Assembly: GCA_000634515.1 (NCBI GenBank)
Contig: JFNU01000004.1
Location: forward strand, 62,001-126,000
DNA from: Prochlorococcus sp. scB245a_520K10
Lineage (GTDB): Bacteria > Cyanobacteriota > Cyanobacteriia > PCC-6307 > Cyanobiaceae
DNA: 64,000 nt
Reading direction: 5' to 3'
Positions 1 through 64,000 of the stretch are shown here, piece after piece. A program made the position numbers and the translations under genes. Positions within the stretch are counted from its first letter, which is position 1. Every line of letters starts with the position of its first letter. Below the pieces are notes generated by a model that saw only the letters and a program-made list of their open reading frames with translations, ran no database searches and was not told where the DNA came from.

Positions 1-2
1 GC

Positions 3-527
3 AGTCAAGGAGCAAAAGCTATAAATCAAATTCTTTACGAATCACTTGAATTTTTAATTAAAAAAAAGTTTCGGATAGTTCATATCATTGGAGAATATGA
101 TCAAAAATCTTTTCAGCTAAGAAATTCAAAATATTATGTTAAAAAAAGATTTACTAATGAAATAGCAGCTTTAATTCAAAACTGTGATCTCGTAATATCA
201 AGATCTGGTTCAGGAACAATTAATGAACTAATAGAAGCTGAAAAGCCTTCAATATTAATTCCATATCCTTATTCTAAAAATAATCATCAGGAGAAAAATG
301 CAATGATTCTTGCAGAAAATGGAGGTTCACTCTTAATGAATCAAAATAAAATTTCTAAAGAAGTTTTTCAAGAAACGCTAGAAAGAATTTTTACAATAAA
401 ATTAAAAAACGGACAAAAGCGATATGAAATATTAGATTTAATGAAGAAGAACATGGGAAAGAATAATAAAATCAAATCTAAAATTGAGATTAAGAAATTA
501 ATTAATTATTTTTTAAAAGAATTTTGA
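3..527 (+). CDS. murG: UDP-N-acetylglucosamine--N-acetylmuramyl-(pentapeptide) pyrophosphoryl-undecaprenol GlcNAc transferase, C-terminal part (5' truncated by window edge)
   Basis: Frame 3 reads SQGAKAINQILYESL...CDLVISRSGSGTINELIEAEKPSILIPYPYSKNNHQEKNAMILAENGG; MurG GSQGA and donor-binding motifs; the ORF track shows only the part from the internal ATG. Confidence 0.92.
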   Translation, partial: SQGAKAINQILYESLEFLIKKKFRIVHIIGEYDQKSFQLRNSKYYVKKRFTNEIAALIQNCDLVISRSGSGTINELIEAEKPSILIPYPYSKNNHQEKNAMILAENGGSLLMNQNKISKEVFQETLERIFTIKLKNGQKRYEILDLMKKNMGKNNKIKSKIEIKKLINYFLKEF

Positions 528-1630
528 ATTTCTTTACATAAAAGACTATTATTTTTCCTACTCTGCAAACTTATTCTCGCCCACTTTTCGTCAAGGTATT
601 TAAATGAAGTGCATTCTCTAATTAATATCCTCTTTTTTTCTAAATATCTTATATTTGGCGACAAAGAAGTGCTACTTTCTATTAAAAAAAAGTTGGTTGA
701 AGAGTTGTGAACCTTAAGGTTTTTTATTTTTGATAATTTTTCACAAACTCTTTTTTTTTCAATATTTATCCAGCTGTGGATTTGCTTTATCCATCTTCGA
801 TAGAATTTCTGATTACTTAGAATGTCAATTCCGGCTTTAATAGCAAAGGAATTTAATGGCCAAGGATCTCTATTAATTTCCCATTGCTTAAGTTTTTTTG
901 ATGAGCCTACAACGTACCCTAATCTAAGGCCTGGTATATTGAAGATTTTGGTCAGGCTTCTTAAGACTAATAAATTATCATATTTTTTGGTTAATGGTAT
1001 TAAGGATTCTTTTTCTCCATTAGGTGTGATCGACAAGAAAGCCTCATCACATATAACTAATTTATATTTTTTTAAAATTTCCTCTAATGAATTTTTCTCC
1101 CACAATTGGCCGGTGGGGTTATGTGGATTTGTTATCCAAATAACATCACCTTTAGGATGAAGTGGAAATGTTTGCGGAAAAATATTATTCCAGTTTTTTG
1201 GTAATTCGCAATGTATGAAATTGCTATTCCAACAATTTAAAGATCTTTCATAATCAACAAAGCATGGAGAAGGAATAATATTTATTCCAAATTTGGATGC
1301 CTCATAACCTGCCCAGGTTATTAGCTCAGAAGCGCCATTTCCAGGCAATATATTGTCTGGATTTATTCCATGAAATTTGCCGATTATTTCTTTCAAATCA
1401 CTCAAGTTTCTTTCGGGGTAATATCTAAAACCAAGATTCTTAATTTCCGAATTTAATGAATCTATTAATATTTGAGGAGGATCAAAGGGTACTAATGAGG
1501 CACTTGCGTCAATAATTTCAGAGGGTAATAAATTAAATTTTTTTGCATTTGAATATATATTTCCTCCATGTTTTAAGTTTGACATTTGCATGGCTTCTAG
1601 TATGTAATCATTAGCTTCTGATTTATTCAT
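506..1630 (-). CDS. PLP-dependent class I/II aminotransferase, CobD/CobC-like (threonine-phosphate decarboxylase / HisC-like)
   Basis: 374 aa; N-terminal HGGNIY...DASASLVPFDPP, NPHNPTG, VICDEAF, LRSLTKIFNIPGLRLGY motifs resemble CobD. Confidence 0.75.
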   Translation of the reverse strand: MNKSEANDYILEAMQMSNLKHGGNIYSNAKKFNLLPSEIIDASASLVPFDPPQILIDSLNSEIKNLGFRYYPERNLSDLKEIIGKFHGINPDNILPGNGASELITWAGYEASKFGINIIPSPCFVDYERSLNCWNSNFIHCELPKNWNNIFPQTFPLHPKGDVIWITNPHNPTGQLWEKNSLEEILKKYKLVICDEAFLSITPNGEKESLIPLTKKYDNLLVLRSLTKIFNIPGLRLGYVVGSSKKLKQWEINRDPWPLNSFAIKAGIDILSNQKFYRRWIKQIHSWINIEKKRVCEKLSKIKNLKVHNSSTNFFLIESSTSLSPNIRYLEKKRILIRECTSFKYLDEKWARISLQSRKNNSLLCKEIQNSFKK

Positions 1631-1645
1631 TATTCATTTCTAATT

Positions 1646-2815
1646 TTATTCAACCCATTTTAAATCTGATCCAATGGCCTCTTTTATATTAGACAATTGA
1701 TGGTAATTGAGTTGTTTAATAATTCCTTCAAGTATGTCGGGGACTAATTGTGGACCCTTATATATCCATCCTGTATAGAGTTGAATTAATGATGCTCCAG
1801 AACAAATTCTTTCCCAAGCTGATTCTGGACTATTGATTCCACCAACACCAATTAAAATAATCTTTTTATCAATTTTATGAATATGTTTTATTATTTGATT
1901 CGCTTTTTTTTGTAGAGGCCTTCCACTTAATCCTCCAGTCTCTTCGGAAAGCAATAATCCGGTTTGTCTGATCTTTCTATTTTCAAGACCTAACCTATCA
2001 ATGCTGGTATTAGTAGCAATTATTCCTTCTATGTTTTCCTCTATTATTAATTGACAAATATCTTCAATATCTTTAAGGGTTAAATCTGGCGCAATTTTTA
2101 CAAATAATGGTGGACAATTAGGTAATTTTTTAATTTCTTTAAGGAGTTCTTTTAGGAGAATTGGATCTTGCAACTTTCTTAAGCCTTCAGTATTTGGAGA
2201 ACTTACGTTTATAGCTGCATAATCACAATATGGAATTAATAATTTTAAAGAAGTTAAATAATCATCTTTTGCTTGAGATAAACCAGTAATTTTAGATTTG
2301 CCAAAATTTATTCCCAAACAAATATTCTTCCTATTTTTTTTAAACTCAATACCTTGTTCAAGAAAGTTTTTAACTAGATTTTCAGCACCATTGTTATTAA
2401 AACCCATTCTATTTAATGCAGCCTCTTCTTCTGCTAATCTAAATAACCTTGGTTTAGGGTTACCATTTTGAGCAAATTTAGTTACTGTGCCAAGTTCAGC
2501 AAATCCAAAACCAAAATCTTTCCATATATTTGCAGCATTTCCATTTTTGTCAAAACCCGCAGCTAAACCTATTGGATTACTAAAATTTATTCCACATATT
2601 TTCTGAGTTAACCTTTTATCAACAATAGAAAATTCTTCATTTAGATTTTTTAGGATTGATGAAACTAGAGGCCAATTATATTTTCTTGAACTGAATGATA
2701 GAAGGCTAAGAGATAAATTAGTTAAATATTCTGCATCAATTCCAGAGTCTTTTTTTAGTATAGGGGTTATCAAGTTTTTATACAGATTTTTGAATACCCC
2801 CTTCTGCTCATTCAT
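1646..2815 (-). CDS. pyrD: Dihydroorotate dehydrogenase (quinone)
   Basis: 389 aa; NPIGLAAGFDKNG, INVSSPNTEGLRKLQ, IIATNTS, GVGGINSPESAWERICSGASLIQLYTGWIYKGP. Confidence 0.95.
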   Translation of the reverse strand: MNEQKGVFKNLYKNLITPILKKDSGIDAEYLTNLSLSLLSFSSRKYNWPLVSSILKNLNEEFSIVDKRLTQKICGINFSNPIGLAAGFDKNGNAANIWKDFGFGFAELGTVTKFAQNGNPKPRLFRLAEEEAALNRMGFNNNGAENLVKNFLEQGIEFKKNRKNICLGINFGKSKITGLSQAKDDYLTSLKLLIPYCDYAAINVSSPNTEGLRKLQDPILLKELLKEIKKLPNCPPLFVKIAPDLTLKDIEDICQLIIEENIEGIIATNTSIDRLGLENRKIRQTGLLLSEETGGLSGRPLQKKANQIIKHIHKIDKKIILIGVGGINSPESAWERICSGASLIQLYTGWIYKGPQLVPDILEGIIKQLNYHQLSNIKEAIGSDLKWVE

Positions 2816-2821
2816 AAAAAA

Positions 2822-3541
2822 TTAAGATTCTTTTTTTTCTATTATCCAATATTTTTTGTTTTTAGGAATCATTCTCCAATTACGCCATTCAAAAAGTAAA
2901 TTTTGTTTGATCTTGAAGTGGTTTTCTTCTCCCAATAAATTACTCAGTTCTAATGAACTTAACAGGTATTTTTTGGTTGCAAATTTTTGAATTAATTCAT
3001 TTCTTGAAAATAATTCCTGAATTTCTGAAGGTGCATTTTTTTCAAAAAAGTCAACTAGAGATCCTGACTCTTTTGAGTTACTTACTAAAGAAATACCTTT
3101 GCTATAGTTGGTTGCTATTTTATCAACCCTATCATTTTGTTTGTCACCACTATGACCCTTAACATATTCCATTACAAGGCCATTAATTCTTAATTGATCA
3201 ATTTTTTGCCATAAATCAAGATTTTGCACTGATTTTCCTGAGCTTGTTTTCCAGCCATTTCTCTTCCAATTAATAATCCATTTTGTATACCCTTCTATGA
3301 CATATTTACTATCAGTTCTTAATTTAAAGTTCTCTTTTATTTTGTAGGTTTTTAATTTCTCAAGGGTTTTTATAGCTGCAGTGAGTTCCATTCTATTATT
3401 GGTGGTATTTTGCTCGGAACCACCTATTTCTAATTCACTGTTGTCATCAAAAATTATCAGACCACCCCAACCACCTGGACCTGGATTACCACTGCAGGCT
3501 CCATCCGTTGCAGCTTCAATTGCAATACTCTCATTATTCAT
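2822..3541 (-). CDS. rnhA: Ribonuclease HI with C-terminal extension
   Basis: 239 aa; ATDGACSGNPGPGGWG, NNRMELTA, LRTDSKYVIEG, VKGHSGDKQNDRVDKIA. Confidence 0.93.
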   Translation of the reverse strand: MNNESIAIEAATDGACSGNPGPGGWGGLIIFDDNSELEIGGSEQNTTNNRMELTAAIKTLEKLKTYKIKENFKLRTDSKYVIEGYTKWIINWKRNGWKTSSGKSVQNLDLWQKIDQLRINGLVMEYVKGHSGDKQNDRVDKIATNYSKGISLVSNSKESGSLVDFFEKNAPSEIQELFSRNELIQKFATKKYLLSSLELSNLLGEENHFKIKQNLLFEWRNWRMIPKNKKYWIIEKKES

Positions 3542-3588
3542 AATTTTTGAAGCCGATATTATGGCTATCGGCTTGAAAAAATGTACTT

Positions 3589-3984
3589 TTACTTAAGTGT
3601 AACTTTACCGCCAGCTTCTTCAATCTCTTTCTTTAAAGATTCGGCGTCTGCTTTAGCAATTCCTTCTTTTACTGTTTTTGGTGCTGATTCAACAAGTGCT
3701 TTTGCATCACCAAGACCTAGACCAGTTGCATTTCTTACAACCTTAAGGACTTTAATTTTTGCAGCTGCATCAAAGCTTTCAAGAACTACATCAAATTCAG
3801 TTTTTTCTTCAGCAGCGCCACCATCTCCATCACCACCAGCTGCTCCTGGAGCAGCCATTACTACACCTGCAGAAGCTGCGGCAGATACGCCAAAAGCCTC
3901 TTCAATTTGCTTTACAAGCTCAGATGCTTCTAAAAGTGAGAGAGATTTTAATGATTCAAGAATTTCTTCAGTTTTTGCGGACAT
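3589..3984 (-). CDS. rplL: 50S ribosomal protein L7/L12
   Basis: 131 aa; [48 protein letters not shown]. Confidence 0.98.
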
Positions 3985-4012
3985 TTTCTTAAAAGTTAAT
4001 TAGGTTTTGGAT

Positions 4013-4540
4013 TTAGGATTCTGATTTTTCAGAATGTTGTTTAAGTGATCTAGCAAGTCCAGAAGGCACTTCATTGATAGAGATCGCAATTTTTGTTGCT
4101 ACGCCATTTAGAGCGCCAGCAATTTTTGCCATCAATACTTCTTTAGATGGAAGACTTGCAATTTCTTTTATTTCAGAATCGCTAAGAAGTCTGCCTTCAA
4201 ATAAAGCTCCTTTGGTTTCGGATTTTTTTGTGTCTTTTTGAAAGGATTGGATCGCTTTTACAGCACCACCAACATCTTCTTTAATTAAGACAAAAGCATT
4301 TGTTCCGGATAATAAAGATTCAAGATCGTTCCAATTACTATCTCCATCAATAGCTTTACGCATTAATGAATTTTTAGTAACTTTGCAGATGCCGTTAGTT
4401 GTTTGCAATCTAGATCGCAAATCTGACATCTCTTTGATAGTTAAACCTTTATAGTCAAGAACTACTGCCATTTCCGAGTCGTTTAATAGAGATTTAATCT
4501 CAGTAACGATTTGTTGCTTATTCTCTAGTGTTCGGCCCAT
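4013..4540 (-). CDS. rplJ: 50S ribosomal protein L10
   Basis: 175 aa L10 family sequence, directly upstream of rplL. Confidence 0.97.
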
Positions 4541-4730
4541 TGTTGTTTTTTGGATCGTAATTTAGGGAGAGCAGGAAATGCGGCAAAGTTCTTTTGAAAG
4601 AGGCCGCTTTTATTAGATCCAAAAAGAAATAATTAAGACGAGTCCTCGGTAGGAATTTAAAATTTAGAATAACTAAATAAACCTACTTTCTTTGGCCGTA
4701 TTATTGCACTTTAAATTATACTACAAAGAG
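4541..4730 (-). promoter_or_regulatory. rplA-rplJ intergenic region; putative L10 leader (autoregulatory 5' UTR)
   Basis: 190 nt gap inside an otherwise tight ribosomal operon; minus strand contains GTAGG...CCTAC and GCGGC...GCCGC complementary arms; position matches known L10 leaders. Fold not computed. Confidence 0.45.
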
Positions 4731-5438
4731 TTAACCTTCAGGTTGGTAATCTTGTACAGCATTTATGTCTACTTGAACTGAAGGTCCCATTGTTGAAGTT
4801 ACATAAAAAGTTTTCCAATACTTTCCTTTGGCTCCACTTGGTTTATTTTTATCAATTGATTCTTGTAGGGTTTTTAAGTTGTCAAATAGAGCCTCTTTTG
4901 TGAAACTTGCTTTTCCAAAGCGAACATGAACGATACCCGCCTTATCTGCTCTAAATTCGAGCTTACCAGCTTTGAATTCTTTTATTGCATTAGCAATATC
5001 ACTAGTTACTGTTCCAGCTTTAGGGTTAGGCATTAAACCTCTAGGTCCTAAAACTCTTCCTAATTTTGCAACCTTTGGCATCATATCTGGAGTTGCAATA
5101 AGTAGATCGAACTCCATATTTCCTTTGTTGATGCTTTCTACAAGATCTTCTTCGCCGAATAAATCAGCACCAGCAGCCTTAGCTTTCGATACATTCTCAC
5201 CACTTGTAATTACTGCAATTTTGATGCTTTGGCCAGTACCATGTGGTAATGCAACAGTGGTCCTTAATTGTTGGTCAGTATATTTTGGATCAATACCTAA
5301 ACGTATATGCGCTTCAATAGTTTCATCAAATTTTGCATTAGCATTTTCCTTGATAATACCAAGAGCTTCAAGTGGGGGGTAAATACGATCTTCTATCTTT
5401 GTTGATAGAGTCGCCATTCTTTTTGATAGTTTTTTCAT
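4731..5438 (-). CDS. rplA: 50S ribosomal protein L1
   Basis: 235 aa; [19 protein letters not shown] signature. Confidence 0.98.
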
Positions 5439-5504
5439 AATAATTTTGGGTGCAAACGGTTATTAACTAACCTCCCCTAAATAGTGAGCAATTTTGTCTT
5501 GAAC

Positions 5505-5930
5505 TCAATCAGTAATAGAGACGCCCATATTACGAGCAGTACCCTCAATTACTTTCATTGCTGATTCAACACTTGAACAGTTTAGATCAGGAAGCTTAGT
5601 TTTGGCTATTTCTTCTAATTGAGCTTTACTTATATTCCCAACAGAGCCTTTTGCAGATTCACCTGATCCTTTCTCTATACCAGCTGCTTTTGTTATTAAG
5701 ACGGAAGCAGGAGGTGTTTTTGTGATGAAAGTAAAGCTTCTATCTTCAAAAACAGAAATCTCAACTGGAATTACAAAACCCGCTTTATCTTGTGTCCTGG
5801 CGTTGTATTCTTTACAAAATGCCATGATATTGACACCATGTTGTCCTAAAGCTGGACCTACAGGAGGAGCAGGATTTGCTTTGCCTGCTTGTAGAGCAAG
5901 CTTGATAACTGCAACAATTTTTTTTGCCAT
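5505..5930 (-). CDS. rplK: 50S ribosomal protein L11
   Basis: 141 aa; [33 protein letters not shown]. Confidence 0.98.
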
Positions 5931-5997
5931 TAGATTAAAGAATTTAAGCTGAAGTAGAAAATCATAATTTTACTCGATAAACAATAACAATTAGAAA

Positions 5998-6609
5998 TTA
6001 ATTTTGTTTATTGATTTGGGAGAATTCTAATTCTACAGGAGTCTCGCGCCCAAATATTGAAAGTAATGCTTTTAATTTATTTCTTTCCCCGGAAACTTCT
6101 ATAACTTCACCCTGGAAATCCTTAAATGGACCGCTAGTTACTATGATTCTATCTTTTTCTTCAATATCTAACTTGATGACAGCTTTTTTCTCTGATGCGC
6201 GTTTAAAGATTCTATTTACTTCTTGTTTGGATAGTGGTCGAGGTTTGATATGACCTCGCGATCTTCCGCTGCCTCTACCGTCTTCAGCGCCAACAAAGTT
6301 AATGACATTCGGAGTACTTTTTACAGCCATCATTGTATCTTCATCCAAAATCATTCTTACAAGGACATAACCTGGGAAAACTTTTTCTTCAGTAGTTTGT
6401 CTACTTCCATCTTTTTTTAATTTAATTCCAGGAGTTTGGGGAATTTCTATCTCAATAATTCGATTATTAACTCCTAATGTTACTGATCTCTGCTCAAGAG
6501 TCGCTTTTACTTTTTTTTCACAGCTTGATGCTACTTGAACTGCATACCATCTTGCGATGCTAGTATTTGCTTTTGAAGAAGCAAGGCTAGTAGTTAATTC
6601 ATTACTCAT
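5998..6609 (-). CDS. nusG: Transcription termination/antitermination protein NusG
   Basis: 203 aa; RWYAVQVASSCEKKV, VFPGYVLVRM, VTSGPFKDFQGEV KOW motif. Confidence 0.96.
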   Translation of the reverse strand: MSNELTTSLASSKANTSIARWYAVQVASSCEKKVKATLEQRSVTLGVNNRIIEIEIPQTPGIKLKKDGSRQTTEEKVFPGYVLVRMILDEDTMMAVKSTPNVINFVGAEDGRGSGRSRGHIKPRPLSKQEVNRIFKRASEKKAVIKLDIEEKDRIIVTSGPFKDFQGEVIEVSGERNKLKALLSIFGRETPVELEFSQINKQN

Positions 6610-6662
6610 TTTTTTTCTGGAAGCTTAATTAAGATCTTTATAAATGGATATTAAGGGACAAT

Positions 6663-6905
6663 TCAACCAAAAATTTGCGAGGCTGCCCATCCATAGAATC
6701 TGCTGACAGATGCAATTGCTGCTGCAGAAAAGGATACCATAATTATAACCGCTACAGATTCGCTAAAAAGTTGCTGTTTGTTTGGCCACACGACAAGTTT
6801 GAGCTCATCGTAAGTAGATCTAAAAAAATTACTCTTTTTTTTAGGCTCTTCAATTTCAGGAGAATCCTTTTTTAGAGGTTCTTTATTAGTAATAGGACTT
6901 GTCAC
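6663..6905 (-). CDS. secE: Preprotein translocase subunit SecE
   Basis: 80 aa, single TM, TYDELKLVVWPNKQQLFSESVAVI; sits directly upstream of nusG. Confidence 0.93.
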   Translation of the reverse strand: MTSPITNKEPLKKDSPEIEEPKKKSNFFRSTYDELKLVVWPNKQQLFSESVAVIIMVSFSAAAIASVSRFYGWAASQIFG

Positions 6906-6967
6906 AAAATTTTTTTTGAAATTAAGCTTTATGCTTTAATTTATATTTTAGCTTATTGATTTACTCC

Positions 6968-9724
6968 TCAGCTAGGTTTGAAAACGATCTCATCTTTTTT
7001 GGCGGGATTAAGTTTAATTGTTATATTTTTTTTGTTTTTAAAGTTATCCTCTAAAAGTTTTGCAGCTAAGGGATTTTCTATTTGTCTTCTAAGCTCTCTG
7101 CTAAGTGGTCTTGCACCATATTCAGGTTCGAAAGAATCATTTGCAATTTTATTGATAACTTTTTTGTCTATAGCAATATTTATTTTCTGTTCAAGTAGCA
7201 GGTTTTTTAAATCTTCTGTTTGTAAAATAATTATTTTTTGAAGTTCATCAATAGATAATGGATCAAACTTCACTACTTCGTCAATTCTATTTAAAAATTC
7301 AGGTCTAAAAATTGAAGACAATGTATTACTAATAGACTCATCTAGAGTTTGTTGATCTTTTTCTGATTTTCCTTCACTTTTAGAAATCTTTTGTGAATAC
7401 TCCAGTATAGATTTACCAGCTAGGTTACTTGTCATGATGATTACGGTATTTTTGAAATCTACCGTCCTTCCTTGTGAGTCAGTTAATCTTCCTTCATCTA
7501 AGACTTGTAAAAGGATATTAAATACTTCTGTATGTGCTTTTTCTATCTCATCAAGAAGTATGACTGAATAGGGTTTACGTCTTACAGCTTCAGTTAATTG
7601 ACCTCCCTCTTCATAACCAACATAACCTGGAGGAGCTCCCAAAAGTCTTGCTACGGCATTTTTCTCCATATATTCACTCATGTCTAGTCTTAAAAGTGCG
7701 TCTTCTTCATCAAATAAAGCTGTTGCAAGAGATTTTGCTAATTCTGTTTTACCAACGCCTGTGGGACCCATAAATAAAAAAGATCCAATAGGTCTTTTAG
7801 GACTTTTCATGCCAACACGAGCCCTTCTAATTGCAGCAGAAACAGCTTCTATAGCTTTTTCTTGTCCAATAACTTTTTCACTTAGTTCTCTTTCTAGATT
7901 GACTAATTTCTTACGTTCATTTGAAACTACTTTAGAAATTGGAATACCTGTGATTTTTGATATGACATCAGCAATATCATCAGGTTCAACTTGATATTTA
8001 AAAGGGAAATTTCTGTTTTTCCTCATTTTATTAAAGTTCCCTTCAACTTTTTGTATTTCATTCTCTATTTCACTTAACTCTTCTTCAAGCTTTTCTAAAA
8101 AATCCAGATCATTTACAATTTCGCGATTTGATTTATCTTTTATTTGTTTGGTTAGCTTATCCTCTTCTTTCATCAAAATCGATAATTGCTTCATTTCTTC
8201 CCGAAAGTTATTCCAATTTTCCAAGAGAACGTTCAATTTTGTCTCTGATTGTTGCTTAATATTCAATAGTTTTTCTTGCGCTTCGATATCTTCATTTCCT
8301 AAATTATTCAGTTTTTCATCAATACTATTAATTTTGTTTTCTAGTTGGAAAATTATTTGCGGCTTTTTATTAGACTCAATTTTTAATTCTGCTGCTGCTT
8401 CGTCAATTAAATCTATTGCTTTATCAGGAAGACATTTATCGCTGATGTATCTGTCGGCCAATTTTGCAGAATAATTCACAGCATCTCTAGAAATTCTTAT
8501 ACCATGATGTGATTCATATTTCTTTTTGATACCTTGCAGTATTTTTGCGCTTAATTCTACTGAAGGTTCATTAACAGCGATCTTTTGAAAACAATTATTC
8601 AATGCCTGATCTTTTTCAATAGTTTCACGAAATTTCTCAGGTGTTGTTGTACCGATACATCTAAGTTCTCCTTCAGCTAGTAAAGGTTTTAAGATATTAC
8701 TAATGTCGGTAGTAGATCTGTCAGAACTTAATATTGAGTGGATTTCATCAATAAATAAAATGATTCCTTGGCTTGGATCATTTAGTTCCTGAAGTATTAA
8801 ACTTAGTCTTTCCTCTAGTTGGCCTCTAAATTTTGTCCCAGAAACTAAAGCACCTAAGTCAAGTGAAATGATTTTAAAGTCTTTTAAAGAATCGGGAACT
8901 TTTTTGTCTACAATTAATTGCGCAAGTAACTTTGCAATTGAGGTTTTACCAACTCCTGGATTGCCGATAAGTATGGGATTATTTTTGGTTCTTCTGCATA
9001 GTACCCTCATTAAATTATTGATCTCATTTTCTCTTCCTATAACAGGATCCAGTAACCCTTTTTTAGCTGATTCTGTTAAATCTTTTCCATAAAGTGATAG
9101 TGCATTTTCATCTTTTCCCACTTGTTTTTTGGTTTCAATCTGAAGTTCACTTTTCGGTAATGGAATAATAGCTTTTTCAAAATTTTCTTCTTTAGCTAAA
9201 GTCTTTTTGTTTGATTCAAAATTAGATTGGTTTTTTATCTCAATGACGTTTTTATAATTAAGACGATCATTGGATTGATTAATATTTGGGAAAAACTTTA
9301 ATTCTTCCTCTAATTTTTCCATTGAAAGGTTGCCTTCTTCAAAAACATAATTACCAATTCTTAAATCTCTTCCAAGAGCAATTAGTAAATGCGGAATTTC
9401 GATTAATCTCGATCCCCATTGAATTTTAATCTGATTTGCATTATCTAATAAAATTTCTAAATCTTCTCCGATAGTAAAAATATCTGACTCATTTGTCGGC
9501 GTCTCTTCTAAAAAATCTTCTGTTATATCTAAAACTGTATCTTGGTCGATTGATAATTTTTCAATGAAAGCAAAGAATTCACTTGATGAGAATAATGTAT
9601 GAATTATGTGTTCAATATTAAATTCGCTATGATCCCATTTTTTTGCAGTTTCTTCGCCCAATAGAAGAAGATTCCAACTTATATCGCTAAAAAGTTCAGG
9701 ACTGGATGTAAGAGTTTCTCTCAT
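6968..9724 (-). CDS. clpB: ClpB-type AAA+ disaggregase (divergent ClpB, probably ClpB2-like)
   Basis: 918 aa; two AAA modules (GNPGVGKTSIAKLLAQ, GPTGVGKTELAKSLA), coiled-coil M-domain region, GAPPGYVGYEEGGQLTEAVRRKPYSVILLDEIEKAH; N domain divergent. Confidence 0.88.
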   Translation of the reverse strand: MRETLTSSPELFSDISWNLLLLGEETAKKWDHSEFNIEHIIHTLFSSSEFFAFIEKLSIDQDTVLDITEDFLEETPTNESDIFTIGEDLEILLDNANQIKIQWGSRLIEIPHLLIALGRDLRIGNYVFEEGNLSMEKLEEELKFFPNINQSNDRLNYKNVIEIKNQSNFESNKKTLAKEENFEKAIIPLPKSELQIETKKQVGKDENALSLYGKDLTESAKKGLLDPVIGRENEINNLMRVLCRRTKNNPILIGNPGVGKTSIAKLLAQLIVDKKVPDSLKDFKIISLDLGALVSGTKFRGQLEERLSLILQELNDPSQGIILFIDEIHSILSSDRSTTDISNILKPLLAEGELRCIGTTTPEKFRETIEKDQALNNCFQKIAVNEPSVELSAKILQGIKKKYESHHGIRISRDAVNYSAKLADRYISDKCLPDKAIDLIDEAAAELKIESNKKPQIIFQLENKINSIDEKLNNLGNEDIEAQEKLLNIKQQSETKLNVLLENWNNFREEMKQLSILMKEEDKLTKQIKDKSNREIVNDLDFLEKLEEELSEIENEIQKVEGNFNKMRKNRNFPFKYQVEPDDIADVISKITGIPISKVVSNERKKLVNLERELSEKVIGQEKAIEAVSAAIRRARVGMKSPKRPIGSFLFMGPTGVGKTELAKSLATALFDEEDALLRLDMSEYMEKNAVARLLGAPPGYVGYEEGGQLTEAVRRKPYSVILLDEIEKAHTEVFNILLQVLDEGRLTDSQGRTVDFKNTVIIMTSNLAGKSILEYSQKISKSEGKSEKDQQTLDESISNTLSSIFRPEFLNRIDEVVKFDPLSIDELQKIIILQTEDLKNLLLEQKINIAIDKKVINKIANDSFEPEYGARPLSRELRRQIENPLAAKLLEDNFKNKKNITIKLNPAKKDEIVFKPS

Positions 9725-9978
9725 AAACTATAAAAACTATAGTTGGTTATTAATTAATATTCTAAATAGGATTTGCATTAATATTCATCCAATAATTTTC
9801 AAATTGTAAGATGAAATTTCAAATTATGTTTATCAAAGGGGTTGTGCGGACTTTGGAATTAATAAAACTGTTAATTAAAGTTGTTCTGAAATTAAAAAAT
9901 TATATTTGATTAACATATATATTTCAGATATTAGCCAAATAGTTCAGCTATTAATAGGATTTAAATAGTAATGATTAA

Positions 9979-11274
<1,296 letters not shown>

Positions 11275-11279
11275 TTTTT

Positions 11280-12947
11280 CTAGCGCTTTAGTTTTTCTAA
11301 ACGGGAGCCTTTACTCATGCTTAATTGGCATTTTAGCCAATCGATGCTTATGGGCAGTGCAAAAAATAATGGTAACAATGCAAAATTATTTTGTTTATTT
11401 GTTACGAGTAAAGCAGATGCAATTGATAAGCTTCCTATGAGAATTGAATGGCCTAATGTTTTTTGAGCAGTAAACATTTTTTTAAATTGTCTATCAGACT
11501 CTCCCATTCTTATTTGTAATTGTAGATCACCCTGCTCTAATCTTTCTAAACTTTCATCTATTCTTTTAGGAATTCCTACAGCTTTAGATCCTATTTCACC
11601 TACTTGCCTTCCAAATTGGTTAATTAAATCGTTAGGAGTTTGATTATTAGAAGTCATAAGTTCTATTAAATAAGGCTTGGTAACTGATACAAGATTAAAC
11701 CCTGGGTCAAGCATTCTGCCAACTCCTTCAAAAGTTGACAAAGCTCTCATTACAAATATTAAATCTACTGGTAGTTGAAATGGAGTTTCATAAACAAGTT
11801 CGTATAGATCTCCAGATAATTTTTCAATTATATTTGGACTAAATGGTGGAGTTAAGGCTTCTTTGAGCATTAACCTCACTAATCTTCTTACTGGCCCAAT
11901 ATCAATATCTTTTGAAATTAGGCCAGCTTGTTGCAGTTGACTTACAAGTGATGATGCGTCTCTTAAGGCAGCAGCCTTAACCATTGCACCTAGACTCGTT
12001 TGAAGATTATTTGAGATATTACCCATCATTCCAAAATCATAAAAAATTAATTTACCAGTATTTGAAACTGCTAGGTTCCCTGGATGAGGATCTGCATGAA
12101 AAAAACCGTAATTAACTAGTTGTTTTAGGTAGCTGATAGCACCAATTTCTGCAATTTTTGGTAAATTTATTCCTTTGGTTTGTAATTTTTCTAAGTCGCT
12201 TATTTTTGTTCCCTCTAAATAACTTAAACAAAGCACTTTTTCACTACTCATATCCCAAATTACTTCAGGAACTTCAATATTTTCATCATCAAGAAATTGC
12301 TGTCTAAACCTTGCTGCATATTGTGCTTCGCAATTGAAATCAAGTTCCTTCAAAAGAACTTTCTTGCACTCTTTAGCAATCTCAACCCAATTTCGACCTC
12401 GACTCCAATTCTTATTTTTCTGCAACAATCCTGCTATTTGTTGCATTATGCCTAAATCGATAATAAATAATTCTTTTAAATTGGGCCTTTGAACTTTGAA
12501 AACTACTTTTTTACCATTTTTTAGAGTCGCTCTATGAACCTGAGCTAGTGATGCTGATCCTACCGGTTCGGATATTATTTGATCTATTTCATCAGACTTT
12601 GATCCTAATTCTTTTCTGATAGTTTCTTCAACTTGCTCAAATGAAAAATTAGGAACTTGATCCTGTAATTTAGATAATTCTTGTATCCAGGTATTAGGAA
12701 TTAAGTCAGGTCTTGCTGATAATAATTGTCCAATTTTAATAAATGCTGAACCAAGTTTAATTAATTGATTGGTAAACCACTTAGCTCGTTTAATTTGGAT
12801 CCTACTTTTTTTAGTGCTATGAGTTTGGAAAATTGTAAATCTAATATTATCCAGCCATAAATTTATTAAAAGCAAAATTAGGGTTATCCAAATAAGAAAG
12901 CCCCTTCTTAATTTTTTTAAACGAAAATCAATATTGTGATAACTCAT
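11280..12947 (-). CDS. ABC1/UbiB (AarF)-family atypical kinase
   Basis: 555 aa; KLGSAFIKIGQLLSARPDLIP, PVGSASLAQVHRA, VVFKVQRPNL, NYGFFHADPHPGN, FYDFGMMG. Confidence 0.92.
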   Translation of the reverse strand: MSYHNIDFRLKKLRRGFLIWITLILLLINLWLDNIRFTIFQTHSTKKSRIQIKRAKWFTNQLIKLGSAFIKIGQLLSARPDLIPNTWIQELSKLQDQVPNFSFEQVEETIRKELGSKSDEIDQIISEPVGSASLAQVHRATLKNGKKVVFKVQRPNLKELFIIDLGIMQQIAGLLQKNKNWSRGRNWVEIAKECKKVLLKELDFNCEAQYAARFRQQFLDDENIEVPEVIWDMSSEKVLCLSYLEGTKISDLEKLQTKGINLPKIAEIGAISYLKQLVNYGFFHADPHPGNLAVSNTGKLIFYDFGMMGNISNNLQTSLGAMVKAAALRDASSLVSQLQQAGLISKDIDIGPVRRLVRLMLKEALTPPFSPNIIEKLSGDLYELVYETPFQLPVDLIFVMRALSTFEGVGRMLDPGFNLVSVTKPYLIELMTSNNQTPNDLINQFGRQVGEIGSKAVGIPKRIDESLERLEQGDLQLQIRMGESDRQFKKMFTAQKTLGHSILIGSLSIASALLVTNKQNNFALLPLFFALPISIDWLKCQLSMSKGSRLEKLKR

Positions 12948-13261
12948 CTAATTTGATTATTTATTGATTTATTTAGTAGATCAATTTGCTTATTGATGCC
13001 TTCAATTTCATTTAAAGCTTTTTTTATTTTGGAATTTTTAAAAGTATCTGTGGGATCATTATTTTGAATATTCTCTGATTTCTCCAACCTTGAGGCTTCC
13101 TCGATTATGGATTCTTTCAAATTATCAAATTCTTTTTTGAGGATTTCTGGCACATCTTGAGCAATATTTGTTGCTTCTTCAATTTTTTCAACCAATAACT
13201 CGTTTAATTTTTCAGTTACTTTTTTAATAGCAGCTTTTAAAAGGTAATCAGAGTTGGTCAT
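12944..13261 (-). CDS. Hypothetical coiled-coil-rich protein
   Basis: 105 aa, charged, heptad-like; 4 nt overlap with downstream ABC1 kinase gene. Confidence 0.65.
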   Translation of the reverse strand: MTNSDYLLKAAIKKVTEKLNELLVEKIEEATNIAQDVPEILKKEFDNLKESIIEEASRLEKSENIQNNDPTDTFKNSKIKKALNEIEGINKQIDLLNKSINNQIR

Positions 13262-13513
13262 GAAAAATATAATGTTTCTATGGCAATTAATCTTTTAGAC
13301 ATAATCTAATAATAGATCAATACAGAACATTTCACGAAACTGATCATTTTTATAATTAATTTTTTTATTTTTCCTATGTAAGTTTGTTTCTATATTATGC
13401 TTTTTTCTTTTTTTTCTTTTAACTTATATCTATATACAGGTTAGGTATTAACATTAAAGATATCTTCTAACCAAAAACTCATCTAATTAACTACTAAAAG
13501 GAGTTTTATTACA

Positions 13514-14470
13514 TTGGAAATCATCGAGTCAGATGTAGTTATTATCGGAGGAGGTCCTGCCGGATGTACTTGCGCACTTTATACATCTCGTTCAAATTTA
13601 AAGACAGTTATTTTAGATAAAAATCCATCTGTCGGCGCCCTAGCAATAACTCATCAGATAGCTAATTATCCAGGTGTACCAGTTGATATAAGCGGGGAGA
13701 AATTACTTACTCTAATGAGAGATCAGGCTGTGCAATACGGCTCAGATTATAGAAGAGCACAAGTGTTTGGAATAGACGCTAGTGGAGAATGGAAAATGGT
13801 TTATACACCTGAGGGCACTTTCAAGGCTAAAGCACTTGTTCTTGCGAGTGGAGCTATGGGTAGGCCTGCATCATTTAAGGGAGAAGCGGATTTTCTTGGC
13901 AAAGGAGTAAGTTATTGTGCTACATGTGATGGAGCTTTTTATAAAAATAGAGAAGTTGCAGTAGTTGGAGTGAACAAGGAGGCAATTGAGGAGGCAACTG
14001 TTCTTACTAAATTTGCGTCTACTGTGCATTGGATTACATCAAGTGATCCTAAATCAGATAATGAAGAAGCTATGGAATTGATGGATAATTCAAATATAAA
14101 ACATTGGAGCAGAACAAGATTATTGGAAATATTGGGTGATGATATGGGTGTGAATGGAGTTGTTGTAAAAAATAAACTAGAAGAAAATCCCATTAATTTA
14201 AATTTAGATGGAGTCTTTGTCTATATGAGTGGTTCAAAGCCAATTACTGATTTTTTAGGGGATCAAATTGCTTTAAAAGAGGATGGAGGAGTTATTGTGG
14301 ATGACTTTATGTCTACAAACTCTGATGGAGTTTGGGCTATTGGAGATATAAGAAATACACCATTTAAGCAAGCCGTTGTTGCCGCATCTGATGGATGTAT
14401 TGCAGCAATGTCAATTGATAGATATTTGAATAGTAGAAAAAATATAAGAGTAGATTGGATTCATTCTTAA
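13514..14470 (+). CDS. Thioredoxin-reductase-like FAD-dependent disulfide oxidoreductase (TTG start)
   Basis: 318 aa; VVIIGGGPAGCTCALYTSR FAD motif, CATC redox motif (SYCATCDGAFYK), GVWAIGDI; canonical NADPH-site motifs absent. Confidence 0.85.
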   Translation: MEIIESDVVIIGGGPAGCTCALYTSRSNLKTVILDKNPSVGALAITHQIANYPGVPVDISGEKLLTLMRDQAVQYGSDYRRAQVFGIDASGEWKMVYTPEGTFKAKALVLASGAMGRPASFKGEADFLGKGVSYCATCDGAFYKNREVAVVGVNKEAIEEATVLTKFASTVHWITSSDPKSDNEEAMELMDNSNIKHWSRTRLLEILGDDMGVNGVVVKNKLEENPINLNLDGVFVYMSGSKPITDFLGDQIALKEDGGVIVDDFMSTNSDGVWAIGDIRNTPFKQAVVAASDGCIAAMSIDRYLNSRKNIRVDWIHS

Positions 14471-14494
14471 AAAATTAAATATTATTTCTTTGAT

Positions 14495-14776
14495 TTAGAG
14501 GGGTGTTGCTTCAGAAATATAAGCAACTCCTCCGTAATAACTTAGATCATCCCTAATATTATCTCTCATTTTATCTATTAATTCTTGTTCACAAAAAACG
14601 ATTACATGAGCATTCGATCCTAATCCTGTAAATTCCATGTCCTCGGTAACTACTCTTTCAGGACCTCTGCCTGTAGCATGTTTCATAACTGTATATCCAG
14701 GAACATCAGCTTTTTCTAAGGTTTTAATGATTGCATCTAGTTCTCTTTCACTAAATATTAAGTCTAATCTTTTCAT
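14495..14776 (-). CDS. PII-like signalling protein, SbtB-like
   Basis: 93 aa; KRLDLIFSERELDAIIKTLEKADVPGYTVMKHATGRG PII-like fold, 2 nt from an sbtA-like gene. Confidence 0.85.
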   Translation of the reverse strand: MKRLDLIFSERELDAIIKTLEKADVPGYTVMKHATGRGPERVVTEDMEFTGLGSNAHVIVFCEQELIDKMRDNIRDDLSYYGGVAYISEATPL

Positions 14777-14778
14777 TT

Positions 14779-15777
14779 TTATAAAGGAGATAGTGGGATA
14801 ATGGTATTTACTAAACTCATATATATTGGAATACCAAGAACGATATTGAATGGGAATGTTAGACCTAGTGTTGTTGAAATGTAATAACTAGATTTAGCTT
14901 CTGGGACTGTCATCCGCATAGCGGAAGGAACTGCAAGATATGAGGCGCTAGCACATAAAACCACAAATAAAAGTGAATTGCCAGGTCCTAAAGATAAAAA
15001 TCTTGCAATGAATACACCTATAAATGCATTAAACAAAGGCATGAAAATTGCAAAGCCAATTAAAAATGAACCTGCACTTTTCAATCTCGGTAATCTTTGA
15101 GCAGCCACTATACCCATGTCTAATAAGAAGAAGCATTCTGCTCCATAGAATAATTGTCCAGTAAATGGTTCCATTTTCGCAATGCCTGAAGGATTACTGG
15201 AAGCAGTGAGAAATCCTACAATTAAGCTTGAAAGCAATAAATATACTGATCCATTCAAAAGTGATTCATGTAATATTGCGCTTAGGTGCATTTTTCTTGA
15301 CTTAGGTCTGTTTTTGGGAGCTGCAAATTTTACAAGTAATAATCCAACTATTATTGCAGGGGACTCCATTAGAGCTAAGGCGCCAACCATAAATCCATCA
15401 AAAGCTATTTTTTGACTTTCTAAAAAACTCTCTGCAGAAATAAATGTAACAGCACTTATTGAACCGTAAGCTGCTGCTATCGCGGCTGAATTAAAGACAT
15501 CAAACTTAAATCTTAAAATTAAAAACCCAATTAGCGGAATTACTAGTGACATTAGAATTGCAGCACTTAAAGTCGGCAATACTTGATCATTAAACCCACT
15601 TTTCTGTATCTCAATACCTCCTTTGAACCCAATAGCTAAAAGCAGATATAAAGAGAAGAGTTTGGGTAATGGAGCTGGTATTTCTAAATCAGATTTAAAG
15701 ATTACTGATATTGCTCCAATCAAAAAGAAAAGAACTGGCGGGGCTAATACATTTTGCAGAATTGGATTTATTTCCAT
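14779..15777 (-). CDS. SbtA-family sodium-dependent bicarbonate permease
   Basis: 332 aa polytopic membrane protein; LFSLYLLLAIGFKGGIE, AAYGSISAVTFISA, GALALMESPAIIVGLLL. Confidence 0.88.
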   Translation of the reverse strand: MEINPILQNVLAPPVLFFLIGAISVIFKSDLEIPAPLPKLFSLYLLLAIGFKGGIEIQKSGFNDQVLPTLSAAILMSLVIPLIGFLILRFKFDVFNSAAIAAAYGSISAVTFISAESFLESQKIAFDGFMVGALALMESPAIIVGLLLVKFAAPKNRPKSRKMHLSAILHESLLNGSVYLLLSSLIVGFLTASSNPSGIAKMEPFTGQLFYGAECFFLLDMGIVAAQRLPRLKSAGSFLIGFAIFMPLFNAFIGVFIARFLSLGPGNSLLFVVLCASASYLAVPSAMRMTVPEAKSSYYISTTLGLTFPFNIVLGIPIYMSLVNTIIPLSPL

Positions 15778-15783
15778 AGATTA

Positions 15784-17436
15784 TTAGGCTAGTTCATTTA
15801 GAGCGGTTTCTAAGGCTTCTTTTCTTGTCTCAATGATGCCTTCAACTCCAAACTTAGCTAATCTTTCCTTTACTTTTTCATTGGCTCCAGCAACAAATGC
15901 TTTCCTAGAGTTATTTTTTGCTTCTTGCATCATATCCTCTATTGCGAGAGTCGCTGTTACTCCAAGTCTTGGTACATCAGTGATATCTAATATCAAAATC
16001 TTATAGTTTCTTACAAGCATCATTCTCTCAGAGATACCTTTGGCTGCCCCAAAACTGAGGGGTCCTTTTAGTCTAAATAGCATTACTTCTCCTGAACATC
16101 TATCTAGAAGTGCCTTTTCATCTGCAGGTAACGAATTTTTAGCTTGATCATCTTTTGATAAAGGATTATCCTCATCCATACCTTCTAATTGAGTTTCGGT
16201 TATTGAATCAATAGTGAGCATATTTGCTATAAATACACCGACTAAAACTGCCCAAATTAAATCCCAAAAAACAGTCATTAGTAGTACCCCGTACATTACT
16301 ACTGAAGTTTTTAAAGATAATTTGTGAGCCCTCCTCAAGAATCCCCAATCAATAATATCTAGACCTACTTTTATAAGGATTCCTGCTAGCAAGGCAGTTG
16401 GTATTTGCTCAGCTAAAGGTCCCGCACCAACTAAAACTATCAATAATACAATCGAGTGAACCATTCCAGAGAGGGGAGTTGAGCCTCCAGATTTAACATT
16501 TATTACAGTTCTCATTGTTGCTCCTGCTCCAGGTAAACCTGAAAACAGACCTGCGACAGCATTTCCTATCCCTTGCCCAATAAGTTCTCTATCTGAATTA
16601 TGTTTTGTTTGAGAAATATTGTCTGCTACAAGAGATGTTAGTAAAGAGTCAATAGCGCCAAGTACTGCTAGGACTAATCCTGCCTTGAAAATAATTGGAA
16701 AATATTGATTAAAACTTGGGAAATTTAAAGATGGAACACCCCTTGGAATTTCTCCAATTCTATCAATAGTTCCATCTCCAAAAATTAAAATTGATATTGG
16801 AGTTACTATCAATAATGCCAACAGAGGAGAAGGAACCCATTGACTTATTTTTCTAGGAGTAAGAAATACTATACCTAGTGTCATTATTGCTACTCCTATG
16901 GCAGCACCATTGGGTTGGAAATTTGAAAATACAGTTGATAAAGATTCGACTACTCCACCACGAGTGCTAATTCCTAGTAATGGTCCAATCTGAAGTGCAA
17001 TTATTATTACTCCAATACCAGACATAAATCCTGAAACAACAGAATATGGAACTAATGTAATGTATTTTCCTAGTTTTAAAATCCCGAATAATATTTGCAG
17101 TAAGCCGCCAATTACTACAGCTGCCATCACTAAAGGTAAAATTTGTCCTGCAGACAGATCTCGTGGAACTCCTACTGCTGCTAAACCTGCTACTACACCA
17201 GCAACAGTTACACTCATGGGTCCAGTTGGTCCACTAACTTGAGCAGGGGTCCCGCCGAATAATGCTGCTAAAAAACCAACTACTACTGCACCATATAGTC
17301 CATAAATTGCTCCGCCAGGCCCTAACGCAGCATTACCAAAAGCAAGAGCGAGAGGTAGAGCCACCACTGCGGCTGTGATTCCTCCAAGAATATCGCCTCT
17401 TACATTCTTAAGGTGAAATCCATTAATTATTTGCAA
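15784..17436 (-). CDS. SulP-family anion transporter with STAS domain (BicA-like, putative bicarbonate transporter); TTG start preceded by AAGGAG
   Basis: 550 aa; SulP core (ALPLALAFG, GLYGAVVVGFLAALFGGTPAQVSGPTGPM), C-terminal STAS domain; co-directional with SbtA/SbtB-like genes. Confidence 0.88.
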   Translation of the reverse strand: MQIINGFHLKNVRGDILGGITAAVVALPLALAFGNAALGPGGAIYGLYGAVVVGFLAALFGGTPAQVSGPTGPMSVTVAGVVAGLAAVGVPRDLSAGQILPLVMAAVVIGGLLQILFGILKLGKYITLVPYSVVSGFMSGIGVIIIALQIGPLLGISTRGGVVESLSTVFSNFQPNGAAIGVAIMTLGIVFLTPRKISQWVPSPLLALLIVTPISILIFGDGTIDRIGEIPRGVPSLNFPSFNQYFPIIFKAGLVLAVLGAIDSLLTSLVADNISQTKHNSDRELIGQGIGNAVAGLFSGLPGAGATMRTVINVKSGGSTPLSGMVHSIVLLIVLVGAGPLAEQIPTALLAGILIKVGLDIIDWGFLRRAHKLSLKTSVVMYGVLLMTVFWDLIWAVLVGVFIANMLTIDSITETQLEGMDEDNPLSKDDQAKNSLPADEKALLDRCSGEVMLFRLKGPLSFGAAKGISERMMLVRNYKILILDITDVPRLGVTATLAIEDMMQEAKNNSRKAFVAGANEKVKERLAKFGVEGIIETRKEALETALNELA

Positions 17437-17658
17437 AGATACTCTCCTTAAAATAAATACTTAACTAAAAGATATTATCTCTTTATGACGTAAATTTGTG
17501 AAAAATGAAGTTTGTGCAAAATATTTTTGTAACTTTTTTTTCTTCTTGAAGATAATTAAGTTAATTTTCCTGAACAAAAGGAGTCTCTGATTGATTTATG
17601 TGCGAGACAAGCGATTAACCTATATAGATAAATATCTTTCCACTTTAATAATATTCAA

Positions 17659-18660
17659 ATGAATTCGATTATTCGTCCTAGAAGATTAAGAAGAACTGAG
17701 GCAATTAGAGAAATGGTAAGAGAAAACCATCTAAAGGCTTCGGACTTTATATATCCATTATTTATTCATGAAAAAGATCATAAAGAAGAAATTTCGGCAA
17801 TGCCAGGAACTTTTAGATGGGATATGAATGGCTTAATAAAGGAGGTTACTAGGGCATGGAAATTGGGAATAAGGTGTGTGGTTCTTTTCCCAAAAATAAA
17901 TGATAGTTTAAAGACTGAAGATGGAGCAGAGTGTTTTAATGAAGACGGTTTAATACCTAAAGCTATTCAAATATTAAAAAAAGAGATTCCAGAAATGGCT
18001 ATAATGACAGATGTTGCCTTAGACCCATATTCGTGTGATGGACATGATGGATTAGTTGATGAAACTGGAAAAATATTGAATGATGAAACTATTGAAATTC
18101 TTAAAAAGCAAGCTTTAATACAAGCTAAAGCTGGAGCAGATTTTATCGGCCCTAGTGACATGATGGATGGGAGAGTTGGAGCAATTAGAACTGCGCTCGA
18201 TAGTCAAGGATTTAGCGATGTAGGTATTATTAGTTATACAGCAAAATATTCATCTGCTTATTATGGTCCATTTAGAACTGCTTTAGATTCAGCTCCAAGA
18301 GAAAATAATAAAAAAATAATTCCAGATAATAAGTCTACATATCAAATGGACCCCGCCAATTCAAAAGAGGCTTTTATTGAATCTGCATTGGATCAATATG
18401 AAGGAGCTGATATTTTGATGGTAAAACCAGGAATTTCATATTTAGATATTGTTTATAGACTAAGCACTTTATCAAATAAACCTATAGCTGCATACAACGT
18501 TAGTGGAGAATATTCCATGGTAAAGTCTGCTGCTATGAAAAACTGGATTAATGAAAAAGATATTGTTTTAGAAACCTTGCTTAGTTTTAAAAGAGCTGGA
18601 GCAAAATTGATACTCACTTATCATGCTTGCGATGCATCTCAATGGTTGCAGGATACTTAA
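17659..18660 (+). CDS. hemB: Delta-aminolevulinic acid dehydratase
   Basis: 333 aa; RPRRLRR, DVALDPYSCDGHDG, GADFIGPSDMMDGRVGAIR, MVKPG. Confidence 0.97.
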   Translation: MNSIIRPRRLRRTEAIREMVRENHLKASDFIYPLFIHEKDHKEEISAMPGTFRWDMNGLIKEVTRAWKLGIRCVVLFPKINDSLKTEDGAECFNEDGLIPKAIQILKKEIPEMAIMTDVALDPYSCDGHDGLVDETGKILNDETIEILKKQALIQAKAGADFIGPSDMMDGRVGAIRTALDSQGFSDVGIISYTAKYSSAYYGPFRTALDSAPRENNKKIIPDNKSTYQMDPANSKEAFIESALDQYEGADILMVKPGISYLDIVYRLSTLSNKPIAAYNVSGEYSMVKSAAMKNWINEKDIVLETLLSFKRAGAKLILTYHACDASQWLQDT

Positions 18661-18722
18661 AAACTCATCATTAGCAAAAATTTGTTTTATTCTTTAAATA
18701 ATAGTATTTACACTGCTTTGTT

Positions 18723-19109
18723 TTGAAGTTATCTCAAGGAGTAAATAGAATTGGTCACATCGCACTTAGAGTAGAAAATCTCGAAAGGGCCAAATCTTTT
18801 TATATTAAATTGGGGATGAATTTGGTTTGGGATGATAAAGATTGGTCTTATTTAGAAGCTGGTAAAGGGAAAGATGGACTTGCGTTGTTAGGTCCTAGCT
18901 ATAAAGCAGCAGGACCACACTTTGCTTTCCATTTTGAAAATAAAGAAGAAGTAATTAATATTCAAAATGATTTAAAAAATTCTGGCGTAAAAGTTGGTCC
19001 TTTACATGAACATAGAGATGGAACAGCATCTTTTTACATGAAGGATACTGAAGGAAACTGGCTCGAGATGCTTTATGTTCCTCCTCAAGGGATTCAATCG
19101 AATGTTTGA
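18723..19109 (+). CDS. VOC/glyoxalase-family protein (lactoylglutathione lyase-like)
   Basis: 128 aa; RIGHIALRVENLERAKSFYIKLGM, YMKDTEGNWLEML. Confidence 0.85.
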   Translation: MKLSQGVNRIGHIALRVENLERAKSFYIKLGMNLVWDDKDWSYLEAGKGKDGLALLGPSYKAAGPHFAFHFENKEEVINIQNDLKNSGVKVGPLHEHRDGTASFYMKDTEGNWLEMLYVPPQGIQSNV

Positions 19110-19121
19110 TTCTTTTTTTGT

Positions 19122-21533
19122 ATGCAAGAGAAAAATCATTCTAAAAAATTATATTCAGAAAACTCATTAGAAGATGAATCTATAAGCCTTTTAGAGTGGG
19201 ATTCATTAAAAACGCATTTATCCTCATTCGCTTCTACAGAAATGGGTAAAAAAGCAATTTTAAGTTTTGAAATTCCTTCAGAATATGATCTTTCTAAAAG
19301 ACTTTTAAGAGAAACGGTGGAAATAACAGAGCTAGAAAATAATTTAGATAAATCAATTAGTTTTTCTGGTGTTTACGATATTACTAGAAATATTGAGATT
19401 TGCTCAAAAGGAGGTGTAATTTTATCTTCTGACTTGTTAGAAATTGCGAAAACAATTTCTGCCGCAAGAAATTTAAAAAAAATCTTATTAGATTTTGAAC
19501 AAAGGCCTTTTATTTCATCATTCACAAATAATTTAATTGATCATAAAAATATTGAAACGATATTAAAAAATGGGATTGAATCTAATGGCAGGATTTCAGA
19601 TAATGCTAGTAATGAATTATCTATTCTTAGAAAAGAATTATCATCTAAGAAAATGGAAAGAAAAATATTAGTTGATAAATTTATTCAAAAGAATTTATCT
19701 TTTTTGCAAGACACTACTATTGGAGATCGATATGGTAGGCCAGTTTTAGCAGTAAAAGTTAATTATGTAGATAAATTTAAAGGCATAATTCATGACTCTT
19801 CATCTTCAGGAAATACAGTATATTTTGAACCTGATAGTGTCGTAACTAAGGGTAATAAGATTGCTTCTTTAGAGGCAAGGATCACAGCAGAAGAATTTAA
19901 ATTACTTCAGAAATGGTCTCAAGTTATTTGTGATAATTCAGAAAATCTTATTGCAATGGCATCCATTTTATTGAGATTAGAAAATGCTCTTACCCGTTCA
20001 AGATATTCGAAATGGATTGGAGGCAAAACTCCTACTTTTGAGAAAAATCCCGTTATTTCCTTAATTGGTTTTTCTCATCCGTTATTAATTTGGGAACATA
20101 AGAAAAAAGGAGCTCCTTCACCAGTGCCTGTCGATTTTCATATAAATAGAAATATTAAGGTTGTAGCTATTACAGGTCCAAATACTGGTGGTAAAACGGC
20201 AGCTTTAAAAGGCTTGGGTTTGTCGTTACTTATGGCTAGAGCTGGATTATTGATACCCTCAACTAATAATCCCATTATCCCTTTTTGTCCAAATGTATAT
20301 GTTGACATAGGAGATAATCAATCATTAGAAGAAAATTTATCTACCTTCAGTGGGCATATATCCCGCATAAAAGAGATTTTAGATTCACTTGATAACAGGA
20401 AAGGATTATCAGTTGTTTTGTTAGATGAGATTGGATCTGGTACAGATCCTTTAGAAGGTAGTGCGCTTGCAATGGCTTTGTTAAAAGAATTTGCTAATAA
20501 ATCTGATATCACATTAGCAACAACACATTATGGAGATATTAAGGCATTAAAATATAGTGACTCCAGATTCGAAAACGTATCAGTTGCCTTTGATGAGGAT
20601 TCTTTGAAGCCAAAATATATACTAAATTGGGGCATTCCTGGGAGAAGTAATGCTTTGTCTATCTCAAAGAGAATTGGTCTAGATGAAAGCATACTTAGTG
20701 AAGCTGCAAATTACCTAAAGCCAAAAGAAGTTGATAATATTAATAGCATTATTAAGGGACTTGAGGAAGAGAGGATTAAACAACAAAATTCTGCAGAAGC
20801 GGCTGCAGAACTTATTGCAAGGACTGAAATATTACATGATGAACTGAAGAGAAATTATGAATATCAAAAAATAAATGCTGAAAAAATACAGGAAATTGAA
20901 AAGTTTAAATTATCAAAACATATTGTATCAGCTAAAAAAGAGGTAATAGATTTGATTAAAAAATTAAGAGATAAGAATGTTAATGGGGAGGATACGAGAA
21001 TTATTGGAAAAAGATTAAAGGAAATTGAGACGGAACATTTAACCCAAAAAAAATTTGAAAAGTCAATATCATGGAATCCTCAGGTGGGCGATTTTGTAAA
21101 AATTAAAAGTCTAAATAGTACGGGACAAATTGTAGATTTAGATAAAAAAGCTGGTTTTTACGAAGTTAAATGTGGTTCATTTAGGAGCACATTATCTGTA
21201 AATGACTTTGAAGGTATTAATGGAGAAAAGCCTAATTTCAAAAGTTCAAAAATTGAGGTCAAGTCTAAAAGAGAAGATTTTTCTTTTTCTAAAATTAGAA
21301 CGAGTAAAAATACAATTGACGTAAGAGGTCTAAGAGTTCACGAAGCTGAAATAATTATTGAGGAGAAAATTAGAAAATTTCATGGACCGCTATGGATTGT
21401 TCATGGAATTGGAACAGGGAAATTAAAAAAAGGAATAAGAAAATGGTTATCCGGTTTAAATTATGTTGATAAGATTGAGGATGCTGCCAATAATGAGGGT
21501 GGACCTGGTTGCAGTATTGCGTGGATAAAATAA
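19122..21533 (+). CDS. mutS2: Endonuclease MutS2
   Basis: 803 aa; ITGPNTGGKTAALKGLGL, LLDEIGSGTDPLEGSALA, ATTHYGDIK, C-terminal Smr domain (DVRGLRVHEAE...WIVHGIGTGKLKKGIRKWL). Confidence 0.95.
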   Translation: MQEKNHSKKLYSENSLEDESISLLEWDSLKTHLSSFASTEMGKKAILSFEIPSEYDLSKRLLRETVEITELENNLDKSISFSGVYDITRNIEICSKGGVILSSDLLEIAKTISAARNLKKILLDFEQRPFISSFTNNLIDHKNIETILKNGIESNGRISDNASNELSILRKELSSKKMERKILVDKFIQKNLSFLQDTTIGDRYGRPVLAVKVNYVDKFKGIIHDSSSSGNTVYFEPDSVVTKGNKIASLEARITAEEFKLLQKWSQVICDNSENLIAMASILLRLENALTRSRYSKWIGGKTPTFEKNPVISLIGFSHPLLIWEHKKKGAPSPVPVDFHINRNIKVVAITGPNTGGKTAALKGLGLSLLMARAGLLIPSTNNPIIPFCPNVYVDIGDNQSLEENLSTFSGHISRIKEILDSLDNRKGLSVVLLDEIGSGTDPLEGSALAMALLKEFANKSDITLATTHYGDIKALKYSDSRFENVSVAFDEDSLKPKYILNWGIPGRSNALSISKRIGLDESILSEAANYLKPKEVDNINSIIKGLEEERIKQQNSAEAAAELIARTEILHDELKRNYEYQKINAEKIQEIEKFKLSKHIVSAKKEVIDLIKKLRDKNVNGEDTRIIGKRLKEIETEHLTQKKFEKSISWNPQVGDFVKIKSLNSTGQIVDLDKKAGFYEVKCGSFRSTLSVNDFEGINGEKPNFKSSKIEVKSKREDFSFSKIRTSKNTIDVRGLRVHEAEIIIEEKIRKFHGPLWIVHGIGTGKLKKGIRKWLSGLNYVDKIEDAANNEGGPGCSIAWIK

Positions 21534-21577
21534 AATTTAAATATCTATAAAACCATTTAATTAAATAAGCGTATTAA

Positions 21578-22561
21578 GTGCAATTTATTGATCAAGCAAA
21601 CATTATTCTTAAAGCTGGAAAAGGTGGAAATGGGATAGTTTCATTTAGAAGAGAAAAATTTGTTCCTGCTGGAGGACCTTCAGGGGGCAATGGTGGTAGA
21701 GGGGGGTCAATAATATTGGTCGCTGATAATAATCTTCAAACATTATTAGATTTTAAATTCAAAAGAGAAATAATTGCTGAAGATGGATGCAAAGGAGGTC
21801 CTAATAAAAGATCTGGCGCTTCAGGTCAGGATACAATCCTTAAAGTTCCTTGTGGTACAGAAATTAGGGATACAAAGACCGGTATTATTTTAGGAGACTT
21901 AACTAATGATAAACAGAGCTTAACTATTGCTATTGGAGGAAGAGGTGGCCACGGTAATGCTTACTATTTAAGTAATCAAAATAGAGCCCCAGAATCATTT
22001 ACTGAAGGAAAAGATGGTGAGATATGGGAGATTCAATTAGAACTGAAACTACTCGCAGAGGTTGGTATTATTGGTCTTCCAAATGCAGGAAAAAGTACTT
22101 TAATTTCCGTTCTGTCATCTGCTCGTCCAAAAATCGCAAACTATCCTTTCACTACTTTGATACCTAACTTAGGTGTAGTAAGAAAAGTTGATGGGAATGG
22201 TTGCCTTTTTGCTGATATACCTGGATTAATATCAGGGGCAGCTGATGGAGTAGGTTTAGGGCATGATTTTTTAAGGCACATTCAAAGAACTAAGATACTT
22301 GTGCACTTAATTGATTCAATTGCAGAAAATCCCATACATGATTTTGAGATAATTGAGCAGGAATTAATAAAATATGGGAAAGGTCTTATAGATAAAGAGA
22401 GGATAATAGTTATAAATAAAATGGAACTGGTAGATAATAATTATTTGAAAATAATCACAAAAAATTTGGAAGATTTATCTAAAAAGAAAGTTTTAGTTAT
22501 TTCTTCATCTTTAAAAAAAGGTTTATCCTCACTGCTTTCTGAAGTATGGAAAAGGATCTAA
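21578..22561 (+). CDS. obgE: GTPase ObgE/CgtA (start codon region GTG)
   Basis: 327 aa; [29 protein letters not shown] glycine-rich Obg fold, [23 protein letters not shown]. Confidence 0.96.
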
Positions 22562-22647
22562 CTCAAATCAAAATTTTTTTTGTAAATAAATACACTTGAT
22601 TTAATAATGAAAATTAGCCATAAATAAGATACTTATTTAAATAAAAT

Positions 22648-22830
22648 ATGAACTTCTACAGTTGCTTTGATAAACAAGGAAAAATAATAGCTAGATGTCA
22701 AACCATTCAAGAAATTGAGGTTCTGAAGAAAATGGGAAGACCGATTGTAGAAGTTAAGGAAATGAAAAATGAAGAGTCGGTGGTATGTTCGCTAACAGGT
22801 AGCCCATCAGATTTTAATATGGACTACTAA
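22648..22830 (+). CDS. Small conserved hypothetical protein
   Basis: 60 aa ORF with terminator directly downstream. Confidence 0.6.
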   Translation: MNFYSCFDKQGKIIARCQTIQEIEVLKKMGRPIVEVKEMKNEESVVCSLTGSPSDFNMDY

Positions 22831-22848
22831 AAGAATTCTAGAAATAAA

Positions 22849-22876
22849 AAAAAAGGGCTTTTTAAGCCCTTTTTTA
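22849..22876. terminator. Bidirectional intrinsic terminator between the convergent 60-aa gene and CP12 gene
   Basis: AAAAAGGGCTT/TTT/AAGCCCTTTTTT inverted repeat flanked by A-run and T-run. Confidence 0.85.
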
Positions 22877-22902
22877 ATGAATTATCTAATAATTAAGAAA
22901 AA

Positions 22903-23121
22903 TTAATCATCATAAACAAGACATTCTGGCTCATCTGGGTTGGCATCGCAAAATAATTCCAAAGCGTTTGGATCATGTTTATCATCTGGATGATGATCCT
23001 TATACTCTTCGAGTTCTTTTAGTTCTTCAGTTAGATGTCTGACCTTTGGAAGATTGCCCTCTGCTTTGGCAGATTCGATTTCCGATTGATCTTTTTGGAT
23101 GTGTTCGTCAATGGATTTCAT
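22903..23121 (-). CDS. CP12-family Calvin-cycle regulatory protein
   Basis: 72 aa; C-terminal LELFCDANPDEPECLVYDD matches CP12 GAPDH-binding tail. Confidence 0.85.
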   Translation of the reverse strand: MKSIDEHIQKDQSEIESAKAEGNLPKVRHLTEELKELEEYKDHHPDDKHDPNALELFCDANPDEPECLVYDD

Positions 23122-23247
23122 TTTAAGCTTTTCGTACTTTAGTAGACATACATAACATAGTTAATTTCTAATGAAATTGCATTATCTATGAACTAAATAA
23201 GTGTTCATTACAACATCTTTTTTGGTCGAAATGGATTTATATGTTCT

Positions 23248-24192
23248 TTAAGACTCGAATCTCATTATTTCCTTTAGCGATGGTAAAACTGGTATTAGTT
23301 GATTTGGGTTTAAAGGGAATAAAGCTTTGTAGTAATCTTTTTTCCATTCATTGTCGTAGCATGTTTTATCTACATTGGATAATTTAAAAAATTTTAATCT
23401 CCATTCAATAATCTTCTCGAATTTTGATAGTTCTTGTTCAGTACATTTGAAAAGTTTGCTATATATCAATTCCCATCTTATAAGCGTTGGAAAAAGGTAA
23501 ATATCTGCGTAGCTTAACTCTTCTCCAAATATCCAGTCACCTTTATTTTTCTGTATTAAATTTTCAACTTCACTTATAGCTGCAAAAAGATTTTGACTTG
23601 CTTTTTCATACGCTGACTGGTTTCTGGCGAAACCGCATCTGTATACGCCATCATTAATACTGTTATTAATTAAATCTAAAATTTTTTGATTACAGTCTTT
23701 AATACTTAATGTCTGATATTTCGATTCACTTTTTATTGAATTGAGTATTCTTATTATCTGGGAACTTTCATTAGACAAAATACTTACTTCATTTTTTACA
23801 AAACTAATTAAAAGAGGTAATGTCGCTCTAAAAATTATCTTTTTATTAGCTTTTTTGTAGAGTTCAGAAAGTCTCATACATCCTTTAATTTTGGTATTGA
23901 AAATCCATTCGCCATGCTCAAGATCCGCTTTTAAAAAAATAACTTTAACTTTTTTAGATAAATGTTTTATCTCGTGAACGAGTAAAGTTCTTTGACACCA
24001 CGGACAAGAATTCCCTACCAATAAATAAATTTTTCCATTTTCATTATTAATGTCATATTCACTATCTATTGTTATACCTTTGGGCCTTTTATAATTACCA
24101 TATAGATCTGATGGTGCGAAGCCATTCATTAATTGGGTCCAAAACCAAAACCAGAATTTTTTGGAGGCCTTAATTAGGTATTTATTTTGCAT
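23248..24192 (-). CDS. Glutathione S-transferase family (ECM4/omega-like, CPWC motif)
   Basis: 314 aa; GNSCPWCQRTLLVHEIKHL, FGEELSYADIYLFPTLIRWE. Confidence 0.82.
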   Translation of the reverse strand: MQNKYLIKASKKFWFWFWTQLMNGFAPSDLYGNYKRPKGITIDSEYDINNENGKIYLLVGNSCPWCQRTLLVHEIKHLSKKVKVIFLKADLEHGEWIFNTKIKGCMRLSELYKKANKKIIFRATLPLLISFVKNEVSILSNESSQIIRILNSIKSESKYQTLSIKDCNQKILDLINNSINDGVYRCGFARNQSAYEKASQNLFAAISEVENLIQKNKGDWIFGEELSYADIYLFPTLIRWELIYSKLFKCTEQELSKFEKIIEWRLKFFKLSNVDKTCYDNEWKKDYYKALFPLNPNQLIPVLPSLKEIMRFES

Positions 24193-24215
24193 GAAATTTT
24201 ATTTTTAAAGAAAAA

Positions 24216-25121
24216 ATGACTGTTCAAAGAATACTTATCGTTTCAGGCACTCATGGGAATGAAATTAATCCTATTTGGGCTGTTAAGCAATTTAATAGAG
24301 AAGAAAATAGTTTAAATCATGGTATTGAGTATGAGTACATAATAGGAAATCCTCTTGCCTATGAAAAAGGGTTTAGATACATAGATAATGATTTAAATAG
24401 ATCTTTTAAAGAAATTAAAAATCATGATCAAGACAACAATAGTGCATATGAAATTAATAGAGCTAATTTTTTAGTCGATCAATTTGGAATCTATGGATCT
24501 AAGCCTTGTCAAATTGCTATCGATTTGCATACTACAACTGCAAATATGGGGACAAGTATTGTCATGTATGGGAGGAGATACAAAGATTTATGTTTAGCTG
24601 CATTACTGCAGAATAAATTTGGATTGCCTATTTATTTACATGAAAAAGATAAAGCTCAAACGGGTTTTCTTGTAGAAGCTTGGCCATGTGGTCTAGTTAT
24701 TGAAATAGGAGCCGTAGCGCAAAATTTTTATGATCCAAAAATCATAGATAGATTCTTTATAATAATTAGCTCCTTAAGGGAAGAGATAGATAAATTAAAA
24801 AACAACCTTATAGAACTTCCAAAGGAATTAGTTGTTCACGTTCATCAAGGTAGTATAGATTATCCAAGAGATGAAAAAGGAGATATTGATGGCCTAATTC
24901 ATCCTGAGAGAATAAACCAAGATTGGAAAATGATCAAAAAAGGAGATCCATTATTTCTTGATAGCAAAGGAACAATTCACAAATATGATGGAGATCATTT
25001 GATTTGGCCGGTTTTTATTGGAGAAGTTGCTTATAAAGAAAAAAAAATTGCTATGAGCTACACAAAAAAAGAAGTGATTTTTTCCAAAAAACAATGGGTT
25101 CAAGAGTTTGAAAGCCTTTAA
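24216..25121 (+). CDS. Aspartoacylase / succinylglutamate desuccinylase-family zinc carboxypeptidase
   Basis: 301 aa; VSGTHGNEINPIW, DNDLNRSF, IDLHTTTANMG, VIEIGAV. Confidence 0.88.
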   Translation: MTVQRILIVSGTHGNEINPIWAVKQFNREENSLNHGIEYEYIIGNPLAYEKGFRYIDNDLNRSFKEIKNHDQDNNSAYEINRANFLVDQFGIYGSKPCQIAIDLHTTTANMGTSIVMYGRRYKDLCLAALLQNKFGLPIYLHEKDKAQTGFLVEAWPCGLVIEIGAVAQNFYDPKIIDRFFIIISSLREEIDKLKNNLIELPKELVVHVHQGSIDYPRDEKGDIDGLIHPERINQDWKMIKKGDPLFLDSKGTIHKYDGDHLIWPVFIGEVAYKEKKIAMSYTKKEVIFSKKQWVQEFESL

Positions 25122-25238
25122 ATTAAGAAACCAGAACAATAAATCGCTGAAAAATAATAAGAATTTTTTATTTAATAGATAAGTTTATTTAATATTCAAT
25201 ACTTTTAGTTTTTTTTCTAACTGTTAAATCTTAAAAAC

Positions 25239-25367
25239 CTAAATTCTTGCGCTCCAATAAATAACAGCCCCAAAAGCCTCTAATTGCAGTCTTCTATGCT
25301 TAGCCTCTCTTAAGGAAACAACCTCTTTCGATCTTTTTCCGTTAAGAAGCCATTCAATTATTACCAA
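25239..25367 (-). CDS. Unlisted small ORF: (M)VIIEWLLNGKRSKEVVSLREAKHRRLQLEAFGAVIYWSARI
   Basis: Reverse-complement reading of the aspA-psbA gap; TTG start at 25367 or a non-canonical ATA at 25373 giving (M)NLVIIEWLLNG...; stop TAG at 25239-25241; all Arg codons AGA; below ORF-track length cutoff. Confidence 0.55.
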   Translation of the reverse strand: MVIIEWLLNGKRSKEVVSLREAKHRRLQLEAFGAVIYWSARI

Positions 25368-25490
25368 GTTTATTCCCCAATAACAAAGAAAATATTAAGA
25401 CATGGAGGTTCCTATCTCATAAGTTGCAAAAAATAAGTTTACTTAAATAAAAAAATTTACACATTTTTAGCGATTTTGGTCTAAGATCTT

Positions 25491-25539
25491 GGGAGCGGAA
25501 TTTTTTTTCCGTTTTATTTACACGTCTCACTTTAGAGAC
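25491..25539 (+). promoter_or_regulatory. psbA 5' leader with two hairpins
   Basis: CGGAA-TTTTTT-TTCCG followed by TTTTA, then GTCTC-ACTTTA-GAGAC at 25524-25539; TAAGAT -10-like element just upstream. Confidence 0.5.
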
Positions 25540-25554
25540 ATACTTTACGAACTC

Positions 25555-26637
25555 ATGACAACTATTCAGCAGCAGCGTTCTTCGCTGTTAAAAGGTTGGC
25601 CACAGTTTTGTGAGTGGGTAACATCAACTAACAATAGAATTTATGTTGGTTGGTTCGGCGTCTTAATGATCCCATGCCTACTTACAGCAGCGGCTTGCTT
25701 CATCGTTGCATTCATCGCAGCACCACCAGTAGACATCGACGGAATTAGAGAGCCAGTTGCTGGTTCATTCCTATATGGAAACAACATCATCTCAGGTGCA
25801 GTTGTTCCTTCATCTAACGCTATTGGTCTACACTTCTACCCAATTTGGGAAGCAGCTACTGTAGATGAGTGGTTATACAACGGTGGTCCTTACCAGCTTG
25901 TAATTTTCCACTTCCTAATTGGTATCTCAGCATACATGGGAAGACAGTGGGAGCTTTCATACCGTTTAGGTATGCGTCCTTGGATCTGTGTTGCATACTC
26001 TGCACCAGTTTCAGCAGCTTTCGCAGTATTTCTTGTATACCCATTCGGTCAAGGTTCATTCTCTGACGGAATGCCTCTAGGTATCTCTGGAACATTTAAC
26101 TTCATGTTTGTTTTCCAGGCAGAGCACAACATTCTTATGCACCCATTCCACATGGCTGGTGTTGCTGGTATGTTCGGAGGATCTTTATTCTCAGCTATGC
26201 ACGGTTCACTTGTTACTTCATCTCTAATCAGAGAAACAACTGAGACAGAATCTCAGAACTATGGTTACAAGTTCGGACAAGAAGAAGAAACATATAACAT
26301 CGTTGCAGCTCATGGCTACTTCGGTCGTTTGATCTTCCAATACGCAAGTTTCAACAACAGCAGAAGTCTTCACTTCTTCCTAGCTGTATTCCCAGTTGTT
26401 TGTGTATGGTTAACTTCAATGGGTATCTGCACAATGGCATTCAACCTTAACGGTTTCAACTTCAACCAGTCAGTTGTTGATGCAAACGGTAAGATTGTTC
26501 CTACATGGGGAGACGTTCTTAACAGAGCAAACCTAGGTATGGAAGTAATGCACGAGCGTAATGCTCACAACTTCCCACTTGATCTAGCAGCAGCTGAGTC
26601 TACAACAGTAGCTCTTTCAGCTCCAGCTATCGGTTAA
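25555..26637 (+). CDS. psbA: Photosystem II D1 protein
   Basis: [45 protein letters not shown]...[38 protein letters not shown] at 25555 gives the expected 360 aa instead of the longer ORF from 25489. Confidence 0.99.
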
Positions 26638-26659
26638 GCTTAAAGTTCTTAAATTTACA

Positions 26660-26686
26660 AGTCCCCTTTTTGGGGGCTTTTTTTTG
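26660..26686 (+). terminator. Intrinsic terminator downstream of psbA
   Basis: GTCCCC-TTTTT-GGGGGC followed by T-run. Confidence 0.9.
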
Positions 26687-26744
26687 TTTAATTTTCAATT
26701 GGTTTCATATAATGTTTATATATAGATAAACATTTGATATTTCT

Positions 26745-27845
26745 ATGAGTAGTAGTTTTGGGAAAATTTTCCGTGTAAGTACTTTTGGAGAATCACATGG
26801 TGGTGCAGTAGGAGTTATCCTTGATGGATGTCCCCCAAAGTTAAAAATAGATGTAAAGCTTATCCAAAATGAATTAGATAGGCGTAGACCTGGACAAAGT
26901 GACATTACAACACCCCGAAATGAAGAAGATAAAATTGAAATATTAAGTGGGATAAAGGAAGGGTTAACACTTGGAACTCCAATAGCGATGTTGGTAAGAA
27001 ACAAGGATCAAAGACCAGGAGATTATAATAATTTGGAGCAAGTATTTAGACCTTCTCATGCAGATGGTACATATCATCTGAAATATGGAATTCAGGCAAG
27101 TTCTGGTGGTGGAAGAGCCTCTGCAAGAGAAACAATTGGGAGAGTAGCGGCTGGTGCCGTAGCAAAACAATTATTAAAAAACTTTTGTAATACTGAAATA
27201 CTTTCTTGGGTAAAACGTATACATGATATTGATTCTGATATTAATAAAGAAAAGATTTCCCTCGATAAAATAGACTCTAATATTGTTAGATGTCCTGATG
27301 AAGAGGTATCAGCGGAAATGATAGAGAGAATTAAGGAATTAAAGCGTCAAGGAGACTCTTGTGGAGGTGTTATTGAATGTCTTGTAAGAAATGTTCCGTC
27401 TGGTCTTGGGATGCCTGTTTTTGATAAGTTAGAAGCTGATTTAGCGAAGGCTTTGATGTCTTTGCCTGCCACGAAAGGCTTTGAAATAGGTTCAGGGTTT
27501 TCTGGAACTTATTTAAAAGGAAGCGAACATAATGACGCTTTCATCAAGTCTGATGATGTTAGTAAGTTAAGAACAACATCTAACAATTCCGGAGGTATAC
27601 AGGGAGGGATAAGTAATGGAGAAAATATTGAGATGAAGATAGCTTTTAAACCTACAGCAACCATAGGGAAAGAACAGAGAACAGTAAATGCTGAAGGAAA
27701 AGAAGTATTGATGAAAGCAAAAGGGAGACATGATCCATGCGTTCTCCCCAGAGCAGTGCCCATGGTTGATGCTATGGTCGCTTTAGTACTTGCTGATCAT
27801 TTGCTTCTGAATCACGCTCAATGTGGCTTAGTGAATACTTATTAG
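26745..27845 (+). CDS. aroC: Chorismate synthase
   Basis: 366 aa; [78 protein letters not shown]. Confidence 0.98.
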
Positions 27846-27885
27846 TTTTGTTAGAAAGATTATATTTGTCCTTGATTTAATAAAT

Positions 27886-28512
27886 TTAATTATTTTTGAG
27901 CCATTCAAATATTTTTGGATCAAATTTTTTATTTTTGATACCTTTATCTCCAACTACAATTGCTTTATATCCTAAAGATTTATAAGTTTTTATATCATTG
28001 ATTGATAGTCCTCCAGCAGCAATGAAATCAATATTTTTATAGTTGAGTATATCTATCGAATTATCTTTACTTTTTATTGGATAAATTTTGATAATGTTGC
28101 AATTTAAATTTATCGCTTCCTCAAGATCTTTTAAGTTTTTAATTCCGGGAATTAATAAATAATTTTTTGACTTTGCATAATTGAAAAGATCTTTATCCCA
28201 AAATTTCATCATCGAAAAATTTAATCCAATTTTTAATGAATCTTCTATTGATTGCTTATTAACTATGGAGGCAGAGCCTAAATTAATTTTTTTATATTTA
28301 ATTTTGATATCGGATACAAAATCTAACCAATTTTTGTTGTTAGACCAACTTATTTCAATATTCTTTAATCCTAATTTTACTAAGCTTTCTAATTCTTTAA
28401 AAAATGAATTTCTTATGGAGCTATTTGAGTAAATATTATCTTCAGGTTTTATAAGTAAAAAAAAAGACTCTGTTTTCAGTAACTCCGAAAAAGAATCTTC
28501 TTTATTATTCAT
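27886..28512 (-). CDS. KDPG/KHG aldolase-like protein (divergent)
   Basis: 208 aa; CNIIKIYPIKSKD, IDFIAAGGLSINDIKTYKSLGYKAIVVGDKGI. Confidence 0.75.
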   Translation of the reverse strand: MNNKEDSFSELLKTESFFLLIKPEDNIYSNSSIRNSFFKELESLVKLGLKNIEISWSNNKNWLDFVSDIKIKYKKINLGSASIVNKQSIEDSLKIGLNFSMMKFWDKDLFNYAKSKNYLLIPGIKNLKDLEEAINLNCNIIKIYPIKSKDNSIDILNYKNIDFIAAGGLSINDIKTYKSLGYKAIVVGDKGIKNKKFDPKIFEWLKNN

Positions 28513-28533
28513 TAAAAATTTAAATTATCGAAC

Positions 28534-30387
28534 TTAAATATAGTTTGCTACTTTTACTTCTGAGCGGTTAAGCAAATCTTGGATATCTTCAGTGTCTATA
28601 GTTTCTCTTTCAATTAACATTTGAGCCATTTCGTCAAGAACAGTTCTATTATCTGATAAAACTTTTGTAGCCCTTTTATAGGCAACATCTACAAGTTCTG
28701 AAACCTCTACATCAATTGTTGCTGCGGTGTCTTCAGAGAAGTCTCTTGTAGAGCTCATATCTCTTCCTAGAAACATTCCACCTTGAGATTGACCTAGTGC
28801 AACTGGACCTATTTTGTCACTCATGCCAAATTTAGTGATCATTTGTCTTGCTACATTGGCAACTTGTTGTAAATCATTTGAAGCTCCAGTTGTTACCTCT
28901 TCTTCTCCATAAACTATTTCTTCAGCAACCCTTCCACCGAGAGCTACAGCCATTTGATTTTGAAGGTAAGAACGGGAGTAAAGACCAGATTCCATTCTTT
29001 CTTCACTTGGAGTAAAGAAGGTTAACCCTCCAGCTTGACCTCTAGGAATTATTGAAACTTTCGCTACAGGATCATAATCAGGCATTAATGCTCCAACGAG
29101 TGCATGACCAGCTTCGTGATAAGCAACTAATTCTTTTTTCTTATCACTGATGACTCTATCTTTCTTTTCTGGACCAGCCATAACTCTTTCAATGGCATCA
29201 CCAACTTCATCATTACTTACTTTATCTAAATCTTTTCTAGCTGCTAGAATTGCTGCTTCATTTAAAAGATTTGCTAAATCTGCACCTGTAAATCCTGGTG
29301 TTCTTCTGGCAACTTTATCTAAATCAACGTCTTTTGAAAGAGTTTTATCTTTCGCATGAACATTTAATATCTGTAATCTTCCAGCGTAATCTGGTCTATC
29401 TACTGTTACCTGTCTATCGAATCTTCCAGGACGCATTAAAGCTGAATCTAAGACATCAGGTCTGTTAGTGGCAGCTACTATTATTATTCCTGAATTACCT
29501 TCAAAACCATCCATTTCTGTTAGGAGTTGATTTAATGTTTGTTCTCTTTCATCATTACCTCCACCCATACCAGCGCCTCTTTGTCTTCCAACAGCATCTA
29601 TTTCGTCAATGAAAACTATACAAGGAGCATTCTTTTTAGCTTGTTCAAAAAGATCTCTAACTCTGCTAGCTCCAACTCCAACAAACATCTCTACAAATTC
29701 TGAACCTGATATTGAGAAAAAAGGTACACCTGCTTCTCCAGCTACTGCTTTAGCTAGTAATGTTTTTCCTGTACCAGGAGGGCCAACAAGAAGAACACCT
29801 TTCGGAATTTTTGCTCCGACTGCTGTAAATCTATCTGGGCTCTTGAGAAAATCTACAACTTCAGTAAGTTCTAATTTTGCACCTTCAACACCAGCAACAT
29901 CTGAAAAGGTTACTTGTGTAGATGGTTCCATTTGAAGTCTGGCTTTGCTTTTGCCAAAACTCATGGCTGGATTTCCGCCTCCAGCATTTCCGCTTTGGGA
30001 TCTTCTGAAAAGAAAAAATAGGCCTCCAATCAAAAGTACTGGGAAAATCAAGCTACTTATAGCTTGTTGCCATGGATTAGCTAATTTTGTGGGAGTTACA
30101 GCAATGTCTACATTATTTTCAGTTAAGATTTTCAATAAATCTTTGTCAGGGGCTAAATTGACCTCAGATCTGCTTCCATCATTTTCAACAACTTGAGCTG
30201 TAGCATTGTCTGGAGATATTAGTACTCTACTGATTTCTTTATCTTGAACTGCTTCTATAAAATCACTATATCTTAGGGTCTTTGTAGCATTTTCTGTACT
30301 AGGTTTATCAAATACAGAAGTTCCAATGAAAATTACAGTAATAACAGCTAGAACATAAAGTCCTACGTTTCTCCAGCGTTTGTTCAC
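28534..30387 (-). CDS. ftsH: ATP-dependent zinc metalloprotease FtsH (GTG start)
   Basis: 617 aa; [52 protein letters not shown], two N-terminal TM segments. Confidence 0.97.
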
Positions 30388-30433
30388 GATAAATAATCTT
30401 TAATAGTTACATAATACTAATAATAAAACATTA

Positions 30434-31609
30434 TTAAGAGCGTCTTAGAACATCTACTACACTTTTGAATGCAAACCATTCAGGAATTGGTTCGCCATTT
30501 CTCAATCTCTTTCTAAATTCAGTACCACTAAGTTTCATAATTTCATAATTAAATTCTTTAGCCTCTTCAGCTGTAATGTATCCTTTTTCCTTCGTATAAA
30601 CTAAATTTTTTGAAGGAACAGTCTTCATCATTAATTCGTCTGCGCATTTATTCGCAAAATTCTGGGCGTCATATGGGCCATAAAAATCTTCACCAGTTGC
30701 TGATGACTTACAGCCAGCCATATCTCTACCGATAATGAAATGGGTGCAGCCATAATTTCTCCTGATTATCATATGTTGAAGAGCTTCTCTTGGCCCTGCC
30801 ATATGCATTGAATAAGGTAAAAAAGCCCATTTTATTCTTTCATCAGATATTTCCTGTTCTAACTCTTTATAAGTTAAATATCTAACTTTCCCTGGGATAT
30901 CATCTTGTTGAGTTGGCCCACAAGTTGGATGAACTAAAACAACTGAGTTAGAGGAAACATTATCTGAGAGTAAGGCATTAGTAAATAATTCATAATGGGC
31001 TCTATGAATTGGATTTCTGCATTGAAATGCAACTACATCATGATTTGATGGCAGTGTAGATCTAACTTCTTCTGGGGTTTTGCAGGGGAATTCTCTAATT
31101 GGCAGTTCGAAACCATAAACTCTTCCTCCTGTATAAAATCTCCCTCTCTCATTAAAAATCATCTTAACAGCAGGATGATCTAAAGAATTAGTACCATAAC
31201 AAAGTTCAGCTTCTAAGGATTTATCAGGCTCCCATTTAGAGCTAACTTCTAAAACTGCTATTTTTTGTTTTTTATAAGTAAGCAATATTGTATCTCCAGC
31301 CTTTACTTTTTCATTATTTGAATCAAATACAATAGGCAAGCCAAAAAGCAAACCCTTTGTATCTCTATTATTTTTAATTACCGAATTGTAGGTATTTTCA
31401 TCCATAAAACCTTCCAATGGAGAAAAAGCTCCAACCATCAAAAGTTCTACATCGCATGCATTTCTCTCACTACATTCAAATTCATAAGTAGCTTTAGAGA
31501 TAAGATCATTTTTAAGGTTTTTATCTTTGATAATTAAATTTTTTAGTTCCCCTCCATAAGGCGGTATTAGTCCATTAGTATCTGTTTTAGTTTTTTGTTG
31601 TAATTCCAT
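30434..31609 (-). CDS. sat: Sulfate adenylyltransferase (ATP sulfurylase)
   Basis: 391 aa; VAFQCRNPIHRAHYEL, HPTCGPTQQDDIPG, GRDMAGCKSS. Confidence 0.95.
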   Translation of the reverse strand: MELQQKTKTDTNGLIPPYGGELKNLIIKDKNLKNDLISKATYEFECSERNACDVELLMVGAFSPLEGFMDENTYNSVIKNNRDTKGLLFGLPIVFDSNNEKVKAGDTILLTYKKQKIAVLEVSSKWEPDKSLEAELCYGTNSLDHPAVKMIFNERGRFYTGGRVYGFELPIREFPCKTPEEVRSTLPSNHDVVAFQCRNPIHRAHYELFTNALLSDNVSSNSVVLVHPTCGPTQQDDIPGKVRYLTYKELEQEISDERIKWAFLPYSMHMAGPREALQHMIIRRNYGCTHFIIGRDMAGCKSSATGEDFYGPYDAQNFANKCADELMMKTVPSKNLVYTKEKGYITAEEAKEFNYEIMKLSGTEFRKRLRNGEPIPEWFAFKSVVDVLRRS

Positions 31610-31637
31610 TTTTTAAATTGATAAAGAAAAATTTTGA

Positions 31638-31668
31638 AAAAAAAAAAGGGGTTTAACCCCCTTTTTCT
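31638..31668 (-). terminator. Intrinsic terminator downstream of psbO
   Basis: AAAAAGGGGTTTAACCCCCTTTTT between psbO stop and sat start; T-run on minus strand. Confidence 0.85.
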
Positions 31669-31680
31669 CTTGAGTAGGAT

Positions 31681-32475
31681 TTATGCCTTTCTTCCGTAAA
31701 GCTCCCCAATTATTTTTACATCAAGTGGATCCTTTGAACCCATATCAGTATCTGAAGGTTGGATAGCTTCAAAAGTACCAGCAAATTCGTCTGTGTCAGA
31801 ATCTACATTGTTGATTGAAAGAGTAATAACGCCAGTGCCGTTAACATCAACTTTAATATTTTCTTTTGCAAGTTCTTCATCATCTCCTCCTAATGCAACT
31901 AAACCTTGAGCATATTCAACACCGGTATTTTTAGCTCTTGCCTTAGGATCTAGAAAATCACCAGTTCTGTAGTTAGGGGTAAATGTTGAACCACTAACCT
32001 CAGTTCCTGGCTCAATAGATGAAGGTAAATCAGCTTTAAGATCTTTTGCTGAGAATGCAAATGGCACCTCTAAACCACCAGGAGTTAATACAGTAATAAG
32101 TTGAAAATCAATACCACCTTTTTCGGTGAAAGTTCCTGAATCTATATCTCCATAAACTTCTGTCACTGTTGTGTTATTTCTAGGACTAATAATTTTTGTA
32201 GAAACAAATTCTGCAGCTTTTCGTTTTGTCCCTGGCACTTTTACATAAACTTCTGTTGGATGCATGCATATTCCTCTAAGGCTATCTCCATTGCCTAGAG
32301 ATATTGATCCGACAAGAGATGAGTCTAATGTAGGGCAATCATTAGCTTTTCCTGTGTTAACAACATCTGTGAATTGCGCATTTCCTCTTTCAGAAAAAGC
32401 AAATGTTTTAACAGGTATGAAAGCAAAAGTTATACAAATTGAAATAACAAAAGCTAAGAAAGAACGAATTCTCAT
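31681..32475 (-). CDS. psbO: Photosystem II manganese-stabilizing protein PsbO
   Basis: MRIRSFLAFVISICITFAFIPVKTFAFSERGNAQFTDVVNTGKANDCPTL signal peptide start; GICMHPTEVYVK...DPLDVKIIGELYGRKA. Likely start is the internal ATG at 32475, not 32520. Confidence 0.95.
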   Translation of the reverse strand: MRIRSFLAFVISICITFAFIPVKTFAFSERGNAQFTDVVNTGKANDCPTLDSSLVGSISLGNGDSLRGICMHPTEVYVKVPGTKRKAAEFVSTKIISPRNNTTVTEVYGDIDSGTFTEKGGIDFQLITVLTPGGLEVPFAFSAKDLKADLPSSIEPGTEVSGSTFTPNYRTGDFLDPKARAKNTGVEYAQGLVALGGDDEELAKENIKVDVNGTGVITLSINNVDSDTDEFAGTFEAIQPSDTDMGSKDPLDVKIIGELYGRKA

Positions 32476-32692
32476 AATTAAAGTTGCAGTAAAGTTCTGT
32501 GACGATAGATTAAAGGTCATCTAAATAGTTCAGTACGGATATTACAAGGGAAAGGACCATAAAAGGTAGGACTTTTAAATCCTCGAAACAACCCGTAGCT
32601 TTTTAGATTTTAAAAAACTGGAATTATTTTAAGCTATCACATTATTTTTAATGATTAAGATTACAAAAAAATACAAATTAAAAAAATTTTTT

Positions 32693-33949
32693 TTATTTTT
32701 TTAATGAAATAATTTGGGTTATTAATTTATTTGCTAAATCAATTTTTGATGTTTTGTTAATGTAGTGTTCCATATTGTTCTTATCGAATAGCCAACCTTC
32801 ATTTTGTGCTAAAAAGCCAAATCCTTGGCCTTCAAGATCAATTGGATTTGCGAATAGATAATCACAACCCTTTTGGATAATCTTTTCTTTAATTATTACT
32901 CGTGCTTCTTCGATAGATCCTGTAAAAGCGCAAAAGCCTACAAAAACTTGGTTATCTTTTTTTGATTGACTAATTGTTTTTAAAATATCTGGGACTAGCT
33001 CAAAGTTTTTATTCAAATGATCATTAATTTTGTTTTTTGGAATTTTAGCTGAAGTATCTGAGGTTATTTTGAAATCAGATACTGCTGCATTCATAAAAAA
33101 ATAATCACAATTTGATATTTCATCATTAAGTGCCCTAATTAAATCAACACTAGTTTCAATTTCATATCTTTTTATTCCATCAGTAAGATTCTTATCGATT
33201 TTCAGAGGCCCATGGACATATTTTACTTGTGCTCCTCTGAACCTCGCTACTTGAGAAAGAAGTAGGCCCATAGCTCCAGAACTTTTGTTAGTAATGTGTC
33301 TTGCCGCGTCAATTTTCTCTGAGGTGCCCCCTCCAGTTATTAAAATTTCTTTATTAAGTAAATCTTTGCGATATTCATTTTGTTTGTGTGAAGCTATAAA
33401 TTCAAGAGCTAATTGAATTAGATCATTTGGAGGTATCTTTCCGATGCCAATAGCATCACACGCTAAGAGGCCTTCACTTGGTTGCAAAGACAAAACATTT
33501 TCATAATTCTGTAAATTCTCATAATTTTTTTGGACAGCTTTATTTAGCCACATTTGTGTATTCATTGCCGGTGCAACAATAATTGGTTTTATATTTGCTA
33601 TTAAGATGCTTGGAATCAATCCCTCTGCATTTCCAGTTACCCATTTTGCTAATGTTGTCGCTGTTAAAGGCGCAATGATTAAAATATCAGCCCAATTACT
33701 TAGTTCTATGTGAAGAGGTGTTGATTGACTATTTGACCATTGATCATTTTCTAAAATGCAAGGGTTTCTACTTAAAATAGAGAGAGAAAGCGGCTTTATT
33801 AATTTTTCTGCATTTTTAGATAAAACGCATCTTATTTCATAATTTTCTTTCGCTAATTGGCTAACTAATAAAGGAATTCTTACAGCTGCAATACTTCCCG
33901 TTATTAATAAAAGAACCTTTATTTTGGAGTCGGTACTTTTAGTTTTCAT
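32693..33949 (-). CDS. coaBC: Phosphopantothenoylcysteine decarboxylase/phosphopantothenate-cysteine ligase
   Basis: 418 aa; LLITGSIAAVRIPLLVSQL, APAMNTQMW, ITGGGTSEKIDAARHITNKSSGAMG. Confidence 0.93.
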   Translation of the reverse strand: MKTKSTDSKIKVLLLITGSIAAVRIPLLVSQLAKENYEIRCVLSKNAEKLIKPLSLSILSRNPCILENDQWSNSQSTPLHIELSNWADILIIAPLTATTLAKWVTGNAEGLIPSILIANIKPIIVAPAMNTQMWLNKAVQKNYENLQNYENVLSLQPSEGLLACDAIGIGKIPPNDLIQLALEFIASHKQNEYRKDLLNKEILITGGGTSEKIDAARHITNKSSGAMGLLLSQVARFRGAQVKYVHGPLKIDKNLTDGIKRYEIETSVDLIRALNDEISNCDYFFMNAAVSDFKITSDTSAKIPKNKINDHLNKNFELVPDILKTISQSKKDNQVFVGFCAFTGSIEEARVIIKEKIIQKGCDYLFANPIDLEGQGFGFLAQNEGWLFDKNNMEHYINKTSKIDLANKLITQIISLKK

Positions 33950-34160
33950 CGAAAGGTTCCTGATCGAGGAGATGGGTATAGTCAGTTGTTAATTCTGGTC
34001 TGTTAATTGCTAGGGCTCTAAGTAAGTGCCAGTCTTTTAAGCCATCGAATGGCGTCGTATATTCATCTTCTTCTAGTCTTTTTGCGAGTTGAAGGGTCAT
34101 TTCTTCATCAAAAGAATTTACTAGTTCCTCACTTATTTTATTTTCAGAAATAAATTCCAT
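33939..34160 (-). CDS. Small conserved cyanobacterial protein (DUF2555-like)
   Basis: 73 aa; overlaps coaBC start by 11 nt; TPFDGLKDWHLLRALAINRPEL. Confidence 0.7.
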   Translation of the reverse strand: MEFISENKISEELVNSFDEEMTLQLAKRLEEDEYTTPFDGLKDWHLLRALAINRPELTTDYTHLLDQEPFDEN

Positions 34161-34377
34161 TGATTGAATAAAGCCAATACATCCTAATAATAAGGCCTCA
34201 AGTAATTATTTAAAATTAAAGTATTAACTTCATATCTCCAAAGATATAAAATTTTTTTAAAGGCATTATATTTTTGAAGTTTTATTGGGTAATTTATCTT
34301 CATTTTCAGTCATAGATAAGCAAACTCTCTTTATCAAAAATATTCTTTCTTAAAATATTTCTATCAACAATTTAATC

Positions 34378-34578
34378 ATGTCTCAAACCAAGAGAGAGCA
34401 AGTCATTAGTCACTTACGTTATTTAAGGGAAGAACTCAGAGAAATTCATTTAGATGTAAATCAAGATGGTCTTTTCCCTGAACCAGGCGAGCTAAGAGGA
34501 ATGATGGCTCAGATGGAGGCTTTACTTGAATTAGTAGAGGGAAACACTAGAATTCAATCAAACTCTGAAGCAGCTTAG
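34378..34578 (+). CDS. Small conserved hypothetical protein
   Basis: 66 aa; MSQTKREQVISHLRYLREELREIHLDVNQDGLFPEPGELRGMMAQMEALL. Confidence 0.7.
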   Translation: MSQTKREQVISHLRYLREELREIHLDVNQDGLFPEPGELRGMMAQMEALLELVEGNTRIQSNSEAA

Positions 34579-34589
34579 TTGAAATCAAC

Positions 34590-34931
34590 ATGGTTTTTAG
34601 ACCTCAAAACACAAATTTTCAACTAAAGATTGTAGAAAATATTCAAACACTAAGTATTTGGGCTAATAATCCATGGCGAAGATATTCAATTTCCTTAATT
34701 ATCCTTTTAATTGGTTACTTTTTAGGAAGTTCTCTTGGTATGGTAAGTGCCGTTGTGGAACTCATGGATCCAGTAGCCGCCTTTTTATCAGTTGTTTTTA
34801 TTGAGATTTTGATAGTTCTTAGAAGAAATTTTCGATTTGAAAAGAAAAAGAAATTTTTAGTACTTTTATTAGATTCTTTAAGATTAGGATTATTTTATGG
34901 ATTCTTTACTGAAAGTCTTAAGTTACTCTAA
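34590..34931 (+). CDS. Ycf20-like (DUF565) membrane protein
   Basis: 113 aa; NPWRRYSISLIILLIGYFLGSSLGM...LLLDSLRLGLFYGFFTESLKLL. Confidence 0.75.
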   Translation: MVFRPQNTNFQLKIVENIQTLSIWANNPWRRYSISLIILLIGYFLGSSLGMVSAVVELMDPVAAFLSVVFIEILIVLRRNFRFEKKKKFLVLLLDSLRLGLFYGFFTESLKLL

Positions 34932-34933
34932 TT

Positions 34934-35950
34934 TTATTTGTCATGTTTCTGTAATAGATAAAGTAAAGCCATTCTTATTGGGATTCCATTTGCAACCTGT
35001 TTATTGATTAAGCAATTAGGATATTTGTCTACTACTTTACTACTGATTTCAATATCTCTATTAATTGGCCCAGGATGAAGAATTGGAATTTCCTCTTTAC
35101 TCAAAGATAATTTCTCTGGAGTTAAACCATAATCCAAGCTATATGAATCAATACTGCTTAGTAAATTCTCCATCATTCTCTCTTTCTGGAGTCTCAAAAC
35201 AATAATTGCATCTGCAATTTTTATTGACTCTTCCAATGATCTAGAAATTGTTATGGAGCCTCTTGATTTAACAGGATCTTTTTCTTGGTTTGGTGCAGGA
35301 GTTTTTAAAAAATTTATGAATTCATCGGGTATTAATGTCTTAGGACCGCATAAAATTATGTCTGCGCCAAATGCACTCAAAGCCCAAAGATTTGATCTTG
35401 CAACTCTTGAATGGTTAACATCTCCAATTATTAAAATTTTTTTGGAATTTAAAATCTCTGGACTCAGTGATTTTTTGGAAAAGAATTTAATTAATGTATA
35501 AATGTCAAGCAATCCTTGACTAGGGTGACTATGTAATCCATCTCCCGCATTAAGAACCGAAGTATTAGAGTTTATCGCATCCAGTTTTTTTGCTATTTCA
35601 AAAGTTATATAACTCGATGAATGTCTAATAACTAATGTATCTGCACCCATTGCAGAATAAGTTATTGCTGTATCAATGATTGTTTCACCTTTCGTTAATG
35701 AACTAGATGATGGTGCAAACGTTTGTACATCCGCAGATAGCCTTTTTGCAGCAAGTTCAAAGCTATTTTTTGTTCTTGTACTAGCTTCAAAAAACAAAGA
35801 AGTTACTAAAGTTCCTTGTAAGGCCGGTATCTTTTTCGTTCCTGCATTCTTTAGTGCATCAAATCTATTAGCCAATTCAAATACTGACTTGTAATCTTGA
35901 ATTGAAAAATTAGCGAGTGAGTGGATATGTTTATGAGGCCAAATTTGCAT
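34934..35950 (-). CDS. pyrB: Aspartate carbamoyltransferase catalytic subunit
   Basis: 338 aa; [51 protein letters not shown]. Confidence 0.97.
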
Positions 35951-35971
35951 TGCGCTTAAAAAGATAAATGA

Positions 35972-36571
35972 TTATTTGAATTTAGGCGTTCTGTCACCTT
36001 TTAATCTTTTACTTACACTCCTACTATTTTTGAGATACCAACGCCATTTTATATTTTTTGCCTTGGATATGCCAATTCTCGTAGTTTGAATAAGATCTTT
36101 TTCTTCTGGAATTGAATTTCTTTGAGAAATCCATAATGAATTGTTATTAAGAACTTCAAGTGAGTTGAATGAAATGTCTATACCGAATGTCTTAGTAACT
36201 AGACCAGGTCCAGAAGCTAATCTTTCATTCTTTTGAGGAATAAATACTGCCCTGATCAATACACCACTCGCAAAGTTTTCTTTATCAGTAACTATGTTTA
36301 AACAATGATGAATGCCATAAGTTTTATAAATATAAAACGTTCCAGGTTTGCCAAATAATGATTTATTTGATTTAGTTATTTTGTGATAGCCATGACAAGC
36401 CTCCTCTTCCTGTGAATAGGCTTCAGTTTCAACAATAATTCCCTTAACTAATTCTTTATCATTATTTTTTTTTATGAGGTAACAGCCTATTAAATCGGGG
36501 GCAACGAGTTTTGAATGCCTATAAAAAAATTTTTTTGGAAATAAATATTCTTCTATTTTTTTAATACTTAT
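35972..36571 (-). CDS. 3-methyladenine DNA glycosylase (AAG/MPG family); start codon uncertain (no in-frame ATG/GTG/TTG upstream of conserved N-terminus)
   Basis: Manual reverse-complement translation extends the track ORF (35972..36259) to IEEYLFPKKFFYRHSKLVAPDLIGCYLIKKNNDKELVKGIIVETEAYSQEEEACHGYHKITKSNKSLFGKPGTFYIYKTYGIHHCLNIVTDKENFASGVLIRAVFIPQ...; in-frame TAG just before ATA at 36571. Confidence 0.85.
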   Translation of the reverse strand: MSIKKIEEYLFPKKFFYRHSKLVAPDLIGCYLIKKNNDKELVKGIIVETEAYSQEEEACHGYHKITKSNKSLFGKPGTFYIYKTYGIHHCLNIVTDKENFASGVLIRAVFIPQKNERLASGPGLVTKTFGIDISFNSLEVLNNNSLWISQRNSIPEEKDLIQTTRIGISKAKNIKWRWYLKNSRSVSKRLKGDRTPKFK

Positions 36572-36733
36572 CTAATATTATTTTTAGCTGAGAAAGATAA
36601 TTAAGGCTATTAATTTAATTTGATTCTTAAAAAGATATGATTATTAGTCTTATAATTATTTGAAATTCAATGGAAATATGAATAAAAATGTTATTTATGA
36701 ATTATTATTTATTTAAATTATGCCATTAAAATT

Positions 36734-37027
36734 ATGACAAAAATAAGTAAAGAAGAAGTAAAAAAAGTTGCCCATTTAGCGAGATTGGAACTAAATGAGC
36801 ATGAAATTAGTAATCATGCAGAACAACTAGAAAAAATATTGGAATATATAAAGCAACTTGAAAAAATTGATACAGATAATGTGCCTTCTACAACTAGAGC
36901 GATAGAAGTGATTAATGTATTTAGAAAAGACGAAAAGAAAAATTCTAATTGTACTCAAGAGCTCTTGGAATTGGGCCCATCCAGAGAAGATAAATATTTT
37001 AAAGTGCCCAAAATTATAAGTGAATGA
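36734..37027 (+). CDS. gatC: Aspartyl/glutamyl-tRNA amidotransferase subunit C
   Basis: 97 aa; KEEVKKVAHLARLELNEHEI...ILEYIKQLEKIDTDNVPSTT. Confidence 0.92.
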   Translation: MTKISKEEVKKVAHLARLELNEHEISNHAEQLEKILEYIKQLEKIDTDNVPSTTRAIEVINVFRKDEKKNSNCTQELLELGPSREDKYFKVPKIISE

Positions 37028-37028
37028 G

Positions 37029-38105
37029 CTAGTTGCTTCCTATAAATGTTTTATTGACTATTTTTAATAAAAATTTTTTAATTTTATAGCTTGGATATAA
37101 ATTGATAATTTTTCTAATTTTACCTCTCCTTCTGCTATGACTCCTTACGCCTATTAATAGATCATAAATAAAGTTAAAAATATCATCTTTACTTTCAAAT
37201 ATTCCAACTCTTTGAGGGGAACCCTTCACATCCAATAATGGCTTAGTTTTTTCATAGGCTACTTTGTATTCAAACCAAGGAATTGAAGGCCAAAGATGAT
37301 GAATGAGATGGTAATTTTGACCCATTATTAATATATTCATAAATTTGCTTGGATAAACTCTAGAGTTTATCCATTTATTTCTTGATCGAAAAGGTCTATG
37401 AGGAAGATAATCAAAAAATATTCCAAGAGTAACTCCCACCATTAATGCTGGTCCAAACCAAAGATTATAAATTAGATTCATAAAGTCAAATTTTATGCCT
37501 GCCAAAATTATTGTTATAAAGATCGATCTTTCTATTCCCCATTGTAGTAATTCATATTTTCGCCAAAGCTTTCTTTGAAAGAAAAATACTTCATGATAAA
37601 AAAATCTTGGGGCAATTAGCCAAATGGGGCCAAAAGTACTGACAATGTGGTCAGGATCATTTTTGGGATGATTTACATGAATATGATGTTGTAAATGTAC
37701 TCTTGTAAAAACTGGGAAACTAAAACCTAAAAGAATTGCTGAACCATGACCCATTGCTTGATTTATCCAAGGAACAGGGTGAGCAGCTTTGTGACACGCA
37801 TCATGAATAACAGTACCTTCAATATGCAAAGCTAAAAAGGCAGTAGCCACTAGTAAAGGGAGAGGCCAAACACCTCTATACCATTGCCAAATGCTAAGAA
37901 AAGCTAGAAAATAACCCCCAAAAAAAAGCCCTAATGTTGGATTCCAAAAACTTGGGGGATCTACGTAATTTTTAATCTCCTTTTGCCAATTAAAAGTTCT
38001 TGAAGAATTAGTTATTTTTGTTGTATTTTTTTTGGTTAAGTTAGAAATCGTACCTTGTATTCTGTGAATAATATAACTGATATTTTTAGATGATTGTATG
38101 CTCAA
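37029..38105 (-). CDS. crtR: Beta-carotene hydroxylase (fatty-acid-desaturase superfamily)
   Basis: 358 aa; histidine boxes HDACHKAAH, HLQHHIHVNH, NYHLIHHLWP. Confidence 0.88.
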   Translation of the reverse strand: MSIQSSKNISYIIHRIQGTISNLTKKNTTKITNSSRTFNWQKEIKNYVDPPSFWNPTLGLFFGGYFLAFLSIWQWYRGVWPLPLLVATAFLALHIEGTVIHDACHKAAHPVPWINQAMGHGSAILLGFSFPVFTRVHLQHHIHVNHPKNDPDHIVSTFGPIWLIAPRFFYHEVFFFQRKLWRKYELLQWGIERSIFITIILAGIKFDFMNLIYNLWFGPALMVGVTLGIFFDYLPHRPFRSRNKWINSRVYPSKFMNILIMGQNYHLIHHLWPSIPWFEYKVAYEKTKPLLDVKGSPQRVGIFESKDDIFNFIYDLLIGVRSHSRRRGKIRKIINLYPSYKIKKFLLKIVNKTFIGSN

Positions 38106-38219
38106 ATGAAAAAAAAATTTTTAAAAGAGAGACTCGATTCAATTTTTATGTGTCAAATTAATCATCATAAGTTAAAAATATTTTTAAAATAAACCCCTTT
38201 CAATTATTATTTTATTTGA

Positions 38220-38301
38220 GCGGTCGTGGCGGAATTGGTAGACGCGCGAGTTTTAGGTACTCGTATCTTCGGGTGTGGGAGTTCAAGTCTCCCCGACCGC
38301 A
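38220..38301 (+). tRNA. tRNA-Leu (UAG)
   Basis: 82 nt; acceptor GCGGTCG/CGACCGC, anticodon arm CGAGT-TTTAGGT-ACTCG (anticodon TAG), variable arm, GTTCAAGTC T-loop, discriminator A. Confidence 0.95.
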
Positions 38302-38371
38302 TTTAAGGAAATTCTGATACAAAGTTTATTTATCAATATCAAATTCTTATAATTCAAAAAATAATCAAATA

Positions 38372-38821
38372 ATGAATAGTTCGATATTTTATTTGGGATC
38401 TTTTTATATTGTAGTTGGGACTATATTTTTATTAGTACCTTTAATTTATCTGGAGCTCGGTAGACCAAAAGACTTAATAAAAGCTTTTTTTAATTTATCA
38501 ATAGGTTTCATATTAATAATTAAAAATTCAATTATAAATCAATCATTATTTATAATTTTCCTCTTAATTACAGTATTAGTTTTCATGTACTTAGTAGAGC
38601 TTTTTTTATTTAGATGGAATCAATTGACAGATAAAGAACAGAATAAGTTAACTACCTTTTTGGAATTTAAAAATAATCTTTCGAAAATATTAGAGGCTAT
38701 TAATCTTGGAGTTAAAAATTTTACAAAACCTTTAAATTTATTCAATTTTGATAGCAATAATGAAAAAATAAAGCCTAAAAAGTGGGTTAGAAATGATAAA
38801 AATGATAATATAAAAATTTGA
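38372..38821 (+). CDS. Ycf66-like membrane protein
   Basis: 149 aa; multiple TM N-terminus then basic tail; located between tRNA-Leu and ileS. Confidence 0.6.
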   Translation: MNSSIFYLGSFYIVVGTIFLLVPLIYLELGRPKDLIKAFFNLSIGFILIIKNSIINQSLFIIFLLITVLVFMYLVELFLFRWNQLTDKEQNKLTTFLEFKNNLSKILEAINLGVKNFTKPLNLFNFDSNNEKIKPKKWVRNDKNDNIKI

Positions 38822-38946
38822 TACTAAATCATCAATTTTTTTCTTGTAACATGTCAAAAAAAACTACAGGTTAATTAAGAAATAATATAATGAACTAGAT
38901 TTATTTAAACAACACTATTGATCACCAATATTTACTTTATCGTCGT

Positions 38947-41853
38947 ATGAAATCTCAAAATAAAAAAGAACTCAAATCAGAATTTTCTTACAAAGAAACT
39001 TTGAATTTGCTTAAAACTGAATTCTCAATGAGAGCTAACTCAGTTGTAAGAGAACCTGAGATTCAGAATTTTTGGGCTAATAATAATATTGATTTCGATT
39101 TAGGCTCAAAGAACTCAGGCAAAACATTCACACTACACGATGGCCCGCCTTATGCAAATGGAGCGCTTCATATGGGTCATGCACTTAATAAAGTTTTAAA
39201 AGACATAATAAATAAGTACAAAACTTTGAAAGGATTCAGAGTACATTACGTTCCTGGGTGGGATTGTCATGGTCTACCTATTGAATTAAAAGTGCTTCAG
39301 AATTTAAAATCTGATGAAAGGAAGAATCTTGATACTTTGAGTCTAAGAAAAAAAGCAACAGACTATGCATTCATACAAATAAACAATCAAATGGAGGGTT
39401 TCAAAAGGTGGGGTATATGGGGCGATTGGGATAACCCTTACTTAACCCTCAAAAAAAGTTATGAATCTGCTCAGATTGGAGTATTTGGGAAAATGTTTTT
39501 AAATGGATACATTTATCGAGGACTTAAACCTGTACATTGGAGCCCAAGTTCAAGGACTGCCCTTGCAGAAGCAGAGTTAGAATATCCTGAAGAACATTAT
39601 TCAAAAAGTATTTATGTTTCGTTGAAAATTACTAAACTATCTGACGAAATTCTTTTGAAATTCTGTAAAGAGAATCCAAATTTCAAAAAGGATTTTTTTC
39701 TTATGAATTCTCATATAACTATTTGGACTACTACACCCTGGACAATACCTGCAAATGAAGCGGTTGCAGTAAATCCGAAAATAAATTACGTTTTTGCAAT
39801 TGATGAAGGTAGACGAATATACCTTTTTGCAAAAGAATTATCTTCTGAAATTAGTAATAAATTGAATAAAGATTTTAATACCCTTTTAGATGTTAAAGGT
39901 TCTTCCTTGGAAGATATTGAATATCAACATCCTACTAAAAATAAAAATTGTAGAGTTTTGATTGGGGGAGATTATATCACTACTGAATCAGGTACTGGAA
40001 TTGTTCATACTGCACCAGGTCATGGAATAGATGATTTTAATGTGGGGAAAAAATACGATCTACCTACCACATGTGTTGTTGATGAGAAAGGTAACTTAAA
40101 TGAACATTCAGGTCAATTCAAAGGATCAAATGTCCTGAAAGACGCCAATGATTTAATTATTGAATATCTAAAAGGAAATAACTTGCTTTTATTACAAGAA
40201 AAATATAAGCATAGATATCCCTATGATTGGCGAACGAAAAAACCAACTATTTTTAGAGCAACAGAACAATGGTTTGCATCTGTAAATGGCTTCAGATCAT
40301 CTGCATTAAAGGCAATCGAAGATGTTGAATGGATGCCAGCAACAGGAAAGAAAAGAATTTATTCTATGGTCGTTGGTAGAGGAGATTGGTGTATTTCCAG
40401 ACAAAGGTCATGGGGGGTCCCAATTCCAGTTTTTTATAAAAAAAATGGTAAGGAAATTCTTCTAAATAGCGATACTATTAATCACATTAAAAAAATTTTT
40501 AGTGAACATGGAGCAGATATATGGTGGGATTGGGATGTTAAGAATCTATTACCAAAAAATTATGAAAAAGAATCTGATTTGTGGATTAAAGGAACAGATA
40601 CCATGGATGTGTGGTTCGATTCAGGATCTAGCTGGGCCGCAGTTTGTGAACAAAGAAGTGAATTACAGTACCCAGCAGATCTTTATTTAGAAGGTTCAGA
40701 TCAACATCGAGGTTGGTTCCAGTCTTCTTTGCTCACATCTGTTGCAGTTAATAATAAACCTCCATACAAAAAAGTTTTAACTCATGGTTTTGCACTTGAT
40801 GAAAATGGAAGAAAAATGAGCAAATCCTTAGGTAATGTTGTTGACCCAAATATGATTATTAATGGAGGTAATAATAAAAAAACTGAACCTGCTTATGGTG
40901 CTGATGTTCTGAGGCTATGGGTAAGCTCTGTAGATTATTCCGTAGATGTTCCAATTGGTTCAAACATACTCAAGCAATTATCAGACGTTTACAGAAAAGT
41001 TCGTAATACTGCAAGATATCTTCTAGGGAATATTCACGATTATGACCCTAATATTGATAGTTTTGAAATTGATCAACTACCGCTTTTGGATCAATGGATG
41101 TTAGGCAGATTAGTTGAGGTTACAGATCAAATATCAAATGCTTATGAAAACTATGAATTTTCAAAATTTTTTCAAATCTTACAAAGTTTTTGTGTTGTAG
41201 ATCTATCAAATTTTTATTTAGATATTGCAAAGGATAGGTTATATGTAAGTTCTAAATCACAATTTAGGAGGAGATCATGTCAGTATGTTATGTCTAGAGT
41301 AGTTGAAAATTTAGCTGTTCTTATTTCTCCAGTACTTTGCCATATGGCTGAAGATATTTGGCAAAATATTCCATATCCTACTAAAGAAAAATCTGTATTT
41401 CAAAGAGGATGGCCAATCTTTTCGAAGACATGGAAAAATGAAAGTCTCAATGAGCACATAGCAAATTTAAGAAATTTGAGAGTTGAAATTAACAAAGCTA
41501 TAGAAGGATGTAGAAACAAACAAATAATTGGAGCAGCTTTAGAAACAGAAGTTAATTATTTACCTGAAGATAAAGTTGTAAAAGATTCGCTAACTTGGCT
41601 TAAAAAATTTGGTAATGAAGATGTAGATTTATTTAGGGATTGGCTTATAGTCTCAAATTTTCAAGTTGTATCAGATTTGGTTGAGAATTCTATAACTATT
41701 GATAACAATGTATTTGGGAAAATTCAAATTCTTAAAGCTCAGGGTCAAAAATGTGATAGATGTTGGCATTATCAAAAAGAAACTTTTAGTGGAATCCAAA
41801 ATACAAAATTATGCAAAAGATGTTCAAATATTATTAATCTTGAATTTAATTAA
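38947..41853 (+). CDS. ileS: Isoleucyl-tRNA synthetase
   Basis: 968 aa; [19 protein letters not shown] (HIGH), KMSKSLGN (KMSKS), C-terminal zinc finger CDRCWHY...CKRC. Confidence 0.98.
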
Positions 41854-42182
41854 ATCCAGTTTCTGTTATTCAGAAAGAAAACAGAGTTTTGATTTTCTCT
41901 TATAAAGTTATCTTTGGTTTTTAAGGGTGCCTTATAAAGTTTAAAATTTGTAAGTATATAACTAAATTCTATAACTTTTTTCTCTAAATCTATTTCAATT
42001 GGATGAGTGGTTGAGCTACTGAACCCTTTGAAAATAATTATTTCTAATTGTTCTTTGTGATTTTCTTTTAAAATATAACCTTGAATTTTAAGAATCCTAT
42101 TAGGTATCTTGGAGCTTATTTTTTCTAGATTTTTTATTAAATCAATTTCTGCCATTGTCCGAGAAGCAAGAGTTTCTTCCAT
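41850..42182 (-). CDS. Conserved hypothetical protein
   Basis: 110 aa; 4 nt convergent overlap with ile[53 protein letters not shown]. Confidence 0.7.
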
Positions 42183-42765
42183 TTTTAGGTAATTTAATTA
42201 TTGACCATTGAATCAAGCCTAAAGTATAGATTAATAATGAAAATAACCCTAAAAATTTTGCTATCGGCTGAGTAAAGTTAGCTCCGAAGAAAAAATTAAA
42301 TAAACTTTTGATAATGATATAGAAATTTGCAGAAGGTTGAGTCCAAATTTCACATGCAGCTGAATTAATAAAAGATAAGCAACTAAAGTTCAGTACACTT
42401 TGAATTAAGAAATTGAAAGATATAAACGTAAGGGACCATCGCCATATTTTTGTTGTTGTGGTGAGGGAGTAAGAAAAATCATATTCTTTTAATTCATCAT
42501 TAATATCGTTCCAAAACCAAATTGAAATTGTAATTAATAATGTTGATATATTTGTTATTAAAAGAGCATAGTTATACTTACCTATTAAAAGTAAAAGGCT
42601 TATAAAAAATAAAAGAGATATTTTCCAATAAATTGATAAAAGTTTATTAACAGCTTTATTTCTTTTTTTAATTGACCAGAAGAATAATGTAACAGGAATA
42701 CCAACAAGGAAAATTATTGAAAGTTGAAAAGATAGCCAAATAGAAAGTTGATTAAAAACGTTCAA
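42142..42765 (-). CDS. Conserved membrane protein (DUF3177-like)
   Basis: 207 aa, about five TM segments; overlaps next gene by 41 nt. Confidence 0.7.
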   Translation of the reverse strand: MNVFNQLSIWLSFQLSIIFLVGIPVTLFFWSIKKRNKAVNKLLSIYWKISLLFFISLLLLIGKYNYALLITNISTLLITISIWFWNDINDELKEYDFSYSLTTTTKIWRWSLTFISFNFLIQSVLNFSCLSFINSAACEIWTQPSANFYIIIKSLFNFFFGANFTQPIAKFLGLFSLLIYTLGLIQWSIIKLPKNGRNSCFSDNGRN

Positions 42766-42888
42766 AACTTTTTCTTTTTATATACATAATTAATTAAACA
42801 TCAAACTGTTACTCTTTAACTTAGTATTGTCATAGTTATGAATATTATGCATCTTTATATTATTGGTGAGAAATAAAATAAATATTAT

Positions 42889-43518
42889 ATGAGACAGCAT
42901 GTCAATCCCCTTAGTAGAAATTTCAATGAAATTGAGAGAATCCCTTCTTTGATCGAACTATTTGGTGATTCTAAATTGAATCTTCATTTGGATATAGGTT
43001 GCGCTGCTGGTGAGTTTCTATTCGATTTAGCTTTAGTTAATACATGTTGGAATTATTTGGGAATTGAAATCCGAGAGAGATTAGTTAAAACTGCTAAATT
43101 AAAGGTGCAAGAAAGAGAAATCAAAAATTTATACTTTGTATTTGGTAATGCTAATAATATTTTGAATGATGGCCAAAGTAAATTTATTCTCGAAAATGTA
43201 AAAAGTATTTCTTTTAATTTTCCTGATCCATGGTTTAAAAAGAAACATTATAAAAGGCGTGTAATTCAGCCAGATTTTATTAATATTCTCTCAAATTCAT
43301 TGCAAGTAGGATCCCTAATTTTTATAAAAACTGATGTAAAGGACTTATTCGATTATATGGATTGCACCATATCAAGTAATCTTAATTTTAAAAATATAGA
43401 CAAAAAAGATTTTAATTATTCTAAAAGTTTTAATCCAAATAAAATTAAAACTAATAGGGAAAAATTAGTTATTGATAATAAACTTGATATTTTTGAGAGT
43501 ATTTATATAAAAATCTGA
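42889..43518 (+). CDS. trmB: tRNA (guanine-N7-)-methyltransferase
   Basis: 209 aa; [46 protein letters not shown]. Confidence 0.96.
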
Positions 43519-43525
43519 TTCATAA

Positions 43526-44878
43526 TTAATTTATTAGTGCATTAATTTCTAAATAGAGTTTGTTTGTTATTTCGCTTGATAAAAAATCAACCTTTTTATG
43601 ATTTTTGGCCTCAACAAGAATACGCATTAGGGGTTCAGTTCCGCTAGGCCTGATATAAATTCTACAATTGTCCGAATAAATTTCATGAAAATTTTTTATA
43701 GTTTGATCTATTAATATTTTGGTTTTTGGATTTATTTTATTAATATTAAAACCTAAATTAATGTTTGTTAGTTTTTGAGGAAAAGGATCAAAACTACTTT
43801 TAAGCCAATCATTTAAAGTAATATTTTTCTTTTTACAGTATTTAGAAATTTGAAGTGCAGTCAATATTCCATCTCCAGAAAAGTTATTAATTTTTGAAAG
43901 TATATGACCTGACTGCTCACCTCCTAAAACTGCTCTTTTTTTTACGATAGCTTCGTGAACGTATTTATCTCCTACATCAGTTCTATATAAAATTCCGCCA
44001 ATTTTATTCCAAGCCTTTTCAAAACCTAAATTTGCCATTTGAGTTGATATCAGCAAATTATTTGTAAGACTTTTTTGTTCCATAAGTTCTCTACCCCAAA
44101 GAAAAAGAATATGATCTCCATCCAATATATTGCCCTTAGAATCCACTCCGATTACCCTATCGGCGTCCCCGTCGAAGCTAAATCCCATATCTGCAGGACT
44201 TTCTCTTAATGCTCTTTTTAATGGTTCGAGATTAGTAGAACCACAATTCATATTAATTTTTAATCCATTTTTACTGTTATTGATAACTCTGACATCAGCA
44301 CCAAGATTTTGAAAAATTTTTTTGGCGCAGGTAGTTGCTGATCCATAGCATGTGTCTAATATTATTTTCATACCGTTTAATTTTTCTCCGCCCATCGTTT
44401 TTATTAGGCTTTTGATATAGATATCCATAAGCTCTTTATTTGTTTTTAAAGAGATTTCTTTTGTGCTAGCAGTCAAATTTGGATGTAACTCTTCAATTAA
44501 TTCTTGAATTTTATTTTCAAAAATTTTGGTGATTTTTTGACCATTATGGTCAAAAATTTTTATTCCATTATATTCAGGAGGATTATGGCTCGCAGATATC
44601 ATTATCCCACTACTCAGCTTCTCTTTTTTGATTAAAAAAGGGATAGCTGGGGTTGGGCAAATTCCAAGATTTATAAATTTTTTGCCACTTTCATTTATAC
44701 CTCTTGTTATTGCCTGAAGCAGAATATTCCCACTAATCCTTGTATCTCTTCCAATTAATATTGGATTATTATTTTCCAAATTTGAACCTAGAGAATATCC
44801 AACTTTATAGGCTAGAGCATAAGTTATTTCTTCATTAAATCTTCCTCTTATTCCATCAGTTCCAAAGATTGATTGCAT
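43526..44878 (-). CDS. glmM: Phosphoglucosamine mutase
   Basis: 450 aa; [58 protein letters not shown]. Confidence 0.96.
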
Positions 44879-45014
44879 AATAAAATTTCGGGAATCAAAA
44901 ATATTTTGATCATTATTCAGTTCTTATTTTATCAGTTGATTAAAAGGTAAAGGATTTAAATTCTCTTTATTTGTGCATCTTATTTATGATGTCTTTAGTT
45001 AGTAAGTATTTTTA

Positions 45015-45560
45015 ATGCAATCAGAGAGTAATGAGCCACTTTTAAATACGACTTTAAAAGCAATACTTGTTCTGTCTATTGCTTTGGTTATTATTTCTTT
45101 GGTATTGTTTAAAAATCTTTTTTTTCAATCAACTTTCCTCCTTAAGAAATTTGGAGAATCATCTGTTGAACCTGAAATAGCTTTTAAAAACAATAAACCT
45201 ACTTTTCTAGAATTTTATGCCGAGTGGTGTGAGGTTTGCAAAGAAATGGCTCCAAAAATATCTGTTTTAAAAGAGGAATATGAAAGAGATATTAATTTTG
45301 TTTTTTTAAATGTTGATAATCAAAAATGGGATAATTATATTCGAAAATTTGAAGTTAATGGAATTCCTCAAGTTAATCTTTTTGATAAAAAGGGAAATTT
45401 AATGTCTACTTTTATTGGTAAACAAGAAGAAATAAAAATAAGAAATTCTATAGACCAATTAGAGAGAGAAGCCGAATCTGAAGAAAAAATTCTTAGTGCT
45501 GAATTTTCAGTAATCAAAGAAAATAACAATAACAAGGTTAATCCTAGGACTCATGGATGA
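45015..45560 (+). CDS. Membrane-anchored thioredoxin-like protein (TxlA/HCF164-like)
   Basis: 181 aa; N-terminal TM, LEFYAEWCEVCKEMAP, GIPQVNLFDKKG. Confidence 0.88.
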   Translation: MQSESNEPLLNTTLKAILVLSIALVIISLVLFKNLFFQSTFLLKKFGESSVEPEIAFKNNKPTFLEFYAEWCEVCKEMAPKISVLKEEYERDINFVFLNVDNQKWDNYIRKFEVNGIPQVNLFDKKGNLMSTFIGKQEEIKIRNSIDQLEREAESEEKILSAEFSVIKENNNNKVNPRTHG

Positions 45561-45563
45561 TTA

Positions 45564-46196
45564 TTACCAATCTAGAGATTTTGATACAATAGGAAAACTT
45601 TGCTTAAAAATAGACTTGCAATTTTGGGCAATAGATTTGTGTTCTTCTTGAGTACCATGAGCTGATCTTAAGTGAATATAATGAATCCATGATCTACATG
45701 ATCCAGACATGTAGATTCTCGTTGGAGTTGCTAAGGGTAAAACAAATCTCGCACATTCTTTAGCTATTCCTTGAGCAAGTAAATCTTCATATAATTCTGA
45801 AGCAGCTTTAAAGTGGGATGAAATTTTTTCATTAAATCTTTTTTTTAACTCGTCAGGGAGGTCAGGAATAGAATTTTGTCTATTTTTAAAATCTTGTCTT
45901 CTCAACTCAGGTATAGGTATATTCCCCAATTGAGAACTATCTGCATATCTCTGAGAAAATTCCTGGAAAGTAAATGATCTATGTCTTAAAATTTGCGCTG
46001 CAATTCCTCTGTTTGTTTCTATTTGTAAGGTCATAAATGACTGTTCAAATACACTCCAATGTTCATTTTTGATACAATAACTCAATAATTTTGAATAGTC
46101 TTCATTCTTCTGATTTTTTGGATTACTTACTCTAGCAATGTAAGCCATTGTTTTTTCCGCATCCGGGGTTAGGGAAATTAGTTCAACTTTACTCAT
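45564..46196 (-). CDS. thyX: FAD-dependent thymidylate synthase
   Basis: 210 aa; RHRSFTFQEFSQRYA ThyX signature. Confidence 0.96.
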   Translation of the reverse strand: MSKVELISLTPDAEKTMAYIARVSNPKNQKNEDYSKLLSYCIKNEHWSVFEQSFMTLQIETNRGIAAQILRHRSFTFQEFSQRYADSSQLGNIPIPELRRQDFKNRQNSIPDLPDELKKRFNEKISSHFKAASELYEDLLAQGIAKECARFVLPLATPTRIYMSGSCRSWIHYIHLRSAHGTQEEHKSIAQNCKSIFKQSFPIVSKSLDW

Positions 46197-46197
46197 T

Positions 46198-46791
46198 TTA
46201 GATCTTTGCTAAAGTTACTTGCTCTGGTTGATTTTGATATTTACCTTTTCTATCTTCATATGTTGTTGAGCAAGGATCACCCTCAAAAAAGAGTAGTTGA
46301 CAAATACCCTCATTAGCATAAATTCTACAATCTGCACCTGAACTATTACTAAACTCTAATGTTAGGTGGCCTTCCCATCCTGCTTCTGCAGGCGTTGTAT
46401 TAACTATAATCCCTAATCTTGCGTAAGTACTTTTTCCAATGCATATTACAGTTATATTTTCTGGCACTTTCATCTTTTCAAAAGCCACTCCTAAACCATA
46501 GGAGTGAGCGGGAAGAATAAAAAAGTCTCCATCATCATCATGATGAAGAACAGTTTTTTCTAAATTTTTAGGATTAAACTTTTTAGGGTTCATCACAGTA
46601 CCAGGAATATGTCGAAAAATTAGGAATTCTTTTGATGAGAGCCTTAAGTCATAGCCATAAGAGGAACATCCATAACTCAAAACCGGCTTTTGTTGATTAT
46701 CAGGCTCAAGATGCCGCACCAAATTTGATTGGAAAGGATTTATCATCCCCTCAGATGCTTTTTGATTTATCCAGAGATCATTTTTAAGCAT
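46198..46791 (-). CDS. dcd: dCTP deaminase
   Basis: 197 aa; SYGCSSYGYDLRLS, IGKSTYARLGI, NTTPAEAGWEGHLTLEFSN. Confidence 0.96.
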   Translation of the reverse strand: MLKNDLWINQKASEGMINPFQSNLVRHLEPDNQQKPVLSYGCSSYGYDLRLSSKEFLIFRHIPGTVMNPKKFNPKNLEKTVLHHDDDGDFFILPAHSYGLGVAFEKMKVPENITVICIGKSTYARLGIIVNTTPAEAGWEGHLTLEFSNSSGADCRIYANEGICQLLFFEGDPCSTTYEDRKGKYQNQPEQVTLAKI

Positions 46792-46795
46792 TGTT

Positions 46796-47377
46796 TTATG
46801 AGCGAAGTTCAGTAATTTGGTTGGCCATTAATAATAGATCTTTAGGAATACATGTACCAGTTAGGATTACATCTCCTGATATAAATCGGTTTTCAAGTGT
46901 TGAAATCAAATCATCCTTATCGATAATTTTCATCTCAATAGCAAGAAAAATTTCATCAAGTATGATTTGATCATTCTCACCTGAAAGTAATTCTTTTTTA
47001 CAAAAATTCCATAATTCATTAGTAGATTCAAAAATAGATTGCTTTAAATTTTCATTATTTTCAATTTCTTCAGAATTATATTGATCAAGAGAATTTGATG
47101 ATCTTACCCAAGTCAAATTACCACAAAGCTTTACGGCATTAGCAATGCCTTGATTAACTCCTCCTTTTATAAATTGTATTAAAAGTACTTTTTTACCAAG
47201 CGCTGCATTTCTTAAAGAGTCTCTGATAATAGTGGAATAACTACCCCTATGAGGAGATTGATAAATTTGGATTTGTCCGTTTTGTGCAAATTTTTTTAAG
47301 TTTATTTTGTTAGCAGTATTTATATTTACAACATCAAGATCACCTTTGGAATAATTACTAGTTGAACTGTTTACCAT
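46796..47377 (-). CDS. CobO/BtuR (cob(I)alamin adenosyltransferase)-like protein with degenerate Walker A
   Basis: 193 aa; GKKVLLIQFIKGG, DQIILDEIFLAI, VILTGTCIPKDLLLMANQITELRS align with CobA/BtuR, but the P-loop region reads YQSPHRGSYSTIIRD. Confidence 0.85.
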   Translation of the reverse strand: MVNSSTSNYSKGDLDVVNINTANKINLKKFAQNGQIQIYQSPHRGSYSTIIRDSLRNAALGKKVLLIQFIKGGVNQGIANAVKLCGNLTWVRSSNSLDQYNSEEIENNENLKQSIFESTNELWNFCKKELLSGENDQIILDEIFLAIEMKIIDKDDLISTLENRFISGDVILTGTCIPKDLLLMANQITELRS

Positions 47378-47423
47378 TATTTTTTAAATTTCTTTTCTAC
47401 ATGCAGTATAATTTGAATTTATT

Positions 47424-47441
47424 TACACTGCATATAGTGTA
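47424..47441. promoter_or_regulatory. Perfect inverted repeat TACACT-N6-AGTGTA in the divergent cobO-like/ntcA promoter region
   Basis: TACACTGCATATAGTGTA read directly. Confidence 0.45.
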
Positions 47442-47582
47442 ATTTTACTTAAAAAAGCTTTGGTAAATTTGAAACTTACATAGAGAAGTTGATGGAGAAA
47501 CGAAAAAAGAATTCAAAATTGTTACTGTTGATACAAGAAATTTTGAGGTGTCTCCTTAAATTTTTTAATAGTAAAAATATTT

Positions 47583-48317
47583 ATGATACCTGCTTCTAGA
47601 GGATTCAGCCGCTTTAGTTCGCAACAGTCCGGACAAAGTAAAATTAACTCTGTTGGAGAACGTTTTCCAATAAATAGAACTTTAATGGAAGTAATTAAAG
47701 GTCTAGAGGGTGCAAGCACAGAAATGGTTGAGAGATCTAAAACAATATTTTTCCCTGGCGATCCTGCAGAGAGGGTTTATCTGATAAGAAGAGGAGCAGT
47801 AAGGTTATCAAGGGTATATGAGTCAGGTGAAGAGATAACTGTTGCTCTTTTAAGAGAGAATAGTCTTTTTGGTGTTTTATCTCTTCTTACAGGTCATAGA
47901 TCTGATCGTTTTTATCATGCCATAGCATTCACAAGAGTTGAAATGATAACGGCTCCTGCGAATTCTGTTTTAAGAGCAATAGAGGAAGATGCATCAGTAG
48001 GACTACTATTGTTGCAGGGTCTTTCAAGTAGGATCCTACAGACAGAAACAATGATAGAAACTCTTACCCATAGAGATATGTCTTCTCGTTTAGTAAGTTT
48101 TTTAATGGTTCTTTGTAGAGACTTTGGTGTTGCAAGTGAAAAAGGTATTACAATAGATTTAAGACTTTCACATCAAGCTATTGCTGAAGCTATCGGCTCA
48201 ACAAGAGTAACAATTACCCGATTATTGGGCGATTTAAAGGATTCTGGACTCCTGACTATCGAAAGAAAAAAGATCACAGTATTTGACCCAATAGCTCTTG
48301 CAAAAAGATTTAATTGA
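47583..48317 (+). CDS. ntcA: Global nitrogen regulator NtcA (CRP family)
   Basis: 244 aa; cNMP-like domain and [48 protein letters not shown]. Confidence 0.97.
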
Positions 48318-48356
48318 TTCATCATTAATTATGATGTATCGAGTAAGTGAAATACT

Positions 48357-49322
48357 GTGGCTTGGATTTTAATTGTTTTTCTAATATTACTCGGAGGACT
48401 AATCGCACCATTTGGGGATCTTCTTGGTACAAAGATTGGTAAAGCGAGATTTAGTATCTTAAAATTAAGACCAAAGAAAACAGCTACCATAATAACTGTA
48501 ATAACTGGTGGGTTTATTAGTTCGATATCAATAGGCTTGTTGATTTTGGTTAGTGAAGAATTTAGACAAAGACTTTTTGTTGATATTCCTTTTTTACAAA
48601 GAACTTTAGATGAAAGTAAAAAGGCTCTTGTACCTTTGCAAGAAGAACGAAAGAAACTTGAAAATAAAATTTTTCAAAAAGAAAAAGAATTAAATCAATT
48701 AAAAAATAATATTAATGAATTTAGGAGAGGAAATATTGTTATTAAAAGAGGACAAACTTTATTTATTGCGGAGATTAATTCTAGTTCAAATATAAAATTA
48801 GACCTCGCAAAAATCTATAATGAAGCTGATAAATTTGTTCGTAAAATTGTTATCCCAAGTAATGAAGAATCAAAAAACATTCTTTTGTGGAGACCTAGTG
48901 ATATTACAAAAATTGAAAGTTTAGCGACTAAAGGTGGCAACTGGATTTTATTAATTAAATCAGCAACAAATGTTTTAAAAGGCGATAATTATGTTTTTGT
49001 ATCACCTGATTTATTAGTTAATAAATTTATAGTCAGAAAAGGAGATGTTATTACAAGCTCAATTTTTTCGGAAAATGATTTGAATCGTAAATCTATAAAT
49101 TTAAAAATTCAATCACTCCTAAGAGAAACAAGAAATGAAATTAAATCAAAAGGATCACAAGCTAATGAAATAAGTACTAATGGGAATTTTGTAAAAAAAA
49201 TTAGAGATTTTCTCAAAGACAATCGAAATACAAAATTTAAGTTAGAAGTAGTATCCTTAAGAGATAGTAAAACTGCAGAACCTATAGTCGTTGAAATTAA
49301 TATTTTAAAGATAGCTTCTTAA
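48357..49322 (+). CDS. DUF3084-like membrane/coiled-coil protein (GTG start)
   Basis: 321 aa; two N-terminal TM segments followed by coiled coil; APFGDLLGTKIGKARFSILKLRPKKTATIITVITGGFIS. Confidence 0.78.
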   Translation: MAWILIVFLILLGGLIAPFGDLLGTKIGKARFSILKLRPKKTATIITVITGGFISSISIGLLILVSEEFRQRLFVDIPFLQRTLDESKKALVPLQEERKKLENKIFQKEKELNQLKNNINEFRRGNIVIKRGQTLFIAEINSSSNIKLDLAKIYNEADKFVRKIVIPSNEESKNILLWRPSDITKIESLATKGGNWILLIKSATNVLKGDNYVFVSPDLLVNKFIVRKGDVITSSIFSENDLNRKSINLKIQSLLRETRNEIKSKGSQANEISTNGNFVKKIRDFLKDNRNTKFKLEVVSLRDSKTAEPIVVEINILKIAS

Positions 49323-49760
49323 ATGTCGAAAGTAATAAGTATTGATCCTGGAAAAAGTAAATGTGGATTAGTTTTAGCTGAAATAAGTGAAAAAAAAGTT
49401 GATGAGGCCATCATTATTAAAAGTGAATTACTTGAGGGTTACGTCAGAAATTTAAATTCTGTTGAAAATATATCAAAAATCATAATTGGCAATGGTACAA
49501 CCAGTAGAGAGATTACCAAAAAAATGGATTTCTTCAAAAAAGAAATAATAATTTTTGAAGAAAAAAATACTACTTTCAGAGCTAAATCAAGATATTTCGA
49601 ACTTTTTCCCATTAGCGGTTTGAAGTTTTTAATTCCTAGGGATATTTTTATTCTTAATAAAAATCTTGATGCGATTTCAGCGTTGATAATTTTAGAGGAT
49701 TATTGCAAAATGAAATTTGCTTTAAATCAAAATGTAGATTTTAAAACTTGGCTGAAATAG
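49323..49760 (+). CDS. RNase H-fold (RuvC/YqgF-like) hypothetical protein
   Basis: 145 aa; VISIDPGKSKCGLVLAE, IIIGNGTTSREI, FEEKNTTFRAKSRYFE, LDAISALIILEDY. Confidence 0.7.
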   Translation: MSKVISIDPGKSKCGLVLAEISEKKVDEAIIIKSELLEGYVRNLNSVENISKIIIGNGTTSREITKKMDFFKKEIIIFEEKNTTFRAKSRYFELFPISGLKFLIPRDIFILNKNLDAISALIILEDYCKMKFALNQNVDFKTWLK

Positions 49761-49998
49761 TGAACTTATATTCATTACCTGCCTCTAGTTCATAATCTTT
49801 TTTCAATAAAAATCTTAATAAGGCATCCTCAATTAATGCTTTTCCTAAAGGTGGTTTTACAAATAATAAACCTTTATTAAAAGACCATGTAAAAGTCCAT
49901 TTAAACTGACTAGCTTCCACAACTCCCTTAATTTGCTTTTTTGAAAAGCAATATTCTTTAACACTTAAATGGGCTATTGTTTCTGGTTTTGATCGCAT
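49741..49998 (-). CDS. Conserved cyanobacterial hypothetical protein (DUF3146-like)
   Basis: 85 aa; 20 nt convergent overlap with upstream-strand gene, 3 nt from pth. Confidence 0.7.
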   Translation of the reverse strand: MRSKPETIAHLSVKEYCFSKKQIKGVVEASQFKWTFTWSFNKGLLFVKPPLGKALIEDALLRFLLKKDYELEAGNEYKFTISAKF

Positions 49999-50001
49999 TT
50001 G

Positions 50002-50604
50002 TTAGATTTGATCTTTATCAAAAGAATTTAATTCATTAATTATGTGTTCTTCTTTTTTAATAGTTATTTGTTCAAGTGACTCTATTACCCGCTTATATAC
50101 TTTATCCAAGATTAATTTTTCTTCTAGGGAAATATTTCCTAATACATGAGAAATAGTATTGAAATTCTTTATTTCTTTATTTGATGGAGGTGATCCAATA
50201 CCAATTCTTATTCTGTTGAATTCATGAGTTTGCAATTTTTCGATAATACTTTTAAGCCCATTATGCCCACCCGAGCTTCCTTTTTTTCTGAATCTTATTT
50301 TTCCTAGGGGAAGATCTTTATCATCGACTATAATAAAAATCTGGTCTAAATTGATTTTGTACCAATCTACTATTGCACGGACAGCATCCCCACTATTATT
50401 CATAAAGGTATTAGGTAAAAATAATCTGTAAGTGAAATTGTTGATTTTAAATTCTGAGCAGTAGCTTTTGAGTTTATCTTTTAGTAAAAAATTTGAATTA
50501 AATTTTCTTGAGAGATTTTCAAGAACTAAAAATCCTATGTTATGTCTACTTTTTGAGTATTTTTTACCAGGATTTCCCAACCCAATTAAATATATTTCAT
50601 TCAT
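50002..50604 (-). CDS. pth: Peptidyl-tRNA hydrolase
   Basis: 200 aa; LIGLGNPGKKYSKSRHNIGFLVL, NNSGDAVR, DDKDLPLGKIRFRKKGSSGGHNGLKSI. Confidence 0.96.
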   Translation of the reverse strand: MNEIYLIGLGNPGKKYSKSRHNIGFLVLENLSRKFNSNFLLKDKLKSYCSEFKINNFTYRLFLPNTFMNNSGDAVRAIVDWYKINLDQIFIIVDDKDLPLGKIRFRKKGSSGGHNGLKSIIEKLQTHEFNRIRIGIGSPPSNKEIKNFNTISHVLGNISLEEKLILDKVYKRVIESLEQITIKKEEHIINELNSFDKDQI

Positions 50605-50746
50605 AATGTATTTCTAAATCTCTTTTCATTGAGAACTATAAATATACAAATAAAATATAACTATGTAAATTAAAACAAAATCTCAATAAGTATTTTTGGG
50701 AATATTAAGACGAAAAAGATAACTTAATTGAGCTTGTTTCAGAAAC

Positions 50747-50947
50747 TTAGTTTCCGTTCCAATCTACTGAGAAACCTTGTAATAGTAGTGATTGGTTATA
50801 AATTTGTAGAAGAATAACTAAAAAAACCAGAAGTAGAAGTCCTATAACTGTCATCACAGGAACTGCTCCCCAACCAGGTACAACTTTTCCTTGACCTGAA
50901 TTGCCAATTGCTTTTAAAAGACTTCCTAAGGCTGTTTTTTGACCCAT
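50747..50947 (-). CDS. psbH: Photosystem II protein PsbH
   Basis: 66 aa; [39 protein letters not shown]. Confidence 0.95.
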
Positions 50948-51027
50948 GTTGAATTCACTAAATCGAATATTATTTCGCTATTGTATAAGAAGTTATACAT
51001 AAATTGTTTACAAACTTATCAAAATTG

Positions 51028-51180
51028 ATGCAAACTTTATCATCCGCTCCTGATCCTGCAGTTTCCGTAGCAGTATCAATCCTCGCAGTACTTCTAGCTT
51101 TAACAGGTTTTGGTCTATGGACTGCTTTTGGTCCCAAAGCTGCAAAGCTTACGGATCCTTGGGATGATCATGATGATTAA
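51028..51180 (+). CDS. psbN: PsbN (photosystem II assembly protein)
   Basis: Manual translation: MQTLSSAPDPAVSVAVSILAVLLALTGFGLWTAFGPKAAKLTDPWDDHDD; divergent from psbH; below ORF-track cutoff. Confidence 0.95.
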   Translation: MQTLSSAPDPAVSVAVSILAVLLALTGFGLWTAFGPKAAKLTDPWDDHDD

Positions 51181-51284
51181 TTCTAAAGTATTTCAAAATT
51201 TTCCAAAAATACAAAAAGTAAACCTTTTACCATAATTTAAATATAAATTTAATAAGATATAAATCTGTCAGCACTCGTAATTCC

Positions 51285-51413
51285 ATGCTTGCCCTAAAAA
51301 TTTCTGTATACACCATCGTCTTTTTCTTTGTTGGAATCTTTCTTTTCGGATTTTTAGCGAGTGATCCAACTAGGACACCTAATAGAAAGGATTTAGAAAG
51401 TCCACAGGACTAA
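51285..51413 (+). CDS. psbI: Photosystem II protein PsbI
   Basis: Manual translation: [42 protein letters not shown]. Confidence 0.95.
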
Positions 51414-51495
51414 TAATTGTATTTTCAAATTAATTAATATATTTAATTTTTAAGATTAAGTACAATTAGATATCAAATCCTTTCTATCAAGGTAT

Positions 51496-52116
51496 TTAGA
51501 AGTCATAATCAAATTTTATATAAGGTAGTTCTTTATACTTCCTTTCAACTAATATTTCATTTTCAAGTAATGTAGCTGTAGCATCCCATTCTCCAGATAA
51601 AAACATTTTTCTTGAACTTTCTTTAATCTCAAGAATAAAATTAAAATCTTTTGATTTAGCTAAACAATTTTTTAAATCAATTTCTAAAAATAAACTTTTA
51701 TTTTCAATACATTTTTGAATATCTTGTATTGATTTTTTAGGAAGAGTAAAACAAGGAATTCCAATAGCAATACAATTGCTATAAAAAATTTCAGCAAAAC
51801 TTTCACCTATTATTGCTTTGATACCCCACCTCATAAGTGCCTGGGGGGCATGTTCTCTGCTGGATCCACATCCAAAATTGCTATTAACAATTAATATTGA
51901 AGCATTTTTGTTCTCCTCTAAATCTAAAGGATGCCTACCCTTTAAAGTTTTTCTATCGTCTTCAAAAACAGATTTGCCCAATGCATCAAAATTAATGCAC
52001 TTTAAGAAACGCGCAGGGATTATTCGATCAGTATCAATGTCGTTACCAATTAATGAGATGCATTTCCCACTTATTTGTAAAATTTTTCCAATTGGTGGAA
52101 TAAATTCAGATTTCAT
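51496..52116 (-). CDS. leuD: 3-isopropylmalate dehydratase small subunit
   Basis: 206 aa; [35 protein letters not shown]. Confidence 0.96.
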
Positions 52117-53522
52117 TTGTTTATAAATTCTCTAACGTCACTTACTTTGCCGTTAATCGCGGCAGCAGCAACCATTGCTGGACTCATAAGAAGAGTTCTG
52201 CCCGTTGGTGATCCTTGCCTACCTTTGAAATTTCTATTACTTGAACTAGCACTTACTTGATTACCTATTAACTTATCTGAATTCATTGCTAAACACATCG
52301 AACAGCCTGGCTCTCTCCATTGAAATCCAGATTCCTTAAAGATTTTATCAAGACCTTCTTGTTTTGCTTTAGCGGCTACTTTTTCTGAACCTGGCACTAC
52401 AAATGCTTTTACTGTTTTAGATACTTTTCTGTCTTTTAATAATTTCGCAGCAACTCTTAAGTCACTGATTCTCCCATTAGTGCAACTGCCTATGAAACAA
52501 ACATCAACAGGAGTATTTTTAATTGATTGCCCAGGCTTGAATCCCATATATTCATAAGCCTCTTTGGCTACAAATTGGTCATTTGGAGATAATTTTTCTA
52601 AAACAGGAATTTGTTGATTTATTCCTACACTTTGACCGGGAGTTATTCCCCAAGTTACGGTTGGTTCTACTTTTGAAGCATCTAATTTAATTAAATCATC
52701 AAAAATAGAATCCTCATCGCTTTTTAATGATTTCCACCATAAGAGAGCTTTGTCCCAGTCCTCATTTTTTGGAGCACATAATTTATTTTTAATGTAACTA
52801 AAAGTCTTTTCATCAGGGTTTATGTAACCGCATCTCGCTCCTCCTTCAATAGACATGTTGCATATAGTCATCCTTTCTTCCATTGATAATTCATTGATAG
52901 CAGGCCCTGCGAATTCATACGCAAAACCTACTCCTGCCTTTACTCCAAGTTTGTTAATAATATGCAGTACTAAATCTTTTGCATAAACACCATGAGATAA
53001 TTTATTCTCACACCAAATCTGCCTTACCTTCAATTTGTTCATTGCTATGGTTTGAGTGGCAAGAACATCTCTTACTTGACTTGTACCTATCCCAAAAGCA
53101 ATTGACCCAAAAGCTCCATGAGTTGAAGTATGAGAATCTCCACAAGCTATTGTCATTCCGGGCTGAGTAAGACCCAATTCTGGAGCTACTACATGCACTA
53201 TTCCTTGATTTCCACTTCCAATATTAAAAAATCTTATTTTATGTTGTAAGCAGTTTCTTTCTAGTGTTTCAATCATTTGCTCTGCAAGATTATCTTTGAA
53301 AGGTCTGCTTTGATTATCTGTCGGCACAATATGATCAACTGTAGCGACAGTTCTGTTAGGGAATTTTACTTTTAAATTTTTATCTTTTAGAGCACCAAAT
53401 GCTTGTGGACTTGTTACTTCATGGATTAGATGAAGACCAATAAAAACTTGATCAGAGCCACCAGGAAGACTGGAAACTTTGTGTAAATCCCAAACTTTAT
53501 CAAATAAGGTATCTTTACTCAA
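52113..53522 (-). CDS. leuC: 3-isopropylmalate dehydratase large subunit
   Basis: 469 aa; aconitase-family motifs [38 protein letters not shown]. Confidence 0.97.
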
Positions 53523-53534
53523 TTTGTAAAAAAA

Positions 53535-54836
53535 TTACTTACTATTCGATAATAGGATTAATCTTAGGCTGTTCAAACACACATTTACACTTAGTGTTTG
53601 AATTTCTATTCTATTTCGGGTTGAGTTAAATATTTTTTTGATATTAGTAATATGATTATTTGGTCCTGAAATCGATATATAGACTAGTCCAACAGGTTTT
53701 TCTTTACTTCCTCCGTTAGGGCCAGCAATACCACTAATCGCTATTGCCCAATCTGATCCTAATTTCTCTTTGACATTAACTGCCATAGCCTCACAAACCT
53801 CTTCAGAAACCGCTCCATATTTTTTAAGCTTGTCTTCTGAAATATTTAATAATGAATTTTTTAGCTTATTACTATAGGAAACAATACTTCCTTGAAAAAC
53901 TTGAGATGATCCTGATATTGACGTAATTGATGCAGATAGTAAGCCCCCTGTACAGGATTCAGCAAAAACAAGGGTTTCATTTCTCTTTGCTAATTCATTT
54001 ATTAAAACGCTAGGAAGAGTATCGTGATTTTCTCCAAAAATAAATTTTGAAAACTCTTTTTTTAATTTTTCTTTTATGGGTTTAATTATTTTCTTTGCTT
54101 CTACTTCATTCTTAGCTTTAGCTGTGATTCTGAGCTTAACCTCTCCCAAGTTTGCATATGGAGCGACAGTGGGGTTTTTGAGAGTTAAAAGATCATTAAT
54201 TTTTTCTGCAATACTAGATTCTCCAATACCTGTGAATTTAAGAGTATTTGAGAAGAATGAAGAACTATCTGAGAATTTATTTTTAATAAATCCTAATGCA
54301 GTCTCCTCCCACATAGCTTTCATTTCACTCGGGACACCGGGGAAAGTAAGAATAGTAAATCCTTTTATTGGTTCCCAAATCATTCCTGGGGCAGTACCTC
54401 TAGGGTTATTGATTATTTGCGCATTTTTTGGGAAGAAGCATTGTTTCCGTAAGCTAGAGGAATTGTCCTGCAGCTTTGAATTTGAAAGCTTTTGTTTTAA
54501 TTCACTCCATAAATAAGGTCTTTCAAAAAGAGCTGCATTGAAAGACTGAGCAATTGCTTCATTAGTTAAGTCATCTGGAGTGGGTCCTAATCCACCTGTT
54601 GTAATAAGAAGACAACTTCTTTTAGATATTTCCTGAATTATTCTTATGATTCGATCACAATTATCGCCTACTGTTGACTGTCTAAAGTGATTTAAGCCTA
54701 ATTTAGATAATTCTTCCGAAATCCATCTAGCATTAGTATTTACAATATTTCCTAAAAGTAATTCTGTTCCAATAGATAGAATTTCAACTCCTTTGGGACT
54801 AGTATCACTTAATTGATGGTTCAAGTTTGTCTTCAT
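53535..54836 (-). CDS. cinA: CinA-family competence/damage-inducible protein
   Basis: 433 aa; [60 protein letters not shown]. Confidence 0.94.
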
Positions 54837-56076
54837 AAAGCGGGAACCTACTACACAAAGCTAATACTCTTTCTTTACATTTATTTTCTATTAATGATTC
54901 ATCTGGATTGAGCAATCTATCAGCAATAATTTCGCCTACTTCAGCAAAAGCATTTTCATCAAAGCCTCTGGTAGTTAAAGCAGCAGTACCTAATCTTAAT
55001 CCACTCGTTACAAAAGGTGATTCGGGATCAAATGGTACAGTATTTTTATTAGCAGTGATATTCACTTCACTAACGAGCAAGTCAGCAACTTTTCCAGTCA
55101 TATTAATACTTCTTAAATCTAGTAAAACAATATGATTATCAGTTCCTCCACTAACAATATCAATACCCTTGGATATTAATGTTGAAGCCAGAACTTTTGC
55201 ATTTTTTATTACTTGTTGTGAATAATTAACGAAATCGGGATGTAAAGCTTCTGCAAATGCAACCGCTTTAGCCGCAATTATATGTTCTAGAGGACCACCC
55301 TGAGTTCCTGGAAAGACAGATTTATCAAATTTCTTTCCAAATTCTGCATCTTTACATAAAATGAGTCCTCCTCTTGGTCCTCTCAAAGTCTTATGCGTAG
55401 TTGTAGTTACTACATCACAGAAAGGTATTGGATTTGGGTGAAGCTTACTTGCCACGAGTCCTGCAATATGTGCGATATCTGCCATTAAATATGCACCAAC
55501 TTCATCAGCAATATTTCTAAATGATTCAAAGTCAATTGTTCTTGGATAAGCAGAATATCCACATATGATTAATTTTGGTTTTGTTTCTAGTGCTATTTTT
55601 CTTACTTCATCAAAATCTAACTGGTTAGTTTCTTTATTTACACCATAGTGAACTGCATTAAACCATTTTCCACTCATATTTACTGGAGATCCATGAGTAA
55701 GGTGTCCACCATGGGATAAATCCATTCCCATTATTGTGTCACCAGGTTTGAGTAGACTTAGGAAAACGGCAGCATTAGCTTGCGCTCCACTATGAGGTTG
55801 AACATTAGCCCAGTTTGCATTGAATAATTTTTTTGCTCTTTGAATAGCTAATTCTTCGATTTCATCAACAAATTCGCACCCACCGTAATATCTTTTTTGA
55901 GGTAAACCTTCCGCGTACTTATTTGTCAGAACTGATCCTTGAGCTTGCATAACAGCTATTGATGCAAAATTTTCACTAGCTATTAACTCAAGGTGAGTTT
56001 CTTGTCTATTTTTTTCAGAATTAATTAAACTTGATATTACTGAATCACTTTCTTTAAGATTTTGAAGAATATGCAT
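54805..56076 (-). CDS. glyA: Serine hydroxymethyltransferase
   Basis: 423 aa; [50 protein letters not shown]. Confidence 0.98.
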
Positions 56077-56153
56077 TGAATTTGATAAGCAATAACCACA
56101 ATATAAACGATATTTTTTAGAAAAATATAAAAAGAATGTTTCATAATCTTAAA

Positions 56154-56227
56154 CGCGCCTGGAGAGATTCGAACTCCCGACACCCTGATCCGTAGTCAGG
56201 TGCTCTAATCCACTGAGCTACAGGCGC
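56154..56227 (-). tRNA. tRNA-Arg (ACG)
   Basis: 74 nt on minus strand: GCGCCTGTAGCTCAGTGGATTAGAGCACCTGACTACGGATCAGGGTGTCGGGAGTTCGAATCTCTCCAGGCGCG; anticodon ACG in CTACGGA loop. Confidence 0.95.
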
Positions 56228-56316
56228 ATAATTATGTAATATCTCTGTTTCAGGGTCTCTTAGTCAACTAGATTTCGGGTAAAATATCTAATATTAACAA
56301 TCTTATTTTCATTAAT

Positions 56317-56568
56317 ATGCCTATAAAGTGGTACGGAAATGGTGATTTAGAAGATCCTACCTACAAACATTTTTCTCGAATAGTAAATTTTGTGATTCAC
56401 TGCATGATATTTACTGCGGTTATAAGTGGTACTTACCTCCTAAAAGAAATTAAGTATGAAATCGCTTTTTTTAACAATTTTGCAATAATCTGGTCAATTC
56501 TTTTAACGTCCCATCTACTTTTTGTAATCATAAAAAAACCTAAAGATTTTGAAAAACCATCAACTTAA
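56317..56568 (+). CDS. Small membrane hypothetical protein (two TM segments)
   Basis: 83 aa; MPIKWYGNGDLEDPTYKHFSRIVNFVIHCMIFTAVISGTYLLKEI. Confidence 0.7.
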   Translation: MPIKWYGNGDLEDPTYKHFSRIVNFVIHCMIFTAVISGTYLLKEIKYEIAFFNNFAIIWSILLTSHLLFVIIKKPKDFEKPST

Positions 56569-56581
56569 ATCAATTTTTTTT

Positions 56582-56872
56582 ATGGACTCTCAGATACTAA
56601 TTAGTGATCTAGAAAATGTTATTTCAGAAAAGCTCTTTATAAAGATAGAAAAGTGGAATTTATATCTTGGAGATGCAGGACTCGCTAGAGATCTTGCTAT
56701 TGAATGTGTCAGCAATAAAGGCCAAGGCCCATTAGAGGCTGCAAAAATAAGTTTGCAAGCAATTAATGTAAAAGTAGGGGATGGAATTAACAATGTTCCG
56801 CTTATTAATTTAATCACTACATCACAAATTCTTGAATTAGAGGAGATATTGGAAAGTTTTTTTGATAACTAA
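56582..56872 (+). CDS. DUF3181-like conserved cyanobacterial protein
   Basis: MDSQILISDLENVISEKLFIKIEKWNLYLGDAGLARDLAIECVSNKGQGPLEAAKISLQAINVKVGDG; the ATG at 56582 is a likelier start than 56549. Confidence 0.72.
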   Translation: MDSQILISDLENVISEKLFIKIEKWNLYLGDAGLARDLAIECVSNKGQGPLEAAKISLQAINVKVGDGINNVPLINLITTSQILELEEILESFFDN

Positions 56873-58494
56873 ATCTTTTTTTGATAAATTTTAAATTTAT
56901 TAACGTTTAAAAATTTAGTAAGTAAAAAATAAATTACAAAAAAAGTGAGAGATCCAAATATTAATAATAAAAATTCCTCGACATTTGAATTTAATTTATT
57001 CTTAGTTTTTAGAATAGTGAAACAAATTTTGCTATCTATAAAAGATGCTAATGACATTAGGATAATTTTCTTCAATAAATCCAAGTTAGGCAAATGGATA
57101 TCTTCATTTCGCAAATTGAGAGCTAGCAAAATACAAACTATAAAATTGACTATTCCTGAAGATAAAATTATTCCAACAACACCAAAATTATATGGTGAAA
57201 GATTCCCAAAATTTTTTATTGGTGCACCAATTAAAAACCAATCAAAAAAAGCATTAAGCATGATTCCTGCCAATGATAACTGAAAAGGGAATTTTGTTTT
57301 TTCTATTGAGTAATATGTCCTTACTAATAAATCTCTATAAATATAAAAAGGTATGCCAACTGCATAAGCAATTAATATATTTTTCACTTTCAAAGTTGCT
57401 TCATAATCAAAAGCTCCTCTTTCAAAAACAAACTGTACAATTTGGTTATTAAAAGTTATGAAAAATCCAGTTAAAAATATACTTGTTAAGAAACAGTATC
57501 CTATTCCAGATATTAATTTTTTTTGTAGTCCTCTAAGGTCTTTTTTACTCCTTAGTTTAGAAAATTGCGGGAGTAATGGCAAAATTAGTGAGTTAGATAA
57601 TATGCCTAATGGGGCTTGTATAAGAAAGTTTCCGTAAGCCAATCCCGATGCAGCTCCTTGAAAACTGGAAGCAAAAAACATATCAATAAACACATTGATT
57701 TGACTTAGACCTGATGAGATAGATGCTGGGAAAATTAGTTTGAAAATCCTCTTCTCTTCACTTTTAAATAACTTAAAGGGTGACTCAAATCTCAAGAGAC
57801 CGATTTTATTTATTTCCCAGATTTGAACAACAAACTGAATAAAAGTCCCTGTCAAAGTTGCAAAAGCTAGTAATCCCGTAAAAGTGAGGAAATTTGAAGA
57901 TGTATTTTCTTGGTTAAAAATCCAACTAATTAAAATAAAAAAAACAGTAATTATGCTTGTTATGGCCGGGCTTATACTTGATAAAAAGAATTTACTGCGG
58001 GAATTTAAGGCGCCAAAGCTCAAACCTATGAACCCAGATAAAGGGATGCAAGGTGTAAGTATTCTTAATTGGTAAGTTGCAATTGATTTAGCTTCGTAAC
58101 TCAAATTGGGGGCTAATAATTCAATTAACACTCTGGAATTAAAGTAGATCAATATAGCAAAACCTAATAATATTATTGAAAGTTTTATACTTACTTGAGT
58201 TAGAACAATCCCTCCATTTTTTTTGTTAAGAGGGGTAAGAACTGCAACTACAGCATTATGTAATGGACCATTAATCCCTCCAACGATTATGAGCAAAAAA
58301 CCTGGAATTATATATGCATAATTAAATGCGTCATATGTTATGCCAACCCCAAAAGCAGCAGCTATAAATATTTGACGTATACATCCAGCTAATTTACTGA
58401 GACTCGTACCAAATGAAATTGAAAAAACACTATTTTTTAAAAATGAATGCATTTGGTTTAGCAAAAAAATTTTTTCAAGAAGATTGAGTTTCAA
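56869..58494 (-). CDS. murJ: Lipid II flippase MurJ (MviN)
   Basis: 541 aa polytopic; SLSKLAGCIRQIFIAAAFGVG, YGNFLIQAPLGILSNSLILPLLPQFS. Confidence 0.93.
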   Translation of the reverse strand: MKLNLLEKIFLLNQMHSFLKNSVFSISFGTSLSKLAGCIRQIFIAAAFGVGITYDAFNYAYIIPGFLLIIVGGINGPLHNAVVAVLTPLNKKNGGIVLTQVSIKLSIILLGFAILIYFNSRVLIELLAPNLSYEAKSIATYQLRILTPCIPLSGFIGLSFGALNSRSKFFLSSISPAITSIITVFFILISWIFNQENTSSNFLTFTGLLAFATLTGTFIQFVVQIWEINKIGLLRFESPFKLFKSEEKRIFKLIFPASISSGLSQINVFIDMFFASSFQGAASGLAYGNFLIQAPLGILSNSLILPLLPQFSKLRSKKDLRGLQKKLISGIGYCFLTSIFLTGFFITFNNQIVQFVFERGAFDYEATLKVKNILIAYAVGIPFYIYRDLLVRTYYSIEKTKFPFQLSLAGIMLNAFFDWFLIGAPIKNFGNLSPYNFGVVGIILSSGIVNFIVCILLALNLRNEDIHLPNLDLLKKIILMSLASFIDSKICFTILKTKNKLNSNVEEFLLLIFGSLTFFVIYFLLTKFLNVNKFKIYQKKI

Positions 58495-58526
58495 TTATAT
58501 TTGATTTTTAACTAGGGACATATTTT

Positions 58527-59273
58527 ATGAATGATCGGATAATTGAATTTGATCCATTAATTGAAGGGGTCTTAATTAAGCGGTATAAAAGGTTTCTTGC
58601 GGACATTAAACTAGAGAGTGGAGAGATAGTAATTGCGCATTGCGCTAATACAGGTCCTATGAGGGGACTTTTAACCGAGGGAGCAAAGGTAAGAATGAGT
58701 GTTTCTCCTTCTCCGAAAAGAAAATTGCCATTTACTTTGGAACAGATAAGTGTTTTAGATACAAACAACAATGAGGTCTGGGTTGGAATAAATACTCTTT
58801 TTGCAAATAAGTTAATTAAAAAGGTAATTGAGAAAGACTTACTAAGAGAAAAAATTGGAGAAATAGAGAGAATCAAATCTGAAGTGCCTTATGGAAAGGA
58901 TAAAAAAAGCAGAATTGACTTTTTTTTAACTCCAAAATCTTCAAATCCTGATAATCGTAACATTTACATAGAGGTAAAAAACACTACATGGATTACAAAA
59001 GATATTGCTCTTTTCCCAGATACAGTAACGAAAAGAGGACAAAAACACCTTATAGAATTAAAAGAACTAATTCCAAGGAGTAAAAGTGTTTTAGTGCCTT
59101 GTATTACGAGAGAAGATGCTAATTTTTTTGCTCCTGGAGATGAGGCAGATCCCTTATATGGCAAGCTTTTCAGAGAATCTTTGACTGCAGGTATGATAAT
59201 TATCCCTTGCTCCTTCATTTTTCATAAAGACCACATAACATGGAATGGAATTAAACCTTTGAAAATGGGATGA
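58527..59273 (+). CDS. sfsA: SfsA (sugar fermentation stimulation protein homologue)
   Basis: 248 aa; [60 protein letters not shown]. Confidence 0.95.
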
Positions 59274-59350
59274 AATTAATTATTCTGTTACTTTAAAGAA
59301 AAAATTTTTTAAATTAACAAACAATTTTTTAAGGTGCAACTATAAAATTG

Positions 59351-59364
59351 GTATAAACAACTAC
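59351..59364. promoter_or_regulatory. NtcA-binding box GTA-N8-TAC upstream of amt
   Basis: GTATAAACAACTAC; a TAN3T-type -10 candidate (TAAATT, 59388-59393) lies about 30 bp from the box centre, as in class II NtcA promoters. Confidence 0.75.
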
Positions 59365-59447
59365 TAGACACTGATAAGTTTTTTGAATAAATTTAAATTT
59401 GAAAGGAAACAGCACAAACTGTTTTTTTGCAGATCTAATTTTTTTTT

Positions 59448-60908
59448 ATGACCACTGCTTTGCAAACGCCTCAAAGGCGCTCTAGGTCCAAACTTCAAGA
59501 TGCAAGTCTTGTGAACGGACCTATGCTCCTTTTGAGGAGTATTCGAGGATTTAGTTCAAACCGCTCTATGTTGTGGCTTGCAACTGTTCCCCTAGCTTTG
59601 TTTGGTTTAGGTATTTTCAATCTTTCAGCTCATGCAGCTGATTTACCTGAGTTGAATGCAGCTTTTCTTGCTAACAATTTATGGCTTTTGATCGCTACTA
59701 TCTTAGTGATCTTCATGAACGCTGGTTTCGCTATGGTTGAGGCAGGTATGTGCCGTTCTAAGAACGCTGTTAACATCCTTGCTAAAAACCTCTTTGTATT
59801 TGCTCTAGCTGTAACTTCTTATTGGTTTATCGGCTATTCATTAATGTACGGAGGAAGTGTTGCTGACGGATGGCTTTATTTTGGCGGCTTATTTTTTGAT
59901 CCAACAGTTACCGCAGATATGGTGACTGATGCTGGATTAGTCCCAACTGTTGATTTCTTGTTCCAGTCTGCATTTGCAGGAACTGCGGCAACTATCGTTT
60001 CCGGTCTTGTTGCTGAAAGAGTTAAATTTGGAGAATTTGTTGTTTTTGCGATTGTATTAACTGCATTTATTTATCCAATTGCTGGTAGCTGGAAATGGAA
60101 TGGTGGTTGGCTTGATTCGTTAGGTTTTGTTGATTTTGCAGGTTCTTCAATCGTTCACTCAGTTGGAGCATGGGCAGGTCTTGTAGGAGCTATGCTTCTT
60201 GGACCAAGAATTGGCAAATACTCTGATGGAAAACCTCAGGCTATGCCAGGACACAATATGGCTATAGCTACTTTAGGTGCATTAGTTCTATGGATAGGTT
60301 GGTATGGATTTAACCCTGGTTCTCAACTTGCTATGGATCAATGGGTTCCATATGTTGCTGTAACAACTACTTTGGCAGCAGCAGCTGGCGCTATCGGAGC
60401 AACTGTTGTTTCAACATTAACCTCTGGTAAGCCTGATCTTACAATGATTATTAACGGAATCCTTGCTGGTTTGGTTAGTATCACTGCTGGTTGTGGTGAC
60501 ATGACTCTTGCTGGTGCCTGGTTCGCAGGACTAGTTGGTGGAGTCATTGTTGTATTTTCTGTTGCAGCACTTGATGCTGCTGAGATCGATGATCCTGTAG
60601 GCGCATTCTCTGTACACGGAGTTTGTGGTGTATGGGGTACTGTAGTGATTGGTCTTTGGGGTACAGCTGTACAAGGAGATGGAGCAGGTATGGGATTGTT
60701 CAATGGTGGAGGTATTACTCTTCTATTAGTTCAAGCTCTTGGTGCCGCAGCTTATGCTATCTGGACACTAGTTACTTGCTGGATTGCTTGGTCCGTAATT
60801 GGAGGATTATTTGGAGGAATCCGAGTATCTGAAGAGGAAGAGACTCAAGGCCTAGATATAGGAGAGCATGGAATGGAAGCATATCCTGACTTTGCATCTG
60901 CTAAATAA
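59448..60908 (+). CDS. amtB: Ammonium transporter (AmtB/Amt1)
   Basis: 486 aa; signal-like N-terminus ending AHAAD, MNAGFAMVEAGMCRSKNAVNILAKN, HSVGAWAGLVGAMLLGPRIGKY, FSVHGVCGVWGT. Confidence 0.97.
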   Translation: MTTALQTPQRRSRSKLQDASLVNGPMLLLRSIRGFSSNRSMLWLATVPLALFGLGIFNLSAHAADLPELNAAFLANNLWLLIATILVIFMNAGFAMVEAGMCRSKNAVNILAKNLFVFALAVTSYWFIGYSLMYGGSVADGWLYFGGLFFDPTVTADMVTDAGLVPTVDFLFQSAFAGTAATIVSGLVAERVKFGEFVVFAIVLTAFIYPIAGSWKWNGGWLDSLGFVDFAGSSIVHSVGAWAGLVGAMLLGPRIGKYSDGKPQAMPGHNMAIATLGALVLWIGWYGFNPGSQLAMDQWVPYVAVTTTLAAAAGAIGATVVSTLTSGKPDLTMIINGILAGLVSITAGCGDMTLAGAWFAGLVGGVIVVFSVAALDAAEIDDPVGAFSVHGVCGVWGTVVIGLWGTAVQGDGAGMGLFNGGGITLLLVQALGAAAYAIWTLVTCWIAWSVIGGLFGGIRVSEEEETQGLDIGEHGMEAYPDFASAK

Positions 60909-60928
60909 TCTAACTTAAAATTGATTTT

Positions 60929-60963
60929 AGAAACCTGACTTATGTCAGGTTTCTTTTTTTTTT
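60929..60963 (+). terminator. Intrinsic terminator downstream of amt
   Basis: GAAACCTGAC-TTAT-GTCAGGTTTC followed by a long T-run. Confidence 0.92.
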
Positions 60964-60999
60964 TCAAAAAATTGTTTAGAATGATGTAATATCTAGAAC

Positions 61000-62196
61000 A
61001 TGGACACCCAAGCTTTTAGAAGATCCCTTCATCATTCTGATAGATACAATAGAAGGGGTTTCGATTCTCCAACAAAAAGAGCGCAAGCGTTAGAAGAAGC
61101 TTACCAAAGTGATTTGATATCCTCAATAAGAGATAATGGCTTTAACTATACAAAAGGTAGATTAAATATAAAGTTAGCTAAAGCTTTTGGTTTTTGTTGG
61201 GGCGTAGAAAGAGCTGTGGCAATGGCTTATGAGACTAGAAGGCATTACCCTAATGAGAATATTTGGATAACAAACGAAATAATTCATAATCCCTCAGTAA
61301 ATGATCATTTAAGGAAAATGGATGTTAAATTTATTTCAGCCAAAAATGGAATTAAAGATTTTTCGTCAGTCTCTAATGGTGACGTTGTTATATTGCCTGC
61401 TTTCGGTGCCACTGTTCAAGAAATGAAACTACTTCATGAGAAAGGATGTCACATAATAGATACAACTTGCCCTTGGGTTTCTAAGGTTTGGCATACTGTT
61501 GAGAAGCATAAAAAACATGTCTTTACATCTATCATTCATGGAAAGTTTAAGCATGAAGAGACTCTCGCTACTAGCTCATTTGCAGGCAAATATTTAGTGG
61601 TGCTGGATCTAGAAGAAGCAAATTATGTATCTGAATATATTCTGGGTAGAGGAAACAAAAATGAATTTATGAATAAATTTGCTAAAGCTTTTTCTACTGG
61701 ATTTGATCCTGATAAAGATTTAGATAGAGTCGGAGTTGCTAACCAGACAACTATGCTTAAAAGTGAGACCGAGGAAATTGGAAAAGTTTTTGAAAAAACG
61801 ATGTTAAAAAAATTTGGACCAGAAAATATAAATAGTCACTTTTTAGCCTTTAATACAATTTGTGATGCTACCGAAGAAAGACAAGATGCAATGTTTTCTT
61901 TGGTTGATGAAGAACTTGACATTCTAGTTGTTATAGGAGGTTTCAATTCATCTAATACTACACATTTACAGGAAATAGCAATTACTAAGAATATTTCTTC
62001 TTTTCACATAGATACTCCTGAGAGAATATCTGTTGAAGAAAACTCTATATTGCATAAACCACTAGGATCAGATTTAGAACTTAAAAATAATTTTTTACCT
62101 AGTGGAAATATTAATGTTGGAATTACTTCTGGCGCATCTACTCCTGACAAAGTTGTTGCTGATGTTATTGAAAAGTTAATTGCTATTGCTTGCTGA
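61000..62196 (+). CDS. ispH: 4-hydroxy-3-methylbut-2-enyl diphosphate reductase
   Basis: 398 aa; [63 protein letters not shown]. Confidence 0.96.
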
Positions 62197-62299
62197 ATTT
62201 GGATAAGCATTGAAAACTTTGCTTAGTTTTTTTAATTTATTACTCAGATATTTCCTAAAGATCTACTTATTTACTAGAATAATGGAAAATTTATGAAGT

Positions 62300-62860
62300 A
62301 TGGAAGACAAAACGCAGGCTAATCAGGTTCAAACAGCAAGTATGAACAGAACTAAAGCTCCCCAAAAAGTTGAAGTTGTTGTTGCTAATTCATCTTCAGG
62401 GTCAGAAGTAAATATCCTTGGAGAATTATCAATTTTTATTTTAAGAATTGGGTTTTGTGCTTTGATGATTCACCATGGCCTAGAGAAACTTCAGGATCCT
62501 CAGGGTTTTGCTGAGTTTGTAGTTGGTAAGTACTTCCCTTTTTTGCCAGGTGATCCTGTTATTTGGACTTTTGGAGCAGCTATCACTCAATTAGTTTGCC
62601 CAGTAGGATTGGCTTTAGGGATTTTTGCTAGGCTTTCCTCTCTAGGACTATTCTCCACAATGGCATTTGCGGTTTATTTTCATCTCTTAGATACTGGATT
62701 AGAAGGTTTTCCTCTTGCAGTAGTCGAGGCTCACAATTATGCTTTCGAATTGTCTTTTATATATGGGGCTATTTCTCTTTACTTTCTATGTGCAGGCCCA
62801 GGAAGACTCTCTTTATTTAGAAAGACTAACAAGATTACATATTATCCAAAATCAACCTAA
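62300..62860 (+). CDS. DoxX-family membrane protein
   Basis: 186 aa; LRIGFCALMIHHGLEKLQDPQGFAEFVVGKYFPFLPGDP, 4 TM. Confidence 0.82.
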   Translation: MEDKTQANQVQTASMNRTKAPQKVEVVVANSSSGSEVNILGELSIFILRIGFCALMIHHGLEKLQDPQGFAEFVVGKYFPFLPGDPVIWTFGAAITQLVCPVGLALGIFARLSSLGLFSTMAFAVYFHLLDTGLEGFPLAVVEAHNYAFELSFIYGAISLYFLCAGPGRLSLFRKTNKITYYPKST

Positions 62861-62861
62861 C

Positions 62862-64000
62862 TTAATGCAAAAAATGTCTTTTTTGCGTAAACACCATTGA
62901 TATTCCTTTCGAATTACACATATCAATACTTTCTTGGTCCCTCAAACTACCTCCAGGTTGGATGATTGCTTTTATTCCATAGTCATTTGCAAGTTCTACA
63001 GTATCAGCAAATGGGAAAAACCCATCGCTTGCTAAAACAGCTTCAGAACATGATTCTTTAGCTGCTGTCAATGCTATTTTTGCCGCTCCAACTCTATTCA
63101 TTTGTCCAGCTCCAATTCCAATAGTTTTTTGGTCTTTTGCAATTACAATTGCATTTGATTTTACGTGTTTACAAATTTTCCATGCAAAATTTAGATCTAA
63201 ATTCATCTGATTGCTGGGTTTCTTTTTAGTTACTGAAATCCAACTTTCAGTTTTATCTTCACCATCATCATTTTCTTGAACAAGTAATCCTCCCATTATT
63301 GATTTATTAGAATTTTGGTTCTTTGTTTGAAGCGCATCTTTTGATAATTTTAAAATTCTTAAATTCTTTTTGATTTTTAAAATTTCTAAAGCTTCTTCAT
63401 CAAAGGATGGAGCAACAACACACTCTAAAAAAATATCTTTAAGGTTAATTGCCGTTTCAATATCTACATTAGAATTAAAAGCAACTATTCCTCCAAATGC
63501 ACTAACTGAGTCGCATTCCAAAGCATTCAAAAATGCTTGAGAGGCTGAATTACTTATAGAGGCACCACAAGGATTATTATGTTTTAGAATTATAGAGGCA
63601 AATGTATTTGTTAAGATATCACCTGTCTGGTCATAGCCAAATTCTAAAACTGTCGAAAGAGCTGACTCAAGATCCAATAGATTGTTATAACTTAATTCTT
63701 TACCTTGTAATTTTTCTGCTGCGTTCCATCCAATCTTATTTAAACCATACCAAAAAGCTTTTTGATGAGGATTTTCACCATATCTTAAGGTCTTGATCAG
63801 TGGATAAGATTTAATATATTTGGAAGATTGTAAACTTTTCTCTTTACTTATCCAATTAGATATTGAAGTGTCATAGTCAGCTGTATGCTGAAAAGCTTCA
63901 AAGGCTAATTTTGCTTTAAATGATTCATTTAATCCCCCTTTTTTACTTTCTTCGAGAAATTCTTGATATTGACTAGGATCTACTAAAACTGAAACGTCTT
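62862..64000 (-). CDS. purH: Bifunctional AICAR transformylase/IMP cyclohydrolase (5' truncated by window edge)
   Basis: Frame stays open to the window end: ...YGENPHQKAFWYGLNKIGWNAAEKLQGKELSYNNLLDLESALSTV...; HNNPCGAS, DGFFPFADTVELANDYGIKAIIQPGGSLRDQESID. Confidence 0.96.
   Translation of the reverse strand, partial: DVSVLVDPSQYQEFLEESKKGGLNESFKAKLAFEAFQHTADYDTSISNWISKEKSLQSSKYIKSYPLIKTLRYGENPHQKAFWYGLNKIGWNAAEKLQGKELSYNNLLDLESALSTVLEFGYDQTGDILTNTFASIILKHNNPCGASISNSASQAFLNALECDSVSAFGGIVAFNSNVDIETAINLKDIFLECVVAPSFDEEALEILKIKKNLRILKLSKDALQTKNQNSNKSIMGGLLVQENDDGEDKTESWISVTKKKPSNQMNLDLNFAWKICKHVKSNAIVIAKDQKTIGIGAGQMNRVGAAKIALTAAKESCSEAVLASDGFFPFADTVELANDYGIKAIIQPGGSLRDQESIDMCNSKGISMVFTQKRHFLH

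Follow-up and report, generated by a model that had tools for sequence, protein, structure and literature searches.

A P-loop-less CobA-like protein encoded beside dcd in Prochlorococcus and its association with class II ribonucleotide reductase across cyanobacteria

Genes and features of the locus

The 64,000-nucleotide stretch of Prochlorococcus sp. scB245a_520K10 DNA analysed here (the window) contains a minus-strand open reading frame that begins with an ATG at 47377, ends with a stop codon at 46796–46798 and encodes a CobA/BtuR/CobO paralogue lacking a P-loop, which we refer to as CAT. It is followed on the same strand by dcd and thyX, and the three genes form an operon-like row; ntcA lies on the other side and is divergently transcribed. 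The features of this region are as follows.

45564–46196, minus strand: thyX, flavin-dependent thymidylate synthase (Pfam Thy1, 1.6e-49), 1 bp downstream of dcd
46198–46791, minus strand: dcd, dCTP deaminase (Pfam DCD, 1.1e-24), 4 bp downstream of CAT
46796–47377, minus strand: CAT coding sequence, 193 aa (PF02572, 1.4e-20; PRK07414, 9.2e-38)
46856–46861, minus strand: CAT residues 173–174, TG, a CobA motif that is kept
46952–46960, minus strand: CAT residues 140–142, LDE, the Walker B acidic pair, kept
47102–47110, minus strand: CAT residues 90–92, WVR, in the stretch running up to the position of CobA's corrinoid segment GFTWET
47159–47176, minus strand: CAT residues 68–73, QFIKGG, common to CobA and nearly invariant
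47234–47257, minus strand: CAT residues 41–48, SPHRGSYS, aligned to the Walker A motif of CobA (GNGKGKTT); Arg44 present in nearly all orthologues
47583–48317, plus strand: ntcA, Crp-family regulator (Pfam HTH_Crp_2 and cNMP_binding), the divergent neighbour throughout the order

Beyond ntcA, a 145-residue open reading frame at 49323–49760 that starts MSKVISIDPGKSKCGLVLAEI looks RuvC/YqgF-like by eye and has no Pfam match at 1e-3.

The arrangement of divergent ntcA followed by CAT and dcd in one direction is present at every locus of the order that we examined, 116 of them within the genus (the window's own locus being counted twice) and 27 outside it. CAT and dcd could both be placed in 113 genomes of the class; in 79 of these, representing 20 of 26 families, they are no more than 2.5 kb apart, with dcd always downstream on the same strand. 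In several distant genomes a thyX of another lineage (cluster c6) is found near CAT, and in other orders the usual upstream genes are those for RNase PH and an adenylate-kinase-like protein. The conserved neighbour is dcd, and no conserved neighbourhood of CAT with nrdJ was seen. A search of the sequence ahead of CAT in the window and 20 relatives gave no cobalamin riboswitch at the gathering threshold.

A CobA homologue with altered nucleotide and corrin segments

Residues 33–192 of CAT match PF02572 (CobA/CobO/BtuR; 74.7 bits, cut-off 25.7), and the Pfam search gave no other family. Salmonella CobA (4hut/1g5r) is the sole relative of solved structure found by sequence (E 2e-5), and a profile of the CAT family matches it with an E value of 4e-24. 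By sequence comparison CAT is a significant CobA homologue, and the full-length relationship to CobA/BtuR proposed from inspection in a preliminary description of this DNA is borne out, as is the alignment with CobA of the motifs QFIKGG, ILDEI and ILTGT that it had picked out. Among the NCBIfam models CAT matches PRK07414 (NF005648, 'P-loop NTPase family protein') best, scoring 129.5 bits, below the curated cut-off of 248; all of the family f1 copies examined also fall under this cut-off. The nearest named loci are in Prochlorococcus single-cell genomes, at 92–96% identity.

An AlphaFold2 model of CAT built from 53 sequences (pLDDT 85.9, pTM 0.79) has low confidence over most of the first 19 residues. 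Its best four PDB matches are all Salmonella CobA (E 5e-10 to 2e-9, TM 0.64–0.65), and the next, far weaker, are thymidine kinases of the TK1 type. CAT is thus predicted to have the CobA fold.

The segment SPHRGSYS aligns without gaps to GNGKGKTT of Salmonella CobA, so the Walker A motif is lost while the Walker B motif is intact. No Walker A motif ([AG]x4GK[ST] or GxGKGK[ST]) occurs anywhere in CAT or in any of the 173 orthologues collected, nor is the variant present in Salmonella CobA, the structurally solved enzyme. The preliminary description was right that the P-loop is lost; the loss is, however, not peculiar to this protein but a long-standing feature of an entire cyanobacterial family. 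Decay of a single gene or a sequencing error was ruled out by the same loss in the 173 orthologues. Other Prochlorococcus commonly have SSYRGSYS at this place, other genera of the order APYRGSFS, and other cyanobacteria SSHRNFFT or SPHRSFFT. In Salmonella CobA numbering, the P-loop lysine K41 is replaced across the family by Ser or Phe and T42 by Tyr or Phe, and the position of K39 is occupied by Arg in almost every orthologue.

The remainder of the framework of CobA is preserved: comparison of 53 diverse family members identifies Q68, G73, G77, W123, E142, G174 and T189 as invariant, and W90 and R92 are invariant across the family as well. The CobA corrin segment GFTWET is replaced, by SNSLDQYN in CAT and by PRCIDTP in relatives. 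Phe91 and Trp93 of CobA, which lie within this segment, are reportedly critical for four-coordinate cob(II)alamin. Since both GNGKGKTT and GFTWET are replaced, the CAT family has, as judged from the alignments, a changed triphosphate site and a corrin site changed at least in part. Outside the order many members have two cysteines in this region (RCxxxRCID; positions 93 and 98), at which Prochlorococcus has Ser and Asp.

Distribution, age and paralogues

CAT is present in all 120 genomes of the order and in 137 of 145 genomes of the class, including Gloeobacter morelensis. A tree of 82 sequences groups all 54 proteins without a P-loop into a single clade (support 100/100), to which neither CobO nor tandem CobO belongs. 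PRK07414 members scoring above the cut-off share both this clade (100/100) and the CAT–dcd neighbourhood with the window protein. Values of dN/dS relative to the window gene are about 0.13–0.26. These comparisons indicate that the P-loop-less family is ancient, cyanobacterial and under purifying selection.

The preliminary description had suggested looking elsewhere in the genome for a second CobO with an intact P-loop, and one is present (L001, G000:C5; GNGKGKT), together with a 394-residue tandem CobO with two intact P-loops (L002, G000:C202:136254-137345); we can therefore rule out that CAT is the lone CobO of this genome. A PRK07413-type tandem two-domain CobO with two intact P-loops is also found at L254:8548-9582. 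An origin in non-photosynthetic sister lineages of the phylum and phage-borne copies were also considered and discarded. Two genomes of those lineages were examined, and both copies in each have intact P-loops; the 'cobO' of cyanophage P-SS2 is of the tandem PRK07413 type, again with two intact P-loops. This phage protein is 50% identical to the tandem CobO, and the phage genome also has RNR, dcd and thy1 genes. Only two viral-labelled contigs carry the CAT family (83–88% identity), and these copies are likely to be host DNA. Genomes of the Gloeobacter family contain a second, more divergent P-loop-less copy (L233, L235, L236 and L255:5905-6483), which in Gloeobacter morelensis sits on plasmid pGMOR1.

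Association with ribonucleotide reductase type

Class II ribonucleotide reductases (RNRs) were searched with TIGR02505 as well as TIGR02504, because the latter misses the monomeric cyanobacterial enzyme (RTPR). In a sample of the phylum, members of the class that lack CAT are restricted to certain families. The 27 CAT-lacking genomes tested comprise 19 with a class I RNR (NrdB), all of them negative for RTPR, seven with RTPR, and one (G170) with neither enzyme. Conversely, NrdB is absent from all 17 CAT-containing genomes tested and RTPR is present in 15; of the other two, G304 has an enzyme of the NrdJ_Z kind. The control genome of the laboratory strain Synechococcus elongatus exceeds the cut-offs both for the CAT family and for RTPR. 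In 215 genomes of the order to which G133 belongs, 104 have CAT, 97 have NrdB and a single one has both (Fisher test, 1.4e-43, uncorrected for phylogeny). In that genome, G526, the NrdB match is in pieces in different frames, and the gene is broken.

Three families (f4, f11 and f16) contain both states with a perfect exchange, as scored by CAT and NrdB, and within genus g34 NrdB without CAT is seen in one genome (G447), while its congeners have CAT and lack NrdB; the exchange has therefore happened more than once. Genomes of the Gloeobacter family keep CAT with a class II enzyme of the NrdJ_Z kind, and what is shared is therefore the cofactor. Class II RNR without CAT occurs in G173, G238, G315, G332 and G340, and in the incomplete G291 and G311, so CAT is not strictly required. 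In the window's own genome, which is 88% complete, nrdJ was not found; it was found in four congeners. With these exceptions the phyletic distribution of CAT follows that of the adenosylcobalamin (AdoCbl)-dependent RNR, and comparative genomics gives good support to the link between CAT and class II RNR; the mechanism behind it is inferred. Co-occurrence of the two does not show physical contact.

Several of these genomes have unusual complements. G332 and G340 (family f51) have class II RNR, and neither CobO nor any CobA-like protein was found in them; these genomes may depend on cofactor uptake or on a different adenosyltransferase. G170 (3.8 Mb, rated 99% complete) is unmatched by the class II RNR models and by NrdB, and its CobA-like gene is missing. 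In many class I genomes, among them G121, G435, G421 and G530, the nrdB matches lie in several separated open-frame pieces, and nrdJ matches are often interrupted by a long insert, patterns that inteins or introns in the RNR genes would produce.

Possible roles of CAT

We tentatively suggest, at somewhat less than even confidence, that CAT is a retired adenosyltransferase now in the service of the adenosylcobamide-dependent class II RNR. The family, derived from a CobA paralogue, would have given up the triphosphate-binding P-loop and probably adenosyl transfer with it, and what is left of the CobA fold may still bind the whole cofactor or just its adenosyl or corrin portion. CAT could then pass adenosyl-pseudocobalamin to the reductase, or remove and repair spent cofactor; cofactor escort, repairer or sensor are example roles that are indistinguishable here. 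A part in helping class II RNR with its cofactor is the likeliest reading because the protein is CobA-derived, has no usual grip on ATP, is encoded in a row with dcd and is absent where the RNR is cofactor-independent. The acidic pair and the predicted fold are kept and the triphosphate loop is altered, which would fit binding of adenosyl-cobamide rather than ATP. The corrin-handling residues F91 and W93 are not kept in the family, so binding of a corrinoid is not assured. The more specific form of this proposal, in which CAT is a dedicated adenosylcobamide escort or reactivator for class II RNR, evolved from an adenosyltransferase by plugging of the triphosphate pocket and lost when a lineage swaps to class I, is rather doubtful.

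MetH uses the methyl form of the cofactor, and to our knowledge NrdJ would be the sole user of the adenosyl form in cyanobacteria. This follows since B12 in these organisms serves only NrdJ and MetH (PMC6370689).

That the direct gene coupling of CAT is with dcd and not with nrdJ raises the alternative that it regulates or scaffolds Dcd and ThyX and reads the nucleotide pool; its tie to class II RNR would then be indirect, since an RNR acting on triphosphates gives dCTP straight to Dcd. The acidic Walker B pair and the invariant arginines could hold a nucleotide, and the fold also resembles that of TK1-type thymidine kinases. We regard this as unlikely, given that the triphosphate loop is gone, that dcd persists in the CAT-lacking G121, G133 and G170, and that CAT is also kept with class II enzymes of the NrdJ_Z type, which mostly act on diphosphates. 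The co-occurrence could in principle be an accident of shared ancestry, with the function of CAT unrelated to RNR; the Fisher test takes no account of phylogeny and the exceptions run in one direction. The presence of both states inside three families and one genus, and the independent tie to dcd, make this very improbable.

Two further readings both seem improbable, to much the same degree. Degenerate enzyme folds often act as sensors, and CAT might sense corrinoids or redox state and modulate DNA synthesis, with no part in handling the reductase's own cofactor. In favour of this, the cysteines at positions 93 and 98 are common outside Prochlorococcus; against it, they are absent within Prochlorococcus, the protein has no DNA-binding part, and a sensor does not by itself account for the loss of CAT with class I RNR. 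Alternatively CAT may still be an adenosyltransferase that grips ATP in another way, perhaps specific for pseudocobalamin or re-adenosylating the cofactor at the reductase. Walker B, QFxKGG, the conserved Arg56 and the TG motifs are all kept, and a conserved Arg stands in place of one P-loop lysine. Against activity, Lys41 and Thr42 of the P-loop are both replaced, often by bulky Phe or Tyr, the corrin segment is also replaced, and the genome already encodes an intact CobO as well as a tandem one. The strong conservation of the family agrees with the earlier suggestion of a repurposed protein. The general corrinoid or nucleotide sensor suggested with it is less likely than supply of adenosylcobamide to RNR, because the loss is ancient and family-wide, the gene is coupled to dcd and thyX, and its presence follows class II RNR.

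Relation to known systems

What was already known comprises the CobA homologues and the PRK07414 label. CAT resembles the ATP:corrinoid adenosyltransferases CobA/BtuR/CobO (PF02572; Salmonella CobA 1g64, 4hut) in predicted fold and whole-length alignment, with QFxKG, the Walker B LDE, ITG/LTG and a C-terminal AD..TELR in common, and differs in lacking Walker A and GFTWET and in having motifs of its own (R44, W90-x-R92 and Q76-G77). PRK07414 is the best family match, with the same clade and the same neighbour, the difference being the score of the window protein under the curated cut-off. Judging from the sequences, its name 'P-loop NTPase family protein' is misleading, as no member examined has a P-loop. 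The PRK07413 tandem CobO proteins, such as those of this genome and of P-SS2, are likewise PF02572 paralogues of cyanobacteria, but have two domains, both with an intact GxGKGKS/T, and occupy a separate branch.

Proteins that deliver or reactivate B12 at its target include the PduO-type adenosyltransferase acting for methylmalonyl-CoA mutase and the diol dehydratase reactivase. CAT would share with these the supply or renewal of AdoCbl at the target, if our proposal is right; the folds are unrelated and its target would be class II RNR. A literature search, mostly without subscription journals, found no paper on PRK07414 and none that joins a CobA-like partner with dCTP deaminase or RNR. We know of no description of the route by which adenosylcobamide reaches class II RNR, and of no earlier cofactor helper for this enzyme, so the CAT family would, if the proposal is true, be the first.

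Prochlorococcus and Synechococcus make pseudo-B12 and obtain their DNA precursors through class II RNR, and their phages mostly have class I RNR (PMC6370689). CAT, which is nearly universal in cyanobacteria and vanishes with class II RNR, offers a single testable candidate for cofactor supply. Members of the family carry the database labels 'P-loop NTPase' or 'adenosyltransferase', and should not be taken as cobalamin biosynthesis genes without proof.
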